64,000 nt of DNA from Bifidobacterium mizhiense (lineage in GTDB: Bacteria; Actinomycetota; Actinomycetes; Actinomycetales; Bifidobacteriaceae). The stretch lies in assembly GCF_020884755.1 (NCBI RefSeq), contig NZ_BPWE01000001.1, positions 372,001-436,000 of the forward strand, given 5' to 3'. The position numbers and the translations under genes were made by a program. Below the pieces are notes generated by a model that worked only from the letters and a program-made list of their open reading frames with translations, was not told the origin of the DNA and ran no database searches. Shown piece after piece: positions 1 through 64,000 of this stretch. Every line of letters starts with the position of its first letter. Within the stretch, counting starts at the first letter, position 1.

Positions 1-106
1 TGGGAATCCTTTCACCATCGGCGACCAGTCCCTCGGCTATGGCTTCGGTCAACCGGTCTGCCACCTTCACGAAAACGGGCCGACCATCTGGTATTTCGAT
101 CGCCAT
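1..106 (-). CDS. GntR-family transcriptional regulator, N-terminal fragment
   Basis: This is the first 35 codons of a gene that runs off the left edge of the window. The visible N-terminus reads MAIEIPDGRPVFVKVADRL, then an EAIAEGLVADGERIP stretch. That is the usual opening of a GntR-type winged helix-turn-helix (P-V-F/Y-x-Q/K-V-A-D-R-L, then I-x-x-G-x-x-x-x-G-x-x-I/L-P). The effector domain is not visible, so the subfamily (YtrA-like or other) is a guess. A strong promoter and a perfect palindrome lie directly upstream, which fits an autoregulated repressor. The ATG at 104-106 is the start that fits the family. Confidence 0.7.
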   Translation of the reverse strand, partial: MAIEIPDGRPVFVKVADRLTEAIAEGLVADGERIP

Positions 107-171
107 CGTTTGACCGCCTTGTCTGCCTTGATTCGGGGCGTCGAATTAGGATCTGCATTACTGTTTATTAC

Positions 172-191
172 TTAGTTACTTGAGTAACTAA
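172..191. promoter_or_regulatory. Operator-like perfect palindrome at the GntR gene promoter
   Basis: The sequence TTAGTTACTTGAGTAACTAA has two perfect 9-base arms around a TG centre. It begins at the transcription start expected from the promoter at 197-225 and extends downstream. A site there would block the polymerase when bound. The adjacent gene encodes a GntR-type regulator, so autoregulation is the simplest inference. Confidence 0.6.
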
Positions 192-196
192 CCAAC

Positions 197-225
197 AGTC
201 TACGATTTGCTCTACCAACCGTCAA
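197..225 (-). promoter_or_regulatory. Promoter of the GntR-type regulator
   Basis: On the minus strand a -35 box TTGACG (220-225) is followed after exactly 17 bases by a -10 box TAGACT (197-202). The predicted start near 190 falls at the edge of the palindrome at 172-191. The untranslated leader would be about 85 bases. No other gene on this strand begins between here and the end of the ABC operon at 352. Confidence 0.6.
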
Positions 226-351
226 ATCAGGTGCAGTCTTTAACCGTCCGTTTCTCTGCACAGATGCTCTCGCTGCCCTCCTTCATTCCGTCAAGGACGG
301 GCATGCACTCATGTAATTTTGCTTGGCCAGAATGCCGATGAGCACCGGTAC

Positions 352-1200
352 CTATAGGGTCGCAGCTGCCAGTAGCTGACGAGTATAAGACTGACTGGGG
401 TGATCGAGGATGGCTTTCACAGGCCCCTCCTCCACCACCTTTCCTTGACTGAGCACCATGACCCTGTCCGCGATGTGCTGAACCACGCCCAAATCATGGG
501 AGATGATGATCATGGACATGCCATTTGACGGATTGCTCTGCTTTCTGGACTGGGCCATGATGGACTGAAGGGTATGAAGAATCCCAACGCGTGCTGAAAC
601 GTCAATGGCGCTCATGGGCTCATCGGCCAAGAGTATCCGGGGCTTGACAACAAGGGCTCGGGCTATGGCCGCCCGCTGAGCCTGGCCTCCGGACAGATCG
701 GAGGGATAAGCCGTCATGATCCTGCCTGGATCAAGCTGAACCTCTGACAAGACCTTGGCCACCTGATCAGCAGAGCCCGTCCCACCCTGACGACGATGCC
801 ATAGGTGCCCGCTTCCCCTGCGCCTGGCAGCCAGAAGAGGTTCAGCAACCGATCGACCGATAGTCCAGCGCGGGTCGAGGGAGGCAAAAGGGTTCTGAAA
901 GACCAGAGCAGAGTCCCGGGCAAGCTCCTTGGCGGCCGGGGAACCATGCAGAACTGGTCTGCCCTCATATGCCACCTGCCCGGCATCAGGCCTCAACTGA
1001 CCAAGGAGCATATGGGAAAGCGTGGTCTTCCCTGAGCCGGACTCCCCTATGATCGCCAAGCACTCCCCCGGCAGGAGGGAAACATCGATGCCGTCAACTG
1101 CAGCTTCTCGAGCCGTTCCACTGTCCCTGGAGGCATAGACCTTGGTCAGGCCCTCCCCGATCAGGATCGGATCGGCATGTGCACTGTCAGTCGTCCTCAT
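352..1200 (-). CDS. Peptide/nickel-type ABC transporter, ATP-binding subunit (DppF/OppF-like)
   Basis: The second nucleotide-binding subunit of the five-gene importer at 352-5626, it hydrolyses ATP on the cytoplasmic face. Visible motifs are Walker A GESGSGKT (about residues 52-59), signature LSGGQAQR, Walker B ILLADEP, and a C-terminal HPSQSYTRQLL of the oligopeptide-transporter type (HPxxxYT). The ATG at 1200 is preferred over the in-frame ATG at 1212 because GGAGG lies 5 bases before it; this gives 282 residues. It overlaps the end of the upstream ATPase gene by 14 bases, suggesting coupled translation. The substrate cannot be read from sequence; peptides are the default for the family. 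Confidence 0.9.
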   Translation of the reverse strand: MRTTDSAHADPILIGEGLTKVYASRDSGTAREAAVDGIDVSLLPGECLAIIGESGSGKTTLSHMLLGQLRPDAGQVAYEGRPVLHGSPAAKELARDSALVFQNPFASLDPRWTIGRSVAEPLLAARRRGSGHLWHRRQGGTGSADQVAKVLSEVQLDPGRIMTAYPSDLSGGQAQRAAIARALVVKPRILLADEPMSAIDVSARVGILHTLQSIMAQSRKQSNPSNGMSMIIISHDLGVVQHIADRVMVLSQGKVVEEGPVKAILDHPSQSYTRQLLAAATL

Positions 1201-1981
1201 GCTTGCCTCCATCTGTGCTCAGCGTCAACTCTCTGGCCGCTCGCACCAGGGTCCTGCCCTGTGTGCTGGATGGGCTGCGCAGAATGCTCTGCGTCTGTCC
1301 GCTTTCCACCACTCGCCCTGCATCGAGGATGTAGCAGTAATCGGCAACCCGGGCCAGGACTGAGAAATCATGGGTGATGAACAGCAGGGAGGCCCCGCTC
1401 TGGTCGACCAAGGAGACCAACAGGTCCACAATCTGCCGCTGGGTTATGGCATCCAGGGCCGTGGTCGGCTCGTCTGCCAGAATCAGTCTGGGCTTGGTGA
1501 CCAGGGCTGTGGCTATGGCCGCCCGCTGCTGCTGGCCCCCGGACAGCTCATGCGGATAGGATCCAGCCAGATCCGCATCCAACCCGACCTGGGCCAATAT
1601 CTCCATGACCCGTCTGCGCCGTTCCTGAACGCTCAAGCGATAGTGGCGGCGAAGAGGAAGCTCAACCTGGCTGTAGATTTTCTTGACCGGGTTCAAGGCC
1701 GTGGAAGGATTCTGAAAGATCATGCCTATCCGGGAACCGCGCAGATCCGCCAAGGACCGGTCATCGGAACCGAGAATCTGAAGCCCGTCCACCAGAATGG
1801 ATCCCGAAAGGGAGGCCGTCAGCGGTGCTGTGCCCAGAACGCAGCGGGCGATCATCGACTTTCCGGAGCCTGAGGAGCCGATCAGGCCGACCCGTTGGCC
1901 GTCCCCGACTTTGAGGTCCACCTGGTCGAGAATGGTGCGGCCATTGATAGACAGGCTCAGGCCGTCAATATTCAGCGACAT
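1187..1981 (-). CDS. Peptide/nickel-type ABC transporter, ATP-binding subunit (DppD/OppD-like)
   Basis: The first ATP-binding subunit of the importer, 264 residues, at the short end for the family. Walker A GSSGSGKS spans residues 35-42, followed by signature LSGGQQQR and Walker [13 protein letters not shown]. The C-terminal HPxxxYT segment seen in the partner ATPase is degenerate here ([11 protein letters not shown]). The start has GGGAGG six bases upstream. It overlaps the upstream permease gene by 10 bases and the partner ATPase gene downstream, so all three are probably translated as a unit. Confidence 0.9.
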
Positions 1982-3000
1982 GATTGGCCTCCCTCGCCTG
2001 TATGGACCACATTCTCGACATGATGATCAGCGTCATCTGATTGCCCGGATTGAAGAGTGGACCGTCCGGCGGCAGCCACGGCGGCTCTGAGCCTGGGGTT
2101 GGTAACCGGATCGATGGCATCACGCAGGGCGTCGCCGAACAGGTTCAGCGCCACCACCACCATGGTGACCGCCAGGCCGGGCCAGAGCACGGTCAGCGGA
2201 AAGACGTTGATGAACTTGACCGAGGTGGTCAGCGAATGACCCCAGGAGGGCAGACCGGAGGGAACACCCACCCCCAAGTAGGTCAACCCTGCCTCAGCCA
2301 GCACGGAGGTCCCCGCCGACATGGAAAGTTGCACGCACAGGACCGGAATGACATTGGGCACCAAATGAGTCAAGAAGATTCTGAAGGATCCGACCCCGCT
2401 ATGCCGGGCGGATTGCACATAGTCCGACTCTGCCGCCAGGAGCGCCTGGGGTCGTACGATCCGGGCCAGGTTGAGTCCGTATCCGAACCCGCATGCCACA
2501 ACAACCACGGCGATGCTGGGTCCCAGGGGGACAGCCAGGATCAGAACCAGCAGAACTGTGGGCAGGGAAATCAGGGCGTCGACCAGGACCACGACCGTCT
2601 GGGATACTCCAGAGCGGCGCGAGACCATGGCCATGACCAGAAGGAGCCCCAATACGCCCGATAGGAGGACCGCCAGAAGGCTGATGGCCAGGTTGGTGGC
2701 CGACCCAGCCATCAGCCAGGAGAGGATGTCTGCCCCGGTACCATCCGTTCCCAGAAGGTGGGCGCGGCTGGGGGCCTGCCAGATCCGGTACCCGTCGGTG
2801 GTCCAGATAGGGACCGGAGTCCAGAACCTGGAGACCAGGGAGACCAGGATCCATATGGCCAGAACAATCAGCGAGTACCGCCCCGAGGCCTTGCCCCACA
2901 TGCTGGCCAGCACCACCCGCATCCGCCCGAAAAATCCCAGTCGGCCCGGGAATGCGGCCCTCGATCCCAAGCGAGGACTGTCTGCATGTTCCCAACTCAT
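1972..3000 (-). CDS. Peptide-type ABC transporter permease (DppC-like)
   Basis: The second membrane subunit of the importer, 342 residues. It has a cytoplasmic N-terminal stretch, a first membrane segment near residues 40-60, and then the BPD transport block with the EAA-type loop (EAGLTYLGVGVPSGLPSWG) that contacts the ATPases. This C-terminal motif is typical of DppC/OppC proteins. Its ATG overlaps the TGA of the upstream permease by one base (TGATG), a sign of translational coupling, and GGAGG lies about 10 bases upstream. The first 30 residues are poorly conserved-looking. Confidence 0.9.
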   Translation of the reverse strand: MSWEHADSPRLGSRAAFPGRLGFFGRMRVVLASMWGKASGRYSLIVLAIWILVSLVSRFWTPVPIWTTDGYRIWQAPSRAHLLGTDGTGADILSWLMAGSATNLAISLLAVLLSGVLGLLLVMAMVSRRSGVSQTVVVLVDALISLPTVLLVLILAVPLGPSIAVVVVACGFGYGLNLARIVRPQALLAAESDYVQSARHSGVGSFRIFLTHLVPNVIPVLCVQLSMSAGTSVLAEAGLTYLGVGVPSGLPSWGHSLTTSVKFINVFPLTVLWPGLAVTMVVVALNLFGDALRDAIDPVTNPRLRAAVAAAGRSTLQSGQSDDADHHVENVVHTGEGGQSCR

Positions 3001-3977
3001 CAGTCAGCCGCCTCCTGCCTGGCCACACCTCGAAAGCGCGGATCGATCAATCTATGGATAACGTCCACCAAGAGTCCCAGGAAGAGGAAGAAGGCCGCCA
3101 GAAGAAGCAGCTCGGACTGAACGGCCGGAAGATCCCGGTTGCCCACATCGGTGACCAGCATGGAGCCCAGTCCCGGCAGGGCGAACAGGTTCTCGCTGAC
3201 CATGACCCCGGTGATCATCTCGGCCATGGTCAGCCCGACCACCGAAACCAACTGGGGAGAAGCCAGCCGCAGACCGATGCGCAGGGCGGCCTGGGTTCTG
3301 GTCATCCCGCAGGCCATGCCCATGTCCACATACCCCGAAGAGAGCATGTCGCCCAGCAGGGAGCGGGTGTACCGCATGATGCCGGCGCCCACGATGATGC
3401 CGGTGGACAGAGCAGGCAGAATCAATGCCGCCAAGGCCTGACCCGGCTGAGCCCAGCCGAGTGCAGGAAAGCCCTGAGAGGGCAACAGACCAATCAGGCC
3501 GCTGCCCTTGGCGAAGAGCATGATCAGCAGCAGTCCTGACCAGAGGGCCGGTACTGATCCGCCCACAATGGCTACCATGTGGCTGAATGACTGCATCCGT
3601 GGCGAGCGAGCCAGAGCGGCCGCACAGCCCAGGGGAATGCCCAGCAGCAGAGCCACGCCCAGCCCCAGAAGAATCAGCGGGAAGGTGATCTGGGCCCGGA
3701 CACCAACCTGGGAGGCGATGGAACGGTTGGTCAGAATGGACCTGCCCAGGTCCCCTTGCAGAAAGCCGCTGATCCAGTCCAGATACTGCCTTGGGTAGGA
3801 GCGGTCCAGGCCCATCTGCCGACGCAGCCGGTCAACACGCGCAGGCGGAGCATCCAGCCCGGCCATGACGGCGGCCACGTCACCGGGCAGGATGCGCAGA
3901 GCCAGGAAGATCAGCAGGGAGATGCCCATCAGCGCCAAGATGAAGAGCACCAGGCGCCGCACTAGGAATTTGGCCAT
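3000..3977 (-). CDS. Peptide-type ABC transporter permease (DppB-like)
   Basis: The first membrane subunit of the importer, 325 residues. The N-terminus, MAKFLVRRLVLFILALMGIS, is the standard DppB/OppB opening: a short basic cytoplasmic tip followed by the first membrane helix. The LRILPGD motif and the long periplasmic-type loop after helix 1 also fit. The C-terminal half carries the transport block ending in PGLGSMLVTDVGNRD. It begins 2 bases after the stop of the binding-protein gene, so the operon order is binding protein, DppB, DppC, two ATPases. Confidence 0.9.
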   Translation of the reverse strand: MAKFLVRRLVLFILALMGISLLIFLALRILPGDVAAVMAGLDAPPARVDRLRRQMGLDRSYPRQYLDWISGFLQGDLGRSILTNRSIASQVGVRAQITFPLILLGLGVALLLGIPLGCAAALARSPRMQSFSHMVAIVGGSVPALWSGLLLIMLFAKGSGLIGLLPSQGFPALGWAQPGQALAALILPALSTGIIVGAGIMRYTRSLLGDMLSSGYVDMGMACGMTRTQAALRIGLRLASPQLVSVVGLTMAEMITGVMVSENLFALPGLGSMLVTDVGNRDLPAVQSELLLLAAFFLFLGLLVDVIHRLIDPRFRGVARQEAAD

Positions 3978-3979
3978 GG

Positions 3980-5626
3980 CTATCCCCGCCTGTAGGTCAC
4001 GTCGGACAAGGGCATGAGGGACTGGTTCAGATCGACCGGGAAGCCCTCCAACCCCGTCCGCCAGGCCGTGGTCACCCGGTAGTTGAAGAGCCAGTCCGCC
4101 GCTGCATCGTTGCTGACAATCCGGGCGGCCTGGGCCAGGAGCCTGTCGGAGTCATCGGCGAAGGTCGTGGCCATGGCCTGCCTATAGAGCTCCTGGACCT
4201 GACGATTGTCATAGTTGTAGTAGTAGCCGGGATTGGCCCACTGATGGAAGTCGTGGCTCTCGCCATGATCCACCAGAGACAGGTCATAGTCCTTGTTGGC
4301 ATGGACGTCCTGGAGCCAAACCGAGAACTCCACCACCCGCACATCCAGGTCGATGCCCACCTGACGCAGCTGCGAGCGCAGCTGATCGCCCAACTCGCTG
4401 CCGTAGGTGTTGGCGTAGGTCAGCCGCAGCTTGAGCCGGTGACCGGGACCGTACCCGGCCTGGGCCAGTAGCCGCCGCGCCTGCTCCGGATCGTGGGGGT
4501 AGAGCCCGGTCAGATCCTGATAGCCGGGATCCAGGGAGGGTATGGGGCCGCCTAGGGCCCTGTCCGATCCGCCCCGGGAGGCGATCAGCTGCCGATGGTC
4601 GATGGCATGGCGGATGGCCTGGCGCACCCGCGGGTCGGATGTGGCGGCGCCCTTGCCATTCATGGCCAGGACGTACTTGTCGGTGTCGTCGCCCGCCTTG
4701 ACCTGGAAGTCCGGGTTCTTGCGGAAGGGACTGGCCAGGTTCTCGGTGACCGGAGCCAGCACCTGCACATCCCCGCTGCGCAGGGCGTTGACAGCGGCGT
4801 TGTCGTCATTGAGATAGCGGATGACGATGGTTGGCGTCTTAGGCTTGTCGCTGCCCCAGTAGTGCGGATCGGCCTTGAGGGTGACCGAATCGTTTGGCCG
4901 GAAGCTTTCCAGCAGGTATGGGCCGGATCCCACGGCCTGGGTCTTCATGTCGTAATGGGCCCGCCGGTCAAAGACCAGGCCAGCCCGGCCGCTCAGCTGC
5001 CAGAGCAGGTCCTGGTAGGGTCTGGACAGCATCAGGCGCACCGTCAGCGGATCCGTAGCCTGAACGCCCTGGAAACCCTCCAGCATCTCGCTGCCCTGAT
5101 AGTGTCCTGCCATGAGCCCACGAATGGAGTCGACCACGTCCTGGGCCCGAAGAGCATGACCGTTGGAGAAGCGGATGCCCTCATACAGGTGGAAGGTGTA
5201 GACCAAACCGTCCTCGGAGACATTCCAGGTTCTGGCCAGGCCCGGGCGCACCTGGTTCCGGGAATCCCGTGACACCAGGCCCTGATAGACATTGCCGATC
5301 AGAAGCTGATCCAGCGCCGTGCCCGACTGGTTGCGGATGTCCAGATTGGTGGGAGCCAGCTTGAGCCCCACCGTGACCGTGTCCGCTACGGTTCCTCCCT
5401 CGGCCTGGCCAATAGGTCCACGATGCCCGGTCCACAGGGAGAGTGCCAAGGCCACGGCCAGCAGGAGACTGAGCAGCTTCCAGGGCAGGGTGTTGCCGCC
5501 CGACCTCATAGGCCTGATCCTGGCGTTGAGTTCGGGGTCAGTGCTGGGGCCTGGCTCCTGGGCCGCCTCTGTATCTGCTGCGGTCACGCTGCCATGGGCA
5601 TGCGTGCCGTGTCGATCTGCGTTCAT
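3980..5626 (-). CDS. ABC transporter substrate-binding protein, SBP family 5, membrane-anchored
   Basis: The solute receptor of the importer, 548 residues, close to family length. The SBP_bac_5 fold is clear: GLVYTFHLYEGIRFSNG, then YHYWGSDKPKTP-type and DPRVRQAIRHAIDHRQL motifs. There is no lipobox. About 55 residues of charged N-terminal sequence precede one membrane segment (LLSLLLAVALALSLW), so it seems anchored by a transmembrane helix. The ATG at 5626 is chosen because AAGGAT lies 6 bases upstream; an in-frame GTG at 5671 would add 15 residues but has no ribosome site. First gene of the operon. Confidence 0.88.
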   Translation of the reverse strand: MNADRHGTHAHGSVTAADTEAAQEPGPSTDPELNARIRPMRSGGNTLPWKLLSLLLAVALALSLWTGHRGPIGQAEGGTVADTVTVGLKLAPTNLDIRNQSGTALDQLLIGNVYQGLVSRDSRNQVRPGLARTWNVSEDGLVYTFHLYEGIRFSNGHALRAQDVVDSIRGLMAGHYQGSEMLEGFQGVQATDPLTVRLMLSRPYQDLLWQLSGRAGLVFDRRAHYDMKTQAVGSGPYLLESFRPNDSVTLKADPHYWGSDKPKTPTIVIRYLNDDNAAVNALRSGDVQVLAPVTENLASPFRKNPDFQVKAGDDTDKYVLAMNGKGAATSDPRVRQAIRHAIDHRQLIASRGGSDRALGGPIPSLDPGYQDLTGLYPHDPEQARRLLAQAGYGPGHRLKLRLTYANTYGSELGDQLRSQLRQVGIDLDVRVVEFSVWLQDVHANKDYDLSLVDHGESHDFHQWANPGYYYNYDNRQVQELYRQAMATTFADDSDRLLAQAARIVSNDAAADWLFNYRVTTAWRTGLEGFPVDLNQSLMPLSDVTYRRG

Positions 5627-5771
5627 TGACGAATCCTTATGCTGTGGTTGACCGCCATTCTGGTCGATCACCGCCCACCAGCATACTCCCCGAAGCCATC
5701 ACCCAGGCTTATGCGCTTAGGATGGATTCGGAAAGCGCCACGCGCCCGGACGACGGCAGGGAGGAAGAGAC

Positions 5772-8715
<2,944 letters not shown>

Positions 8716-8738
8716 TTATGTCCCACCAGGCTGACTGT

Positions 8739-9491
8739 TTAGGCCTCGCCTTGAGGATCCAAGGGAACGGAAGAGACGAAGGCGCGCCTACCCCCGGTGA
8801 AGGGGTCGGTGAATTCCAAGCGACGGGCCACCAATTGCAGTGGTCGGGAGAAGTCGTCATAGGCCCGGGTCTGGATTCGTGGGTACAGGTCGTCGCCCAC
8901 TATGGGCAGACCCAGAGCGTTCATGTGCACACGTAGCTGGTGGGTCTTGCCGGTCTTTGGGTAGAGGGTGTAGGTGGCCAGACATCCATGGCCCGCTGTC
9001 AGCTCGACTCGAGTAACGGCATTGACCGGCCCGCGCTCTTCCCAGGCCTGGAGAATCCCTCGACGTTTGATCACCCTGGAGCGGCGCTCTAGCGGGAAGA
9101 CCCGGGGCGGATCCAGGTGTCGCACGGTGCCGGTCCGCGGGCGAGCTATGGGTCGTACCGGCGCCAGACACTGGTAGATCTTGCGCACGCGATGCTCCTG
9201 GAAGAGCATCTGATAGGCCCGCCTGGCAGACGGATCTCGTACCAGAACCAGCACGCCTGCCGTGGCCCTGTCCAGCCGGTGTGCAGGGATGATGTCGGGC
9301 TCCCCGTAGAGCCGACGCATCCGGATCAGCACGGTACTGGCATACCACATCCCTCTCGGCATAGTGGCCAGAAAATGGGGCTTGTCGACCACGATGATGC
9401 GTTGATCCTCGTATATGATTCTGGGTTCGAAGGGAATCTGCGGCTCCTCCAGAACCATCCGGTGTCCCTGCTGCTCGGACCCGACAGCCAT
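8739..9491 (-). CDS. RluA-family RNA pseudouridine synthase
   Basis: Converts specific uridines in rRNA or tRNA to pseudouridine. The 250-residue protein opens with IIYEDQRIIVVDKPHFLATMP and has the catalytic HRLDRATAG motif with Asp74, then KTHQLRVHMNALGLPIVGD, both diagnostic of the RluA family. There is no S4 RNA-binding domain before the catalytic part, as in RluA/RluC-short forms; the target uridine cannot be named. It starts 6 bases after the stop of glmS, with AGGA before the ATG, so it is probably cotranscribed with glmS. Confidence 0.85.
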   Translation of the reverse strand: MAVGSEQQGHRMVLEEPQIPFEPRIIYEDQRIIVVDKPHFLATMPRGMWYASTVLIRMRRLYGEPDIIPAHRLDRATAGVLVLVRDPSARRAYQMLFQEHRVRKIYQCLAPVRPIARPRTGTVRHLDPPRVFPLERRSRVIKRRGILQAWEERGPVNAVTRVELTAGHGCLATYTLYPKTGKTHQLRVHMNALGLPIVGDDLYPRIQTRAYDDFSRPLQLVARRLEFTDPFTGGRRAFVSSVPLDPQGEA

Positions 9492-9497
9492 GGGATC

Positions 9498-11390
9498 CTA
9501 TTCCACCGTGACCGACTTGGCCAGATTGCGGGGCTTGTCCACGTCCAGACCCTTGAGCCGGGCCATGTCCAAGGCGAACAGCTGCAGGGGGACCACATCA
9601 ACCAGGGGGCTGAGCAGGGTCGGGCAGGGCGGCCGCCAAAAGACCACGTCAGCATAGCGGTCGGCATCCGGGTCGCCCTCCTCGGCCACGACGATGGTGA
9701 AGGCACCACGGGCCTTGACCTCCTCAATGGCCGAGATGACCTTGTCATGCAGCACATTGCGGCCCCGGGCGCTGGGGACGATGACCACCACAGGCTCCCC
9801 CGGCTCCACCAGGGCGATGGGCCCGTGTTTGAGCTCACCAGCGGCGAACCCCTCGGTGAAGATGTAGGCGATCTCCTTGAGCTTGAGGGCCCCCTCCAGG
9901 GCCACCGGATAGCCCACATGCCGACCCAGGAAGAGGAAGGAGCGGGCCTTGGACATGCGCTGAGCCGTCTGGCTGATGACCTCGGCCTGCCCGTCCAGCA
10001 CCTTCTGGATTTTGGCTGGCATGGCTTTGAGGCTGTCGATGGTCTGGTGGATTTCGTCTCGATACATGGTCCCCTTGACCTGGGCCAGGTACAGCCCCAA
10101 CAGGTAGGCCGCCACGATCTGAGCCAGGAAGGCTTTGGTGGAGGCCACAGCCACCTCGGGGCCGGCGTGGGTGTAGAGCACGGCATCGGACTCCCTGGGG
10201 ATGGTGGACCCCTGGGTGTTGCAGATGGCCAAAACCCGCGAACCCTGCTCCCGTGCATGCCGAAGCGCCATCAGCGTGTCCATGGTCTCCCCTGATTGGG
10301 AAATGGCCACGACCAGGGTGCGTGGGGTCAGGATGGGATCACGGTAGCGGAACTCATGGGCCAGCTCGACCTCCACCGGAATACGGACCCAGTGCTCTAT
10401 GGCGTACTTGGCCACCAGCCCCGCGTAGGATGCCGTCCCGCAGGCCACAACAATGATCTTGTCGATCTGGCGGAAGACCTCCTCGTCGATATGAACCTCG
10501 TCCAAATCCAGGTCGCCCGACTCGTCGTACCGGCCCAGCAGAGTGTTGGAGACCGCCGCAGGGTCCTCGTGGATCTCCTTGTCCATGAAGGAATCCCATC
10601 CGCCTTTTTCGGCGGCTGAGGCATCCCAATCGATGGTGTAACGGCGCGGATGCTCCACCGGATGCCCTTGGAAGTCGGTGACCTTGACCTGGTCCGCGCT
10701 GATGCAGACGGCCTGGTCCTGCCCCAGCTCCATGGCCTGGCGTGTATAGGCTACGAAGGCGGCCACGTCGGAGCCCAGGTAGTTCTCCCCGTCTCCCAGA
10801 CCGACCACCAGCGGCGAATCGTGCCGGATGCCCACTACCAGATCGGGCTGCCTTGAATCCACTGCCAGGATGGTAAAGGCTCCCTTGAGCATGCGGGCCA
10901 GACGCCTGATGGCCTCGAAGATATCGGGCTGACCGGTGGCATCGATGATCTCCTGGGCGATCTTGCCCAGAAGCTTGGCAGCCACTTCGGTATCCGTAGA
11001 GGACACAAAAGTGTATCCCTCGGTCTCCAGGTCCAGCCGCAGCCTGGAGGCGTTCTCGATGATTCCGTTGTGGATCAGCGCGACCTTGCCGTCACGGCTG
11101 ATGTGGGGATGAGCGTTGACATCAGTGGGTTCTCCGTTGGTGGCCCAACGGGTGTGGCCGATGCCTACGGTGGCCTCGGGCATGGGCTTGGCCTTCAGAT
11201 CGGCGACCAGATTGCCCAGGCGTCCCGCCTTCTTGCGTACGGCCACCCGCGTCATCCCAAGGGCAGCCAGGGCCACTCCGGCCGAGTCATACCCTCGGTA
11301 CTCCAAACGCTCCAAACCCTTGAGGCAGACCTCCAAGGGCCTGCCGCAGGCCGTCCGTACTGATCCCGCATAACCGACGATTCCACACAT
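9498..11390 (-). CDS. glmS: Glutamine--fructose-6-phosphate aminotransferase (isomerising)
   Basis: Makes glucosamine-6-phosphate from fructose-6-phosphate and glutamine, the entry step to UDP-GlcNAc for cell wall synthesis. The protein begins MCGIVGYAG, so Cys2 becomes the N-terminal nucleophile of the glutaminase domain (about 1-230). Two SIS sugar-binding domains follow, with SQSGETMDTLMALRHA in the first, and the protein ends in the family tail KPRNLAKSVTVE. Length 630 is normal. I see no glmS ribozyme in the 87 bases upstream, as expected in actinobacteria. Confidence 0.95.
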   Translation of the reverse strand: MCGIVGYAGSVRTACGRPLEVCLKGLERLEYRGYDSAGVALAALGMTRVAVRKKAGRLGNLVADLKAKPMPEATVGIGHTRWATNGEPTDVNAHPHISRDGKVALIHNGIIENASRLRLDLETEGYTFVSSTDTEVAAKLLGKIAQEIIDATGQPDIFEAIRRLARMLKGAFTILAVDSRQPDLVVGIRHDSPLVVGLGDGENYLGSDVAAFVAYTRQAMELGQDQAVCISADQVKVTDFQGHPVEHPRRYTIDWDASAAEKGGWDSFMDKEIHEDPAAVSNTLLGRYDESGDLDLDEVHIDEEVFRQIDKIIVVACGTASYAGLVAKYAIEHWVRIPVEVELAHEFRYRDPILTPRTLVVAISQSGETMDTLMALRHAREQGSRVLAICNTQGSTIPRESDAVLYTHAGPEVAVASTKAFLAQIVAAYLLGLYLAQVKGTMYRDEIHQTIDSLKAMPAKIQKVLDGQAEVISQTAQRMSKARSFLFLGRHVGYPVALEGALKLKEIAYIFTEGFAAGELKHGPIALVEPGEPVVVIVPSARGRNVLHDKVISAIEEVKARGAFTIVVAEEGDPDADRYADVVFWRPPCPTLLSPLVDVVPLQLFALDMARLKGLDVDKPRNLAKSVTVE

Positions 11391-11477
11391 GGGCCCCAGT
11401 CTAACCTTGGGAGTTTCGCCGCTGCCCGCCCATGGGGCTTCTTGCCGGAATTTCTACAACCTGAACAGAGCCTGAGG

Positions 11478-12290
11478 CTAGAGCACAGTGTGCAGGAATT
11501 CGGCGAACCTGTCGGTGCGAGGATGGTCGATGATATCAGGGCCTCCCTGCTCCACCACAACGCCTTGATCCATGAAGACGATCTGCTCGGCCACCTCTCG
11601 GGCGAAGCCCATCTCGTGGGTGACCACCACCATGGTCATGCCCTGTTGGGCAACCTGTCGCATGACCCCTAGGACCTCCCCCACCAGCTCCGGATCCAGG
11701 GCTGAGGTGGGCTCGTCGAAGAGCATGATGTCGGGGTGCATGGCCAGGGCTCGCGCGATGGCCACACGCTGCTGCTGACCACCGGAGAGCTGGGCAGGAT
11801 AGTAATCCATCCTGTCCTCGAGCCCTACACGTTTCAGCTGGGCCTGAGCCTCCTGGCGGGCATCGGTCTTGGGAACCCGGCCCACATGGACAGGCGCCTC
11901 CATGACGTTCTCCAAGGCTGTCATGTGGGGAAAGAGGTTGAAGCGCTGGAAGACCATGCCGATCTTGGAACGCTGCTTGGCAATGGCCTTGTCATCCAGG
12001 GTCTGCAGCACAGGGCCCTTACCCGTATCGATCTTCCGGTATCCGGTCAGCTCGCCGTCCACATAGATTTCGCCGGCTGTGCGGGTCTCCAGCTGGTTGA
12101 TCAGCCTCAGCAGCGTTGACTTGCCCGAACCAGAAGGCCCTAAAACTGCTGTTACTGTGCCGGGCATGACCTCCAGGTTGATCCCCCGCAGCACATGCTG
12201 ATCGCCGAATACCTTGTGGACATTCCTGATGACGATGGCCGGATCCTTGCCGCCTTGACCGTCTTTCTTGGTCTGCCTGTCCTCGTCCAT
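11478..12290 (-). CDS. Polar amino-acid ABC transporter, ATP-binding subunit (GlnQ/HisP-like)
   Basis: Energises the importer encoded at 11478-14329. The 270 residues include Walker A GPSGSGKS (about 51-58), the Q-loop with [15 protein letters not shown], which is characteristic of polar amino-acid ATPases, the signature [15 protein letters not shown] and Walker [17 protein letters not shown] charged N-terminal extension of about 17 residues precedes the core. The gene lies 16 bases after the permease gene. Two ArgR-like boxes upstream of the first gene suggest that arginine or another basic amino acid is the substrate; this is inference. Confidence 0.92.
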
Positions 12291-12306
12291 GATTCTCCTC
12301 CTGCGC

Positions 12307-13281
12307 TCAGGCGTTCAGCCCGGCCATCATGACCTTGTTGACCTTCTCGGTCTCCTGACGGGTCTGCGGATCCTCGCCATCCTTGCCGTCCTTGGCCCCC
12401 GATCCGGCCAGGGGCTGCGAATCAAAGCCCTTGCCGTAGTGCTTCTCCAGCTGGGCCTGGATGACCATCAGCACAGAAGTGATGACCAGGTACCAGATGC
12501 AGGCCACAATCAGCAGCGGGATGGTCTTGTAGATGCGGTTGGCGATGGCATTGGTGGCGAACTGGAGCTCCAGGGTGAAGGGCACGGCAAGAGCCAGGGA
12601 TGTAGTCTTGAGCATGCCGATGGTCTCATTGCCGGTAGGCGGCACGATGATGCGCATGGCCTGAGGCAGAACAATCCGCCTCATGATCATGGCGGGCGGC
12701 ATGCCCAGGGCCTTGGCGGCCTCTTCCTGGCCAGGGTCTACGGCCTCGATGCCGGCACGGACGATTTCGGAAAGGTAGGCAGCCTCGTTCAGTCCCAGGC
12801 CCAGAACCGTGGCCACGGTGGCGTTGAGCACGGTCTTGGTGTCGACGCTCCAGAACTCGGGCCCGAAGGGAATGCCAATGGCCAGCTTGGGAATCAGCAC
12901 GGAAAGCAGACCCCAGAAGACCAGCTGGGTATATACAGGAGTGCCGCGGAAGAACCAGATGAAGAACCAGCTGACCCAGCGCAGGACCGGATTGGACGAC
13001 TTGCGCATCACTGCTAGGATGATGGCCAGAATTGTGGCCAGAACCATGGCGTAGACAGTCAGCAGAAGAGTCCACTTGATGCCATCCAGGACATGTTCGT
13101 TAAAGAGGTACTTCCAGACCGTAGGCCAATCAAAGTTGGGATTGGTCACCATGCCGTGGATCAACATGGCCACGAAAATGGCCACGATGACGGCAGCCAC
13201 AATCGGCCCCGGCTTGCGTACCGGCCTGGCCTCTATTCTGCCGGGGATCTGAATCTGGTCCGTCCCCTTCTTGGTATGCAT
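12307..13281 (-). CDS. Polar amino-acid ABC transporter permease
   Basis: The membrane subunit of the amino-acid importer, 324 residues. It has the HisM/GlnP-type block: [35 protein letters not shown], the EAA loop [23 protein letters not shown] (read in two pieces), and [17 protein letters not shown]. Its N- and C-terminal cytoplasmic extensions (about 25 and 45 residues) are longer than usual. Only one permease is present, so it probably forms a homodimer. It lies between the binding protein (108 bases upstream) and the ATPase (16 bases downstream). Confidence 0.9.
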
Positions 13282-13390
13282 CTCCTGCTTCCTTCCGCAC
13301 CGCTGAACTTATTCAGGCCTAGCCTATCCAGCCGGGCCAACCGCTAGGCGCAGACCGGTTGTTGAACCGACCCGCGTCTGGAGGCTTGCC

Positions 13391-14329
13391 TCAGTCAGAG
13401 ACCGCAGGGTTGATCTCAGCCTTGTCGACCGCACCGCTCTGTACGCCCCAGTTCTTGAGGATCTTGGCGTAGGTGCCATCGTCGATCAACTTCTGAAGAG
13501 CCGCCTGGGTGGCCTCGGCCATGCCGCTGCCCTTCTTCAGGGCAGCACCTTGCAGGACGATGTCGGTATCCTTGCCCAGCTTCTCCAACTGGCCGTCGGT
13601 CTGTTTAATGGCATATCCGGTCACCTGGGAGTCGGCGTAGAAGACGTCGATCTTGCCGTTGACCACTGCCGTGGCGGCGTCAGTCTGCTGCTTGTAGGAC
13701 TGCACATCCACCGGCTTCTTGCCCTTGGCCTTGCACTCTGCCGAGATCTTGTCAGCAGCCTGCTGCTCTTCGATAGTGCCCGTCTGCACGCCGACCTTGA
13801 CGCCGCAGATGTCATCAGGATTGATCTTTGAGGGGTTGCCCTTCTTGACGGCAAAGGCCGTACCCGCCTTGAAGGTGGTGACGAAGTCGACCGACTGCAT
13901 CCGCTCCTTGGTGATGGTGAAGCTGGAGATACCCGCGTCGTACTTGCTGCCGATGGCGGGGATGATGGTATCGAAGGAGGCACTGACCATCTCCCCCTTG
14001 AGCCCCATCACCTTGGCAATGGCGTTCGACAGGTCCACGTCATAGCCAATCGGTGTCTTTCCGTCCTCATTCATGAATTCACCCGGAGCGTACGAGGTCT
14101 CCATGCCCACGGTCAACTTGCCGTCCTTGGAAACCGACTCAGGCACCTTGGCCGCGATGGCCGGATCCTTCTTGATGCCGCTGACGTCAAAAGCCGCCGG
14201 ATGGGAACTTGTTGTGGCCTTACCCGATGCACTGCTGTTGTCCGCCTCGTCGGTAGTTCCGCAGGCCCCGATGGAGGCCAGCAGGGCGACACTCAGAGCC
14301 GCCGTCAGCATCGCCTTGATCTTGCCCAT
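13391..14329 (-). CDS. Polar amino-acid ABC transporter substrate-binding lipoprotein
   Basis: The extracellular receptor of the importer, 312 residues. A lipoprotein signal ends in LLASIGAC, placing the lipidated cysteine at residue 23. The mature part is a SBP_bac_3 protein (GKLTVGMETSYAPGEF, PIGYDVDLSNAIAKVMG, SFTITKERMQSVDFV). The ATG at 14329 is chosen over upstream starts because GAGGAG lies 5 bases before it and the signal peptide then begins correctly. ArgR-like boxes upstream point to a basic amino acid, possibly arginine, as ligand. Confidence 0.92.
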   Translation of the reverse strand: MGKIKAMLTAALSVALLASIGACGTTDEADNSSASGKATTSSHPAAFDVSGIKKDPAIAAKVPESVSKDGKLTVGMETSYAPGEFMNEDGKTPIGYDVDLSNAIAKVMGLKGEMVSASFDTIIPAIGSKYDAGISSFTITKERMQSVDFVTTFKAGTAFAVKKGNPSKINPDDICGVKVGVQTGTIEEQQAADKISAECKAKGKKPVDVQSYKQQTDAATAVVNGKIDVFYADSQVTGYAIKQTDGQLEKLGKDTDIVLQGAALKKGSGMAEATQAALQKLIDDGTYAKILKNWGVQSGAVDKAEINPAVSD

Positions 14330-14382
14330 GTCTTCTCCTCTTCCGGACCGCCCCGAGGCGACCCTCCGTATCCCTTGATTGA

Positions 14383-14400
14383 CATGCACTATTATGCACA
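14383..14400 (-). promoter_or_regulatory. ArgR-like operator (ARG box), proximal copy
   Basis: On the minus strand the box reads TGTGCATAATAGTGCATG. It resembles the known ARG box pattern (CATGAATAAAAATKCAAK in Bacillus subtilis) and aligns with the neighbouring copy 20 bases upstream. It sits 54 bases before the start codon of the amino-acid binding protein gene. CATAAT within it could also serve as a -10 element, so ArgR binding would overlap the promoter. Confidence 0.5.
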
Positions 14401-14402
14401 CA

Positions 14403-14420
14403 TTTGTATTTTTATGCATC
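14403..14420 (-). promoter_or_regulatory. ArgR-like operator (ARG box), distal copy
   Basis: On the minus strand the box reads GATGCATAAAAATACAAA and agrees with the B. subtilis ARG box consensus at 14 of 18 positions by eye. It is separated from the proximal box by two bases, close to the short spacing known for paired ARG boxes bound by one ArgR hexamer. No argR gene is in the window. Confidence 0.5.
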
Positions 14421-14618
14421 CAGCTAACCAATGATCTTCAAGCATGGTTTGCTCTTCAGGACGGATTTTGGCTCTAATGCAAGCTTCAGAAGCTTATAGA
14501 ACACTGCCGGACGCCTTAGCTCCGGGCGTGTCGACCTGCATAGTGCAAGGCAATATCAGGAGTCAGTTGTCCCTATCCAAGAATCATCTGAGAATCGGAA
14601 AGTGCATCAGCACGTGTT

Positions 14619-15095
14619 TCAGCCCCGACGGTTCCGATAGCGCATGGCCCGTTGGGCCTCACGGCGGTCCTGCTCCTCCCGCAGGGACTGACGCTTGTCA
14701 TACTCGCGCTTGCCCCTTGCCACGGCGATCTCCACCTTGACTCTGCCATCCTTGAAATACAGACTCAGGGGGACAATGGTGTAGCCCTTGGCCTGAATCT
14801 GCCGCTCCAGGCGAATGATCTGCTTGGCATGCAGAAGCAGTTTGCGCTTGCGCTTGGGGGCATGGTTGTTCCAGGTGCCGTTGAGATATTCGGGGATATT
14901 CGCGTTCTCCAGCCAGACCTCGTGCCGACGATCGATACTAACGAATGACTCAGCCAGGGAGGCCCGCCCTTCGCGCAAGGACTTGACTTCAGTCCCGGTC
15001 AGGGCGATGCCGGCCTCATACCGATCCTCGATCTGGTAGTCATGCCGGGCCCTGCGATTCTGGGCAATCATCGACGTGCCAGTCTCCTTAGCCAT
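14619..15095 (-). CDS. smpB: SsrA-binding protein
   Basis: Binds tmRNA and delivers it to stalled ribosomes for trans-translation. The 158 residues show the family core: NRRARHDYQIEDRYEAGIAL followed by LTGTEVKSLREGRASL, then RKRKLLLHAKQI and the basic C-terminal tail (KREYDKRQSLREEQDRREAQR) that enters the decoding site. It is downstream of ftsE-ftsX and the CHAP hydrolase, a common actinobacterial order. I looked for the tmRNA gene ssrA in the flanking gaps and did not find it. Confidence 0.95.
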   Translation of the reverse strand: MAKETGTSMIAQNRRARHDYQIEDRYEAGIALTGTEVKSLREGRASLAESFVSIDRRHEVWLENANIPEYLNGTWNNHAPKRKRKLLLHAKQIIRLERQIQAKGYTIVPLSLYFKDGRVKVEIAVARGKREYDKRQSLREEQDRREAQRAMRYRNRRG

Positions 15096-15188
15096 GATGT
15101 CCTCCTCCGGACCATGCCGATCATGTCGCCTGGTAGGCCGGACGGCTAGGAGTGGCGTCCCAGGTGGCGGACCTGGTCCGCTTCGATG

Positions 15189-16577
15189 TCAGTAATGAAT
15201 GTACTGGTAGTTGCCAGCCCCGTAAACCGTCTCATAGGCAGGGAATGAGGCAAATCCGGTGCCTCCTTCGGAGATGAGCACAGACCCGTCCCCATTGACC
15301 CGCTCGACCACGGCCACATGGCCATAGGTCCAGTCGGCGTTCCAGTAACCGACCCGCTGACCACGGGCGAAGACCATGGCGGCTCCGACGTGCGGAGTGT
15401 TATTGACCAGGTAGCCCAGACTACGTGCAGTGTTGGCCCAGTCAGCTCCGTTACCCATATAAGATCCCACAGGCAGGGACAGCTGCGAGCGGCGGATATA
15501 GGCCCAGAGCGTGCACTGACGGGCGGGGTAAGCACTGCCGCCCACCGAGTTGCCGGTAGGATGGCCGTAGCAGAACCCAGAGCCCTCAGGACAGCTGCCA
15601 GGTACCCCATAATTCATACCGGAGGCACCTCCACCGCCTCCGTTGCTCGGCGGAGAAGGGCGCGGAGACGGCGATGGTGCAGAACCACCACCGCCAACCT
15701 GCTGGGCGCCACCGGCATGAGGATCGGCCCCGCCGCCGGCATTGCCTGTGTTGAGGGAATCGATCATAGACTCGGTGGCCACGATATCAGCGGCCTCACG
15801 GGCTGACTGAGTGGTCAGGGCAGCCTTCTGCCCCTCAAGCTGCTTGCGTGCTGCGGTTCCCTGATCGCGCAGGGCCTGCAGACTGTCCTGTTTGGCCTGC
15901 GCCGCAGCTGCCGCCTGCTGGGCCGCCGCCTGCTGCTGATCGGCCTTAGCCTTCAAGGTGCTGATCTGCTCCTCAATGGCCTCGAGACGCTGCTTACGAT
16001 TCATGGACGAATTGAGGGTGTTGGCGGCATCATTGGCCGTGTTGGCCTCGGATCGGGTCACGGCTGCGTCAGACTGCATCTTGTCCACAAAGTCCTTGGT
16101 GCTGGAGGACTTGGTCACCACGTCCATGACCTGGGAAGCCTCAGAGCCATGGAAACTCTTTCTCGCCATCTGCGCCACACCGGCCTTGGCGTCGTCATAG
16201 TCGATGCCGGTCTGACGGATCTTGGCCTCCAGGTCGGCACGATCCTTGCGGGCCGCCTGCAGTCGGTCATTGGTTGCCTGAACCAGACTGTCGGCCTGCT
16301 CGGCCTGCTGCTGAGCTTCGACGGCACTCTGCTGAGCCGCCGGGATCTGGTTGGCAGTCAGATCGTTGAGACTGAGAATCTGGTTGGCCAGCTCGCTGTT
16401 GACACCCGCCAGCTTGCTCTTCAGAGCCTCATGGCTCTGTACCTTCTGCTGATAGCTACTCCAATCGGCCCGGGCCGGTGCGGGGGCCACTGTCAACCCC
16501 AGGATCCCACCGCCCAGCATCATGGCCAACGACCCCACCAGGCCGCAGATGGCTTCCAAGTGTTTCGTACGATTCAT
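15189..16577 (-). CDS. Secreted CHAP-domain peptidoglycan hydrolase with N-terminal coiled coil (PcsB-like architecture)
   Basis: Predicted to cleave cell-wall peptide bonds at division. The protein is 462 residues from the ATG at 16577 (GAGGA 7 bases upstream; a TTG two codons earlier is too close to the site). A signal peptide ends near APAPARA. Residues about 40-275 are Ala/Gln-rich coiled coil, then a Gly/Pro/Ser linker (about 280-320). The CHAP domain follows, with catalytic Cys355 in ARQCTLWAY and His419 in YGHVAVVE. It follows ftsX by 87 bases, suggesting the coiled coil is the FtsEX contact, as known for PcsB and RipC-type enzymes. Confidence 0.88.
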   Translation of the reverse strand: MNRTKHLEAICGLVGSLAMMLGGGILGLTVAPAPARADWSSYQQKVQSHEALKSKLAGVNSELANQILSLNDLTANQIPAAQQSAVEAQQQAEQADSLVQATNDRLQAARKDRADLEAKIRQTGIDYDDAKAGVAQMARKSFHGSEASQVMDVVTKSSSTKDFVDKMQSDAAVTRSEANTANDAANTLNSSMNRKQRLEAIEEQISTLKAKADQQQAAAQQAAAAAQAKQDSLQALRDQGTAARKQLEGQKAALTTQSAREAADIVATESMIDSLNTGNAGGGADPHAGGAQQVGGGGSAPSPSPRPSPPSNGGGGGASGMNYGVPGSCPEGSGFCYGHPTGNSVGGSAYPARQCTLWAYIRRSQLSLPVGSYMGNGADWANTARSLGYLVNNTPHVGAAMVFARGQRVGYWNADWTYGHVAVVERVNGDGSVLISEGGTGFASFPAYETVYGAGNYQYIHY

Positions 16578-16664
16578 GGTCAAGTCCTCACTATCACTTA
16601 TCCATGCTAGTCATCATTATGGCAGAGTTCGTACCCATAAGATCGATCGGCCCGTCGCCGCGGA

Positions 16665-17588
16665 TCAGGTCCGCAGATACCGCCGCAGGGAGATGGAAGA
16701 GGCCAATGCGGACAAGAGCATGGCCCCCAGGATCAGCGCCGGGGCCATGAGCAGGACCGTGGACTGATCCACGTAGGGCATCCACTGGACCGTACGGGCC
16801 AGCCAATCCGTGATGAAAAGCTTGACGATGGCGCTCAGAGCGCCGACAGCCAGAAGAGATCCCAGCAAGGATGCCACCACACCCTCCAGGATGAAGGGCA
16901 GTCGTATGGTCCAGTTGGAGGCTCCCACCAGTCTCATGATCTCGGTCTCGTTGCGACGCGAGGCTGCGCTCATCCTGATGGTGGTGCCAGTCAGCAGGAT
17001 GGCCACGATCACCATGACTACGGCCAGAACCAAGGTGACTGCCGTAGCCCTGTTGAGGATCTTGAAGACCGGGTCGAATATCTGACGCTGGTCGGACACC
17101 TCCTCTACGCCGTCACGTCCTGACAGCACCTCGGAGACCACCTGATACTTGGTTGGATCCTTGAGTTTGAGACGCAGGGAGGCCTGCATGTCCGCTGCGG
17201 TCATGGTCCTTCCCTCGTATGTGCCGTTGGGGTACTGCTTGAGGAAGGTGTTCTTGAAGAAGTCCTCCCGGCTCTGGTAGGTGATTTTTGCCACAGAGTC
17301 GCGCAGCTCGGTATTGATGGTGTTCTCCAGCTTGACGATCTCGTCGTTGGTGGGCGCCTTGCCGGTCGCGCAGGATGCCGCCTGGCTGGCGCCGTCCGGG
17401 CACAGCCAGACCACCACCTCTACTTGGTCGTACCAGTCCTCCTTGGCCTTGCTGATCTGGGCCTGCATAAGGCCCGATGCGCCGATGAAGAGGAAGGAGA
17501 TGAAAGTGACCAGCATGACCGAGAGGATCATGGACCCGTTGCGCCGCAGGTTGTCCCAGGTGCTGGAAAGGATGAACCGCAGTCTCAT
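16665..17588 (-). CDS. ftsX: Cell division protein FtsX
   Basis: Membrane partner of FtsE; transmits ATP hydrolysis to an extracellular peptidoglycan hydrolase during division. The 307 residues begin MRLRFILSSTWDNLRRNGSM followed by the first membrane helix, then an extracellular domain of about 135 residues, and three C-terminal helices with the conserved RNETEIMRLVGASNW segment. The topology is standard for FtsX. The ATG overlaps the ftsE stop by 4 bases, so the two are translationally coupled. The neighbouring CHAP hydrolase is the likely target. Confidence 0.95.
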   Translation of the reverse strand: MRLRFILSSTWDNLRRNGSMILSVMLVTFISFLFIGASGLMQAQISKAKEDWYDQVEVVVWLCPDGASQAASCATGKAPTNDEIVKLENTINTELRDSVAKITYQSREDFFKNTFLKQYPNGTYEGRTMTAADMQASLRLKLKDPTKYQVVSEVLSGRDGVEEVSDQRQIFDPVFKILNRATAVTLVLAVVMVIVAILLTGTTIRMSAASRRNETEIMRLVGASNWTIRLPFILEGVVASLLGSLLAVGALSAIVKLFITDWLARTVQWMPYVDQSTVLLMAPALILGAMLLSALASSISLRRYLRT

Positions 17589-19444
17589 CGTGCCGCCTTC
17601 TTCTTGTCATGATGCTCATCCCGAGCCTGTGCGTCGCTCTTTTGTTGGGACTTCCTGGCCGCCTTGGGGGCTTCAGGTGGAGCGGGCGGAGCCGGCGGTG
17701 CCTCCATGGACTCGGCATCGTAAGACTCGACATCATGATCGATTTCGCCGGTCGAGTCCTTTTTACTGGTCCTGCTCTTGCTGGAGGCTTGCTTTGAGGA
17801 TTGCGCGTCGTCCTGCTTCATTTGAGCCGTAGCCTGACCGGATTTGCCGGTCGGTTCGGATGAGCTGGAAACATCGGGCCGCGGAGGCTGATCGGGCTTC
17901 TTGAACTGTTGTTCACGATCGGCAGCCTCAGCGGAGGTTTCCTTCAACGGTTGGCGGCCCTTGACCTTGTCATCTTGCTTGGACCCCCTTTGATCGCGGT
18001 CATGATTGTGATCATCATGCGCAAGACCCTTGCGGTCACTACCTGGTTTCCTATCCTGCTCGTGACTGCTCGAATCTTCGGACCGCCGATCCTGGGACCT
18101 GCTTTCTGCGGTCGACTTGGGCCGAACAGTATCCGAACCACGAGCGGACTTCCGAGATTTCCGGGTGACTGCAGGTTCTGCTGGTTCTGCCTGGGGGCGA
18201 TTCCCGGATTCGGCCCGATCGGTTCCTGCCTTGCCCTGGTCTTTGTCACTGGAACCTTCATGCGACTGACCGGGTGAATCCTGGCTGCCCTGGGACACCG
18301 GCACAGGTCTGCGGAACCGTTCGTCAGGGTCAGAGTCGGTCTTCCCCTCGGACTGCCCCGCAGAGGCGCCTTCATGCTGACTGGAATCTTCCTGCGCAGA
18401 CTCAAGGCTGCCCAGGCCCTTCCCCCAGGTAAGGGTGTCCTCCACCGAGGTGAAGACCTGCCCATAACGTCCTGTTCTCCCCGAATGCATGGACTTGGCC
18501 AGCCGTGCGATTCCCTCGTCGCCATACTGGCCCTGGTCGACGGCCTGTGCCGCCGCCTGGACCACCTGCTTGGCCCCCTTGGTCCCATCCGCGATGGGCT
18601 CGGTAGCCGGACTATTCCCATCCTGGACGACAACCTGCACCGGACGGCGCCCTCCAACTCCAACCTCACGAGCACGATCCAGGGCATCGCCGTCAGCGGG
18701 ATCCCCGATGGCATGATGAGCGCGCGCCGCAACCTCGGCATCAGGGAAGAAGCGCGAAGAATCGTAGGAGCCGTGGGCCTCGTCGCGCATGATCCGGCCC
18801 GTATGCAGCTCCACCACCCGCTTGCGCATGGAGTTGACGATCTCCTCGTTGTGAGTGGCCATGACCACGGTGGTGCCGGTCCTGTTGATGGCGTCCAGAA
18901 CCTCCATAATGCCCAGGGAGGTTGTGGGATCAAGATTGCCGGTGGGCTCGTCAGCCAGCAGGATTTCCGGGTTATTGACGTAGGCGCGGGCCAAAGCCAC
19001 CCTTTGAGCCTCGCCGCCGGAAAGCTCATGGGGGTAATTTTGCTCCTTGCCCGTCAGCCCCACGGTCTTGAGCACCTGAGGAACCAGGGTTTTGATGGTG
19101 GACCGACGAGCGCCGATGACTTCCAGCGTGAAGGCCACATTCTGCCATACGGTCTTGTTATTGAGCAGCTTGTAATCCTGGAACACAAAACCAATGGAGC
19201 GCCGATATCCGGGAATTTCACGATTGCGCAGACGTCGCAGGTCGTTGCCGGCCACGCGAATCTCCCCCTCGGTGGCCTCCTCCTCGCGCAGAAGCAGGCG
19301 GAGCAGGGTGGTCTTGCCCGACCCGCTGGCGCCCACAAGGAAGACAAAATCCCCACGATCGACATCCAGGCTGATGTCATCCAAGGCGGGACGGGACCCC
19401 TTGGGGTAGATCTTGGTCACGTCCTTGAGCGAAATCAACGCCAT
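17585..19444 (-). CDS. ftsE: Cell division ATP-binding protein FtsE with very long C-terminal tail
   Basis: The ATPase of the FtsEX complex. The first 230 or so residues are normal FtsE: Walker A GASGSGKTT at 38-46, VFQDYKLL Q-loop, LSGGEAQRVALARA signature and LLADEPTGNLD Walker B. About 390 more residues follow, where FtsE usually ends. The tail has a semi-conserved-looking part (YGDEGIARLAKSMHSGRTG) and then a long Ser/Asp/Lys/Gln/Pro-rich, probably disordered stretch ending in a basic tip. The ATG at 19444 is used because GGAGAG lies 3 bases upstream and it starts the conserved MALISLKDVTK; upstream in-frame starts add unrelated sequence. Confidence 0.93.
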   Translation of the reverse strand: MALISLKDVTKIYPKGSRPALDDISLDVDRGDFVFLVGASGSGKTTLLRLLLREEEATEGEIRVAGNDLRRLRNREIPGYRRSIGFVFQDYKLLNNKTVWQNVAFTLEVIGARRSTIKTLVPQVLKTVGLTGKEQNYPHELSGGEAQRVALARAYVNNPEILLADEPTGNLDPTTSLGIMEVLDAINRTGTTVVMATHNEEIVNSMRKRVVELHTGRIMRDEAHGSYDSSRFFPDAEVAARAHHAIGDPADGDALDRAREVGVGGRRPVQVVVQDGNSPATEPIADGTKGAKQVVQAAAQAVDQGQYGDEGIARLAKSMHSGRTGRYGQVFTSVEDTLTWGKGLGSLESAQEDSSQHEGASAGQSEGKTDSDPDERFRRPVPVSQGSQDSPGQSHEGSSDKDQGKAGTDRAESGNRPQAEPAEPAVTRKSRKSARGSDTVRPKSTAESRSQDRRSEDSSSHEQDRKPGSDRKGLAHDDHNHDRDQRGSKQDDKVKGRQPLKETSAEAADREQQFKKPDQPPRPDVSSSSEPTGKSGQATAQMKQDDAQSSKQASSKSRTSKKDSTGEIDHDVESYDAESMEAPPAPPAPPEAPKAARKSQQKSDAQARDEHHDKKKAAR

Positions 19445-19541
19445 TGACTCTCCGTTCCTCGGTATTCCCCTACAGAGGCTATCAACAAGACCGACACTAC
19501 ACACTCATGAAACACCGACCCGGATGAGGCCGAGTACAGGT

Positions 19542-20675
19542 TTATTTGCTGGCTTCCTCCTCACGGGCCTGAACCCGCTGCTGATGCCGCCAACGGATAC
19601 CTGCCTCTATGAAGGCATCGATGTTGCCGTCGAAAACGCCCTGGGTATCCGAGGTCTCGTATCCGGTACGCAGGTCCTTGACCATCTGGTAGGGATGCAG
19701 CACATATGAGCGCATCTGATCCCCCCAGCTGGCCTTGATGTCGCCGGCCAGCTCCTTCTTCTTCTTGGCCTCCTCTTCGTGCCGCAGAACCAGTAGTCTG
19801 GACTGCAAAACGGCCATAGCAGCCGCACGGTTCTGGATCTGGCTGCGCTCATCCTGCATGGTGACCACAATGTTGGTCGGCAAATGGGTGATACGCACGG
19901 CCGAATAGGTGGTATTGACACCCTGACCGCCGGGGCCGGAAGAGCAGTAGGTGTCCACTCGGATATCCGAGTCGGGGATGTCGATGTGGTCAGTGGGTTC
20001 CACCAGAGGGATGACCTCGACAGCGGCGAAGGAAGTCTGCCGCCTGCCCTGGTTGTCAAAGGGCGAAATCCTCACCAGACGGTGAGTGCCACCCTCCACA
20101 GACAGCCGACCGTAAGCATAGGGGGCATCCACCTGGAAGGTGGCCGACTTGATGCCGGCCTCCTCTGCGTAGGAGGTGTCCATGACCTTGGTGGAGAAGC
20201 CGTGCCGCTCAGCCCACCTCATATACATGCGCAGGAGCATCTGGGCCCAGTCGGCCGCGTCCACCCCGCCGGCACCAGAACGAATGGTGACCACGGCGGC
20301 GCGCTCGTCGTACTCCCCGTCCAGCAGGGTCTGGATCTCCATGTCAGCCAGGTCGGACCTCAACGAGTCGATCTCCTTGCGGGCCTCCACCAGGGTGTCC
20401 TGGTCATGCTCCTCCTGGCCCAACTCCTCCAGAGCCTGGACATCCTCCAGCCGGGAGGATGCGGATTCCAGATGCTTGAGCTGGGATTGCAGGGCTGAGA
20501 GCCTGCTGGTCACCTTCTGAGCATTCTCCTGATCATCCCAGAGTCCGGGCGCACTGGCCTGACGCTCCAGATCCGCAATCCGCGAGCGCAAACCCTCCGG
20601 GTCCAGCGCCTTGGAGATCATCTCGTACTTGGCCTTGGCCTGCTCCAATGCTTGAGCAAAATCCATCTCTGCCAT
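19542..20675 (-). CDS. prfB: Peptide chain release factor 2
   Basis: Recognises UGA and UAA stop codons and triggers peptide release. The 377 residues include the SPF recognition tripeptide at 204-206 ([15 protein letters not shown]) and the catalytic GGQ at 249-251, whose glutamine is methylated by PrmC, encoded at 37926-38885. The reading frame is continuous; there is no programmed frameshift of the kind found in E. coli prfB. It is followed by ftsE 97 bases downstream, the usual order in actinobacteria. Confidence 0.96.
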
Positions 20676-20782
20676 ACCGTCTCACCGCTTTCCAGACCGG
20701 CTCCACACGAGTCGGCCGCCGTCTTGATTGCCATTTGCCCGTGCCTGTGACGGCCGGATTCCCGCCGACCGGACGGATCAGG

Positions 20783-20914
20783 TCAAAGGCCGCTGAAAAT
20801 GGCGGGGATGATAAGACTGGCCAGCAAAGCCACGGCAATGACCAGGCAGACCGCCCTGGCTATATTGCGGCGCCGACGCTCCCGGCGCTCACGCTCATGA
20901 CTGTAGGCACTCAT
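20783..20914 (-). CDS. 43-residue single-span membrane peptide upstream of prfB
   Basis: A small gene not previously obvious because of its length. The product starts MSAYSHERERRERRRRNIAR, a strongly basic and charged cytoplasmic part, followed by a single hydrophobic span (AVCLVIAVALLASLIIPAIF) and SGL. The positive-inside rule predicts N-in. There is no good ribosome site, but TAAAAT lies 8 bases before the ATG, so a leaderless mRNA, common in actinobacteria, is plausible. The function is unknown. It precedes prfB by 107 bases on the same strand. Confidence 0.6.
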   Translation of the reverse strand: MSAYSHERERRERRRRNIARAVCLVIAVALLASLIIPAIFSGL

Positions 20915-21060
20915 AGTTGATAATTTTACCTATCGGCTGCGACCTGGCTGGCGACCACCCAGAGCCGACTGTCGGACGGACCGTCTGTGTTTGAGCGTCG
21001 ACCGGTTTATCCTGTAAGACAACCTATGTCAATATGACTGCACAGCCAGAAGGAGGAACG

Positions 21061-22020
21061 ATGAGCACAGCACGCACCGCATGGGGTTGGGGCCTGGCCA
21101 GCCAGGATGAGCAGGGCCGTACCCTGGACGTCTGGTACCCCAAGGCCAAGATCTCGACACCGCCGACCCCGGCGAACCGTCCCAACCACGACTTTGGCGA
21201 CCAAGTCAACAACCAGCCCGACGCCCGCGGCATCCGAAAGGTTGCGGTCTTCACTGTGGCCGATTTGGATGGCCCAATAACCAATGCAGCCGACGCCTAT
21301 CTGCGGCTTCATCTACTCAGCATGCGCCTGACCCCTCCCAACAGCATGAACCTGGACGGGATCTTCGAACAGCTCAACACGGTGGTCTGGACCAACTACG
21401 GACCCTTCGCTGTGGAGGACTTCGCCTTGCGCAGATCAGATGTCATGGCTGCGGCCAGCCGTTCCATGCCGGGCATTCCGGTGACACAAGTAACAGTGCT
21501 GAGCGTGGACAAGTTCCCCCGCATGGTGGATTACGTGGTTCCCGATGGGGTCCGCATCGGCAACGCCGACCGGATTCGGCTCGGCGCCCATCTGGCTCCG
21601 GGAACGACGGTCATGCATGAGGGCTTCGTCAACTTCAACGCTGGAACTCTGGGCCACTCCATGGTCGAAGGACGGATCTCCCAGGGAGTCGTAGTCGGCG
21701 ACGGTTCGGACATCGGTGGCGGAGCCTCCATCATGGGCACCCTGTCCGGCGGAGGCCGCCACCGGGTCTCCATTGGTCAGCACTCCTTGCTGGGGGCTAA
21801 CGCCGGCATCGGCATCTCCCTAGGCGACGACTGCGTGGTTGAAGCCGGACTCTATGTCACCGCCGGTACCAAGATCGGCCTGGGCGACCAGGAGGTCAAG
21901 GGGGCAGAACTCAGCGGAAGGGATCATCTGCTCTTCATCCGCGACTCCCGCACGGGCCAGGTCAGAGCCCTGCCCCGCAAGAAGGGGATCGAGCTGAACG
22001 AGCGACTGCACGCCAACTGA
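21061..22020 (+). CDS. dapD: 2,3,4,5-tetrahydropyridine-2,6-dicarboxylate N-succinyltransferase (actinobacterial type)
   Basis: Succinylates tetrahydrodipicolinate in the lysine and diaminopimelate pathway, using succinyl-CoA. The 319 residues begin [19 protein letters not shown] and contain the left-handed beta-helix repeats, seen as [37 protein letters not shown] and [19 protein letters not shown]. This is the actinobacterial DapD form. The ATG at 21061 has AAGGAGGA 4 bases upstream; an in-frame ATG nine codons earlier has none. It is convergent with gltA, 19 bases away. Confidence 0.93.
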
Positions 22021-22039
22021 ACCCAGGCGGTCATAGGAC

Positions 22040-23329
22040 TCAGCGCTCTTCTATAGGCAGGTAGTCGCGTGGCCCCTGACCGGTATAGACCTGCCTGGGC
22101 CGACCTATTTTCGTGTCGGGATCGTCCAGCATCTCCCGGTACTGGGCGATCCATCCAGGGATGCGACCCAAGGCGAAGAGCGTGGTGAACATCTCCGGGT
22201 CGAAGCCGATGGCGCGGTAGATAAGCCCGGTGTAAAAATCCACGTTGGGGTAAAGGTGGCGCTCGACGAAGTAGTCATCATGCAGGGCCAAATCCTCCAG
22301 CTCCAGGGCCACATCAAAGAGCCCGGCATCCTCCGTATTCCTATCCTGGTCGGGTTCGTCCATAAGTTTGTAGAGCCACTGCTTGGCTATGGCCGCGCGC
22401 GGGTCATAGGACTTATAGACCCGATGGCCCAGACCCGCAATTTTCCGCCCCTCGCTCTTGGCCTGGTCCACATAGCCTCGCACACCCAGACCGGAATCAC
22501 GTATGCTCTTCAGCTGGCGCAGCACAGCCTCGTTGGCGCCGCCGTGCAGGGGGCCTGAAAGTGTATTGATGCCGGCAGCCACTGCCGAATACAGGTTGGC
22601 CCGGGCTGATCCGGCAATCCTGACCACAGAGGTGGAGCAGTTCTGCTCATGGTCGGCATGGATAATCAGAAGCTTGTCCAGGGCCTGCACCTTGAGAGAA
22701 TCGGCCTGATAAGGCTGGTAAGGCATGGCGAAGCTCATTCTCAGGAAGTCCTCCACATAGCCCCAGTTCCTGTCCGGGTAGAGCAGGGGCTGGTCGCGAC
22801 GACGACGGTGGATCAAAGAGACGATGGTGCGCACCTTGGCCATGATGATGGCGCTGGCCTCATCCAACTGCTCGGGATCGTCTACGTCACAAGTGTCCGG
22901 ATGAAAGCCAGCAAGAGCGTTGACCGCCGCAGCCAGCACACTCATGGGATGAGCCTGGCGAGGGAAGGACGAGAGCAGATGACGGAAGTCCTCCCCTACG
23001 ACCGTGTGACCCAGAACATGGCTGCGGAACCGCTTGTACTGCTCGGCATCAGGCAGTTCGCCATGGGACAGCAGCCAGGCCACTTCGAGGAAATTGGACT
23101 GGGCGCACAAGTCCTCTATGGCATAGCCCCTGTAGCGCAGTATGGACCGCTTGCCGTCAATGAAGGTTATTCCTGAAACGCACTGAGCTGTGGTCTGGAA
23201 GCCGGGATCGAGCGTGACCCAGCCGTCATTGCGCAGGGAGGAGACCAGAATGCCGTCGGGCCCCTCGGTGGCGCGAACCAATGGCAGATCAACCTGGTCG
23301 GAACCGATGGACAACCGTGCTGTAGACAC
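22040..23329 (-). CDS. gltA: Citrate synthase
   Basis: Condenses oxaloacetate and acetyl-CoA to citrate. In organisms with an incomplete citric acid cycle it supplies 2-oxoglutarate and glutamate. The 429 residues show SILRYRGYAIEDLC, HADHEQNCSTSVVRIAGS with an active-site His, GPLHGGANEAVL with the second His, and GLGHRVYKSYDPRA. The start is a GTG at 23329, where the conserved STARLSIGSDQVDLP begins, with GGAGG 6 bases upstream; longer in-frame extensions look unrelated. No other cycle genes lie nearby. Confidence 0.95.
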   Translation of the reverse strand: MSTARLSIGSDQVDLPLVRATEGPDGILVSSLRNDGWVTLDPGFQTTAQCVSGITFIDGKRSILRYRGYAIEDLCAQSNFLEVAWLLSHGELPDAEQYKRFRSHVLGHTVVGEDFRHLLSSFPRQAHPMSVLAAAVNALAGFHPDTCDVDDPEQLDEASAIIMAKVRTIVSLIHRRRRDQPLLYPDRNWGYVEDFLRMSFAMPYQPYQADSLKVQALDKLLIIHADHEQNCSTSVVRIAGSARANLYSAVAAGINTLSGPLHGGANEAVLRQLKSIRDSGLGVRGYVDQAKSEGRKIAGLGHRVYKSYDPRAAIAKQWLYKLMDEPDQDRNTEDAGLFDVALELEDLALHDDYFVERHLYPNVDFYTGLIYRAIGFDPEMFTTLFALGRIPGWIAQYREMLDDPDTKIGRPRQVYTGQGPRDYLPIEER

Positions 23330-23586
23330 CACGCACCTCCTGTCAATCAACCAGTGAGGTGCCAGTGAGAGTCGACGGCCATGCCAGATCAGGCTACCGG
23401 CACCTGTACCGGCGTGGAATTGCCGACATGCTAACAGAAACAATCACGACTTCGATTACCGGCTTGTAACCGCAAGCAGGAATCCGTCCGTCCCTGGTCA
23501 CGACCTGCGAGCCTAAGGCAGGGCCGTCTGCCTTCCCGCACCAGCCTGCAAGTAACAATTCCAAGGAAGAAAGGACGGCATCAAAC

Positions 23587-23631
23587 AAGGGACCGAGGAA
23601 CATCCACATTGTGGACATTCCTCGATCCCTT
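23587..23631 (-). terminator. Long hairpin terminator after map
   Basis: Downstream of map on the minus strand lies a hairpin with arms of about 22 bases. They match except for a few G-U-type mismatches: AAGGGATCGAGGAATGTCCA against TGGATGTTCCTCGGTCCCTT. TTGTTTGAT follows, a weak U tract. The gap from gltA to map (23330-23654) holds nothing else that I can recognise. Confidence 0.6.
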
Positions 23632-23654
23632 ATATAGTCCTGACAGCCCTCGAA

Positions 23655-24431
23655 TCAGTCCCTGGTCGTCAGAATGACAGGTCCCTGCTCGGTGATGGCA
23701 ATGGTGTGCTCGCTGTGGGCACCGCGCGATCCATCTGCAGAACGCAGGGTCCATCCATCCTTGGGATCCTGATAAATCTGATCGGTGGTCGCCAGGAACC
23801 AAGGCTCGATGGCGATGACCAGACCGGGGCGCAGCTTGTAGCCGTGATGAGGAGTGCCATCGTTGGGCACATGGGGATCGCCATGCATGATCCGCCCTAC
23901 CCCGTGGCCGCCGAACTCCAGGTTGACGCTGTATCCGTTTTCGTGGGCAACCTGACCGACCGCAGCGGAGATGTCACCCAGGCGGTTGCCGGGCTGAGCC
24001 TGGGCAATGCCCGCTTTCAAAGCCTCTTCAGTGGTCCGAATCAGCCGCAGATCCTCTGGATCGGCATGCTCGCCCACCACGAAGCTAATGGCTGAGTCGC
24101 CCACCCATCCGTCCACGTTGATGGCCAGATCCAGGGAAAGCAGGTCGCCGTCCTTAAGGTTGTAGTCATAAGGCACCCCATGCAGGACGGCATCGTTGAC
24201 GGATAGGCAGATGTAGTGGGCGAAGGGGCCGGTGCCGAAATCAGGAGCGTAGTCCACGTAGCAGGAGGTGGCTCCCTTGCGGGAGTTGATCCTGTCCTTG
24301 ACGTAGTCGTCCAGCTCCAGCAGATTGACCCCGGGTTTGCTCATGGCCTTGAGCTCCTTGAGGATGCTGCCGACAAACCTGCCCGCCGGCTTCATCTGTT
24401 CGATCTCCTGCTTGGTTTTGAGCTCGATCAT
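23655..24431 (-). CDS. map: Methionine aminopeptidase, type I
   Basis: Removes the initiator methionine from new proteins, cotranslationally. The 258 residues show the metal-binding residues of the M24A family in order: His in HYICLSVNDAVLHGVPYD, Asp in SLDLAINVDGWVGDSA, His in FGGHGVGRIMH, Glu in VIAIEPWF, and Glu in HSEHTIAITEQGPVILT. There is no N-terminal zinc-finger extension. It lies alone between a long hairpin and the DUF308-type gene. Confidence 0.95.
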   Translation of the reverse strand: MIELKTKQEIEQMKPAGRFVGSILKELKAMSKPGVNLLELDDYVKDRINSRKGATSCYVDYAPDFGTGPFAHYICLSVNDAVLHGVPYDYNLKDGDLLSLDLAINVDGWVGDSAISFVVGEHADPEDLRLIRTTEEALKAGIAQAQPGNRLGDISAAVGQVAHENGYSVNLEFGGHGVGRIMHGDPHVPNDGTPHHGYKLRPGLVIAIEPWFLATTDQIYQDPKDGWTLRSADGSRGAHSEHTIAITEQGPVILTTRD

Positions 24432-24534
24432 CCTCTACGTCCTTTCATAATTGGTGCCCGCGGGTGCCGCCCCTCAGGATCCTGCCCAAGTACTACCTCT
24501 CAGTATTATCGGGTCAGTCGGACGAGTCCGGCTC

Positions 24535-25233
24535 TCAGTTCCGGCCGAAGGTGAAGGCCCTGATAATAGAGACGACTCCCAGCACCAGAAGAGCGCACCC
24601 GCTGAAAATAACCAGGAAGATGACAGAGCTCAGCGGGTAAATCATGACGATGATCCCGGCGATGATGGAGACGATGCCCGAGAAGATGGCCCAGCCTGAA
24701 TGTGGGAGCCCCCAGGAGGCAGCCAGACTCATCACGCCCTCCATGATCCAGCTGATGCCCACGATGATGGTGACCAGCAGGGTCAGCGCTGAAGCGGACA
24801 GAGCCGTGTTCCTGACGATGACAATGCCGCCGACGGCGATCAGGGCGCCAAAGAGGACACCCAGCACCCTCCAGCCGCCAGGAAGTCCCCTGGACACGAT
24901 GGAAGTGGCCAGACGGACCACGCCGGAGATGATGAAGTAGATGCCCAGCACCACGGTCACGGCAATCAGGGTCTTGTCCGGCCTGAGCAGCAGGGCCAGG
25001 CCCAGGATGACACCAATCACGCCCATGACGCCCATGATGATGCGGATAGCTCGCAGGGTTCTGAATCCCAGATCTTCAGCGATCATGGAGAACGGGTCCA
25101 TACGTGGCGGGCGTCCCTGATAGCCGGGGTATTGCCCATACTGACCATAATTATTCTGGTATTGGCCGCCATTCTGCCCAGAATCCTGACCACCGTACTG
25201 ATTGGGCTGACCGCCCTGCATGGGATCCGTCAT
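24535..25233 (-). CDS. DUF308/HdeD-like membrane protein with Gln/Gly/Tyr-rich N-terminus
   Basis: A 232-residue protein with about 50 residues rich in Gly, Gln, Asn, Tyr and Pro (GGQDSGQNGGQYQNNYG), then six hydrophobic spans with the repeated pattern seen in HdeD/DUF308 proteins (ILGLALLLRPDKTL, GIYFIISGVVRLAT, GISWIMEGVMSLAA). The function of DUF308 is not settled; E. coli HdeD is linked to acid resistance. The ATG at 25233 has GAGGA 5 bases upstream; in-frame upstream codons add a basic stretch without a ribosome site. Divergent from the M13 peptidase. Confidence 0.75.
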   Translation of the reverse strand: MTDPMQGGQPNQYGGQDSGQNGGQYQNNYGQYGQYPGYQGRPPRMDPFSMIAEDLGFRTLRAIRIIMGVMGVIGVILGLALLLRPDKTLIAVTVVLGIYFIISGVVRLATSIVSRGLPGGWRVLGVLFGALIAVGGIVIVRNTALSASALTLLVTIIVGISWIMEGVMSLAASWGLPHSGWAIFSGIVSIIAGIIVMIYPLSSVIFLVIFSGCALLVLGVVSIIRAFTFGRN

Positions 25234-25409
25234 ACCGTCCTCTTTCACTCGCTCAGGGCGACCGAGCGGCCGTCCTGTTACCGTCTTCCAAGTGTAAATC
25301 ACCAACGAAGCAATCGCGGCTTTTCCCTTCGGCGGATGATTCGCCGGTCCGCTGATTCCGGGCGACCCCCAGGGCATGGCATGTCACCAAAGATGGCTAG
25401 GCTTGTGGC

Positions 25410-27503
25410 ATGGCACAATCTACTGAATCCACGACCTCATCCGGACTTGATCCGGCCTCCTTCTCTTCGGTCATTCGACCCCAGGACGACCTCTTTCGTT
25501 TTGTCAACGGCCCTTGGATCGACACCTACAGTCTGCCCGAGGACCGCTCCCGGTTCGGCTCCTTCGACAAGCTTGCCGAGGATGCCGAAGCACAGATCCA
25601 TGAAATCCTCGAGGATCCGGAATCCCCGGCAGTCAAATCAGCCCTGCTCTATCGCAGCTTCCTGGACACCGATGCCATCGAGGCTGCGGGAATGGAACCC
25701 ATCCGCCCCGATCTGCAGGCCATTGATGCTGTTCCGGACAAGAAGGCGCTGACCAGCCTGCTCGGCCGACTCAACCCCACTGGCGGCCCTGATCTGTTCG
25801 GTATCGCCATCTATGGTGATCCAGGCAACGCTGGCGTCAACGTGGCTCATATGGAGCAGGCCGGGCTAGGGCTCCCCGACGAGGCCTACTACCGGGAGAA
25901 GAGCTACGCTCAAGTACGCCAGGCCTACACCGACATGGTCGCCTCACTGCTCAGGCTCTCCGGCTACGCCGACGACCAGGAGGATGCCCACAGGCAGGCA
26001 GAGTCCTTCCTTGAGGTCGAGACGCGCATAGCAGCACGCCACTGGGACAACGTATCCACACGAGATGAGGATCGCACCTACAATCCCACCACCCTGGCCG
26101 ACTTGGAGTCAACGCTCACCGATTTCGATCTGCACACCTGGATCGAGTCCTGGCAGAAGGCATATGCAGCCAGCCCTGTCGCCAATCTGCAACCGGTCGA
26201 TCTGAGCACAGCCCTATCCAGGACCATCGTGCATGAACCCTCCTTCCTGCAGGGGTTGAACGAGCTATGGAAGACCAGCGACCTGGAGGATCTGAAACTC
26301 TGGGCCCGCGTGCACACCCTGATCGAGTGGGCAGGTCTGCTCAGCAGCGACTTCGATCAGGCCAGGTTCGACTTCTACGGCAAGGTTCTTTCAGGCACGA
26401 CCAAGATGCGGGACCGCTGGAAGCGAGCCGTCTCCCTGGTCAACGGAATTTGCGGCGAGGAGGTCGGACGCGAATATGTGCGCCGGCACTTCCCTGCCTC
26501 CAGCAAGGCCCGCATGGAGGCATTGGTCTCAGATCTGATTGATGCCTACCGGGTCTCCATCACCTCCAGTGACTGGCTGGGCGAACAGACCAAGGTCAAG
26601 GCTCTGGCCAAGCTGGACAAATTCTCGCCCAAGATCGGCTACACCGAGCACTGGCGCGATTATACGGCCCTGGCTGTGGACGAAAAGCTAGGTCTGGTCG
26701 ACAACGTGCGGCGGGCCAACCTCTACGAGTCCGGCTACCAGTTCGGCAAGGCCGGTCAGCCTGTGGACAAGGAAGAGTGGCTGATGAACCCTCAGACGGT
26801 CAACGCCTACTACGAGCCCACCCTGAACGTCATCGTCTTCCCCGCAGCTATTCTGCAGCCACCCTTCTTCAACCCGGAAGCCGATGATGCCGTCAACTAC
26901 GGAGGCATCGGGTCGGTCATCGGCCACGAGATCGGCCATGGATTCGACGACCAGGGTTCCAAGTACGACGGCGATGGACGTCTGCAGGACTGGTGGACCC
27001 CGCAGGACCGTGAGAACTTCGAGCAGCGGACCAAGGCGCTCATCGAGCAGTACAACGGGTTCGTGCCCCAACAACTTGCCGAGAAGTACGCCGACAAGCC
27101 CGAGCAGGCACCTCATGTCAATGGGGCGCTGACCATCGGCGAGAACATCGGAGACCTGGGAGGTGTCAACATCGCCATCAAGGCCTACGCCCTCTCCTTG
27201 CAGAAGCGGCAGGGCGGCACAGCAGGGACAGACGATGCGGCCATGGACCAGGCGCTGGCCTCGGCTCCGGTCATGGACGGCTACACCGGCCTGCAGCGGT
27301 TCTTCCTGTCCTATGCCTCCATCTGGAGGACCAAGAACAGGGATCAGCTTGCTGAACAGTATTTGCAGATTGATCCCCACTCCCCTGCTGAATTCCGCAC
27401 CAACGGCATCGTCAGGAATGTGGATCGCTTCTATCAGGCCTTCGGCGTCACCGCTGACGACGGCATGTGGCTGGAACCCGAGGCAAGGGTCAAGATTTGG
27501 TAA
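25410..27503 (+). CDS. pepO: M13-family zinc endopeptidase (PepO-like)
   Basis: Predicted to cleave oligopeptides in the cytosol; there is no signal peptide or membrane anchor. The 697 residues have the M13 N-terminal domain and the gluzincin centre HEIGHGFD (His506, Glu507, His510), third zinc ligand Glu578 in ENIGDLGG with Asp582, and a C-terminus ending in EPEARVKIW. No clear ribosome site precedes the ATG; TAGGCT lies 6 bases upstream and could be a -10, so the message may be leaderless. It is convergent with ssb across a 10-bp stem. Confidence 0.92.
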   Translation: MAQSTESTTSSGLDPASFSSVIRPQDDLFRFVNGPWIDTYSLPEDRSRFGSFDKLAEDAEAQIHEILEDPESPAVKSALLYRSFLDTDAIEAAGMEPIRPDLQAIDAVPDKKALTSLLGRLNPTGGPDLFGIAIYGDPGNAGVNVAHMEQAGLGLPDEAYYREKSYAQVRQAYTDMVASLLRLSGYADDQEDAHRQAESFLEVETRIAARHWDNVSTRDEDRTYNPTTLADLESTLTDFDLHTWIESWQKAYAASPVANLQPVDLSTALSRTIVHEPSFLQGLNELWKTSDLEDLKLWARVHTLIEWAGLLSSDFDQARFDFYGKVLSGTTKMRDRWKRAVSLVNGICGEEVGREYVRRHFPASSKARMEALVSDLIDAYRVSITSSDWLGEQTKVKALAKLDKFSPKIGYTEHWRDYTALAVDEKLGLVDNVRRANLYESGYQFGKAGQPVDKEEWLMNPQTVNAYYEPTLNVIVFPAAILQPPFFNPEADDAVNYGGIGSVIGHEIGHGFDDQGSKYDGDGRLQDWWTPQDRENFEQRTKALIEQYNGFVPQQLAEKYADKPEQAPHVNGALTIGENIGDLGGVNIAIKAYALSLQKRQGGTAGTDDAAMDQALASAPVMDGYTGLQRFFLSYASIWRTKNRDQLAEQYLQIDPHSPAEFRTNGIVRNVDRFYQAFGVTADDGMWLEPEARVKIW

Positions 27504-27510
27504 GCCTGTT

Positions 27511-27544
27511 CTGATTGAAATCATCGGTTGACGGTTTCAATCAG
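27511..27544. terminator. Hairpin between convergent pepO and ssb genes
   Basis: CTGATTGAAA at 27511-27520 pairs perfectly with TTTCAATCAG at 27535-27544 around a 14-base loop. It lies 8 bases after the peptidase stop codon. No U tract follows on either strand, so termination would be by a structure-only or factor-assisted mechanism. Confidence 0.5.
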
Positions 27545-27622
27545 CCTGTTGACCAAGGCGGGATGTCGACTGGAATCAGCCGGCCTCCCGCCTTCTTCCT
27601 GCTCGGCCGAAACAACCTTTGC

Positions 27623-28132
27623 TCATCCAGCATTGGAAGTCCCCACTGGTGTCCGCTCGGCTGCAGATGGTACTGATGATGCTGGGGCGGTTTCAGAGGG
27701 TGAAGATGTCAGCGGAGTGGTCCAAGGATCCGCACCGGCGGCCCCCTCATCGATGGGCGCAGTACCCGATCGGATCCTGGTGAAGGTATCCTGTCCCCTA
27801 GCCAGGTCGTGACCGATGCCATCCGCTACCAAGACCAGACTGCTATGCGGCTGGCCGTCGCTGGTCCACTCCTCCGTAACCAAGGATCCCGTCACCATGA
27901 CCGGATCGCCCTTGTGCAGACAGGCCAGAGCATTAACCGCCAGAGTCCTGAAAGCCTTGACTGTCAGCCAGGTGGTGGATTTTCGTTTCCATACCCCAGC
28001 CGCAGCATCGTAATAGGCCGGCGTAGAGCCAAGCCTGAAGGAACAGACTGGTGTGGTTCCCGGCTGTCCCAGACGGGCTGGCTTGGTTCCCATAAAGCCG
28101 AAGACGGTCGTTTTTATTTCGTTGATGGACAT
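27623..28132 (-). CDS. Single-stranded DNA-binding protein, SSB family, without the usual acidic C-terminal tip
   Basis: A 169-residue OB-fold protein. The N-terminal 105 residues fit SSB (TTVFGFMGTKPA, FRLGSTPAYYDAAAGVWKRK, TTWLTVKAFRTLAVNALACL, KGDPVMVTGSLVTEEW). The C-terminal 60 residues are Ala/Ser/Thr/Pro-rich and end in TPVGTSNAG, not the acidic DDDIPF-type tip that recruits partner proteins. This suggests an accessory SSB, with the replicative one elsewhere. GAGAGG lies 7 bases upstream of the ATG. The flanking gap on its 5' side, 28133-28503, shows no further gene or structure that I recognise. Confidence 0.85.
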   Translation of the reverse strand: MSINEIKTTVFGFMGTKPARLGQPGTTPVCSFRLGSTPAYYDAAAGVWKRKSTTWLTVKAFRTLAVNALACLHKGDPVMVTGSLVTEEWTSDGQPHSSLVLVADGIGHDLARGQDTFTRIRSGTAPIDEGAAGADPWTTPLTSSPSETAPASSVPSAAERTPVGTSNAG

Positions 28133-28503
28133 ATCGGAACCTCTCTGTCGATGTCATGAATCCGGCGCTGTAAACCCGCCGGTCGATTGCTCATTGCGTG
28201 GCGGCGAAGCCGTCCGACAAAGAATCCCTAGCCAGAGCGCGGATAATCGGAGCGGGGGAAGGGACTGGCCCCGGCCAGGAACCCTCCGTCGAACGGTGAA
28301 TCCATCCTGCCTCCGCGCACGTCCCCGCACCTGACCAGAAGGTCATTGTGGTCGAATGGGCTCGGCCTGTTTCGCGTAGTGGACAACCCTGCCCATGGCT
28401 GGTTTGGCAATGCCTCTTTCACTGCGCAAGGGCATCGAAACATTGGTCCTGGGCTAAACTGTGAGAGCAGATATGTCGGCACGGTTTGGAAGGACCCGCA
28501 GTC

Positions 28504-29358
28504 ATGGTTCACACGCTGGTCAGTTGGAACATCGATTCGCTCAACGCCGCCCTGTTGGGCAAGAGCAGCCGCAGCGCCCTCTCCCTGAAGGTGGTGGAGA
28601 CCATCCGGGATCTGGATCCTGATGTCGTAGCCATCCAGGAAACCAAACTCAACGGTGACCAGAAGAAATCCGCAGGCATCCTTAAGGCGCTCATGCGCTA
28701 CTTTCCCGATTATCAGGAGGCGGACCGCCGCTCCGAGGCCCCGGCCCGCACAGGCTACGCAGGCACGCTCATGCTCTACCGCAAGAGCCTGCCGGAGCCT
28801 ACCGTAACCCGCCCCCGCATCGGCGCTCCAGACACCATGGACGACGAGGGCCGTATGCTCACTCTGGAGTTCCCGGACTGCTTTGTCACCACGGTCTACA
28901 CCCCCAATTCAGGATCGGGACTGGTCAGGCTCAAACCACGCGGCGTCTGGGACGATTGCTACCGACGCTATCTGCAGGAGCTGGATGCCCGCAAGCCGGT
29001 CCTGGCCTGTGGCGACTTCAACGTGGCCCACGAGGAGATCGACATCGCCAACCCCGCCTCCAACCACCATTCCGCCGGCTTCACTGACCAGGAGCGCGAG
29101 AAGTTCAGTCTTCTGCTGGATGCGGGCTTCACCGACACATTCCGAAAGATCCATGGCGATGCCGCCGGCTTCTACGATGATCACCGCAGCGTCTACACCT
29201 GGTTCGCCCAACGGGCACCAAAGAGCAAGATCAACAACTCCGGCTGGCGCATCGACTACTGGCTGACCTCCAATCGGATCGCTGACCAGGTCAGCACCAG
29301 CGAACCCGTGGGCACCGGCGAGCGCCAGGATCACCTGCCTATTCTGCTGCGCATCTGA
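28504..29358 (+). CDS. xthA: Exodeoxyribonuclease III / AP endonuclease
   Basis: Cuts DNA at abasic sites and degrades from 3' ends in base excision repair. The 284 residues show the endonuclease/exonuclease/phosphatase fold: LVSWNIDSLNA, VVAIQETKLNGD with the metal-binding Glu, FVTTVYTPNSG, VLACGDFNVAHEEIDI and a final ERQDHLPILLRI with the catalytic Asp-His. The ATG at 28504 is used (AAGGA 9 bases upstream) rather than an earlier in-frame TTG. Convergent with proS across a strong hairpin. Confidence 0.92.
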   Translation: MVHTLVSWNIDSLNAALLGKSSRSALSLKVVETIRDLDPDVVAIQETKLNGDQKKSAGILKALMRYFPDYQEADRRSEAPARTGYAGTLMLYRKSLPEPTVTRPRIGAPDTMDDEGRMLTLEFPDCFVTTVYTPNSGSGLVRLKPRGVWDDCYRRYLQELDARKPVLACGDFNVAHEEIDIANPASNHHSAGFTDQEREKFSLLLDAGFTDTFRKIHGDAAGFYDDHRSVYTWFAQRAPKSKINNSGWRIDYWLTSNRIADQVSTSEPVGTGERQDHLPILLRI

Positions 29359-29392
29359 CCGGAAAGAGTCCTGAGCCCAAACCGATACAAGC

Positions 29393-29448
29393 AGAGGGGT
29401 GGGATCTTGGTCGCGTATATCATGACGTGACCAAGACCCCACCCCTCT
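29393..29448. terminator. Bidirectional hairpin terminator between xthA and proS
   Basis: A 20-base arm (AGAGGGGTGGGATCTTGGTC) pairs with its complement at 29429-29448 with one mismatch, around a 16-base loop. The element sits 34 bases after the xthA stop and 37 bases after the proS stop on the other strand. It can act for both genes. Confidence 0.65.
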
Positions 29449-29485
29449 ATATTGTTGCGATAAGCAACTATGAGTATGGCATACC

Positions 29486-31300
29486 CTACTGCAGAGCTGC
29501 GATCCGATCCACGATCACCTGAGCGGACTGATCGGCAGGAACCGCTTGCACATCCGAGCCGTCGCGGTTGCGGATCTCGATAGTACCGTTGGCAATGGTG
29601 TCGCGACCTGCGATGGCGACCAGGGGCACCCCAATCAGCTCGGCATCCTTGAACTTGACCCCGGGAGACACCTTGGGCCGGTCGTCGTAGATGACCTCCA
29701 CACCACGCTCCTCCAGATCGGCGACCAGTTTCTCGGCGGCATCGAAGGCCTCCTGCTTCTTGCCGGTAGCCACCACATGGACTGCGGCAGGGGCGACAGC
29801 CTTGGGCCATGCCAGACCCTTGTCATCGTGATGCATCTCGGCAATGCAGGCCAGCACGCGGGAGATGCCGATGCCGTAGCAGCCCATCCAGACCGGCACA
29901 GCCTTGCCGTTGCGGTCCAGAACCTTCAGACCCAGTGCGTCAGAATATTTCAATCCGAGCTGGAAGACCTGGCCGATCTCCACGCCACGTTCAAAGCTGA
30001 GCGGCCCCGATCCGTCAGGGCTCATATCCCCGTGACGGACTTCGGCGGCTTCCACCACACCGTCGGCTTGGAAGTCACGCCCATAGACCGCATTGGCCAG
30101 GTGCACGCCTTGGGCGTCAGCACCAGTCACCCAGGCTGAGCCAGGGGCCACATGGGCATCGAGGAAGTAGCGGATATGGGCGGCCGACTCGGTATCCGAA
30201 CGCTGAGGGCCCAAAACACAGGGTCCGATGTATCCCTTGACCAGCTCGGGGTGGGTAGCAAGGTCAGCCTGGCTGGCCTCCTCGATCTCGGCAGGAGCGA
30301 ACTGGGCTTCCAGGCGCTTCATGTCCACCTGACGGTCTCCCGGCAGGCCGACGGCCACCAGCTCACGCCAGCCCTCGGGGTGGTCATCGTCCGCGGGGTG
30401 CTTGACGGCCACAATCAGGTTCTTCAGAGTATCGGCAGCGGTCCAGTCACGGCCATCCTCACGAGGATGCAACTGGTTGAACCGCTCTACCAGGGTGTCG
30501 ATAGTGGTTGAGTCCGGCGTGTCCAACTCCTTCATAGCCGGAGTTTCAGCATAGTCGAGGGGATCAGGACGCGGGGTGGTCAGCGCCTCCACGTTCCATG
30601 CCTTCCCCGAGGGCGCCAAGGCAAAAGTGTCCTCGCCTATGGGCAGCGGAGCCAGGAATTCCTCGGACTCTGATCCTCCCATGGGTCCGGAGACCGCATG
30701 GACGATCACGTAATTGACACCCAGACGCTTGAAGATTCGCTCATAGGCGCCGCGCTCATCCTGGTAGGCCTTCTTCAACCCCTCCTCGTCCACGGTGAAG
30801 GAGTAAGCGTCCTTCATGATGAACTCACGACCCCTAATCAGCCCGGCACGGGGACGGAACTCGTCGCGGTACTTGGTCTGGATCTGGTACAGAACTACCG
30901 GCAGATCCTTGTATGAGGAATACATATCCTTGACCAAAAGGGTGAACATTTCCTCGTGGGTTGGAGCTAGCAGGTAGTCGGCGCCGTGCCTGTCCTGGAG
31001 GCGGAAGAGGTTCTCGCCGTACTCCTCCCAGCGGTGGGTGGCCTCGTAGGGCTCGCGAGGCAGCAGGGCCGGGAAATGGACCTCCTGGGCGCCAATGCCG
31101 TCGATCTCCTCCCGGACCACGGCCTGGACCTTGTCAAGGACCTTCAGACCCAGTGGCAGCCAGGTGAATATGCCAGGGGCCACCTTGCGAACGTATCCGG
31201 CCCGCTGCAGGAGTTTGGCCGAGTCCACATCGGCGTCGGCCGGATCCTCCCTGAGGGTCCGCAGAAAGAGGGTTGACATGCGCATGGCTTTGGTTCTCAT
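29486..31300 (-). CDS. proS: Prolyl-tRNA synthetase
   Basis: Charges tRNA-Pro with proline. The 604 residues begin [20 protein letters not shown], typical of bacterial ProRS, and contain the class II motifs: [16 protein letters not shown], motif 2 [21 protein letters not shown] (read in parts) and motif 3 [12 protein letters not shown]. An editing (INS) domain of about 180 residues lies between motifs 2 and 3, and an anticodon-binding domain ends the protein. The ATG at 31300 is chosen although GGGAGG is very close to it; the ATG at 31285 is an alternative. Longer in-frame extensions look unrelated. Confidence 0.95.
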
Positions 31301-31529
31301 ACCTCCCAAAGATATGCGCGCAAAGGGACAAGCAACCATAGAGGATGCCGCATGACAATTCGCAAAAACCGAACCAGAAACCAGACAGCACATACAGGTG
31401 AAGGTCAGTAAATCCGCAACCTGACATCTGGCATCTATCCAGCTCTATCCCTCCCTCATAAGGGCAGCCAAGATATGATGGTTGTATATCGAACAGGTTT
31501 TCTGATTTACAAGGACGAGGCGGGCACCT

Positions 31530-32000
31530 ATGTCATCAGAGCCGGGTGTGACCATCCAGACCTTTACCACTCTCGATGCAGAGCACATGACGCTCCTTCT
31601 GGAGGCTGATCCCTCAGAACGGATAATCCATGACGTTTTCGCCCATTCCCGCGCCTACGAAATCCGAGTGGAACAAACTCTGGCCGGTGTCATGCTGCTT
31701 GTCAGACCAAACACGGATACCTTGGAAATTGCCAACATCAGCGTGGACCGCGCTTTACGCAGACTGGGAGTCGGAAGCAGATTAATAGACCGAGCCAAGA
31801 TGGAGACCGTCAGACTGGGTCTGAGAAGGCTGGAAGTCGGGACCGGATCCACCAGTTTTGGAGCCCTTTGCTTCTACCAAACATGCGGATTTCGCATGGA
31901 CCGCATTGAACGGGATTATTTTGTCAATCGCTACGCGCATCCCATTGTCGAGAACGGAATCACCCTGAGAGACATGGTCCGCCTGTCATGGCATCTCTAG
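31530..32000 (+). CDS. GNAT-family N-acetyltransferase
   Basis: A 156-residue protein with the GNAT acetyl-CoA site: IANISVDRALRRLGVGSRLID, where R-R-L-G-V-G fits the R/QxxGxG/A motif, then GSTSFGALCFYQTCGFR, the usual end of the fold. It starts with ATG 8 bases after an AGG-containing stretch. The acceptor substrate is unknown; RimI-like protein acetylation and small-molecule acetylation are both possible. Divergent from proS, convergent with the Pif1-like helicase. Its codon use is somewhat less GC-rich than its neighbours by eye. Confidence 0.75.
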   Translation: MSSEPGVTIQTFTTLDAEHMTLLLEADPSERIIHDVFAHSRAYEIRVEQTLAGVMLLVRPNTDTLEIANISVDRALRRLGVGSRLIDRAKMETVRLGLRRLEVGTGSTSFGALCFYQTCGFRMDRIERDYFVNRYAHPIVENGITLRDMVRLSWHL

Positions 32001-32045
32001 CGACCCGAATAACCACACCAGGCCAAGACCAATAAGGGCCACCAT

Positions 32046-33452
32046 TCAGAAAAGCTGGTCCTGGCTGAATTCGTCTTCTGGTTCCTGACCGACGGCGCGC
32101 TTGGTGAAGGACTCTGGACCTTCATCCTTCAGACGGGCACAGGCCGCCTTGGATTCGGCCTTCAAACCTGCATCCAGAACGACGGCATCAGGAGAGACTA
32201 GGAAGGCATGCTCATTGATGCCCGTCAGGTAGAGCCCATCCAGACTTTCCACACGGGAGAGAGCCACATAGCCCATCCCTGGCGCGAAGGTCCGTCTCAG
32301 ATCCATGACTGCCCTGTCCAGGGTCATCCCCTGGGACTTGTGGATGGTGATCCCCCAGGCGCAGCGAAGGGGAACCTGATTGACGGAGGCCAAGACCGTG
32401 TCTCCATCCATGGTCTCCCAGGCGGCCGGTTTCATGGTGACCACGTTGCCGTTCAGGAAGGAGACGGTGGGCCATCCCCCCTTGGCCGAGCTGGTGAATC
32501 CACTGACGGTGCCGATGGAGCCGTTGACATATTGATGATCCTGATCATTACGCAAGGCCATGACCGCGGCCCCGGTCTTCAGGGCCAGATCCTCGGGGGC
32601 CAGCATGTTCTTCTTCAGCCGCTCCACCAGTCTGGCCTCGCCCCGGGATGTGGCCTGGTAATGGTGAGCCTCTTCGTCAATGGAGGCCAAGCGTTGGTCG
32701 TTGAGCATGTCAGCCTGCTTGTTGACCGGGAAGAGGTGGACCGCCACCTGGCCAGGAGCCGGCACTACGCCGACACGGGTGGCAAGGACATCATGGTCCT
32801 CCTGGGTGACGCCACCTTCCCTGATGTCAGTCAGGACGGTCAAGAGCTGGCCATCGTCCTGGCGGTACTGCTCGGTCAGATAACAGATGACCGGGTCCAG
32901 GTCCTGCCAGACCAATGATTCAGTGACGAACCCGTCCGGATCCTTGCCGGCCTGGGCATAGCGTTCTCGGGCAGCCTGGAATTCAGGGCTGGGCAGTATT
33001 CCTGCAGCTCGGTTGGACCGGGTCACTGGCGGCAACTGGAAGAAATCCCCCGAAAGGACCACCTGAATCCCTCCGAAAGGCTCTGGGCTGTGACGGACGG
33101 CCCTGCAGGCCTGATCCACCATGTCGAAGAGCCAGGCGTGCATCATGGAAACCTCGTCGATGACCAGGATGTCAGTGCCCTCGATCTGCCTGCGGCGGCG
33201 GGTCTTGATCCGTTTCAGGAGCGATTCGGTCATGCATGTGGCGATGCCCACTCCGCTCCAGGAGTGGATGGTCTGGCCGTTGATGTGCGTGGCGGCGATG
33301 CCGGTCGAAGCGGTCACCGCCACGACCGCCCCGGCCTGACGAGCCTGGTCGACGAACTCATTGAGCACAAAGGTCTTGCCTGACCCGGGGGCGCCCGTGA
33401 TGAAAGCATTGGCTCCCGCACTCAATATGGTCAAGGCTTCGGATTGCTGCAT
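32046..33452 (-). CDS. Pif1-like superfamily 1 DNA helicase
   Basis: A 468-residue helicase resembling bacterial Pif1/RecD2-related proteins. It has Walker A GAPGSGKT (20-27), Walker B DEVSMMHAW, motif III SGDFFQLPPV, motif V GITIHKSQGMTLDRA and motif VI YVALSRVESLDGLYL. A role at G-quadruplexes or stalled forks is known for the family but is not shown here. The ATG at 33452 starts the conserved MQQSEALTILSAG, although GGAGG is only one base upstream. It starts 40 bases after orn ends and is probably cotranscribed with it. Confidence 0.82.
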   Translation of the reverse strand: MQQSEALTILSAGANAFITGAPGSGKTFVLNEFVDQARQAGAVVAVTASTGIAATHINGQTIHSWSGVGIATCMTESLLKRIKTRRRRQIEGTDILVIDEVSMMHAWLFDMVDQACRAVRHSPEPFGGIQVVLSGDFFQLPPVTRSNRAAGILPSPEFQAARERYAQAGKDPDGFVTESLVWQDLDPVICYLTEQYRQDDGQLLTVLTDIREGGVTQEDHDVLATRVGVVPAPGQVAVHLFPVNKQADMLNDQRLASIDEEAHHYQATSRGEARLVERLKKNMLAPEDLALKTGAAVMALRNDQDHQYVNGSIGTVSGFTSSAKGGWPTVSFLNGNVVTMKPAAWETMDGDTVLASVNQVPLRCAWGITIHKSQGMTLDRAVMDLRRTFAPGMGYVALSRVESLDGLYLTGINEHAFLVSPDAVVLDAGLKAESKAACARLKDEGPESFTKRAVGQEPEDEFSQDQLF

Positions 33453-33492
33453 GCCTCCATGGTGCCACCTCAGCGGTACATGGCCACGCCTG

Positions 33493-34194
33493 TCAGTAGT
33501 CGGTCTTCTCAGGCTTGTTGGCATCCTCGACCGGGTTGCCGGACTCTTCGTAATGGCGCAGCAGGCTGGTCTGTTCGATCTGTTCCGCTCCGGCCTTGGA
33601 CTGGGCCTGGTCGGGGCCGGGGGCAGGAACAAAGAACATGGAGCGGTAGTAGCGCAGTTCATCCATGGACTCGATGATGTCAGCCAGTGCCCGGTGGCCA
33701 CCATGCTTGGCCGGCTTGTTCTTGTAGACGTCCGGGTACCAGCGACGGGACAGCTCCTTGAGGGTGCTCACATCGATGACCCGGTAGTGCAGAAGATCCA
33801 TCAGATCAGGCATGTACCTGTCGAGGAATTTCTTGTCGGAGCCCACGGAGTTGCCTGCCAGATGGGCCTTGCCGTTCTTGGGCAGGAATGGCTTGACATA
33901 CTCGATCACCTGACGCTGGGCCTCCTCTAGGTCCAGGCCGGTCTTCATCTCCTCGATCAGGCCGGAGGAGGTATGCATCTTCCTGACGAAGTCCCCCATA
34001 TGGTCCAAGGCCGCCTGGGAGGGCTTGATGACCAGGTCGATGCCCTTGTCCAGGACCTTCATGTTGAAGTCAGTGGGAACCACGGAGACCTCGCACAGCT
34101 CGTCGTGGAAGATATCCAGACCGGTCATCTCGCAGTCTATCCAGATCATGCGGGATTCCTCCGCAGTGAAAGTCAGATCATTCGTATCGCTCAT
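33493..34194 (-). CDS. orn: Oligoribonuclease
   Basis: Degrades 2- to 5-nucleotide RNAs, finishing RNA turnover. The 233 residues carry the DEDDh exonuclease residues: Asp20 and Glu22 in [10 protein letters not shown], then Asp in [11 protein letters not shown] and [10 protein letters not shown] with the catalytic His and Asp. The C-terminal tail (about 40 residues, charged) extends beyond the usual fold. The ATG at 34194 is chosen because AAAGG lies upstream and the conserved part begins shortly after. The family is widespread in actinobacteria and gammaproteobacteria. Confidence 0.93.
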
Positions 34195-34337
34195 CTGTAC
34201 GCCTTTCAGATCCGGATTGCGCACCGGATCGCTCCTTCCGCCACCTTGGACGGAACATTACAAGATACCGCCAGTGCGTGACCGGCGGAGGGTTCATCAG
34301 CCCGGCCGACCGGACCGTAACTGACATGAGATATGCA

Positions 34338-34371
34338 ATCGGCGCAGGTCCTGATGAGATCCTGCGCCGAT
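34338..34371. terminator. GC-rich hairpin after guaB
   Basis: ATCGGCGCAGG at 34338-34348 pairs perfectly with CCTGCGCCGAT at 34361-34371 around a 12-base loop. It sits 17 bases after the guaB stop on the minus strand. No U tract follows, but the position and strength suit a terminator. Confidence 0.5.
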
Positions 34372-34388
34372 CACCTGCCTATCTAGGC

Positions 34389-35945
<1,557 letters not shown>

Positions 35946-36002
35946 CTACAAGTGCTTCTTGACCGTTCACTGCACCGTGTCCGCACTATTTCATTGGGTG
36001 AA

Positions 36003-37193
36003 TCAATTGTCCTGATCTTTGTCGTGGCGGCTCTTGCGATGCCAGTGCGGTCTGGCCGCATGCTGTGAACCTTGGGCGGCGAGAAGAGCGTTCTCACGCC
36101 TGATTTCGGGAAGGCGACGACGGTAGTAAGGGTAGAGGGTAGCGAAAGTCAGCAGTATGGCGGCCAGGGCCAGACCGATCAAGACATATCTCAGAGGGAA
36201 GAAAAGAATAAAGAGCGAGCCGAAGGCAATCAGGGCGGCCCAGCCCCAGAGGATCAGGACCGCGGAACGAACGGTGTGACCGATGCGCAGCATACGGTGG
36301 TGCAAGTGCATGCGGTCGGGGTGCATGGGTGATTGTCCGTGGCTGAGCCGCCGGACAATGGCCAGGCACATGTCCAGAACAGGCAGGAAGAGCACCAGGA
36401 TGGGCAAAAGAATGGGCATAAAGGCCGGCAGATAGATGCTGGCATGAATGGTGGCTGGATCCAGCCGTCCGGTGACCACAATGGAGGCGCAGGTGATCAA
36501 GTATCCCAGCAGCATGGATCCTGAATCGCCCATGAAGAGCTTGGCCGGATGCCAGTTGTGCAGGAGGAACCCCACGCAAATGCCCACCATGGCCACGTCG
36601 ATCAGCGTGGCCAGGGAGGCATAGTCGGGCGAGATGCGGGCGATGATATAGGAGTAGATGGCGAAGGCGATGCCCCCGATGGCCACGATGCCCGCAGCCA
36701 GGCCGTCCAGGCCGTCCACGAAGTTGACCGCATTGATGGAGGCCACGATCAGGAAGGCCGTGATGGCCATGGACAGACTGGGCGAGGCCGCCACCAGGGA
36801 TCCCAGAGGCAGGGAGATGATCTGGATGCCACCCCAAGAGACGAAGACCGAAATCAGCAGCTGGCCGGCCAGCTTGAGCATCCAATCCAGGTCCCAGAGG
36901 TCGTCGGCTATGCCCAGCAGGCAGATGGCCACGGCCCCGGCCAGAATGACCCAGGCCTGATGGCCGGACTGGAAGAGGCCCGTGATGAAGGGGATGCGGG
37001 AGGCGAAGCACATGGCCACGGCAAAGCCAATCAGCATGCCCAGGCCGCCCATACGGGGGGTGGGCACCTTATGTACGTCGCGAGCGCGAACCACACCTAC
37101 AGCACCAACCCGGATGGCGAGATGACGAACCATGGGCATGACCAGCCAGGTGGCTCCGCCAGCGATGGCAGCAATGAACAGGTATACCCTCAC
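36003..37193 (-). CDS. wecA: Undecaprenyl-phosphate N-acetylhexosamine-1-phosphate transferase (WecA/TagO family)
   Basis: Transfers GlcNAc-1-phosphate or a similar sugar to undecaprenyl phosphate, starting a wall polysaccharide. The 396 residues have about 11 membrane spans and the family motifs: PTPRMGGLGMLIGF, GIADDLWDLDWMLKLAGQ, NFVDGLDGLAAGIVAIGG and FMGDSGSMLLGY, plus HLHHRMLRIGH near the C-terminus. The sugar specificity is not readable. It overlaps tsaC by 4 bases in the rpmE-prfA-prmC-tsaC-wecA order. Confidence 0.9.
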   Translation of the reverse strand: MRVYLFIAAIAGGATWLVMPMVRHLAIRVGAVGVVRARDVHKVPTPRMGGLGMLIGFAVAMCFASRIPFITGLFQSGHQAWVILAGAVAICLLGIADDLWDLDWMLKLAGQLLISVFVSWGGIQIISLPLGSLVAASPSLSMAITAFLIVASINAVNFVDGLDGLAAGIVAIGGIAFAIYSYIIARISPDYASLATLIDVAMVGICVGFLLHNWHPAKLFMGDSGSMLLGYLITCASIVVTGRLDPATIHASIYLPAFMPILLPILVLFLPVLDMCLAIVRRLSHGQSPMHPDRMHLHHRMLRIGHTVRSAVLILWGWAALIAFGSLFILFFPLRYVLIGLALAAILLTFATLYPYYRRRLPEIRRENALLAAQGSQHAARPHWHRKSRHDKDQDN

Positions 37194-37858
37194 TGGCCCT
37201 CCCCTTTGCTGCTTTGGCTAGACAGTATTGCACGAACCCGAGCCTCACCGATTACGCCCTGCCGAAGCACGTGTATTCCGTCAGAATCAGTCTTGTCGGC
37301 TTCCACCACCGTGCTGGCCACTGAGCCAGGGGTCGGTCCCCCGTCCAGGTAAAGATCGACGCTATCACCCAGATCGGCTCTGGCCTGCTGGATGGTTTCC
37401 ACACTTGGGTTACCCGATCGATTGGCACTGGAAGCCGCCAAAGGTCCGGTCACCTGCAGGAGTGCCCTACAGATGGACGAGTCAGGCACTCTGACAGCCT
37501 GAGTAGGACCATCGGGTTCCATCCGAGGGGTGCGCAGAGGGCAGGACTTCCCCACAAGGGCAATAGGCGAGAAAGGACCCGGCAACAGTGCGTCGGCCAG
37601 GCGATCAAGAGGCTCGGGCAGGCTGAGATCCAGCCGGTCCATGGCCTGGACCCCATCCAGCAGTACCTGGATGGACTTGGTCCTGGGACGGTGCTTGGCC
37701 TGGAAGAGCCGATCGATGGCCGCGTCATTGCATGGATCGCAGACGATGCCATAGACCGTGTCGGTAGGAATGACCGCCAGCCCCCCTGCGGCCACCACCT
37801 GGGCCAGCAACTGCGGCGACCGACTGTCATAGGTCATCACCCGGCTCATACCCTGCAT
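37190..37858 (-). CDS. tsaC: L-threonylcarbamoyladenylate synthase (Sua5/YrdC family)
   Basis: Makes threonylcarbamoyl-AMP for the t6A37 modification of tRNAs that read ANN codons. The 222 residues contain the nucleotide-binding KxR/SxN-type motifs: VIPTDTVYGIVCDPCND, FQAKHRPRTKSIQVLL, and ASSANRSGNPSVETIQQA. There is no Sua5 C-terminal domain. The ATG at 37858 is chosen because AAAGG lies 5 bases upstream; several in-frame ATGs exist on either side. Its stop overlaps the wecA start by 4 bases. Confidence 0.9.
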   Translation of the reverse strand: MQGMSRVMTYDSRSPQLLAQVVAAGGLAVIPTDTVYGIVCDPCNDAAIDRLFQAKHRPRTKSIQVLLDGVQAMDRLDLSLPEPLDRLADALLPGPFSPIALVGKSCPLRTPRMEPDGPTQAVRVPDSSICRALLQVTGPLAASSANRSGNPSVETIQQARADLGDSVDLYLDGGPTPGSVASTVVEADKTDSDGIHVLRQGVIGEARVRAILSSQSSKGEGQ

Positions 37859-37925
37859 CACGACCTTTCGGCTCGACATGTTCATGTGACCAGCTACCAA
37901 TCTATCCCAGGACCACGGCAGACCG

Positions 37926-38885
37926 CTAGGATGCAGGGTCTGGCCGCCGAGCTGTCAGGTAACGGTCGCGGCCGGTTAGGTCTTGGTTCGTATGCGCCTG
38001 AAGGTACCCCCGATCCAGTGCGGCAGTGACCATGGCCGGCCCCTGGGAGGCATCATGCTCCATGACCAGCAGACCGCCGGGAGCCAAGAAAATCATGGCC
38101 CTGTCCAGAATGCGGCAAGGCAAAAGACACCCGTCGGGCGAACCGCCATAGAGGGCCAGGTCCGGATCCCAGTCACGCACCTCCGGCTGGCTAGGAATCG
38201 CATCCATGGGGACGTAGGGAGGATTGCTGATGACCAGATCCACCTGGGCATTCAGATCAGACAGGGTAGCGGGTTCCGTGGCATCAGCCAAGAGCAACTG
38301 ATAGTCGGATCCAGCCTCCCGAATGGCAGCCTCTTGAGCGGCGGCATTCAATGCACCCCACCGATATGCCTCCTTGTCCACCTCTACGGCCCGGACCCGC
38401 GCTCCTGGAACTTCTATAGCCAGGGACAACCCAATGGCCCCGCTGCCGGAGCACAGATCCACCACTAGAGGATGATCCATTCCAATCAAGGCATCCACTC
38501 CCGCCTGGACCACCGTTTCGGTCTCAGGACGAGGGATAAAGACCCCCGGCCCCAGGCGGAGATCCAAATACCGGAAGTAGGCGTGACCGAGAATGTACTG
38601 CAAGGGTTCGCGCCCGGCTCGCCTTTGCAGATAGGACTGATAACGATCCAAGGCAGCCGACTGGGGAACATCGGCCTGCCCGCGACCAACTCCATTTGTC
38701 AGCAGTTCCTCAACAGTCCGATCCAAGAGCAGAGCCTGATCCAGCTGATGAAGATCGCACCCAAGGATATCGGCCAGCAGTAGCCTGGCATCATTGAGCG
38801 GGGTGGGCAGACCGGCCTGAGCCAACAGACGATGGCCCTGATCAACCAGCGCAGCCAGACTGGTCCCATGCTCCTGCTTATTCAC
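37926..38885 (-). CDS. prmC: Release factor glutamine methyltransferase
   Basis: Methylates the glutamine of the GGQ motif in release factors RF1 and RF2, both encoded in this window. The 319 residues have the N-terminal helical release-factor-binding domain, the SAM-binding VVDLCSGSGAIGLSLA (141-156) and the NPPY motif at 221-224. The start is a GTG that overlaps the prfA stop by 4 bases. This adjacency to prfA is the common arrangement. Confidence 0.94.
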   Translation of the reverse strand: MNKQEHGTSLAALVDQGHRLLAQAGLPTPLNDARLLLADILGCDLHQLDQALLLDRTVEELLTNGVGRGQADVPQSAALDRYQSYLQRRAGREPLQYILGHAYFRYLDLRLGPGVFIPRPETETVVQAGVDALIGMDHPLVVDLCSGSGAIGLSLAIEVPGARVRAVEVDKEAYRWGALNAAAQEAAIREAGSDYQLLLADATEPATLSDLNAQVDLVISNPPYVPMDAIPSQPEVRDWDPDLALYGGSPDGCLLPCRILDRAMIFLAPGGLLVMEHDASQGPAMVTAALDRGYLQAHTNQDLTGRDRYLTARRPDPAS

Positions 38886-39970
38886 CCCTGTGAAGCCATT
38901 CTGCGGGCCTCGTCGGCCTGGATATCGGAGTCGATAACGGCCTGTAGATCGCCATCCAACACCTGCTCCAGGTTGTAGGCCTTGTAGCCGGTACGATGAT
39001 CCACAATCCGGCTCTCGGGGAAGTTGTAGGTCCTGATGCGCTCGGACCGGTCCAGGGAACGTACCTGGGAATGGCGCATGTCGGCGGCCTGAGCGGCCTC
39101 CTCCTCGTGCTTCATGGCCAGCAGACGGGACTTGAGCACCCGCAGGGCGGCCTGACGATTCTGTATCTGGGATTTCTCATCCTGCATGGAGACCACGATG
39201 CCGGTGGGAATGTGGGTCATGCGCACAGCGGAGTAGGTGGTGTTGACGGACTGTCCTCCCGGGCCGGAGCTCATGAAGATGTCAACCTTGAGGTCCTTGG
39301 GGTCAATCTCGATCTCGTCGTCGTCCTCGTCAGCCTCGGGAAAGACGATGACTCCAGCGGCTGAAGTCTGAATACGACCCTGAGACTCGGTGACGGGAAT
39401 GCGCTGGACCCGATGCACGCCGCCCTCGTACTTGAGGGAAGCCCAGACGCCGTCGGCCGGAGCCACCTGACCGCGAGCACGAATGGCCAGCTGGGCATCC
39501 TTGACCCCGCCCAGCTGAGTACGGTTCTCACTCATGATCTCGGTGGTCCAACCGCGTTTTTCGGCATAACGCACATACATACGCATCAGATCGCCAGCGA
39601 AGAGGGCCGCCTCCTCGCCGCCGCTGCCGGCCTTGATCTCCATGATCGTATCGCGGCCGTCATCGGGGTCACGCGGAATAAGAGCGGTGCGCAGGGTCTG
39701 CTCCAGATCCGGTATGCGGTCAGCCATGGCTTTGGCTTCTTCGGCGAAGTCAGGATCCTCCTGTGCCATCTGTTCGGCTGCCTGGCTGTCTTCCAAGGCG
39801 CTTTGATAGGCCTTGTAGGCTTCAACAATGGGAGCGAGCTCAGCATGTCTGCGGCCCAACTTGCGGATCTGCGCCGGATCGGAAGCCGTTTCGGGCTGGC
39901 TCATCTGCTTTTCCAGGCGACCGTACTCCTCGACGGCAGCCACCGCCGCCGGAAACTGCTCCTCGCTCAT
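38882..39970 (-). CDS. prfA: Peptide chain release factor 1
   Basis: Recognises UAA and UAG stop codons. The 362 residues have the P-V-T tripeptide at 192-194 (RIPVTESQGRIQTS), which distinguishes it from RF2, and the catalytic GGQ at 238-240. An acidic segment (PEADEDDDEIEIDPKD) precedes the GGQ loop, as is common. It starts 103 bases after the rpmE stop on the same strand, with a strong terminator between, so readthrough or a separate promoter must drive it. Confidence 0.96.
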   Translation of the reverse strand: MSEEQFPAAVAAVEEYGRLEKQMSQPETASDPAQIRKLGRRHAELAPIVEAYKAYQSALEDSQAAEQMAQEDPDFAEEAKAMADRIPDLEQTLRTALIPRDPDDGRDTIMEIKAGSGGEEAALFAGDLMRMYVRYAEKRGWTTEIMSENRTQLGGVKDAQLAIRARGQVAPADGVWASLKYEGGVHRVQRIPVTESQGRIQTSAAGVIVFPEADEDDDEIEIDPKDLKVDIFMSSGPGGQSVNTTYSAVRMTHIPTGIVVSMQDEKSQIQNRQAALRVLKSRLLAMKHEEEAAQAADMRHSQVRSLDRSERIRTYNFPESRIVDHRTGYKAYNLEQVLDGDLQAVIDSDIQADEARRMASQG

Positions 39971-40010
39971 CTACACCCTTCCCGTCCGCTCATCAGCTTG
40001 ATTCAAGTCA

Positions 40011-40066
40011 TAAAAAACGCCAGTCCCCACCGGGCATAGCAGAGCGACCCGGAAGGGACTGGCGTT
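40011..40066 (-). terminator. Intrinsic terminator after rpmE
   Basis: On the minus strand AACGCCAGTCCC pairs with GGGACTGGCGTT (arms at 40055-40066 and 40016-40027), followed at once by a TTTTTTA run (40011-40017). A smaller CCGGG/CCCGG pair sits inside the loop. The arrangement is a textbook factor-independent terminator, 8 bases after the rpmE stop. Confidence 0.85.
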
Positions 40067-40073
40067 GGAAGTG

Positions 40074-40286
40074 CTACTTGGTCCTCTTGCCGTAACGGGC
40101 TTCGAACCGAGCCACGCGACCACCGGTGTCCAGAATCTTCTGCTTGCCGGTGTAGAAGGGGTGGCAGTGCGAGCAGACATCAACCGTCATATGATCGCCG
40201 GGAGCGGTCGAACGGGTGATGAAGGTATTGCCGCACGAGCACGTGACCTCAACGGGATGATAATCGGGATGAATTCCCTGCTTCAT
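40074..40286 (-). CDS. rpmE: Ribosomal protein bL31, zinc-binding form
   Basis: A protein of the large ribosomal subunit, 70 residues, beginning [20 protein letters not shown]. The zinc ligands Cys16, Cys18, Cys38 and Cys41 are all present, so this is the zinc-containing paralogue expected under zinc-replete conditions. AGGAG lies 5 bases before the ATG; longer in-frame extensions upstream do not look coding. It is the first gene of the classical rpmE-prfA-prmC cluster. Confidence 0.95.
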
Positions 40287-40442
40287 GGTTACTCCTAGAT
40301 CCAAGGGCCCCGGGTCGACCGCCCCTGTGGCGGACGTGAACCGGCAACCGCGTAATAGTTTAGCGCAACCCGGGGAGAATACGACCCCCTTGCGCCACAC
40401 GCCGAATCGACCAACCGGTGTGGCGAGCCGCGAGCCCTCTAG

Positions 40443-41267
<825 letters not shown>

Positions 41268-41297
41268 GTCTCCCGTCCGGATTCGCCCACATATGAT

Positions 41298-41336
41298 GGA
41301 CCCTCGCCGATCGGTTCTTTCCGATGGTGAGGGTCC
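41298..41336. terminator. Bidirectional hairpin between SDR and malY genes
   Basis: GGACCCTCGCCGATCGG pairs with CCGATGGTGAGGGTCC across a 6-base loop, with one mismatch and one bulge. It lies between two convergent genes (stops at 41267 and 41356). No U tract is present. Confidence 0.55.
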
Positions 41337-41355
41337 ACGATTATGCAGAGATCGT

Positions 41356-42567
41356 TCAGGCGTTGAAGACGTACTTGTCCAGACGGTCCATAGCCTCCCG
41401 GACCCGGCTCAAAGGCAGCGCCAGGTTCATGCGGATGGCGCAGGGAGCCTTGAACTGCCGCCCGTCCTGGACGGCCACACCTACATCCCAGGCACGCTTC
41501 AGCAGCTGGTCCAGGCTCAGATCGTGGTCCTTGCACCATTGCGTGCAGTCAAGGAAAAGCATATAGGTGCCCTGGGGCTTGGAGAGCTCGACTCCCTGGA
41601 AATGCTGCCGGATGTAATCGTAGGCATAGTCCACATTCCCGGTCAGGACCTGCCGAAGTTCGTCCACCCACTCCTGGCCTTGGGGCTTGTAGGCCCCGAT
41701 CAGGGCATGCATGGACAGCACGTTCATGTCGTTGTAGTGGGCCTTGGACCCCTTGGCCACAATCCTGTCACGCAGGTATTTGTTGTAGATGATGTGGTAG
41801 GAGCCCACCAGCCCGGCCAGGTTGAAGGTCTTGCTGGGCGCATAGAAGGCAGCCGTCCTGTTGCGCGCATCCTCGCTGACCGACTGGGTGGGGACGTGCT
41901 TGTGGCCCGACAGGATCAGATCTGACCAAATCTCGTCGGAGATGACCACACAGTCGTTCTCCTTATATACCTCCATGGCCTTTTCGATCTCCCACTTCTC
42001 CCAGACGCGGCCGCAGGGGTTGTGCGGGCTGCAGAAGACCGCCACATGGATGTTGTTCTCCTTGAGCTTGCGATCCATGTCCTCGAAGTCCATGCGCCAA
42101 ACGCCCTGCTCGTCCTTCTTCAAGGGACTGTGCACGATGTGGTAGCCGTTGTTCTCGATGCAGGACGTGAAGCCGACATAGGTCGGGCTGTGGAGCAATA
42201 CCGCATCGCCGGGCGCCGCAAAGGCGGTCAAAGTCGAGACGACACCGCCCAGGACCCCGTTCTCATAGCCGATATCCTCGGCCGTCAGGCCCTCCACACC
42301 ATTACGGGTGCGCTGCCAGTTGATGATGGCATTGTAGTACTCGTCAGTGGGATTGAAGTAGCCGAAGGCCGGATGCTTGGCACGCTCGATGATGGCCTCA
42401 GGTATGGTCGGCACCGTAGGAAAGTTCATATCGGCCACCCACATGGGGATGACATCGAAGCCCTCCTTGGGAGGTTCGGGGGCGAATCCAGGCTCGGCAC
42501 CCAGGCCATCAACCGCAATGGCGTCCTTGCCGTGCCTATCCATGATGCTGGTGAAATCGTATGTCAT
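41356..42567 (-). CDS. MalY/PatB-type PLP-dependent beta C-S lyase / aminotransferase
   Basis: Predicted to cleave cystathionine or cysteine-like substrates, releasing a thiol, pyruvate and ammonia. The 403 residues begin with the MalY/PatB pattern (GFDVIPMWVADMNFPTVPTI), then YENGVLGGVVSTLTAFA, FCSPHNPCGRVW, and the PLP lysine in YAPSKTFNLAGL. The ATG at 42567 has AGAGG 7 bases upstream; an earlier in-frame start adds an unrelated stretch. The divergent YheO-type regulator 141 bases away probably controls it. Confidence 0.9.
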   Translation of the reverse strand: MTYDFTSIMDRHGKDAIAVDGLGAEPGFAPEPPKEGFDVIPMWVADMNFPTVPTIPEAIIERAKHPAFGYFNPTDEYYNAIINWQRTRNGVEGLTAEDIGYENGVLGGVVSTLTAFAAPGDAVLLHSPTYVGFTSCIENNGYHIVHSPLKKDEQGVWRMDFEDMDRKLKENNIHVAVFCSPHNPCGRVWEKWEIEKAMEVYKENDCVVISDEIWSDLILSGHKHVPTQSVSEDARNRTAAFYAPSKTFNLAGLVGSYHIIYNKYLRDRIVAKGSKAHYNDMNVLSMHALIGAYKPQGQEWVDELRQVLTGNVDYAYDYIRQHFQGVELSKPQGTYMLFLDCTQWCKDHDLSLDQLLKRAWDVGVAVQDGRQFKAPCAIRMNLALPLSRVREAMDRLDKYVFNA

Positions 42568-42654
42568 AGTCAACCTCTCATCCCGTGCAGATGCGCTCGC
42601 AGCGACCTCCAGCCAGTCTACTGCCGTGGGCTCCATCCGAGTGTCTGCGTCTAA

Positions 42655-42673
42655 TACCAAAACCTCGATGGTA
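42655..42673. promoter_or_regulatory. Inverted repeat between malY and the YheO-type regulator
   Basis: TACCA at 42655-42659 is mirrored by TGGTA at 42669-42673 with a 9-base centre. It lies in the 141-base divergent gap. TACTAT, which overlaps its right arm, could be a -10 element for the regulator. An operator is inferred from position only. Confidence 0.3.
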
Positions 42674-42708
42674 CTATCTGGCTTTAGTCAGTGGATGGGG
42701 TGACCAGA

Positions 42709-43485
42709 ATGAGAGCATCAAAGCCTGTATCATCTTCTCTACAGCTTTTCGTCCCGCTCGTGGATTTTCTGGGTAAAATCCTCGGGCCCAAAACGGAAGT
42801 GGTGCTTCAGAATGTCAAGGATTTCTCGCATTCGGTGGTTGCCATCGCCAACGGCAATTTGAGCGGACGCACTATAGGCAGCCCCGCCACCGACCTGGTC
42901 ATGCACATCTGGCAGAACCACGAATACGATCAGCACAACTATCTGACCCATTACACGAGCTACACCATCCAGGGACACCCTATGGTCTCCTCTACTCTTT
43001 TCGTGCGGAATTCCAGAGGACGGGTGATTGGCTTTCTCTGCATCAATTTTGACAATTCCGCCTTCCGACAGGCCAGCCAAGAGCTCAGACGGGCAAGCGC
43101 TTATCTGGACGCTCTAGGACTGGCCGATCCTATTGCGGAGCTGAAAGACGATGGGGCCGTACCAGAAAAATCAGATACCGAGAACGGGATCGATCAATCG
43201 ACACGTGAAGTGCTCTCAGTCAACACAGACGAAGTAGTTACGCATAATATCGCCGAATTTGCTGCGCAGCTCGGTATTCCTCCGGCAAGGATGAACCGGC
43301 AGGAGCGCCTGCAACTGATCACACGCCTGGAGGGCTCGGGGGTCTTCCTGATCAAGGGCTCAGTGGACACGGTTGCCCGGACTCTCGGGATCTCCTCCCC
43401 CAGCGTCTACCGCTACTTGCATACGATACGCAGTGCTGCTGCAGGCCCTGATCAGAGCACATCGGCTCGCCCTACTCAGCTTTGA
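42709..43485 (+). CDS. YheO/DauR-type transcriptional regulator (PAS-like plus HTH)
   Basis: A 258-residue DNA-binding protein. The N-terminal half matches the YheO-like PAS domain (LGKILGPKTEVVLQNVKDF, SVVAIANGNLSGRTIGSPAT, GRVIGFLCINFDNS). The C-terminal half has a helix-turn-helix of the DauR type (GVFLIKGSVDTVARTLGISSPSVYRYL). The ATG at 42709 is preferred over a GTG at 42691 because GGGGTG lies a few bases upstream. It is divergent from the MalY-type lyase gene, which suggests that it senses a sulfur amino acid or related ligand; this is inference. Confidence 0.8.
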   Translation: MRASKPVSSSLQLFVPLVDFLGKILGPKTEVVLQNVKDFSHSVVAIANGNLSGRTIGSPATDLVMHIWQNHEYDQHNYLTHYTSYTIQGHPMVSSTLFVRNSRGRVIGFLCINFDNSAFRQASQELRRASAYLDALGLADPIAELKDDGAVPEKSDTENGIDQSTREVLSVNTDEVVTHNIAEFAAQLGIPPARMNRQERLQLITRLEGSGVFLIKGSVDTVARTLGISSPSVYRYLHTIRSAAAGPDQSTSARPTQL

Positions 43486-43791
43486 CACACCCCCTCCAAG
43501 GTGTATGATTAAGAACAGATATACGGGGGACGTATACACGATGGACCTACAGGGGCTGAACTATTTTCAGTTCCAGAGGAGATGTACATGCGTATAGTTT
43601 CCCGGCATATGCCGACGGCTCCTACTCGAGCACGTCCCGTATTCTTTTCCCTGATAAATTCCCATACTTAGCGGTTCTACGGAAACGCTTCCGGATTATT
43701 GTGTTATGCGCAGATCTTATGGCTGTCTACGTATGCACGCTTGGGGCACCGAGAAGTGGATATACACCGAGAGTGCTCTATGATCCGACAT

Positions 43792-43947
43792 AAAAAACGC
43801 GCCTAGCTCTTTTCCCCCGGCTTACATGTGAAGCCATACATATTTGCATCGGTGAATCATGGATGCTAGAGCTAGGCGGCGAGAGGACGGCCCCGACAAT
43901 AGCCGGGGCTAGTCCTTCTACTAAGACTATCAAGAAAGTTCGGGGGA
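43792..43947 (-). ncRNA. Structured RNA candidate with a predicted pseudoknot and terminal U tract
   Basis: Read on the minus strand, the element has three main helices. P1 pairs TCCCCCG (43941-43947) with CGGGGGA (43813-43819). P2 is a hairpin, AGGAC plus GCCCCG closing 43884-43916. P3 pairs 11 bases perfectly, CGCCTAGCTCT (43868-43878) with AGAGCTAGGCG (43800-43810). P1 and P3 interleave, so both forming would make a pseudoknot. Two small hairpins lie inside P3 (43846-43866 and 43819-43835). A TTTTTT run (43792-43797) ends it. I do not recognise the class; it is not tmRNA, SRP RNA or a known riboswitch by eye. Confidence 0.5.
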
Positions 43948-43951
43948 CAAA

Positions 43952-43980
43952 ACTATCGCTCTTCCACTGGCGGTCAGCAA
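43952..43980 (-). promoter_or_regulatory. Promoter of the structured RNA candidate
   Basis: A -35 TTGCTG (43975-43980) and a -10 GATAGT (43952-43957) are separated by exactly 17 bases on the minus strand. Transcription would begin near 43945-43948, just at the 5' arm of helix P1. The match to consensus is moderate. Confidence 0.4.
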
Positions 43981-44883
43981 AGATGCATATTAATGATGGC
44001 CAACTAATATACTTAGCTCATTGACAAATACTGCGTCTACTCTCTATTCGATGAGCGAGATCATCTCTTTGTCTAAACAACTTTGAGATTTTCAGTGATA
44101 CATCCGGCATATTTGAAGCATAAGTGAGGAATTAAAGCATAAACGAACATCGTTATCCTCACGGTCCTTATTCTCAAGACACGCGAGAAAACAGGATTGT
44201 TCAATTCACTAAGAACCAATCAATTGCCTATGGTGCCGCACGTTCATTTACGAGTTCACTCAATGACTGTGTATTAGGACGATAGTGCAGGCATAAATTA
44301 TCTATCTATGCAGAGATTCCAAAACAGCAAGAAGAACATCTTTTAAACCACTAAAACAAGTCGCATAACTCCCTCGAAAACTGAAACGCATGCAAAGTCG
44401 ACGCCGCTTTACAAAACGCCAGCAAGCACAACAGCCTGCTCCGTGAGCTGCATTTTAAATGTATGCAACAGCCATGGCGAAAACGCGATCATGTTACTCA
44501 GACGACATTGTAGGTAATATAAAGAACCGCGAATACTTGTCATAGTTGGATAGAAAATGCATACGTCTTTAATCGAAATGATTCGAAGGACTCTGACATG
44601 GCCTTCTGTGTGGTTGGCGTTTATCTGCTCTGTAAATCTTTGTCAAAGCTAGTTACTTCTTCGACGATCTATATATGGGTACAACCAAAGTACATTTCCA
44701 CAAGACCAAATTCAGCATTTGCAATCAAGCAATAATATCAAGAAGCCGAGTCAGCAAGTGATTTATGCACGCAAAGACAAATGTCGTGAAAAGTACCTGA
44801 GCGTGCAAGTCTTTCAGCGCTTTACACTAATAGTGTGCTGCTCGTTCGGTCATCGATGATTGTACCAAGGAGCGATCATAGAT

Positions 44884-45591
44884 ATGAATAAACAAACTAG
44901 TGAGCTCTTCCCTGCTGATACTAAGGAAAGTACAAGCGTATTGACTCCAGTTAAAAGTACAGCATCAACAGATGCTGCCACTCCTCCAGTTCCGCCTCCC
45001 GACAGCGGCAACGCTAAACCTACCGGGCACCACACCCACAAAAGCAAATCTGGCAAATCTATATGGAAGACAGCTTGCATAGTTTTGCTCGCCTTCATCA
45101 TCGGATTAAGCTTCAGCTCATGTCACGGCTCTGATCCCAAAGCTTCTCAAGACTACAAAGACCTCCAGTCGGATTACTCAAAGTCACAAAGCAATCTGCA
45201 CAAGGCTCGTAGGGAATTGCTTGACGCGCAAAGACAAGTCAAAAAAGTCCAAGACAAAGCCGATAAGTGGGATAAGGAGCAGGCCGATAAAAAAGAGGCC
45301 GAGCAAAAAGCCGAACAAGACAAGGCGAACCAAGAGAAAGCTGCAGCAGACAAAGCTGCACAAGAGAAAGCAGCCGCAGATCAAGCCGCACAAATACAAG
45401 CTCAACAGCAACAATTCCAAGCCCAACAGCAAGCCCAACAGCAGCAGATGCAGCTACAACCTCGCTCACAAAGCACTGTACACCGCGGAGCATTTTGTTC
45501 AGGAGCAGGGTCCACTGGAGCATCTGACCAAAATGGCACCACTCTAACCTGCAGAACAGCCAAAGATGGTCGCCTGCGATGGATGAACTAA
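44884..45591 (+). CDS. Membrane-anchored coiled-coil protein with a Cys-containing C-terminal module
   Basis: I do not recognise this gene as a named family. The 235 residues have a Ser/Thr/Pro/Lys-rich N-terminal part, one membrane span (about residues 55-75, TACIVLLAFIIGLSFSS), a charged and Ala/Gln/Lys-rich coiled coil (about 85-190, with repeated KAAADKAAQEKAAADQAA), and a C-terminal module GAFCSGAGSTGAS plus TLTCRTAKDGRLRW, a short two-Cys pattern that recurs at the end of assorted actinobacterial surface proteins. The ATG at 44884 has AAGGAG 11 bases upstream. Composition is AT-rich, unlike the flanking genes. Topology is probably N-in with the coiled coil outside. Confidence 0.7.
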   Translation: MNKQTSELFPADTKESTSVLTPVKSTASTDAATPPVPPPDSGNAKPTGHHTHKSKSGKSIWKTACIVLLAFIIGLSFSSCHGSDPKASQDYKDLQSDYSKSQSNLHKARRELLDAQRQVKKVQDKADKWDKEQADKKEAEQKAEQDKANQEKAAADKAAQEKAAADQAAQIQAQQQQFQAQQQAQQQQMQLQPRSQSTVHRGAFCSGAGSTGASDQNGTTLTCRTAKDGRLRWMN

Positions 45592-45888
45592 CAGGGAGGA
45601 AAAGCACTTGAATCCAAAATGAGAAGACCCGACATAGAAAGTTCAATTAATACATGAGCAGGTATAGCTTCAAATGCTAAAAAACAGGCTCTCACCCCAG
45701 TCCATGAGAAGAAACGTCAAGCTGTAATATAAACCCTTAAACGAAAAGCTCCACCTGATGAGTATCTAATTTCTAAATTACTTTCAGATGAATAAAGTCG
45801 AGAAGACTCTTTTGGAACCGTGACAAGCCAATGATTTTCTCGTGAAACTTAAAAGACACTCGTTCTATCATTTATCTTGGTGCAATGT
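45592..45888. other. AT-rich intergenic stretch with a possible eroded reading frame
   Basis: No intact gene. In the same frame as the preceding coiled-coil gene, codons after its stop read like protein but are broken by in-frame TGA and TAA codons: MRRPDIESSIN, AKKQALTPVHEKKRQAVI, TLKRKAPPDEYLISKLLSDE. This may be a decayed remnant or chance. I see no promoter or repeat. Confidence 0.25.
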
Positions 45889-45922
45889 AAAACCCCCGCA
45901 GGCTCTGTGCCTGTAGGGGTTT
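45889..45922 (-). terminator. Terminator after the CAT-anticodon tRNA gene
   Basis: On the minus strand AAACCCC, then CAGGC, ACAGA and GCCTG, and GGGGTTTT form a hairpin with two internal mismatches and a short U run. It begins 4 bases after the CCA end of the tRNA. Confidence 0.7.
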
Positions 45923-45926
45923 CGCT

Positions 45927-46003
45927 TGGTGGGGCCTCAGGGGCTTGAACCCTGGACCGAACGATTATGAGTCGTTTGCTCTAACCGACTGAGCTAAGGC
46001 CCC
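45927..46003 (-). tRNA. tRNA with CAT anticodon, probably tRNA-Ile2 (lysidine type)
   Basis: A complete 77-nt cloverleaf: acceptor GGGGCCT/AGGCCCC, D arm GCTC/GAGC, anticodon stem AACGA/TCGTT around CTCATAA, T arm CAGGG/CCCTG with TTCAAGC, then A73 and an encoded CCA. The anticodon is CAT. The stem has C29-G41, as in E. coli tRNA-Ile2, rather than the U29-A41 of E. coli elongator tRNA-Met, and the acceptor and variable loop also look more Ile2-like. Elongator tRNA-Met is the alternative. TilS, which would modify the anticodon, is encoded at 55876-56985. Confidence 0.85.
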
Positions 46004-46073
46004 GCGCCGATTGTACCGGCCAGAGTCATGGTATCAAAACGACTCGTCATCAAGCAGATCCGGATTGTCGGAC

Positions 46074-47702
46074 CTACTTGGTGACCTGGTTGTAGACAGG
46101 CAGACCCATGTATCCGAAAGGAGCCTGGCGAACCTGCTTGCTGGCCACCGCCGATACCTTCCTGTACCAGAGCGGCAGCACCGGAAGATCCTTGAAGAGG
46201 ACGGCCTCGGCCTGGCGGTAATCCTGCATGGCTTCGTCCTGATCGGTCTTGGAGGCGGCACGGGAGAGGATGGCATCATATTCTGCGCTCTTGTAGTCCC
46301 CGTTGTTCAGACCCTTGCCATCAGCCTGGCTGGAGGCATATCCCTGAACCAGGTAACCCTCGGGGTGAGGATAGTCCGAGGTAATACCCGAATTGAAAAT
46401 ACTGTTGACCTGACGGTTATGAACTGCCGTATTGAATTCCTTGCCCGTCGGGAAGATATTCGGTTCCGTCTTGATGCCCAGAACCTGGGCGTACTCATGC
46501 AGAACCGCATCAACCCAATCCTTGTCGGTTCCGTCAGCACTGTAAGCAATGCGAAGCGTGCCCTCCCAGGGAGCGATGGCGTCAGCCTCCTTCCATAGTT
46601 TACGAGCCTGGTCCGGATCGTGCTTCAGTACCTCTTTGCCTTTGATGTCGGAAGCATTCCCCTTGATGGTGGGGGCGAGGAAATCAGTGGCCGGCGTAAC
46701 CGAACCAGCGAAGACCTTGTCGGCTATTTTCGCGCGATCCAAGGCATATGACAGAGCCTTCCGGCGAAGAGCGCCCTCCTCCCCCTGGAAATGCTGCAGG
46801 CCCTGCGGAATGGTCAGGGAACGGAAGGCCGGCCCGGGCTTGATCAAGGGCTGCAGGCCCGAATCGGTGTGGAAGGTTTTCAGGCGAGAGACCGGAACCG
46901 TATCAAGCACGTCCAGGTGACCGGCTTGAACATCGGCGTAAGCGGCATCGAGACTCTGGTAGTCCCTGAATTCCAGGCTTCCGTTCCTAGCCTTGCGAGG
47001 CCCCTTGTATGCAGGATCTTTCTCCAGCTTGATTCCCTGATTGGGCACCCATGATTTGAAGCGGTAGGGCCCGTTCCCGATTGGCTTCTTACCGAAGGCC
47101 TTGATGTCCTTGTAGGCGGACGACGGCAGGGGAAGGAAGGCCACATCTCCCACCTTGTAGGGGAAGGAGGAATCAGGCTTGCTCATGGTCACCTCCAGGG
47201 TCAGGTCGTCAACCACCCGAAGACCAGACAGAGGGGCCTTGGGATCGCCATGTTCGTCCTGCACCTGTTCATACCCGGCGATGGTCGAAAAAGCCGAGGC
47301 CCCCAGCTGTCCATTGGCCGCATTCGCCGCAAAGGACCAGGAATCGGCATAGGTCTTGGCTGTGATCTTCTCACCATCACTGAAGGTGAGTCCTGGTTTG
47401 AGGACAATCGTGTACTTGCTTGCATCCTCATTGGGAGTAATTGATTTGGCCTCGACCAGCGTCTTCCCACCTTTGGCATCGAAGGTGACCAACCCGTCGA
47501 AGAGCTGGGTCACCACCTTCCAACCTGCGGTGTCGTTGGTGCTGGAGGGAATCAGGGGCGCCGTAGGTTCGGCATTGTTAACGCTGATGGCGGCCCGGGG
47601 GTCGATCCGGTCTTCTTGGGATGTCTGGGAGGTGCCGCAGGCGCCCGCTGCCAGGATGAGGGGCAACACCGCTGCTGCAATGTATGAACGAAGTTTGGTC
47701 AT
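46074..47702 (-). CDS. ABC substrate-binding lipoprotein, SBP family 5, orphan
   Basis: A solute receptor of 542 residues. A lipoprotein signal ends in LILAAGAC with the lipid cysteine at residue 22. The SBP_bac_5 body is clear (SKYTIVLKPGLTFSDGEKIT, LRRKALSYALDRAKIADKVF, RKLWKEADAIAPWEGTLRI). The ATG at 47702 has GGAAGG about 9 bases upstream. No permease or ATPase genes are adjacent, so it must share a transporter encoded elsewhere or act alone. An ECF S component gene lies 90 bases upstream on the same strand, an odd pairing. Confidence 0.9.
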   Translation of the reverse strand: MTKLRSYIAAAVLPLILAAGACGTSQTSQEDRIDPRAAISVNNAEPTAPLIPSSTNDTAGWKVVTQLFDGLVTFDAKGGKTLVEAKSITPNEDASKYTIVLKPGLTFSDGEKITAKTYADSWSFAANAANGQLGASAFSTIAGYEQVQDEHGDPKAPLSGLRVVDDLTLEVTMSKPDSSFPYKVGDVAFLPLPSSAYKDIKAFGKKPIGNGPYRFKSWVPNQGIKLEKDPAYKGPRKARNGSLEFRDYQSLDAAYADVQAGHLDVLDTVPVSRLKTFHTDSGLQPLIKPGPAFRSLTIPQGLQHFQGEEGALRRKALSYALDRAKIADKVFAGSVTPATDFLAPTIKGNASDIKGKEVLKHDPDQARKLWKEADAIAPWEGTLRIAYSADGTDKDWVDAVLHEYAQVLGIKTEPNIFPTGKEFNTAVHNRQVNSIFNSGITSDYPHPEGYLVQGYASSQADGKGLNNGDYKSAEYDAILSRAASKTDQDEAMQDYRQAEAVLFKDLPVLPLWYRKVSAVASKQVRQAPFGYMGLPVYNQVTK

Positions 47703-47792
47703 GATAGGACCCTTCCTGCCCGGTGCGGGCCTTGTCACAGCTGCAAAACAAACATATGGTCAATACAGTCGGTTTGGCGCGGATACCGATGT

Positions 47793-48419
47793 TCAGACCT
47801 GCCTGACATCCTGTCCGGATGCAAGCCGATCCAGAGCACCAGTGCTGCCAATAGCCCGGAAGAGGAACCAGCTGGTCAGCCCAGCCAGGACTACTCCACT
47901 GATCAGTTCGCAGATGGTGCCGATGATCCCCCTCGGGCTGAGGAGGGAGACCCCCTGATAGTAGAAAGCCAGAAGAAAAGCGTTATAGACCAAGGCTATC
48001 AGGATACCCCCCAGAACGGTCGTTCCCAGGGTCCACCGGCGGTAGCGGAAAATTCCGAAAGCCAGTTCCGCGCAAAGGGCCTCAACGATGGCCTCCACCA
48101 AAATCATCGGCACGTTATAGGCGTTACCAGGCAGAATCTCGACCAGAACACTGATGATTCCGACATATACGGCCGCACCTGGCTTGCGCAGTATCAACAG
48201 GGACAGGGTACAGGGAAAGTAGAAGACCCCGTGCAAAAGGGCCGCCGCCCCGGGAAGTAGGGCGGTCATGAGCGGGAATATCCACGAGGCGAGCAAACTG
48301 GCCAACCAGTAAATTAACCCCGATACCGCGCCCAGGCCTGCGCCGACCGCAATGTCGAGCGGCCTCCAGCGCAACCGATGAGATGCGGAAATTTGACCCT
48401 GGTGCTGTTTCACCGTCAT
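47793..48419 (-). CDS. ECF transporter S component, YkoE-like
   Basis: A 208-residue membrane protein with about five to six spans. The pattern WRPLDIAVGAGLGAVSGLIYWL, GVFYFPCTLSLLILRKPGAAVYVGI and ELAFGIFRYRRW matches YkoE-type S components, which bind thiamine precursors for ECF importers. The usual YkoD ATPase and YkoC membrane partner are not adjacent. I saw no TPP riboswitch in the 305-base gap upstream (48420-48724), which otherwise shows no gene. AAGGGAG precedes the ATG by 6 bases. Confidence 0.75.
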   Translation of the reverse strand: MTVKQHQGQISASHRLRWRPLDIAVGAGLGAVSGLIYWLASLLASWIFPLMTALLPGAAALLHGVFYFPCTLSLLILRKPGAAVYVGIISVLVEILPGNAYNVPMILVEAIVEALCAELAFGIFRYRRWTLGTTVLGGILIALVYNAFLLAFYYQGVSLLSPRGIIGTICELISGVVLAGLTSWFLFRAIGSTGALDRLASGQDVRQV

Positions 48420-48724
48420 TGATACTCCCTTACGACCGCCATAGAGCGCGCGGCCCGTCCCTCATGCGCACAGCGATAAGAAGGGACCCGTCCAAGCAGG
48501 CAAGGGCCCGTCCGGCGTTCCTTGACCTGCGCATGCCGGGCGGGAACGTCGACTCAAGGCTACCCCGACCACGACGGCAGAACCAGAGTCTGGTCATAGG
48601 TCTTGTTTATAGGCGGCCATCCGCCTGCCTCACCTTGCTTATCAGCCCGGCGCATAAGTCAGAAGTTCCCACTACCATGAATGCAGTTTGCACTGTCTTT
48701 TCTATGGTTCTGTGAGGTAGCTTC

Positions 48725-50401
48725 TTGGCCGAATTCATTTATCAGATGATCAAGGCGCGCAAGTCCTTCGGCGACCGCGTCATCCTGGACGATGTGACCC
48801 TGAGTTTCCTGCCCGGCGCCAAAATCGGCGTGGTGGGCCCCAACGGCATGGGCAAGTCCACCCTGCTGCGGATCATGGCCGGCCTGGACACGGTCAGCAA
48901 CGGCGAGGCACAGCTCACCCCCGGCTATACGGTAGGCATCCTCCAGCAGGAGCCGCCCTTGGACGAGGACAAAACCGTCGGTGAGAACATTCGTATGGCC
49001 TTCGGCGACATCATGAGCAAGGTGGACCGCTTCAACCAGATCGGCGAGCAGATGGCCGACCCCAATGCCGATTACGACGCTCTCATGACCGAGATGGGCC
49101 AGCTCCAGGAGCAGATTGATGCCGCCAACGGCTGGGATCTGGATTCCCAGCTGGATCAGGCCATGGATGCCCTGCAGTGCCCCGACCCGGACACCCCGGT
49201 CTCGGTCATTTCGGGAGGCGAGCGCCGCCGTGTGGCTCTATGCCGGCTGCTGTTGGAAGCACCCGACCTACTCCTCCTGGACGAGCCCACCAACCACTTG
49301 GACGCCGAGTCCATCCTCTGGCTGGAGCAGTACCTGCACACCTACAAGGGTGCCGTCCTGGCCGTGACCCACGACCGGTACTTCCTTGACAATGTTGCCG
49401 AGTGGATCTGCGAGGTGGATCGCGGCCACCTCTACCCTTACCAGGGCAACTACTCCACATACTTGGAGACCAAGGCCAAGCGTCTTGAGGTCCAGGGACA
49501 GAAGGATGCCAAGCTGGCCAAGAGACTCAACAACGAACTGGAATGGGTCCGCTCCTCCCCCAAGGCCCGGCAGGCCAAGAACAAGGCCCGCCTGGAACGC
49601 TACGAGCAGATGGAGAACGAGGCCCGGAACAACAAGAAGCTGGACTTCTCCGAGATCCAGATTCCGCCGGGTCCCCGTCTGGGCTCCAAGGTGCTGGAGG
49701 CCAAGCACATCCACAAGGCCTTCGGTGACCGCGTCCTGATCGATGATCTGAGCTTCACCCTGCCTCGAAACGGCATTGTGGGTGTCATCGGCCCCAATGG
49801 CGTGGGCAAGTCCACGCTTTTCAAGACCATCGTGGGCTTGGAGCCGTTGACATCGGGTTCCTTGGAAGTCGGCGACACGGTCAAGATCTCCTACGTGGAT
49901 CAGAACCGCGAGGGCATCGACCCCAACAAGAACCTCTGGGAGGTGGTCTCCGGAGGTCTGGACTTCATCGAGGTCGGCGGCGTCGAGGTGCCCACCCGCG
50001 CCTATGTGGCCTCCTTCGGTTTCAAGGGCTCGGATCAGCAGAAGCCGGCCGGCGTCCTCTCCGGTGGCGAACGCAACAGATTGAACCTGGCACTCACCCT
50101 CAAGCAGGGCGGCAACCTGCTCCTGCTGGACGAGCCAACCAACGACTTGGATGTGGAAACCCTGGAGAGCCTGGAGAATGCCCTGCTCGCCTTCCCCGGC
50201 TGCGCTGTGGTCATCTCCCACGACCGCTGGTTCCTGGATCGGATCGCCACCCATATCCTGGCCTGGGAGGGCACGGACGAGAATCCGGCCTCCTGGTACT
50301 GGTTCGAGGGTAACTTCCAGGCCTACCAGGAGAACAAGGTCAAGCGTCTGGGCGAGGAGGCCTCCAGGCCCCACCGCATCCACCGCAAGCTGACCCGCTG
50401 A
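48725..50401 (+). CDS. ettA: Energy-dependent translational throttle protein EttA (ABC-F)
   Basis: A soluble ABC-F protein of 558 residues that binds the ribosomal E site and couples translation to the ATP/ADP ratio. It has two ATPase halves: Walker A GPNGMGKST and GPNGVGKST, signatures ISGGERRRV and LSGGERNRL, and Walker B LLLDEPTNHLD and LLLDEPTNDLD. Between them is a basic linker (KAKRLEVQGQKDAKLAKRLN and following) and the toe/arm insertions typical of EttA. The start is TTG, opening MAEFIYQMIKARKSFGDRVIL, with GAGG 8 bases upstream. Confidence 0.94.
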   Translation: MAEFIYQMIKARKSFGDRVILDDVTLSFLPGAKIGVVGPNGMGKSTLLRIMAGLDTVSNGEAQLTPGYTVGILQQEPPLDEDKTVGENIRMAFGDIMSKVDRFNQIGEQMADPNADYDALMTEMGQLQEQIDAANGWDLDSQLDQAMDALQCPDPDTPVSVISGGERRRVALCRLLLEAPDLLLLDEPTNHLDAESILWLEQYLHTYKGAVLAVTHDRYFLDNVAEWICEVDRGHLYPYQGNYSTYLETKAKRLEVQGQKDAKLAKRLNNELEWVRSSPKARQAKNKARLERYEQMENEARNNKKLDFSEIQIPPGPRLGSKVLEAKHIHKAFGDRVLIDDLSFTLPRNGIVGVIGPNGVGKSTLFKTIVGLEPLTSGSLEVGDTVKISYVDQNREGIDPNKNLWEVVSGGLDFIEVGGVEVPTRAYVASFGFKGSDQQKPAGVLSGGERNRLNLALTLKQGGNLLLLDEPTNDLDVETLESLENALLAFPGCAVVISHDRWFLDRIATHILAWEGTDENPASWYWFEGNFQAYQENKVKRLGEEASRPHRIHRKLTR

Positions 50402-50440
50402 ACGAAGCACATCACAAGGGATCGAGGGCCAAGGAGAAGC

Positions 50441-51355
50441 ATGAGCACCGAGGATGAAGCACTGGCCCAGGCCATCGCCGGGTTGAATTTGCAAAAGCAG
50501 CAGCCTGCCGATGGCCGTTCCCGCTTTCTGGGCAAATCGCTGAACTTCCCCACTGGCCGCCTCTATGGAGGCCAGCTGCTGGGTCAGGCCATCATGGCCG
50601 GCGGGCGGACCGTGCCTGAAGGTCGATTGCCCCACTCGATGCACGCCTATTACCTGCGCACTGGGCTCCTGGATCAGGACGTTCAAGCGGAAGTGGAGAC
50701 CATCCGTGACGGGCGTTCCTTCTCCTCCAGACGGGTTGATCTGCATCAGGAGGAACGGACCATCCTGAACGCTCTGCTCTCCTACCAGCAGGTCGGCCAG
50801 GAGGGCATCCGCTATACCGACCCCATGCCGACGGGGCTGCCTGACCCGGAGGACCTGCCTGGCTCCAGGGAACTGATGGAACCTTATGCTGATCAGTCAG
50901 CTTTCGCGGATTATTACGCCCGTCAGAGCCCCTTTGACATGCGTCACGTCGGCGGCACAGTCCTGCTGGATGATGCAGATGATGCAAACGATGAGGATTC
51001 CGAGGACGACAGCAGGAGTCGTCAGGCCGTTTGGAGCCGCACCCAAGGAAGAGCTGACCTGGAACCGCTGATGCGCCGGGCCCTGCTAGCCATGGAATGC
51101 GATCAGATCATGATGGAGCCCGCCCTGCGCCGTGCCGGACTGAGTATGACCACCCCGGGGATCTCCTTCGCCTCCATCGACCATGCCATGTGGTGGTATC
51201 AGGATCTGGACCCCTGCGACTGGCACTGCTTTATTCAGGAATCCCCAGTGGCCGACCATGGACGCAGCCTGTGCATGGCCAAGGTCTACAACCGCCAGGG
51301 TGACCTAGCCGCCTACATGGTTCAGGAAGCCATGATCAGAGTACCCAAGGACTGA
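50441..51355 (+). CDS. tesB: Acyl-CoA thioesterase II
   Basis: Hydrolyses acyl-CoA to free acid and CoA. The 304 residues are a double hot-dog fold: GGQLLGQAIMAGGRTVPEG and SMHAYYLRTG in the first half, and SFASIDHAMWWYQDLDP with NRQGDLAAYMVQEAMIR in the second. An acidic insertion (LLDDADDANDEDSEDDSRSR) of about 20 residues interrupts the middle and is unusual for the family. It starts 40 bases after ettA, with AAGGAG upstream, so the two are probably cotranscribed. Confidence 0.92.
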   Translation: MSTEDEALAQAIAGLNLQKQQPADGRSRFLGKSLNFPTGRLYGGQLLGQAIMAGGRTVPEGRLPHSMHAYYLRTGLLDQDVQAEVETIRDGRSFSSRRVDLHQEERTILNALLSYQQVGQEGIRYTDPMPTGLPDPEDLPGSRELMEPYADQSAFADYYARQSPFDMRHVGGTVLLDDADDANDEDSEDDSRSRQAVWSRTQGRADLEPLMRRALLAMECDQIMMEPALRRAGLSMTTPGISFASIDHAMWWYQDLDPCDWHCFIQESPVADHGRSLCMAKVYNRQGDLAAYMVQEAMIRVPKD

Positions 51356-51402
51356 ACGCTCACTAGATCATCGCGTATTCTTCCCAAGCAGGGGATCAAC
51401 AG

Positions 51403-51428
51403 TGAGGTCGACAGCAGGGCTGTCCTCA
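51403..51428. terminator. Hairpin between convergent tesB and DUF3180 genes
   Basis: GACAGC and GCTGTC close a 3-base loop, extended by TGAG/CTCA with a three-base bulge. It lies between stops at 51355 and 51460. No clear U tract follows. Confidence 0.35.
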
Positions 51429-51459
51429 GGAATTCCACATTAACGGCCTTGAAGGCTGA

Positions 51460-52014
51460 TCAGCGATGCTTTTCACTGGAATCGGCCTTCAACTCCGCCC
51501 TATCAGCGGCATCGGCCGCATCGGTCATAGGTCTTCGTGCGGACTTGTGACGGTCGGAGTTCTCAGGCCCGTCGTCCGGGGGCAGTTGGCAGAGCCACTC
51601 CCCCACAGCCCCCGCCACCACATCGATCAGACAGACCAGGGAGGCGACCAGGCACTCCTGCATGACCCGTGTGTAATAGGGCGCACCTGCATGGCCCATG
51701 CTGATCAGTGCCTGACTGCCATACCAGCCCAAGAGGGCGGCACAGGCAATGCCCAAGGCCTTGCTCATGATCAACACGTTGACCGCGAAGCGCAAATCCA
51801 TTTCCTTGCGGTCTCCCTTGGCGTAGCGATGCACCTGGAAGGCCATGATCAGGATGGCCACCCCAAGCAGGAAAAGCAGCACGCTGACCAGCCAGGGAAC
51901 CCCCATGAGATCCGTCCTGGTGGACATGCCCAGTTCCGAGATGCCGGCACCACCCATCAGCCCAAGAACCAGGGCGACCAGATAGTGCACGAGCGGAGTG
52001 CGGCGGGCCCTCAT
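51460..52014 (-). CDS. DUF3180-type membrane protein
   Basis: A 184-residue protein of unknown function with four hydrophobic spans (LVHYLVALVLGLMGGAGI, GVPWLVSVLLFLLGVAILIM, IMSKALGIACAALLGWYG, CLVASLVCLIDVVAGAV) and a charged C-terminal tail. The pattern and position, directly after folK, are those of the actinobacterial DUF3180 family. It overlaps the end of folBK by 4 bases, so translation is coupled. No catalytic motif is visible. Confidence 0.8.
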   Translation of the reverse strand: MRARRTPLVHYLVALVLGLMGGAGISELGMSTRTDLMGVPWLVSVLLFLLGVAILIMAFQVHRYAKGDRKEMDLRFAVNVLIMSKALGIACAALLGWYGSQALISMGHAGAPYYTRVMQECLVASLVCLIDVVAGAVGEWLCQLPPDDGPENSDRHKSARRPMTDAADAADRAELKADSSEKHR

Positions 52015-53093
52015 GACAGCCCGTCCAGAATCCAGTCCTCCGAGACCAGGTTGATGCGATCGCGGTCAGGAGCACGGCTTGCCAGGCTTGCCAGACAGGT
52101 TCCGTCGGCTCCCGGCAGGCAGTGTTCAGGCTCCAAATAAGCCCAGGGAATCAGAATGCGCGATGGAGCATCAGCGGTCAACAGAGGCGGACGATCCTGA
52201 GAGGACAGCACCGAACCATCCAAGGTCTCCACCTCCACCACATCGGCATCCAGTCCGCCCATCTGTCTGATAGGGGCGGCCACCATGTCCAGGGCCGACC
52301 GCAGCTCCTCCAGATCCAATGGCGTTTGAAGAATGACCACGGCCGATAGTCGCTGATCCCCCTGATCGTCCCGGTAGGCATACAGGGGCGAGATGCCAAC
52401 CAGCTGACTGCCGGGGATCCCGTCCAAGGCCGCCAGGGCACGAAGCATGGTCAACCGATCGGTCCCCGATGCCCCCTCCAGCGCAATCACATCACGCATC
52501 AGAAGGCCCTGTAGCTTGACTCCCCCAACAGACGGCTGACCCGATGTTTGGTTATCGTTCTCCGAATCTGAGGACAAACCGTTCTGTGTGGAGGAGGTCA
52601 CGGGGTGACGCAGTCGGGCTTGCGACACATGGCCAGAATCAGCCTGACCAGACAGCAGGAAGGAGGGGTGCCCTAAAGAAGCATTCCCGCTGCCGCTAAC
52701 TCGTCCAGATTCCATGCTGGCCGGGTTGCCGTCCATCTGATCGTCGGCCGCACGTTCCAAGGTGACGCCCACCTGAAAATCGACCCCTGTGCCCTGGTCA
52801 GCACCCAGACGGGTGACCGTGACACGTGTGCGGCGGATCTGGTGGGAGAGCAGGATGGCATCAGCCACCTTGGCAGTCAGAGATTCCAGAATCTCATCAC
52901 CTGGCTCGTTTTGAATCAGGTTGACGATCCGCCGGACAATCTGCACATAGTCCACGGTCTGAGTACCGTCGTTGAGCCTGCCTGCCTCGCTCAAATCCAG
53001 ATAGAGAACAGCATCGACCTGGTAGCCGAACCCAGGCTTCTGCTGGTCATGCAAGGGTGCGACCTTGATGGAGCTCAAACGGATGGAATCCAT
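52011..53093 (-). CDS. Diverged FolB-FolK fusion (dihydroneopterin aldolase plus HPPK)
   Basis: The 360 residues align with FolB (about 1-115: VDAVLYLDLSEAGR, TVDYVQIVRRIV, EILESLTAKVADAIL) and FolK (about 200-325), joined by a Ser/Gly/Asn-rich linker. Key residues look lost. In the FolB half the HGVxxxE loop reads APLHDQQKPGFG and the usual catalytic Lys near residue 95 is Arg. In the FolK half the GSN loop reads LEGASGTD and the FLNAV asparagine is absent (RLSAVV), although the D-x-D pair remains (Asp282, Asp284). Activity is doubtful. It lies directly after ftsH, without folE or folP. Confidence 0.7.
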   Translation of the reverse strand: MDSIRLSSIKVAPLHDQQKPGFGYQVDAVLYLDLSEAGRLNDGTQTVDYVQIVRRIVNLIQNEPGDEILESLTAKVADAILLSHQIRRTRVTVTRLGADQGTGVDFQVGVTLERAADDQMDGNPASMESGRVSGSGNASLGHPSFLLSGQADSGHVSQARLRHPVTSSTQNGLSSDSENDNQTSGQPSVGGVKLQGLLMRDVIALEGASGTDRLTMLRALAALDGIPGSQLVGISPLYAYRDDQGDQRLSAVVILQTPLDLEELRSALDMVAAPIRQMGGLDADVVEVETLDGSVLSSQDRPPLLTADAPSRILIPWAYLEPEHCLPGADGTCLASLASRAPDRDRINLVSEDWILDGLS

Positions 53094-53175
53094 GCTGTAC
53101 GCTCCTCACTTGCCTTGGAACATTCACTGCTGCAGGCCCCGCGACCATATGCAGGGCACCGAGCCGATCCAGAAT

Positions 53176-55290
53176 TCAGTGCTGCTCCGTTGTGGACGGT
53201 CCGTTTACGCTGCGCCTGAGCTCCTCAGGAATCTCTACTGGAGGCTGATCGGAGTCCGGCCGATCCGGTGCGGACAGCCAGAGCTGACGCTCAGGAGCCT
53301 TGCGCAAACCAGCAAAGACCGCAGCCAGCTCGTCCTTATTCAGGGTCTCCTTGACCAACAGCTGTCGAACAAGCTCGTCCAACACGTCACGGTTCTCGGT
53401 GATAATCCGCCAAGCCTCTTCGTGAGCCGTCTCGATAAGATTATGGACTTCCTCATCGATGGCCTCGGCCGTCTTCTCCGAGTAGTTGTGAGGCTTCAGG
53501 GCATCGAGCCCGGAATCCTGGTCGTTTTCGTCAGCCCATTTGATAGCGCCCAACTTGGAGGAGAATCCGTATTGCAGAACCATCTGACGGGCGATGCTGG
53601 TGGCCTTCTCGATGTCATTGGAGGCGCCGGTGGTCGGGTCATGGAAGACCACCTCCTCCGCCACGCGGCCGCCCATGGCGTAGGCCATCTGATCCAGCAG
53701 TTCATTGCGGGACTGCGAGTAGCGGTCTGTGGTGGGCATGACCGCGGTGTAGCCCAGGGCCCGTCCACGCGGCAGAATGGTCACCTTGGTAACCGGGTCG
53801 GTGTGGTGCAGGGCCGCAGCAACCATGGCGTGGCCGCCCTCATGGTAGGCGGTGTTGCGCATCTCGGCCAGAGCCATGCCCTTGGTCCGCCGCCGAGGTC
53901 CACTCAGCACACGGTCAATGGCCTCGTCGATGGCCCGATTGTCGATCAGCTGGGCATCGGAGCGTGCGGTCAGCAGAGCAGCCTCGTTGAGCACGTTGGC
54001 CAGGTCGGCACCGGTGAAGCCGGGCGTCCGCACGGCCACAGTGTGCAGATCCACGTCAGGCACGAAAGGCTTGCCCTTGGCATGGACCTTGAGGATGGCC
54101 TCACGGCCCTCCAGGTCAGGAGCTTCCACAGCCACCTGACGGTCGAACCGGCCGGGCCTGAGCAGAGCCGGATCCAGAATGTCGGGACGATTGGTAGCTG
54201 CAATGATGATCAGGTTGGTGTCATTGTCGAAGCCATCCATCTCAACCAACAGCTGGTTCAGGGTCTGCTCGCGTTCGTCATGGCCACCGCTCATGCCGGA
54301 GCCACGCTTGCCGCCCACTGCGTCGATCTCATCGATGAAGATGATGGCCGGCGCGTTCTTTTTAGCCTCATCGAACAGGTCGCGCACACGGGAGGCGCCC
54401 AGACCGACGAACATCTCGACGAAGTCAGAACCTGCCATGGAATAGAAGGGCACACTGGCCTCGCCGGCGATGGCCCTGGCCAGCAGGGTCTTGCCGGTTC
54501 CAGGGGGACCATAGAGCAGGACGCCACGTGGTATGCGGGCGCCCAGAGCCTTGTACTTGGAGGGATCCTTGAGGAACTCCTTGATCTCCTCCACCTCCTG
54601 GACTGCGGCCTCCTCGCCGGCCACGTCCGAGAACTTCGTCTTGGGGGTCTGCCCGTCGCTGAGCTTGGCGGAGTTCTTCTTGCCCCCCATGCCAAACATG
54701 CCGCCGCCGGCCGCCGAGGACATGCGCGAGAGCAGGAACCAGAAAACCCCCAGAATGATCAGCATGGGCAGGATGGAGGAGATCAGGTAGCTCATCATGC
54801 TGGTCTGCGGCACCACCGAGTTGTACCCCTCGGAGGGCTTGGCCTTCTCTACTGCCTTGACCACCTGCTCCCCCTGGGCCTCCACGTAGTAGAACTGCAC
54901 GTCCTTGCCGAAGTTCTTGGAGGTACGGTTGCCGCGGAAGCCAGGCACATCCTTGACGAAGTCGCTATTGAGCTTGAGCTCGACGACCTGCATTTTCTCG
55001 GTGATCTCGGCCTTCTTGACCATGCTGCTGCGGTCATTCAGCAGCTCCAGGCCATCCTGCGTGTCGATGGTCTGTGCGCCATTCTGACTGCTGAAGAAAC
55101 CGAAGATGGCCAGGATAATGACCACAGCCAGAATCCCCCAGAGCCAAGGGGAACGCCAGAAGGAGCGGTTGCCCCCATTGGGACCAGAACCGTTATTGCC
55201 CAGGTTGAAGTTGAAGGGGTTGTTGCCCTTGTCTCCGTTGTCCTTGCCCCCATTGGGCGGACCCTGCTGCGGTCCCTGCGAGTAGCTCAT
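53176..55290 (-). CDS. ftsH: ATP-dependent zinc metalloprotease FtsH
   Basis: Membrane-bound protease that removes damaged or unassembled membrane proteins. The 704 residues have an Asn/Gly/Pro-rich N-terminus, a first span near 48-66, an extracytoplasmic segment, a second span near 168-187, Walker A GPPGTGKT at 261-268, the second region of homology, and zinc ligands His483 and His487 with Glu484 in HEGGH. The C-terminal tail is charged. It overlaps the hpt stop by 4 bases and belongs to the tilS-hpt-ftsH run. Confidence 0.96.
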
Positions 55291-55889
55291 GACTGCTCCC
55301 CCTGATCCTGATGATCCTGTTCCTGGGTCGGGTCCATGTATTCCTCGGACCTGAGTACGGCTATCGAGTCCAGATTACGGTACTGCTCGTCGTAATCCAG
55401 CCCAAAGCCCACAACGAATTCGTCGGGTATGGCGAACCCTGGATACTTGACATCCACCTCGACCTCGTGTCGCGAGGTCTTATCCAGCAGAGTGAAGATC
55501 TCCACCGATGCAGCCCCTCGCTCTTTGAGATGCTCAACCAACCAGTGCAAGGTGTAGCCGGAATCGATAATATCCTCAACGATCAGAATATGCCGACCGC
55601 GCACATCACAGTCCAAATCCATCCTGATGTCCAGGTCTCCCTTGGAAACGCTGGTCTTGCCTGCCGGATAGCTGGAGATGCTCATGAACTCAATCTGAAC
55701 CGGAATGGTGACGGCCTGTGAGAGGGCGGCAAGCGTGTTGAAAGCCCCCTTGAGCACGGCCAGCATGATCGGGTTCTTGCCCCGGTAATCCCGGCTGACC
55801 TGCTCGGCCGTCCGGTTGATCAGCTCCTCTATCCGTTCCTTGGACACCAGTTCATGGTCGATATGGGATTGAATATCAGCGATGCGCAT
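55287..55889 (-). CDS. hpt: Hypoxanthine phosphoribosyltransferase
   Basis: Salvages hypoxanthine and guanine to IMP and GMP with PRPP. The 200 residues carry the PRPP loop ILIVEDIIDSGYTL, MLAVLKGAF and FVVGFGLDYDEQYRNL, the base-binding loop. The ATG at 55889 is chosen, since GGAG lies 3 bases upstream and the conserved MRIADIQSHID begins there. It overlaps the tilS end by 14 bases and the ftsH start by 4. The charged, Gln-rich last 15 residues are an extension. Confidence 0.94.
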   Translation of the reverse strand: MRIADIQSHIDHELVSKERIEELINRTAEQVSRDYRGKNPIMLAVLKGAFNTLAALSQAVTIPVQIEFMSISSYPAGKTSVSKGDLDIRMDLDCDVRGRHILIVEDIIDSGYTLHWLVEHLKERGAASVEIFTLLDKTSRHEVEVDVKYPGFAIPDEFVVGFGLDYDEQYRNLDSIAVLRSEEYMDPTQEQDHQDQGEQS

Positions 55890-56985
55890 GGTCTCCATCA
55901 TTGCATATGAGAATGACTTGACCCTTACGGATTGCTGTATGGGAGCTGGGAAAACGGGGGCCCTGCTGGCCGTGCCATCGGCAGACCAAATCATCCAATG
56001 CCCGGACCTGCACGGCCGTGAACCGTATGCCCAGCTTGGTCAGCACCTGGGCCAGCAGCCGGGTGCGCAGAGCCGGATGGCAGTCTGCCAATCCGTGGGC
56101 ATCCAAGCAGGCCAGTACCCCCTTGGCTGTCTGATCTGAGTCAGGGCGGGAGACCAGCCGCTGGAACAACCCATCCACCTGGGTGTCCAGATAATCCTGA
56201 TCCAGACGGGCCATATCCGCGCCAAGGGCCAGGCGGCGTACCATGTCCCGGCCAGCGAAGCGATTCAAAGCGGGCAACAGGTCATGGCGGATCCGCGAGC
56301 GCAGCGGCAGCGTCTCGGGAAGCGTGGTATCAGTCGGCTGATCATCGCCGTTGGTGGGATCGTCCCACCAGTCGATTCCCTGCTGGCGGCAAATGGCAGT
56401 GGTGTCCTTCCGGTCCAGGTCAAGGAATGGACGTAGGTAGCGCATTCCTCCACGCTCCACACGCCGGGCCATGCCGGTGATGGCCTCCAATCCCTGGGAG
56501 CGAATCAGTCCGATCAGCACCGTCTCGGCCTGGTCGTCACGGGTGTGCGCCAGCAGGACGGCCCTGGCTTCCAGCTCGAGAGCCTGTCCGGAAAGGGCCT
56601 GATAGCGGGCTTCACGGGCATCGGCCTCCGGGCCAGCCGAGGTAACGGGTACATCCACCTTGGTGACGCGAACCGGATCCAATCCCAGCTTCCGGCAGGT
56701 TCCAGCCGCGCGTTCAGCAACCCGATTCGAATCAGGCATCAGACCATGATCGATCAGCAGGGCCCCGCACCGCAGCCCGGTCATATCGGCCACCAGATGG
56801 GCCACACAGGCCAGGGCCAGGGAATCCCGGCCTCCCGAGCAGGCCACCAGAATCAATGGAGCATCCGGATCGGGCCGATGAACCCCGTGATGGGCGAACC
56901 GCTGATCCTGCAGGCCCAGACCCTCATGGTCCAAGGTCGAGCGCAGGAGCCCCACCGCCTTTTTCATTGCCGCTGAATAGACCAT
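55876..56985 (-). CDS. tilS: tRNA(Ile)-lysidine synthase
   Basis: Converts C34 of tRNA-Ile2 (CAT) to lysidine so that it reads AUA and is charged with Ile. The 369 residues have the PP-loop SGGRDS (50-55), HTRDDQAETVLIGLIRSQG, and the TilS C-terminal region in reduced form. This is shorter than E. coli TilS (about 430), as usual in actinobacteria. The likely substrate tRNA is encoded at 45927-46003. A GGGACG stretch precedes the ATG. The gene overlaps hpt. Confidence 0.93.
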   Translation of the reverse strand: MVYSAAMKKAVGLLRSTLDHEGLGLQDQRFAHHGVHRPDPDAPLILVACSGGRDSLALACVAHLVADMTGLRCGALLIDHGLMPDSNRVAERAAGTCRKLGLDPVRVTKVDVPVTSAGPEADAREARYQALSGQALELEARAVLLAHTRDDQAETVLIGLIRSQGLEAITGMARRVERGGMRYLRPFLDLDRKDTTAICRQQGIDWWDDPTNGDDQPTDTTLPETLPLRSRIRHDLLPALNRFAGRDMVRRLALGADMARLDQDYLDTQVDGLFQRLVSRPDSDQTAKGVLACLDAHGLADCHPALRTRLLAQVLTKLGIRFTAVQVRALDDLVCRWHGQQGPRFPSSHTAIRKGQVILICNDGDHAHR

Positions 56986-57004
56986 CGTCCCGGCTTCTTC
57001 CTGC

Positions 57005-58507
57005 TCAAATCCGATCCAGGGATCCGACCAGAGTGTCTACAGCCTGTCGGGCGGCAGCCGCATCCTCGGGATCGTTGACGACCACAGCAAAGACCAAAAC
57101 ACCGCCGGAGCGACGAATCACATTGCCCGTGAACGAAGTCACCTGATCCAGAGTGCCGGTCTTGGCCCGAATCAGTCCATCAGCCTGGTCATCCACCTTT
57201 CGGCTGGCCGCTGTGCCGGTCAGGCCCACTACAGACAGGCCCTTGACCAGGGGGGTCAAACCCTTGTCAGCAAGAGCCAGCTGCTGGACGTCAGCCAAGG
57301 TGCCCACCCGCAGGACGGAGCCGGGGGTAAGCCCCGAGCAGTCGGCCATCTTGAGTCCCGCAGTGTCCACGCCCAGCTTGTTCAGTGTGCTGATAACAGC
57401 TTTCACAGCACCAGCTGGGCTGTTGGGCATGTTCAGGGCCAGAGCGGTCAGGCGGCCGAAAAGCTCGGCCAGACTGTTGTCGGAGTTGCGCAGCATCAGC
57501 GACATAACCTCACTGAGCCGCGCCGAGTGGACACGGGCCAGAACCCTACCCTGGGCGTGGTCAGTCCGATCCGGCCCCTGGGCATTGTCCACCTGGATCC
57601 CTGCCTCCGTCAGGCTGCTGGCGAAGGATACTGCAGCGGCCCCCGCTGGGTTTTCGACCCTGGGCAAGTAGACCCCTGCATCCGGATAGGCAACAGGCTC
57701 ATCCCGTCCCTGCCGAGCCTCATCCACAGCCATGGAGACAGGCACCTGGAAGTAGATCCCATCAGGATTATTTTCTGCAATTCCCTCCGGCTCCTGATCA
57801 TCGCCGAAAAGCGTGTCCTGGTAGGCCAGGGACACTCGGTCGATCCCCTGCCGGTGCAGAGCCTGAGCCGTCTTCTCGGCCAGAGTCCCTAGTCCGGCCC
57901 GGCCATTGACATGCAGGGGGTCGTCTTTGCCTACCCCCAGGAGCATATCGCCGTGACCGCGCAGGGTCAGCGTTGCCTGCGAGGGGGTAGAGGAATCCAG
58001 AACCGCCTCAGTATCCAGCTGTGAGGACATGTCCAGAACAGAGGCGGCTGCGGCTGCGGTCAGGGTCTTCATAGTGGAGGCTGGCTGGCGTGCCTGGTCC
58101 GCGTTTTTCTGGGCCAGCACCCGTCCGTCAGCCTGTCGTATGACCAACGAGTACCCATTGCCCAGGCCAGGTACGCTGGTGAAGGCATCAACCAGCTGCT
58201 GGACCTGGCTGGCATCCACAGCCGACCCAGGCTTGTCGGCGGCGAGAGTCGGCGGCTCTCCTACCATGACTGCAGGGGGGATCGAAGAATGGCTGGTCTT
58301 CGCCAGGGTCAGCGGTCCGGGCACCAGGTCGGTGAGGTCCATGCATGCATAGCCGACGACCAGCATGACAGCCACCAGCGTGGACAAGGCCACCCGCCAG
58401 CGTCGCTTGATCCGCCGACGACGTGTCATGCGCAGCTGATGTCTGTCACCCAATTGCTCACTCCCGGACTTGCCTTCGCCAACCGAGTTCGGATCGGTAG
58501 GCACCAT
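57005..58507 (-). CDS. dacB: D-alanyl-D-alanine carboxypeptidase/endopeptidase (PBP4 family)
   Basis: Trims or opens peptidoglycan cross-links at the outer membrane face. The 500 residues have a basic N-terminal tail, one membrane span (about 37-55), and the S13 active-site motifs: Ser144-x-x-Lys147 (STMK), Ser342-Asp343-Asn344 and Lys449-Thr450-Gly451 (AKTGTLDQ). The PBP4-type insertion lies between the first two motifs. It starts upstream of tilS with a 19-base gap, as in other actinobacteria. Confidence 0.92.
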   Translation of the reverse strand: MVPTDPNSVGEGKSGSEQLGDRHQLRMTRRRRIKRRWRVALSTLVAVMLVVGYACMDLTDLVPGPLTLAKTSHSSIPPAVMVGEPPTLAADKPGSAVDASQVQQLVDAFTSVPGLGNGYSLVIRQADGRVLAQKNADQARQPASTMKTLTAAAAASVLDMSSQLDTEAVLDSSTPSQATLTLRGHGDMLLGVGKDDPLHVNGRAGLGTLAEKTAQALHRQGIDRVSLAYQDTLFGDDQEPEGIAENNPDGIYFQVPVSMAVDEARQGRDEPVAYPDAGVYLPRVENPAGAAAVSFASSLTEAGIQVDNAQGPDRTDHAQGRVLARVHSARLSEVMSLMLRNSDNSLAELFGRLTALALNMPNSPAGAVKAVISTLNKLGVDTAGLKMADCSGLTPGSVLRVGTLADVQQLALADKGLTPLVKGLSVVGLTGTAASRKVDDQADGLIRAKTGTLDQVTSFTGNVIRRSGGVLVFAVVVNDPEDAAAARQAVDTLVGSLDRI

Positions 58508-58539
58508 CCAACTAGCCTAGTACTGGCCCTTCCACTGTC

Positions 58540-60171
58540 TCAGGACTGCAAAGCGGCATAGCGATCCAGAGTCAGCAGAATGGCCGACTGTCGACGATCG
58601 AAGATCCGGGACCCTAAAGCGACACCCACAGCAAGCACAATCAGACCGTTCGCCAGTGCGACCGGCACGGGCAGCCAGATGGGAAGCATCCCGCCCGTGG
58701 TCAAGGCCAACAATGCCACCGAGAAAGTGGGCAGCATGATCACCAGACTAACCAACAACTGCAGCATTGGCAGGAAGCCTTGGGCAACAGCACGTCCCTG
58801 CGGTGAGGTGAAGGGCTGATCCATGGAGGGCACCGGATAGATGAGCAGGGCCGAGAAGACCTGGGCTACTCCCAGTCCAGACAGGAGCAATCCCACGGTC
58901 ACAGCCAGCATATCCAGGGAGATGACCAGATTTCGTCCGCCCTTCATTGCTCCGGAGAAGGCCAAAGTCACCAGCCCAAGCAGGAGTATGCAAGGCATGG
59001 CCACGCTCAGATGGCTGCGGACACGGGACAGCCGGTCCTCACGACCCTTCACTCCCGCCGCTATCTCCATGCGCAGGGCAAGCCCATCGTAGGCCAAGGC
59101 GTTGCCCTCAGGAATCTCCAGAATCAGGGCGCCCAATACCGGTCCCAGCCATAACATCATGGGCATCTGACGGAAGATTATTGCGTATACAATCACCACG
59201 ACCAGCAGAAGCGGATAGCTAATAAGCTTGCGAGAGTCCTGACGAAGATAGATCAGCAATCGCGCAGCCATCGCATCCACAACGTTCTGGGACCGGCCCA
59301 GCATCCCCAGCCCCTTGGGAGCGGTCGACCGTTCAGCACTCGCTCCAACATGCAAGCGGTCATGACGCAGACACAACATGCCGATCATGAAGCAAAGAGC
59401 CAGGGTGGTCAGCTCCATCAACAGGCGTCCGACCAGAGCCCACCATGATCCCGAAAGGAGATCCTCCGGCAGATGGACAGCGGCGCCCAGTGGCGTCCAG
59501 GCCAGCATGTCGGCCACGGACTTGAGAGAATCAGTGTCAATTTCCATGCCATCCATAATCCCGCTGTCCAGCAGAGAGGGCAGCATGCACAAAACCATGA
59601 TCACTATGGTGACCAACAGGTAGAGCCCTGATCGGTTACGTTGGGGGACCACCAAGGTACCGACCAGGTCCAAAACAGCCCTAGATAGGGCCAGCATTAC
59701 CATGGCAGCCAACAGGGCTGCGATTACAGCCACGATCGCGGCTCCGACACCCATGTGGGCATAGATGGCCGTCAGGGCCAAGAAGCAGACAAGACCGGTC
59801 AATCCCGCAGGCCCGGTCAGCCCGGCCAGGTAGAGCCCCACCTGCAGCTGACTGTCAGGAATCCCGTAAAGAACGAATCGCGAAGGACCAAGGATCGACC
59901 CCTGGCCCAGAAAAGCCAGTTGAATCAGAAGCATTCCCAGGGTCAGTCCGACCAGGAGCAGAACCAAAATGGTCCCCATACGCTGCCGGTCTCCCAGACC
60001 AGCACTGGGCAGCCAGCCCCCCAGTGTCAGCGCCCCCTGCCATGAGGCCAGGCAAATGCCTATGGCCATGAGCAGGCTGACGATGGCCCCGACCATCTGC
60101 CAGGAGGAGTGCTTGATCGTGTTCCAAGTAATGGACCAACGCATAGCGATGATGGTGGCTACCGTGCTCAT
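58540..60171 (-). CDS. ABC transporter permease, ABC-2 type exporter subunit
   Basis: A 543-residue protein with about 12 hydrophobic spans in two halves. The N-terminal half has MRWSITWNTIKHSSWQMVGA and a run of spans; the centre has a charged loop with GLGMLGRSQNVVDAMAARL. The 4-base overlap with the ATPase gene makes it that ATPase's membrane partner. The cargo is unknown. The sequence has no drug-specific motifs that I can see, and a role in exporting a lipid, peptide or drug is equally possible. Confidence 0.75.
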   Translation of the reverse strand: MSTVATIIAMRWSITWNTIKHSSWQMVGAIVSLLMAIGICLASWQGALTLGGWLPSAGLGDRQRMGTILVLLLVGLTLGMLLIQLAFLGQGSILGPSRFVLYGIPDSQLQVGLYLAGLTGPAGLTGLVCFLALTAIYAHMGVGAAIVAVIAALLAAMVMLALSRAVLDLVGTLVVPQRNRSGLYLLVTIVIMVLCMLPSLLDSGIMDGMEIDTDSLKSVADMLAWTPLGAAVHLPEDLLSGSWWALVGRLLMELTTLALCFMIGMLCLRHDRLHVGASAERSTAPKGLGMLGRSQNVVDAMAARLLIYLRQDSRKLISYPLLLVVVIVYAIIFRQMPMMLWLGPVLGALILEIPEGNALAYDGLALRMEIAAGVKGREDRLSRVRSHLSVAMPCILLLGLVTLAFSGAMKGGRNLVISLDMLAVTVGLLLSGLGVAQVFSALLIYPVPSMDQPFTSPQGRAVAQGFLPMLQLLVSLVIMLPTFSVALLALTTGGMLPIWLPVPVALANGLIVLAVGVALGSRIFDRRQSAILLTLDRYAALQS

Positions 60172-61013
60172 TCCGTCTCCCGGCCTTCCTCGGACCCGGA
60201 ACCGTTCAGCCAGGCGATTCGCTTAGCCTGGTGGCGGCCGCCGACAAGGTCCAGGAAGCGGTCCTCCAGATTCTCGCCGGCGGCAACCTGGGCCACCGTG
60301 CCATCAGCCCGAACCAGACCATGGTCGATGATGGCCACATGGGTGCACATCCGCTCCACCAGGGCCATGACATGCGAGGAAATGACCACGGTTCCTCCGG
60401 TATCGACATATTCGGCCAGGATGTCCTTGAGATTGGCGCTGGAGACTGGGTCAACCGATTCGAAAGGCTCATCCAGCACCAGAAGTCTGGGGGAATGAAT
60501 CATAGCTGTGGCCAGGCAGATCTTCTTGGTCATGCCCGATGAATAATCACAGACCCGCTTGCCGCCGGCATCAGTCAGGTCGAAGGCGTCAAGCAAGTCT
60601 TTGGCCCGGCCCAGCGCCTCATTGCGCGGCATACGCCGAAGCATTCCCGAGTAGACCAGCAGTTGCAGACCTGTCAGCCTGTCGAAGATCTGATCGCCCT
60701 GGGGCATGATGCCGATGATCCGCTTGGCCGTGTCCACGTCCGACCACACGTCCCTGCCCAGGATCATGACCTTGCCGGAGTCGGGCACCAGCAGGCCTGT
60801 CATCATGTCCAGCGTGGTGGTCTTCCCTGCGCCGTTGGGACCAACTATCCCGTAGAAGGACCCCCTGGGAATATCCAGAGAGAGGGCGTTGACAGCAGGA
60901 CGGCCCTGGTAGCACTTGACCAAGGCACGGATTGAAACCGCTGCCTGTGGATCTGGCGGAGGGACCATTGCCGTTTGGGCGGGCATACTGGGTGGTTGCA
61001 CTTCGTCGGACAT
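60168..61013 (-). CDS. ABC exporter ATP-binding subunit
   Basis: The 281 residues form a CcmA-type ATPase: Walker A GPNGAGKTT, Q-loop IMPQGDQIFDRLTG, signature YSSGMTKKICLA and Walker B LLVLDEPFESVDP. The signature differs from the LSGGQ of importers and is typical of ABC-2-type exporters. An N-terminal Pro/Gln-rich extension of about 25 residues is present. The gene is first in a two-gene pair with the membrane partner, and is 55 bases from the GT2 gene on the same strand. Confidence 0.88.
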   Translation of the reverse strand: MSDEVQPPSMPAQTAMVPPPDPQAAVSIRALVKCYQGRPAVNALSLDIPRGSFYGIVGPNGAGKTTTLDMMTGLLVPDSGKVMILGRDVWSDVDTAKRIIGIMPQGDQIFDRLTGLQLLVYSGMLRRMPRNEALGRAKDLLDAFDLTDAGGKRVCDYSSGMTKKICLATAMIHSPRLLVLDEPFESVDPVSSANLKDILAEYVDTGGTVVISSHVMALVERMCTHVAIIDHGLVRADGTVAQVAAGENLEDRFLDLVGGRHQAKRIAWLNGSGSEEGRETE

Positions 61014-61068
61014 GGCCTTAAGTCTACCGTATGCCCCCTCTCGCTACCGATTAAGGGACGACTGGCCT

Positions 61069-62304
61069 TTAATGCCCTGAGTGCTCGATGGGCTTCCATC
61101 CCGGATTGGCGAAGATGGCCTGGAAGGAGATGGGCAGGTAGCTGAGCATGAAGATGGGGAAGCTCAGACAGTAGGCGAAAAGCTCCTTGTTGGATGCGCC
61201 GATCTTGTCCCGCTCGGCCAGGACCGTCAGTGCGGCCAGGCCCATCATGGCCAAGACACCCAGAACCCCGGCCGCGATGCCATTGATCAGTTCGGTAACC
61301 TGGCTGGCCCAGGTCACGAAGCCCAAAGCCGGGAAGAGCAGACCGAAGAAGCAGCGGACCAAACCAAGGACGGTCAGCGGGCAGATCAGGATGGTCAAGT
61401 CCACGGCCGAGAAGTCGCGTTCACGGAAGGCCCGGGAAATCAGGGCGGGCCCGTAGTAACGGAAGACCTGAAGAAAGCCCTTGCTCCAACGCAACCGCTG
61501 CCGCCAGCTCTGCTTGAAGGTGACCGGCTGCTCGTCATAGAGGATGGCTGTGCCGCAATAACCGATGCGCTCGCCATGTAGAACCGAATCCATGGTGAAC
61601 TCCAGATCCTCGGTCAGCAGATGGAACTTCCAGCCGTTGTTGCGTTCCATAACCTCCTTGGAGAACATGAACCCGGTGCCGCCCACGTGACAGCTGGAGC
61701 CGATGACCATCCTTGATGTGTTAAGGAACCGGGATTCACGAATGAACCATAGGGCTGAGCCGGAGGAGACCCAGTTGTCCGAGAAGTTGACCGAGTTGCG
61801 GTAGCTGGTCAGTATGCGGAAACCGGACTGGAAGGCCTTGTTCATCTCCTCAATGTAGTGGCGGTCCAGGAGGTTGTCCGCGTCGAAGACGAAGTAGGCA
61901 TCGTACCGAGAGGCTAGACCCCGCTCAAGAATCTGGTCCAACAGAAAGGTCAATGCGTAGCCCTTGCCCACCTGGTTCGGATCCTGCCGCTCGACCACAT
62001 GGCAGCCGAGGGACCTGGCCAATCCGGCGGTGTCGTCGGTGCAGTTGTCGGCCACCAACCATATGTCGATCATGGAGGACGGATAGGTCTGCTCCTTGAT
62101 GGAATTGATCAGATGACCGACCACCTGCTCCTCGTTGCGGGCGGAAATAAGGACGGCGAACCGCTTGTCGAAAGGGGCCTCGGGGAAAACCGTGGGCTTG
62201 GAGACAAAGGAGATGACGATGCAGATGGCCTGGTAGACGATGCCCACCCCGCCCAGCAACATCATCAGAACGTCCAGCACTTTGAGCAGAGCCATCAGCG
62301 CCAC
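61069..62304 (-). CDS. Membrane-bound glycosyltransferase, family 2
   Basis: A processive-type glycosyltransferase of 411 residues with a membrane span at each end region. The GT-A motifs are visible: VLISARNEEQVVGHLI, LVADNCTDDTAGLA, YFVFDADNLLD, the HLLTEDLEFTMD acceptor/metal region and QRLRWSKGFLQVF. Four or more spans follow. It resembles glucosyltransferases acting on membrane lipids or cell-wall polymers; the donor and product are unknown. Its start overlaps the PerM-family gene stop by 10 bases. Confidence 0.85.
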   Translation of the reverse strand: MALMALLKVLDVLMMLLGGVGIVYQAICIVISFVSKPTVFPEAPFDKRFAVLISARNEEQVVGHLINSIKEQTYPSSMIDIWLVADNCTDDTAGLARSLGCHVVERQDPNQVGKGYALTFLLDQILERGLASRYDAYFVFDADNLLDRHYIEEMNKAFQSGFRILTSYRNSVNFSDNWVSSGSALWFIRESRFLNTSRMVIGSSCHVGGTGFMFSKEVMERNNGWKFHLLTEDLEFTMDSVLHGERIGYCGTAILYDEQPVTFKQSWRQRLRWSKGFLQVFRYYGPALISRAFRERDFSAVDLTILICPLTVLGLVRCFFGLLFPALGFVTWASQVTELINGIAAGVLGVLAMMGLAALTVLAERDKIGASNKELFAYCLSFPIFMLSYLPISFQAIFANPGWKPIEHSGH

Positions 62305-63734
62305 TCCTTGCGAGGGTTGTCCTCTTCCTCGGAGGCCTCGTTCGTGGTCTCGGTGCCCTTGAGCGACCTGTGCCTTACCGGAGCCGAGGCGGACTTGGGT
62401 ATGGGAACCGTGGCCGACTCATCCAGATCCTTGGCCGTCGGGGAAGAGGTCGGGTAGAGCTCCCGGGCAATCGTCATGACGGGATCGTCCACTCGGACCC
62501 TGGCACTGGTCCCCTTGGCCGACCGGCTGCCCACATGGCTGGCCACCGGCTGAACCACGTGCTCGTTGAAGGCCTCGACACCCTCGACCACCTTGGATTT
62601 GCCGACTGGCTTCGGATCCTGCATGAGCGGGGAGTCGATCAGCTCGTAATGCTTGACCGAAGCCGAGAATATGGCCTGGAAGCTGGCCGCCAGAGGCAGG
62701 GCCAGGAAGGCGCCCAAAGCGCCGAAGACCGCACCCAGGGCCAGTACGGAGAGGAAGGCGATAGCAGGGTTGAGGTCCATGGTCCGCTGGGAGATCTTGG
62801 GGGCCAGGATCATGTTTTCGATCTGCTGGTAGATGATGATGTAGACCAGCACAATCACAGCCATCAGCAGTCCGCGGCTTCCCCAGGCCACCACTATGGG
62901 AACAGCCCCGCCTATGTAGGTGCCGATGGTGGGCACGAACTGGGATACCAGCCCGCAGAAGAGGGCCAGCGGCAACCAGTAGGGCACCTTGAGAATGACC
63001 AGGAAGACCGACATGCAGGCGGCAGAGATGAGTGCCAGAATGGTTCTGCTGAACAGGAAGCTGGAGATCTGATCCTGGGCGATGGTCCAAACGAAGAGGA
63101 AACGACGCTGGCTCCTGGGAGCCAGCCACTGGCAGAGGCTGCGGCGCAGTTTGGGACCTGCAGCGGAGATGTAATAGATGACCAGCAGGACGGTCATGAT
63201 ATTAATGAATGACCCCACTAGGCCTACGGTGGTATTCAGGGCCTGTCCGGCGAAGTCCGTCACCCAGGAGGTCTGGATGTTCTTGACGATCTCCCCGCCA
63301 AGGTCCTGCATGGCCGGCAGGTGCCAAGGGGTGCGGCTGGCGATGAATTCCGCCACCTGCTCATAGAGTGCCGGCGCCCCGTTGGCCATGCCGATGACCT
63401 GCTGAACCAGCAAATTGCCGAACATCCCCATAAGCACGATCACAATGATGATCAGACCTATCAACGTAACCGCAGAGGCCGCTCCACGCCGCCAGCCATG
63501 CTTGACCAGTCTGAGCACCAGAGGTTCCATGGCCAGGGAAACGAAAATGGCGATCACCACATCCAGCACCAGGAATTCGATCTTCCACCAGGATGCGTAG
63601 GCGAACCAGGCCAGAAAGACAGCTATCACTACATAGAGGAGGGCGCGGCCGAACCATTCCGGAGGTCGGCGCGGATCCCCTTTGGGCGGGAAGACCGTCG
63701 CGAAATCGAAGCGCTGCTTTTGCTCGTTGGCCAT
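62295..63734 (-). CDS. AI-2E/PerM family membrane protein
   Basis: A 479-residue protein with about eight spans in the typical PerM pattern (VLDVVIAIFVSLAMEPLVLRL, LGAVFGALGAFLALPLAA near the end of the core) and a long charged C-terminal tail of about 115 residues. Some relatives export autoinducer-2 or act as Na+/H+ antiporters; neither can be inferred here. The ATG at 63734 (MANEQKQRFD) is chosen; ATG 63743 is an alternative, and GATAAT just upstream hints at a leaderless start. Confidence 0.8.
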   Translation of the reverse strand: MANEQKQRFDFATVFPPKGDPRRPPEWFGRALLYVVIAVFLAWFAYASWWKIEFLVLDVVIAIFVSLAMEPLVLRLVKHGWRRGAASAVTLIGLIIIVIVLMGMFGNLLVQQVIGMANGAPALYEQVAEFIASRTPWHLPAMQDLGGEIVKNIQTSWVTDFAGQALNTTVGLVGSFINIMTVLLVIYYISAAGPKLRRSLCQWLAPRSQRRFLFVWTIAQDQISSFLFSRTILALISAACMSVFLVILKVPYWLPLALFCGLVSQFVPTIGTYIGGAVPIVVAWGSRGLLMAVIVLVYIIIYQQIENMILAPKISQRTMDLNPAIAFLSVLALGAVFGALGAFLALPLAASFQAIFSASVKHYELIDSPLMQDPKPVGKSKVVEGVEAFNEHVVQPVASHVGSRSAKGTSARVRVDDPVMTIARELYPTSSPTAKDLDESATVPIPKSASAPVRHRSLKGTETTNEASEEEDNPRKEWR

Positions 63735-63824
63735 ATGTTCCATTATCCCAAGATGGCTGACATGGCGGGCTGTAGGGCACAGGTTGAGCCGACGGTGTAT
63801 CCGGGCACACGTATCCTGAGGGGT

Positions 63825-64000
63825 ATGTTGACCGTTTCCATAGTCATACCCGCCTGGAATGAGGAAGAACGAATTGAGGACTGCCTCCTGAACGCCACCA
63901 GGCAGAGCCAGGCACCCAAGGAGGTACTGGTAGTCGACAACCACTCCACGGACGCAACGGCCTCCATCGTCCAACAATTCATCGCCCAGCACCCTGATCA
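63825..64000 (+). CDS. Glycosyltransferase family 2, N-terminal fragment
   Basis: The first 58 codons of a gene that runs off the right edge. It starts MLTVSIVIPAWNEEERIEDC and continues to EVLVVDNHSTDATASIV, the A-nucleotide-sugar-binding start of a GT2 enzyme. Only the first beta-alpha unit is visible, so the specificity is unknown. It diverges from the PerM-family gene; GAGGGG lies directly upstream of the ATG. Confidence 0.85.
   Translation, partial: MLTVSIVIPAWNEEERIEDCLLNATRQSQAPKEVLVVDNHSTDATASIVQQFIAQHPD

Follow-up and report, generated by a model that had tools for sequence, protein, structure and literature searches.

6S RNA is a long hairpin that is closed by its 5′ and 3′ ends and carries a central bubble. 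A screen for sRNAs of Bifidobacterium animalis reportedly exists (PMC4338058), and few stand-alone RNAs of bifidobacteria were found in the available text of the literature searched. The accessible parts of a transcriptome study of B. breve name RNase P, tmRNA, 4.5S RNA and a riboswitch (PMC5746004), and Ms1 RNA is described, in the available sections of the relevant report, as not found in Bifidobacterium (PMC9130861). According to the available text on the CoRP RNA of Corynebacterium, this tRNA-flanked, RNA polymerase-bound transcript of 516 nt has close homologues only in Corynebacterium; an unknown abundant RNA was expected on the RNA polymerase of Bifidobacterium bifidum, and one type of RNA per species was proposed (PMC11077062).

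We analysed a stretch of 64,000 nucleotides of Bifidobacterium mizhiense DNA (the window), where the comparison of 27 genus genomes indicated a putative RNA gene on the plus strand (Table 1). The element is very probably a free-standing, intergenic non-coding RNA gene of bifidobacteria of the B. asteroides group. It appears to be absent from earlier descriptions and would be a candidate regulator acting as RNA, not protein; no prior description of it was found in the available text of the open-licence papers searched, PMC2864571 and PMC5746004 included.

Table 1. Predicted features of the RNA gene and its flank in the window
Feature	Position	Strand	Basis or remark
Sigma-70 type promoter, TTGACA-16-TATGAT	43482..43509	+	Consensus matches 11/12
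Predicted ncRNA, ~405 nt	~43516..43922	+	Both ends placed from promoter and terminator; 21-homologue alignment; fold of 43515-43930
Hairpin H1, UAUACG-GGGGA-CGUAUA, GGGG loop	43520..43536	+	Conserved near 5′ end
5′-half hairpin (GGGGCUGAACUAUUUUCAGUUCC)	43552..43574	+	RNAalifold, nine close homologues; two pairs double-changed
Central domain closed by CCGGAUUAU / AUGAUCCG	43691..43787	+	RNAalifold, nine close homologues; several double changes
3′ domain: 13-bp stem P3 closing internal loop and inner stem	43798..43881	+	Covariation
UUCCCCC of conserved UUCCCCCGGCU, P3 internal loop	43812..43818	+	Possible H1-loop partner or target seed
P2, GC-rich hairpin with U-rich tail; likely intrinsic terminator	43884..43922	+	Tail weak in window species
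P1 5′ arm, judged outside the RNA	43940..43947	-	Covariation absent

The accepted matches of the gene were confined to the genus. In blastn searches the stretch was recovered from 16 of the 27 genus genomes and from 16 of 189 family genomes, all of them within the genus. The covariance model R1 extended this to 21 of 27 genus genomes and found the identical 21 among the 189 family genomes (E up to 1); in a search of 296 class genomes with E up to 0.1, only the own genome matched. Weak homologues elsewhere may be missed, since the large searches used stricter filters. Model R3 matched the same 21 genus genomes at E below 1e-29, with one strong match per genome. Of the remaining six genus genomes, five were without an R3 match up to E 5 and the best match of G006 had E 0.67; searching the 6 kb that precede prfA in these six gave no match either. 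In other genera, prfA was matched in 57 genomes; for 18 of these the stretch of about 5.5-6 kb upstream of the gene was searched with the same model, and nothing was found. Plasmids and phages were likewise devoid of matches. A pattern search returned 15 stretches, 13 of which came from Bifidobacterium or Bombiscardovia (B. asteroides, B. polysaccharolyticum, B. apousia, B. indicum, B. mellis, B. choladohabitans, B. xylocopae, Bombiscardovia coagulans and unnamed species); model R3 did not match the two non-bifidobacterial stretches (L074, L080) even with E allowed up to 10. The species carrying the RNA are mostly bee-associated.

Outside the genus, R3 gave weak matches in 12 of 162 family genomes (E 5.9e-6 to 0.78; 33 matching genomes including the 21 of the genus). 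Inspection covered G154, G027, G163, G069 and G134, none of which was accepted; the others lay in G028, G030, G099, G119, G136, G162 and G178. The matches in G154 and G027 adjoined genes with Pfam OrfB_IS605 and Cas12f1-like TNB domains and were taken as transposon ends. P3 was mostly missing or mispaired in the best of the outside matches (G163, E 5.9e-6) and skipped in G069, and the G134 match paired partially and lacked UUCCCCC. A second R3 match within the genus, in G012 (L120, E 2.5e-5), fitted poorly in P3. We also noted near-alike, hairpin-rich ends with UAUCCCCCGGCUAAAGCC at L118 1982-2084 and L121 1446-1565 (minus strand), beside IS605-type OrfB genes of two other Bifidobacteriaceae genera; their weak match to the RNA model was taken as chance. 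Rfam models found only the tRNA and the L31 leader in the window. Against 43500-44400, Rfam 15 (E up to 10) produced four matches, all below gathering scores, and on seven homologous loci (E up to 0.5) the only matches over the RNA were BjrC68 (L053, L056) and ssnA (L054), again below gathering scores. The first-pass annotation had recognised no known family at this place, and a structured RNA gene without an Rfam counterpart is supported.

The strand and extent of the gene were derived from the promoter, the terminator and the alignment. A consensus promoter scan of 43300-44300 gave two calls on the plus strand, versus 1.4 in shuffled sequences, and a promoter was present at the matching plus-strand place in all 21 homologues, where it scored 9-11 of 12. 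The length of the predicted RNA in relatives was approximately 400-480 nt. Alignment similarity to relatives ended at 43953-43987 in five of the six loci compared, breaking at 43953 in L030, L031 and L036 and at 43986-43987 in L033 and L035. In the five divergent homologues (L053-L057) conservation extended far past P3, towards the plus-strand upstream side. Counts of G-U versus A-C pairs (4 versus 4 in P3, 8 versus 7 in P4 and 13 versus 6 in P2) did not settle the strand. The longest plus-strand frame across the RNA varied between 25 and 109 aa depending on the genome. Frames of 29-35 aa were common to close relatives; none was seen to be shared in place between close relatives and divergent genomes, and we therefore do not think that the RNA codes for a protein. 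The 3′ part had previously been described as gene-free DNA; this holds in that the stretch contains no long gene; the two overlapping frames measure 51 and 53 aa. The GC content was 0.41-0.49 at the locus versus 0.53-0.64 on the regulator side, and 0.45-0.49 on the other side up to about 46000.

Folding of the plus-strand sequence 43515-43930 (416 nt) gave −146.1 kcal/mol (z −3.90), an energy reached by none of 100 shuffled sequences. The full-length consensus of the five divergent homologues had −138.8 kcal/mol and 130 pairs, 31 of them with a double change that kept the pairing, and that of nine close homologues (RNAalifold) had −139.2 and showed hairpins with covariation both in the 5′ half and in the central domain; several pairs of the central domain were broken in the close homologues besides the double changes. 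An eight-row alignment of mixed subgroups produced a poor consensus fold (−48.5), which we attributed to misalignment. The 3′ domain and the terminal hairpin were evaluated in alignment A3, which contained 15 of the 21 homologues after exclusion of six near-duplicates. The P3 arms (43798-43810 with 43868-43881) were paired in 97.9% of the cells, with changes on both sides in 5 of 13 pairs, and six pairs of the P2 hairpin (43884-43916) were changed on both sides. For the 26-pair structure as a whole, the observed pairing, the double-change counts and the covariation score were each reached by 0 of 500 shuffles, and slid versions of the structure dropped to 27-42% pairing; further pair types showed no excess over shuffles (129/500). 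P2 was followed on the plus strand by UUUUUC or UUUUCUU in G001, G002, G013, G021 and G026 of the divergent group. The terminal hairpin was not called by a terminator scan of the window, and we consider P2 the likely plus-strand intrinsic terminator. Directly behind it, the stretch 43923-43953 (AAGACTATCAAGAA) was partly conserved in the 16 homologues of group A and not in the divergent five. This stretch may be an antisense promoter or a longer 3′ end.

A hairpin with a GGGG loop was found near the 5′ end of all 21 homologues, and UUCCCCCGGCU was found within the P3 internal loop of all 21. The two elements are complementary, and the chances that the H1 loop pairs with the UUCCCCC of the P3 loop appear evenly balanced. 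Both are invariant, so the alignment lends the pairing no support and it is suggested by complementarity alone. H1 was absent from the minimum free energy structure of the window RNA, in which 43517-43526 pair with 43637-43645 and 43527-43528 with 43546-43547. A second TTCCCCC, in addition to the copy in the P3 loop, was noticed in the 5′ half of the L050 RNA, at about nucleotide 97 of the aligned sequence. Most of L050-L057 also carried an extra small hairpin before H1 (GAGA-loop-UCUC, some loops of the GNRA type), which was missing from the subgroup of the window.

We propose, with a probability of roughly 40% for the statement as a whole, that the locus produces a structured plus-strand ncRNA with a docked loop and RNA polymerase as its partner. 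The comparison shows a conserved promoter sequence of vegetative type, a long fold of several domains with covarying helices, an unchanging motif in the internal loop of the P3 stem and a terminal hairpin, which likely acts as an intrinsic terminator. The RNA would be compacted by docking of the H1 loop, GGGG, on UUCCCCC in the internal loop of P3. In the least certain step, the RNA would work through a protein that it binds, RNA polymerase being the most plausible one, and would tune transcription globally in the manner of 6S, Ms1 and CoRP. Its size, restricted distribution and isolation make it a reasonable candidate for a polymerase-bound RNA. The identity of RNA polymerase as the partner, argued by analogy, is tentative and on its own rather improbable; the link to the polymerase is a guess from size, distribution and the lack of a 6S match. 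Equally tentative is the assignment as the RNA-polymerase-associated RNA of a bifidobacterial lineage, which would add a class to 6S, Ms1 and CoRP and be folded through the long-range GGGG-loop/UUCCCCC contact. The coordinates, the 21 homologues and the covariance model make the polymerase idea testable in bifidobacterial strains that are harmless.

The main rival to the polymerase-bound reading is a trans-acting antisense sRNA, in which UUCCCCCGGCU would bind G-rich Shine-Dalgarno regions of target mRNAs and stay masked by the GGGG loop of H1 until release. This is possible, though on balance unlikely. UUCCCCCGGCU stayed invariant in 21 of 21 homologues while much of the RNA changed, as would suit a seed, and C-rich seeds that bind Shine-Dalgarno sequences occur in sRNAs of Staphylococcus aureus. 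Against it, a structure of about 405 nt exceeds what a seed needs. The own genome contained 40 exact GCCGGGGGA sites, including the RNA's own antisense, and at 7 of the 30 sites read, a crude scan without shuffled control found a putative start codon 2-13 nt downstream that opened a frame of 60 aa or more.

An RNP RNA of another kind, such as a scaffold or a membrane- or ribosome-associated RNA unlinked to RNA polymerase, is also unlikely. The length, the multi-domain fold and the restriction to one lineage would fit any such RNA, and the point that speaks against it comes from the neighbourhood: among the neighbouring protein genes followed, only prmC-prfA-rpmE travelled with the RNA throughout. 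The RNA adjoined these genes in all loci examined, 10 of the 16 of group A and the five divergent ones (Pfam PrmC_N, PCRF/RF-1 and L31). An L31-Actinobacteria ribosomal protein leader (Rfam RF03158, 42.3 bits) lay upstream of rpmE at 40306-40351 on the minus strand. By Pfam, the ten neighbours in the window were an aminotransferase, a YheO-like regulator, SBP_bac_5, ABC_cobalt, a short-chain dehydrogenase, PrmC, RF-1, L31, ABC_tran and one protein without a match. The aminotransferase, which matched Aminotran_1_2, is presumably MalY. The gene for the family-5 solute-binding protein (SBP), where present nearby, lay on the other side of the RNA and convergent with it; it was missing in L029, L030, L032 and L116. 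A tRNA-Met gene followed convergently, 2.0 kb downstream of the RNA in the window, and in seven loci of about 3.1 kb each a tRNA was found downstream of the RNA in L052, L053, L054 and L056, with none seen on the other side.

The neighbouring genes also bear on the reading of the element as a 3′-UTR of the YheO-like regulator mRNA, or as a bidirectional terminator between convergent genes, which we regard as improbable. It would be consistent with the promoter overlapping the stop codon of the regulator gene in the window and with the convergence of RNA and SBP gene. However, the RNA had its own promoter in all 21 homologues, and it persisted where no regulator gene lay beside it, in L027 and L028 and in the five divergent loci, which lacked the MalY gene at this place as well.

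The first-pass annotation had read the region on the minus strand, as a transcript of about 156 nt in which helices P1 and P3 form a pseudoknot, with a promoter at its 5′ end and a U tract, and had taken it for a stable sRNA or a regulatory RNA of the neighbouring island. In favour of this reading, P2 and P3 fold on the minus strand too, a TTTTTT run follows P3 in the window species, and TTCTTGATAGTCTTA is conserved upstream of P2 on the minus strand in most of group A. P1 was tested in alignment A1 (16 rows, 15 distinct). Its arms are complementary in the window; in the alignment, 74.3% of the cells paired, as in shuffled alignments, the pair of column 18 formed in 2 of 15 and the others in 9-15 of 15, and no pair was double-changed over the 15 distinct homologues. 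P1 is therefore not considered part of the RNA, and the H-type pseudoknot with P3 fails along with it. The consensus scan called no minus-strand promoter in 43300-44300, and near the proposed 5′ end the scores in 21 loci ranged from 0 to 9 at positions varying by subgroup, so that no promoter was shared. The A/T run at 43792-43797 that would serve as U tract is present in the window and lost in L012, L013, L015, L016 and L053-L057. Conservation ran about 280 nt past the proposed 3′ end. Based on the P1 test and the promoter scans, the minus-strand reading with P1 was rejected as highly improbable, and the plus strand is most likely. The claim of a structured RNA survived as an RNA gene with P2 and P3 as real helices, the former present in the sequence and the latter also kept by covariation; the strand, the length, the pseudoknot and the link to the island did not. 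The annotated part amounts to the 3′ third of an RNA of about 405 nt that begins about 276 nt outside it. The stability of the fold was confirmed for the 126-nt core of P2 and P3 (z −4.42, 0 of 200 shuffles as low), whereas the 189-nt minus-strand stretch reached only z −2.16 (4 of 200). The RNA is placed outside the island (from about 43987) because it adjoins prmC-prfA-rpmE and only one of six relatives (L034) shares the island, up to 44900, where the query ended. In the window the island is a gene-poor stretch between the RNA gene and the convergent tRNA-Met (43987-45926), and it contains an ORF of 243 aa (44860-45591, plus strand), Q/K-rich and without Pfam match. That its first 0.9 kb is common to one of six relatives suggests an insertion-prone site. 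Finally, a DNA element (a protein-binding inverted repeat, a cruciform or an attachment site) is hardly credible: the long, well-conserved inverted repeat of P3 and the closeness of a tRNA gene in some genomes speak for it, and an RNA-like full-length fold with promoter and terminal hairpin and a single strong match per genome speak against it.

Among known systems, RNase P RNA (RF00010) and tmRNA (RF00023) are similarly long and structured, and both are encoded elsewhere in this genome. 6S RNA (RF00013) shares the stand-alone nature and may be a functional analogue; the predicted folds differ in that they end in a separate 3′ hairpin behind an independent P3 domain. With an E cut-off of 1, the 6S model had no covariance match in the own genome; in the control it matched 6 of 14 genomes and not C. 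glutamicum, so RF00013 may be weak in actinobacteria. Ms1 of mycobacteria and Streptomyces is likewise, in the available text, a stand-alone regulatory RNA of actinobacteria, and differs in its length of about 300 nt and its typical position beside a HAD hydrolase gene (PMC9130861, PMC11077062). By Pfam, no HAD-IB hydrolase gene was among the ten window neighbours. RNA polymerase binding has been shown for CoRP and is conjectural for the bifidobacterial RNA, and CoRP has tRNA-Gln/Glu on both sides, whereas the tRNA lies on one side here. In arrangement, the bifidobacterial RNA resembles CoRP in being long, intergenic, genus-restricted and neighboured by a tRNA, and in coming from an actinobacterium in which neither 6S nor Ms1 RNA is known.
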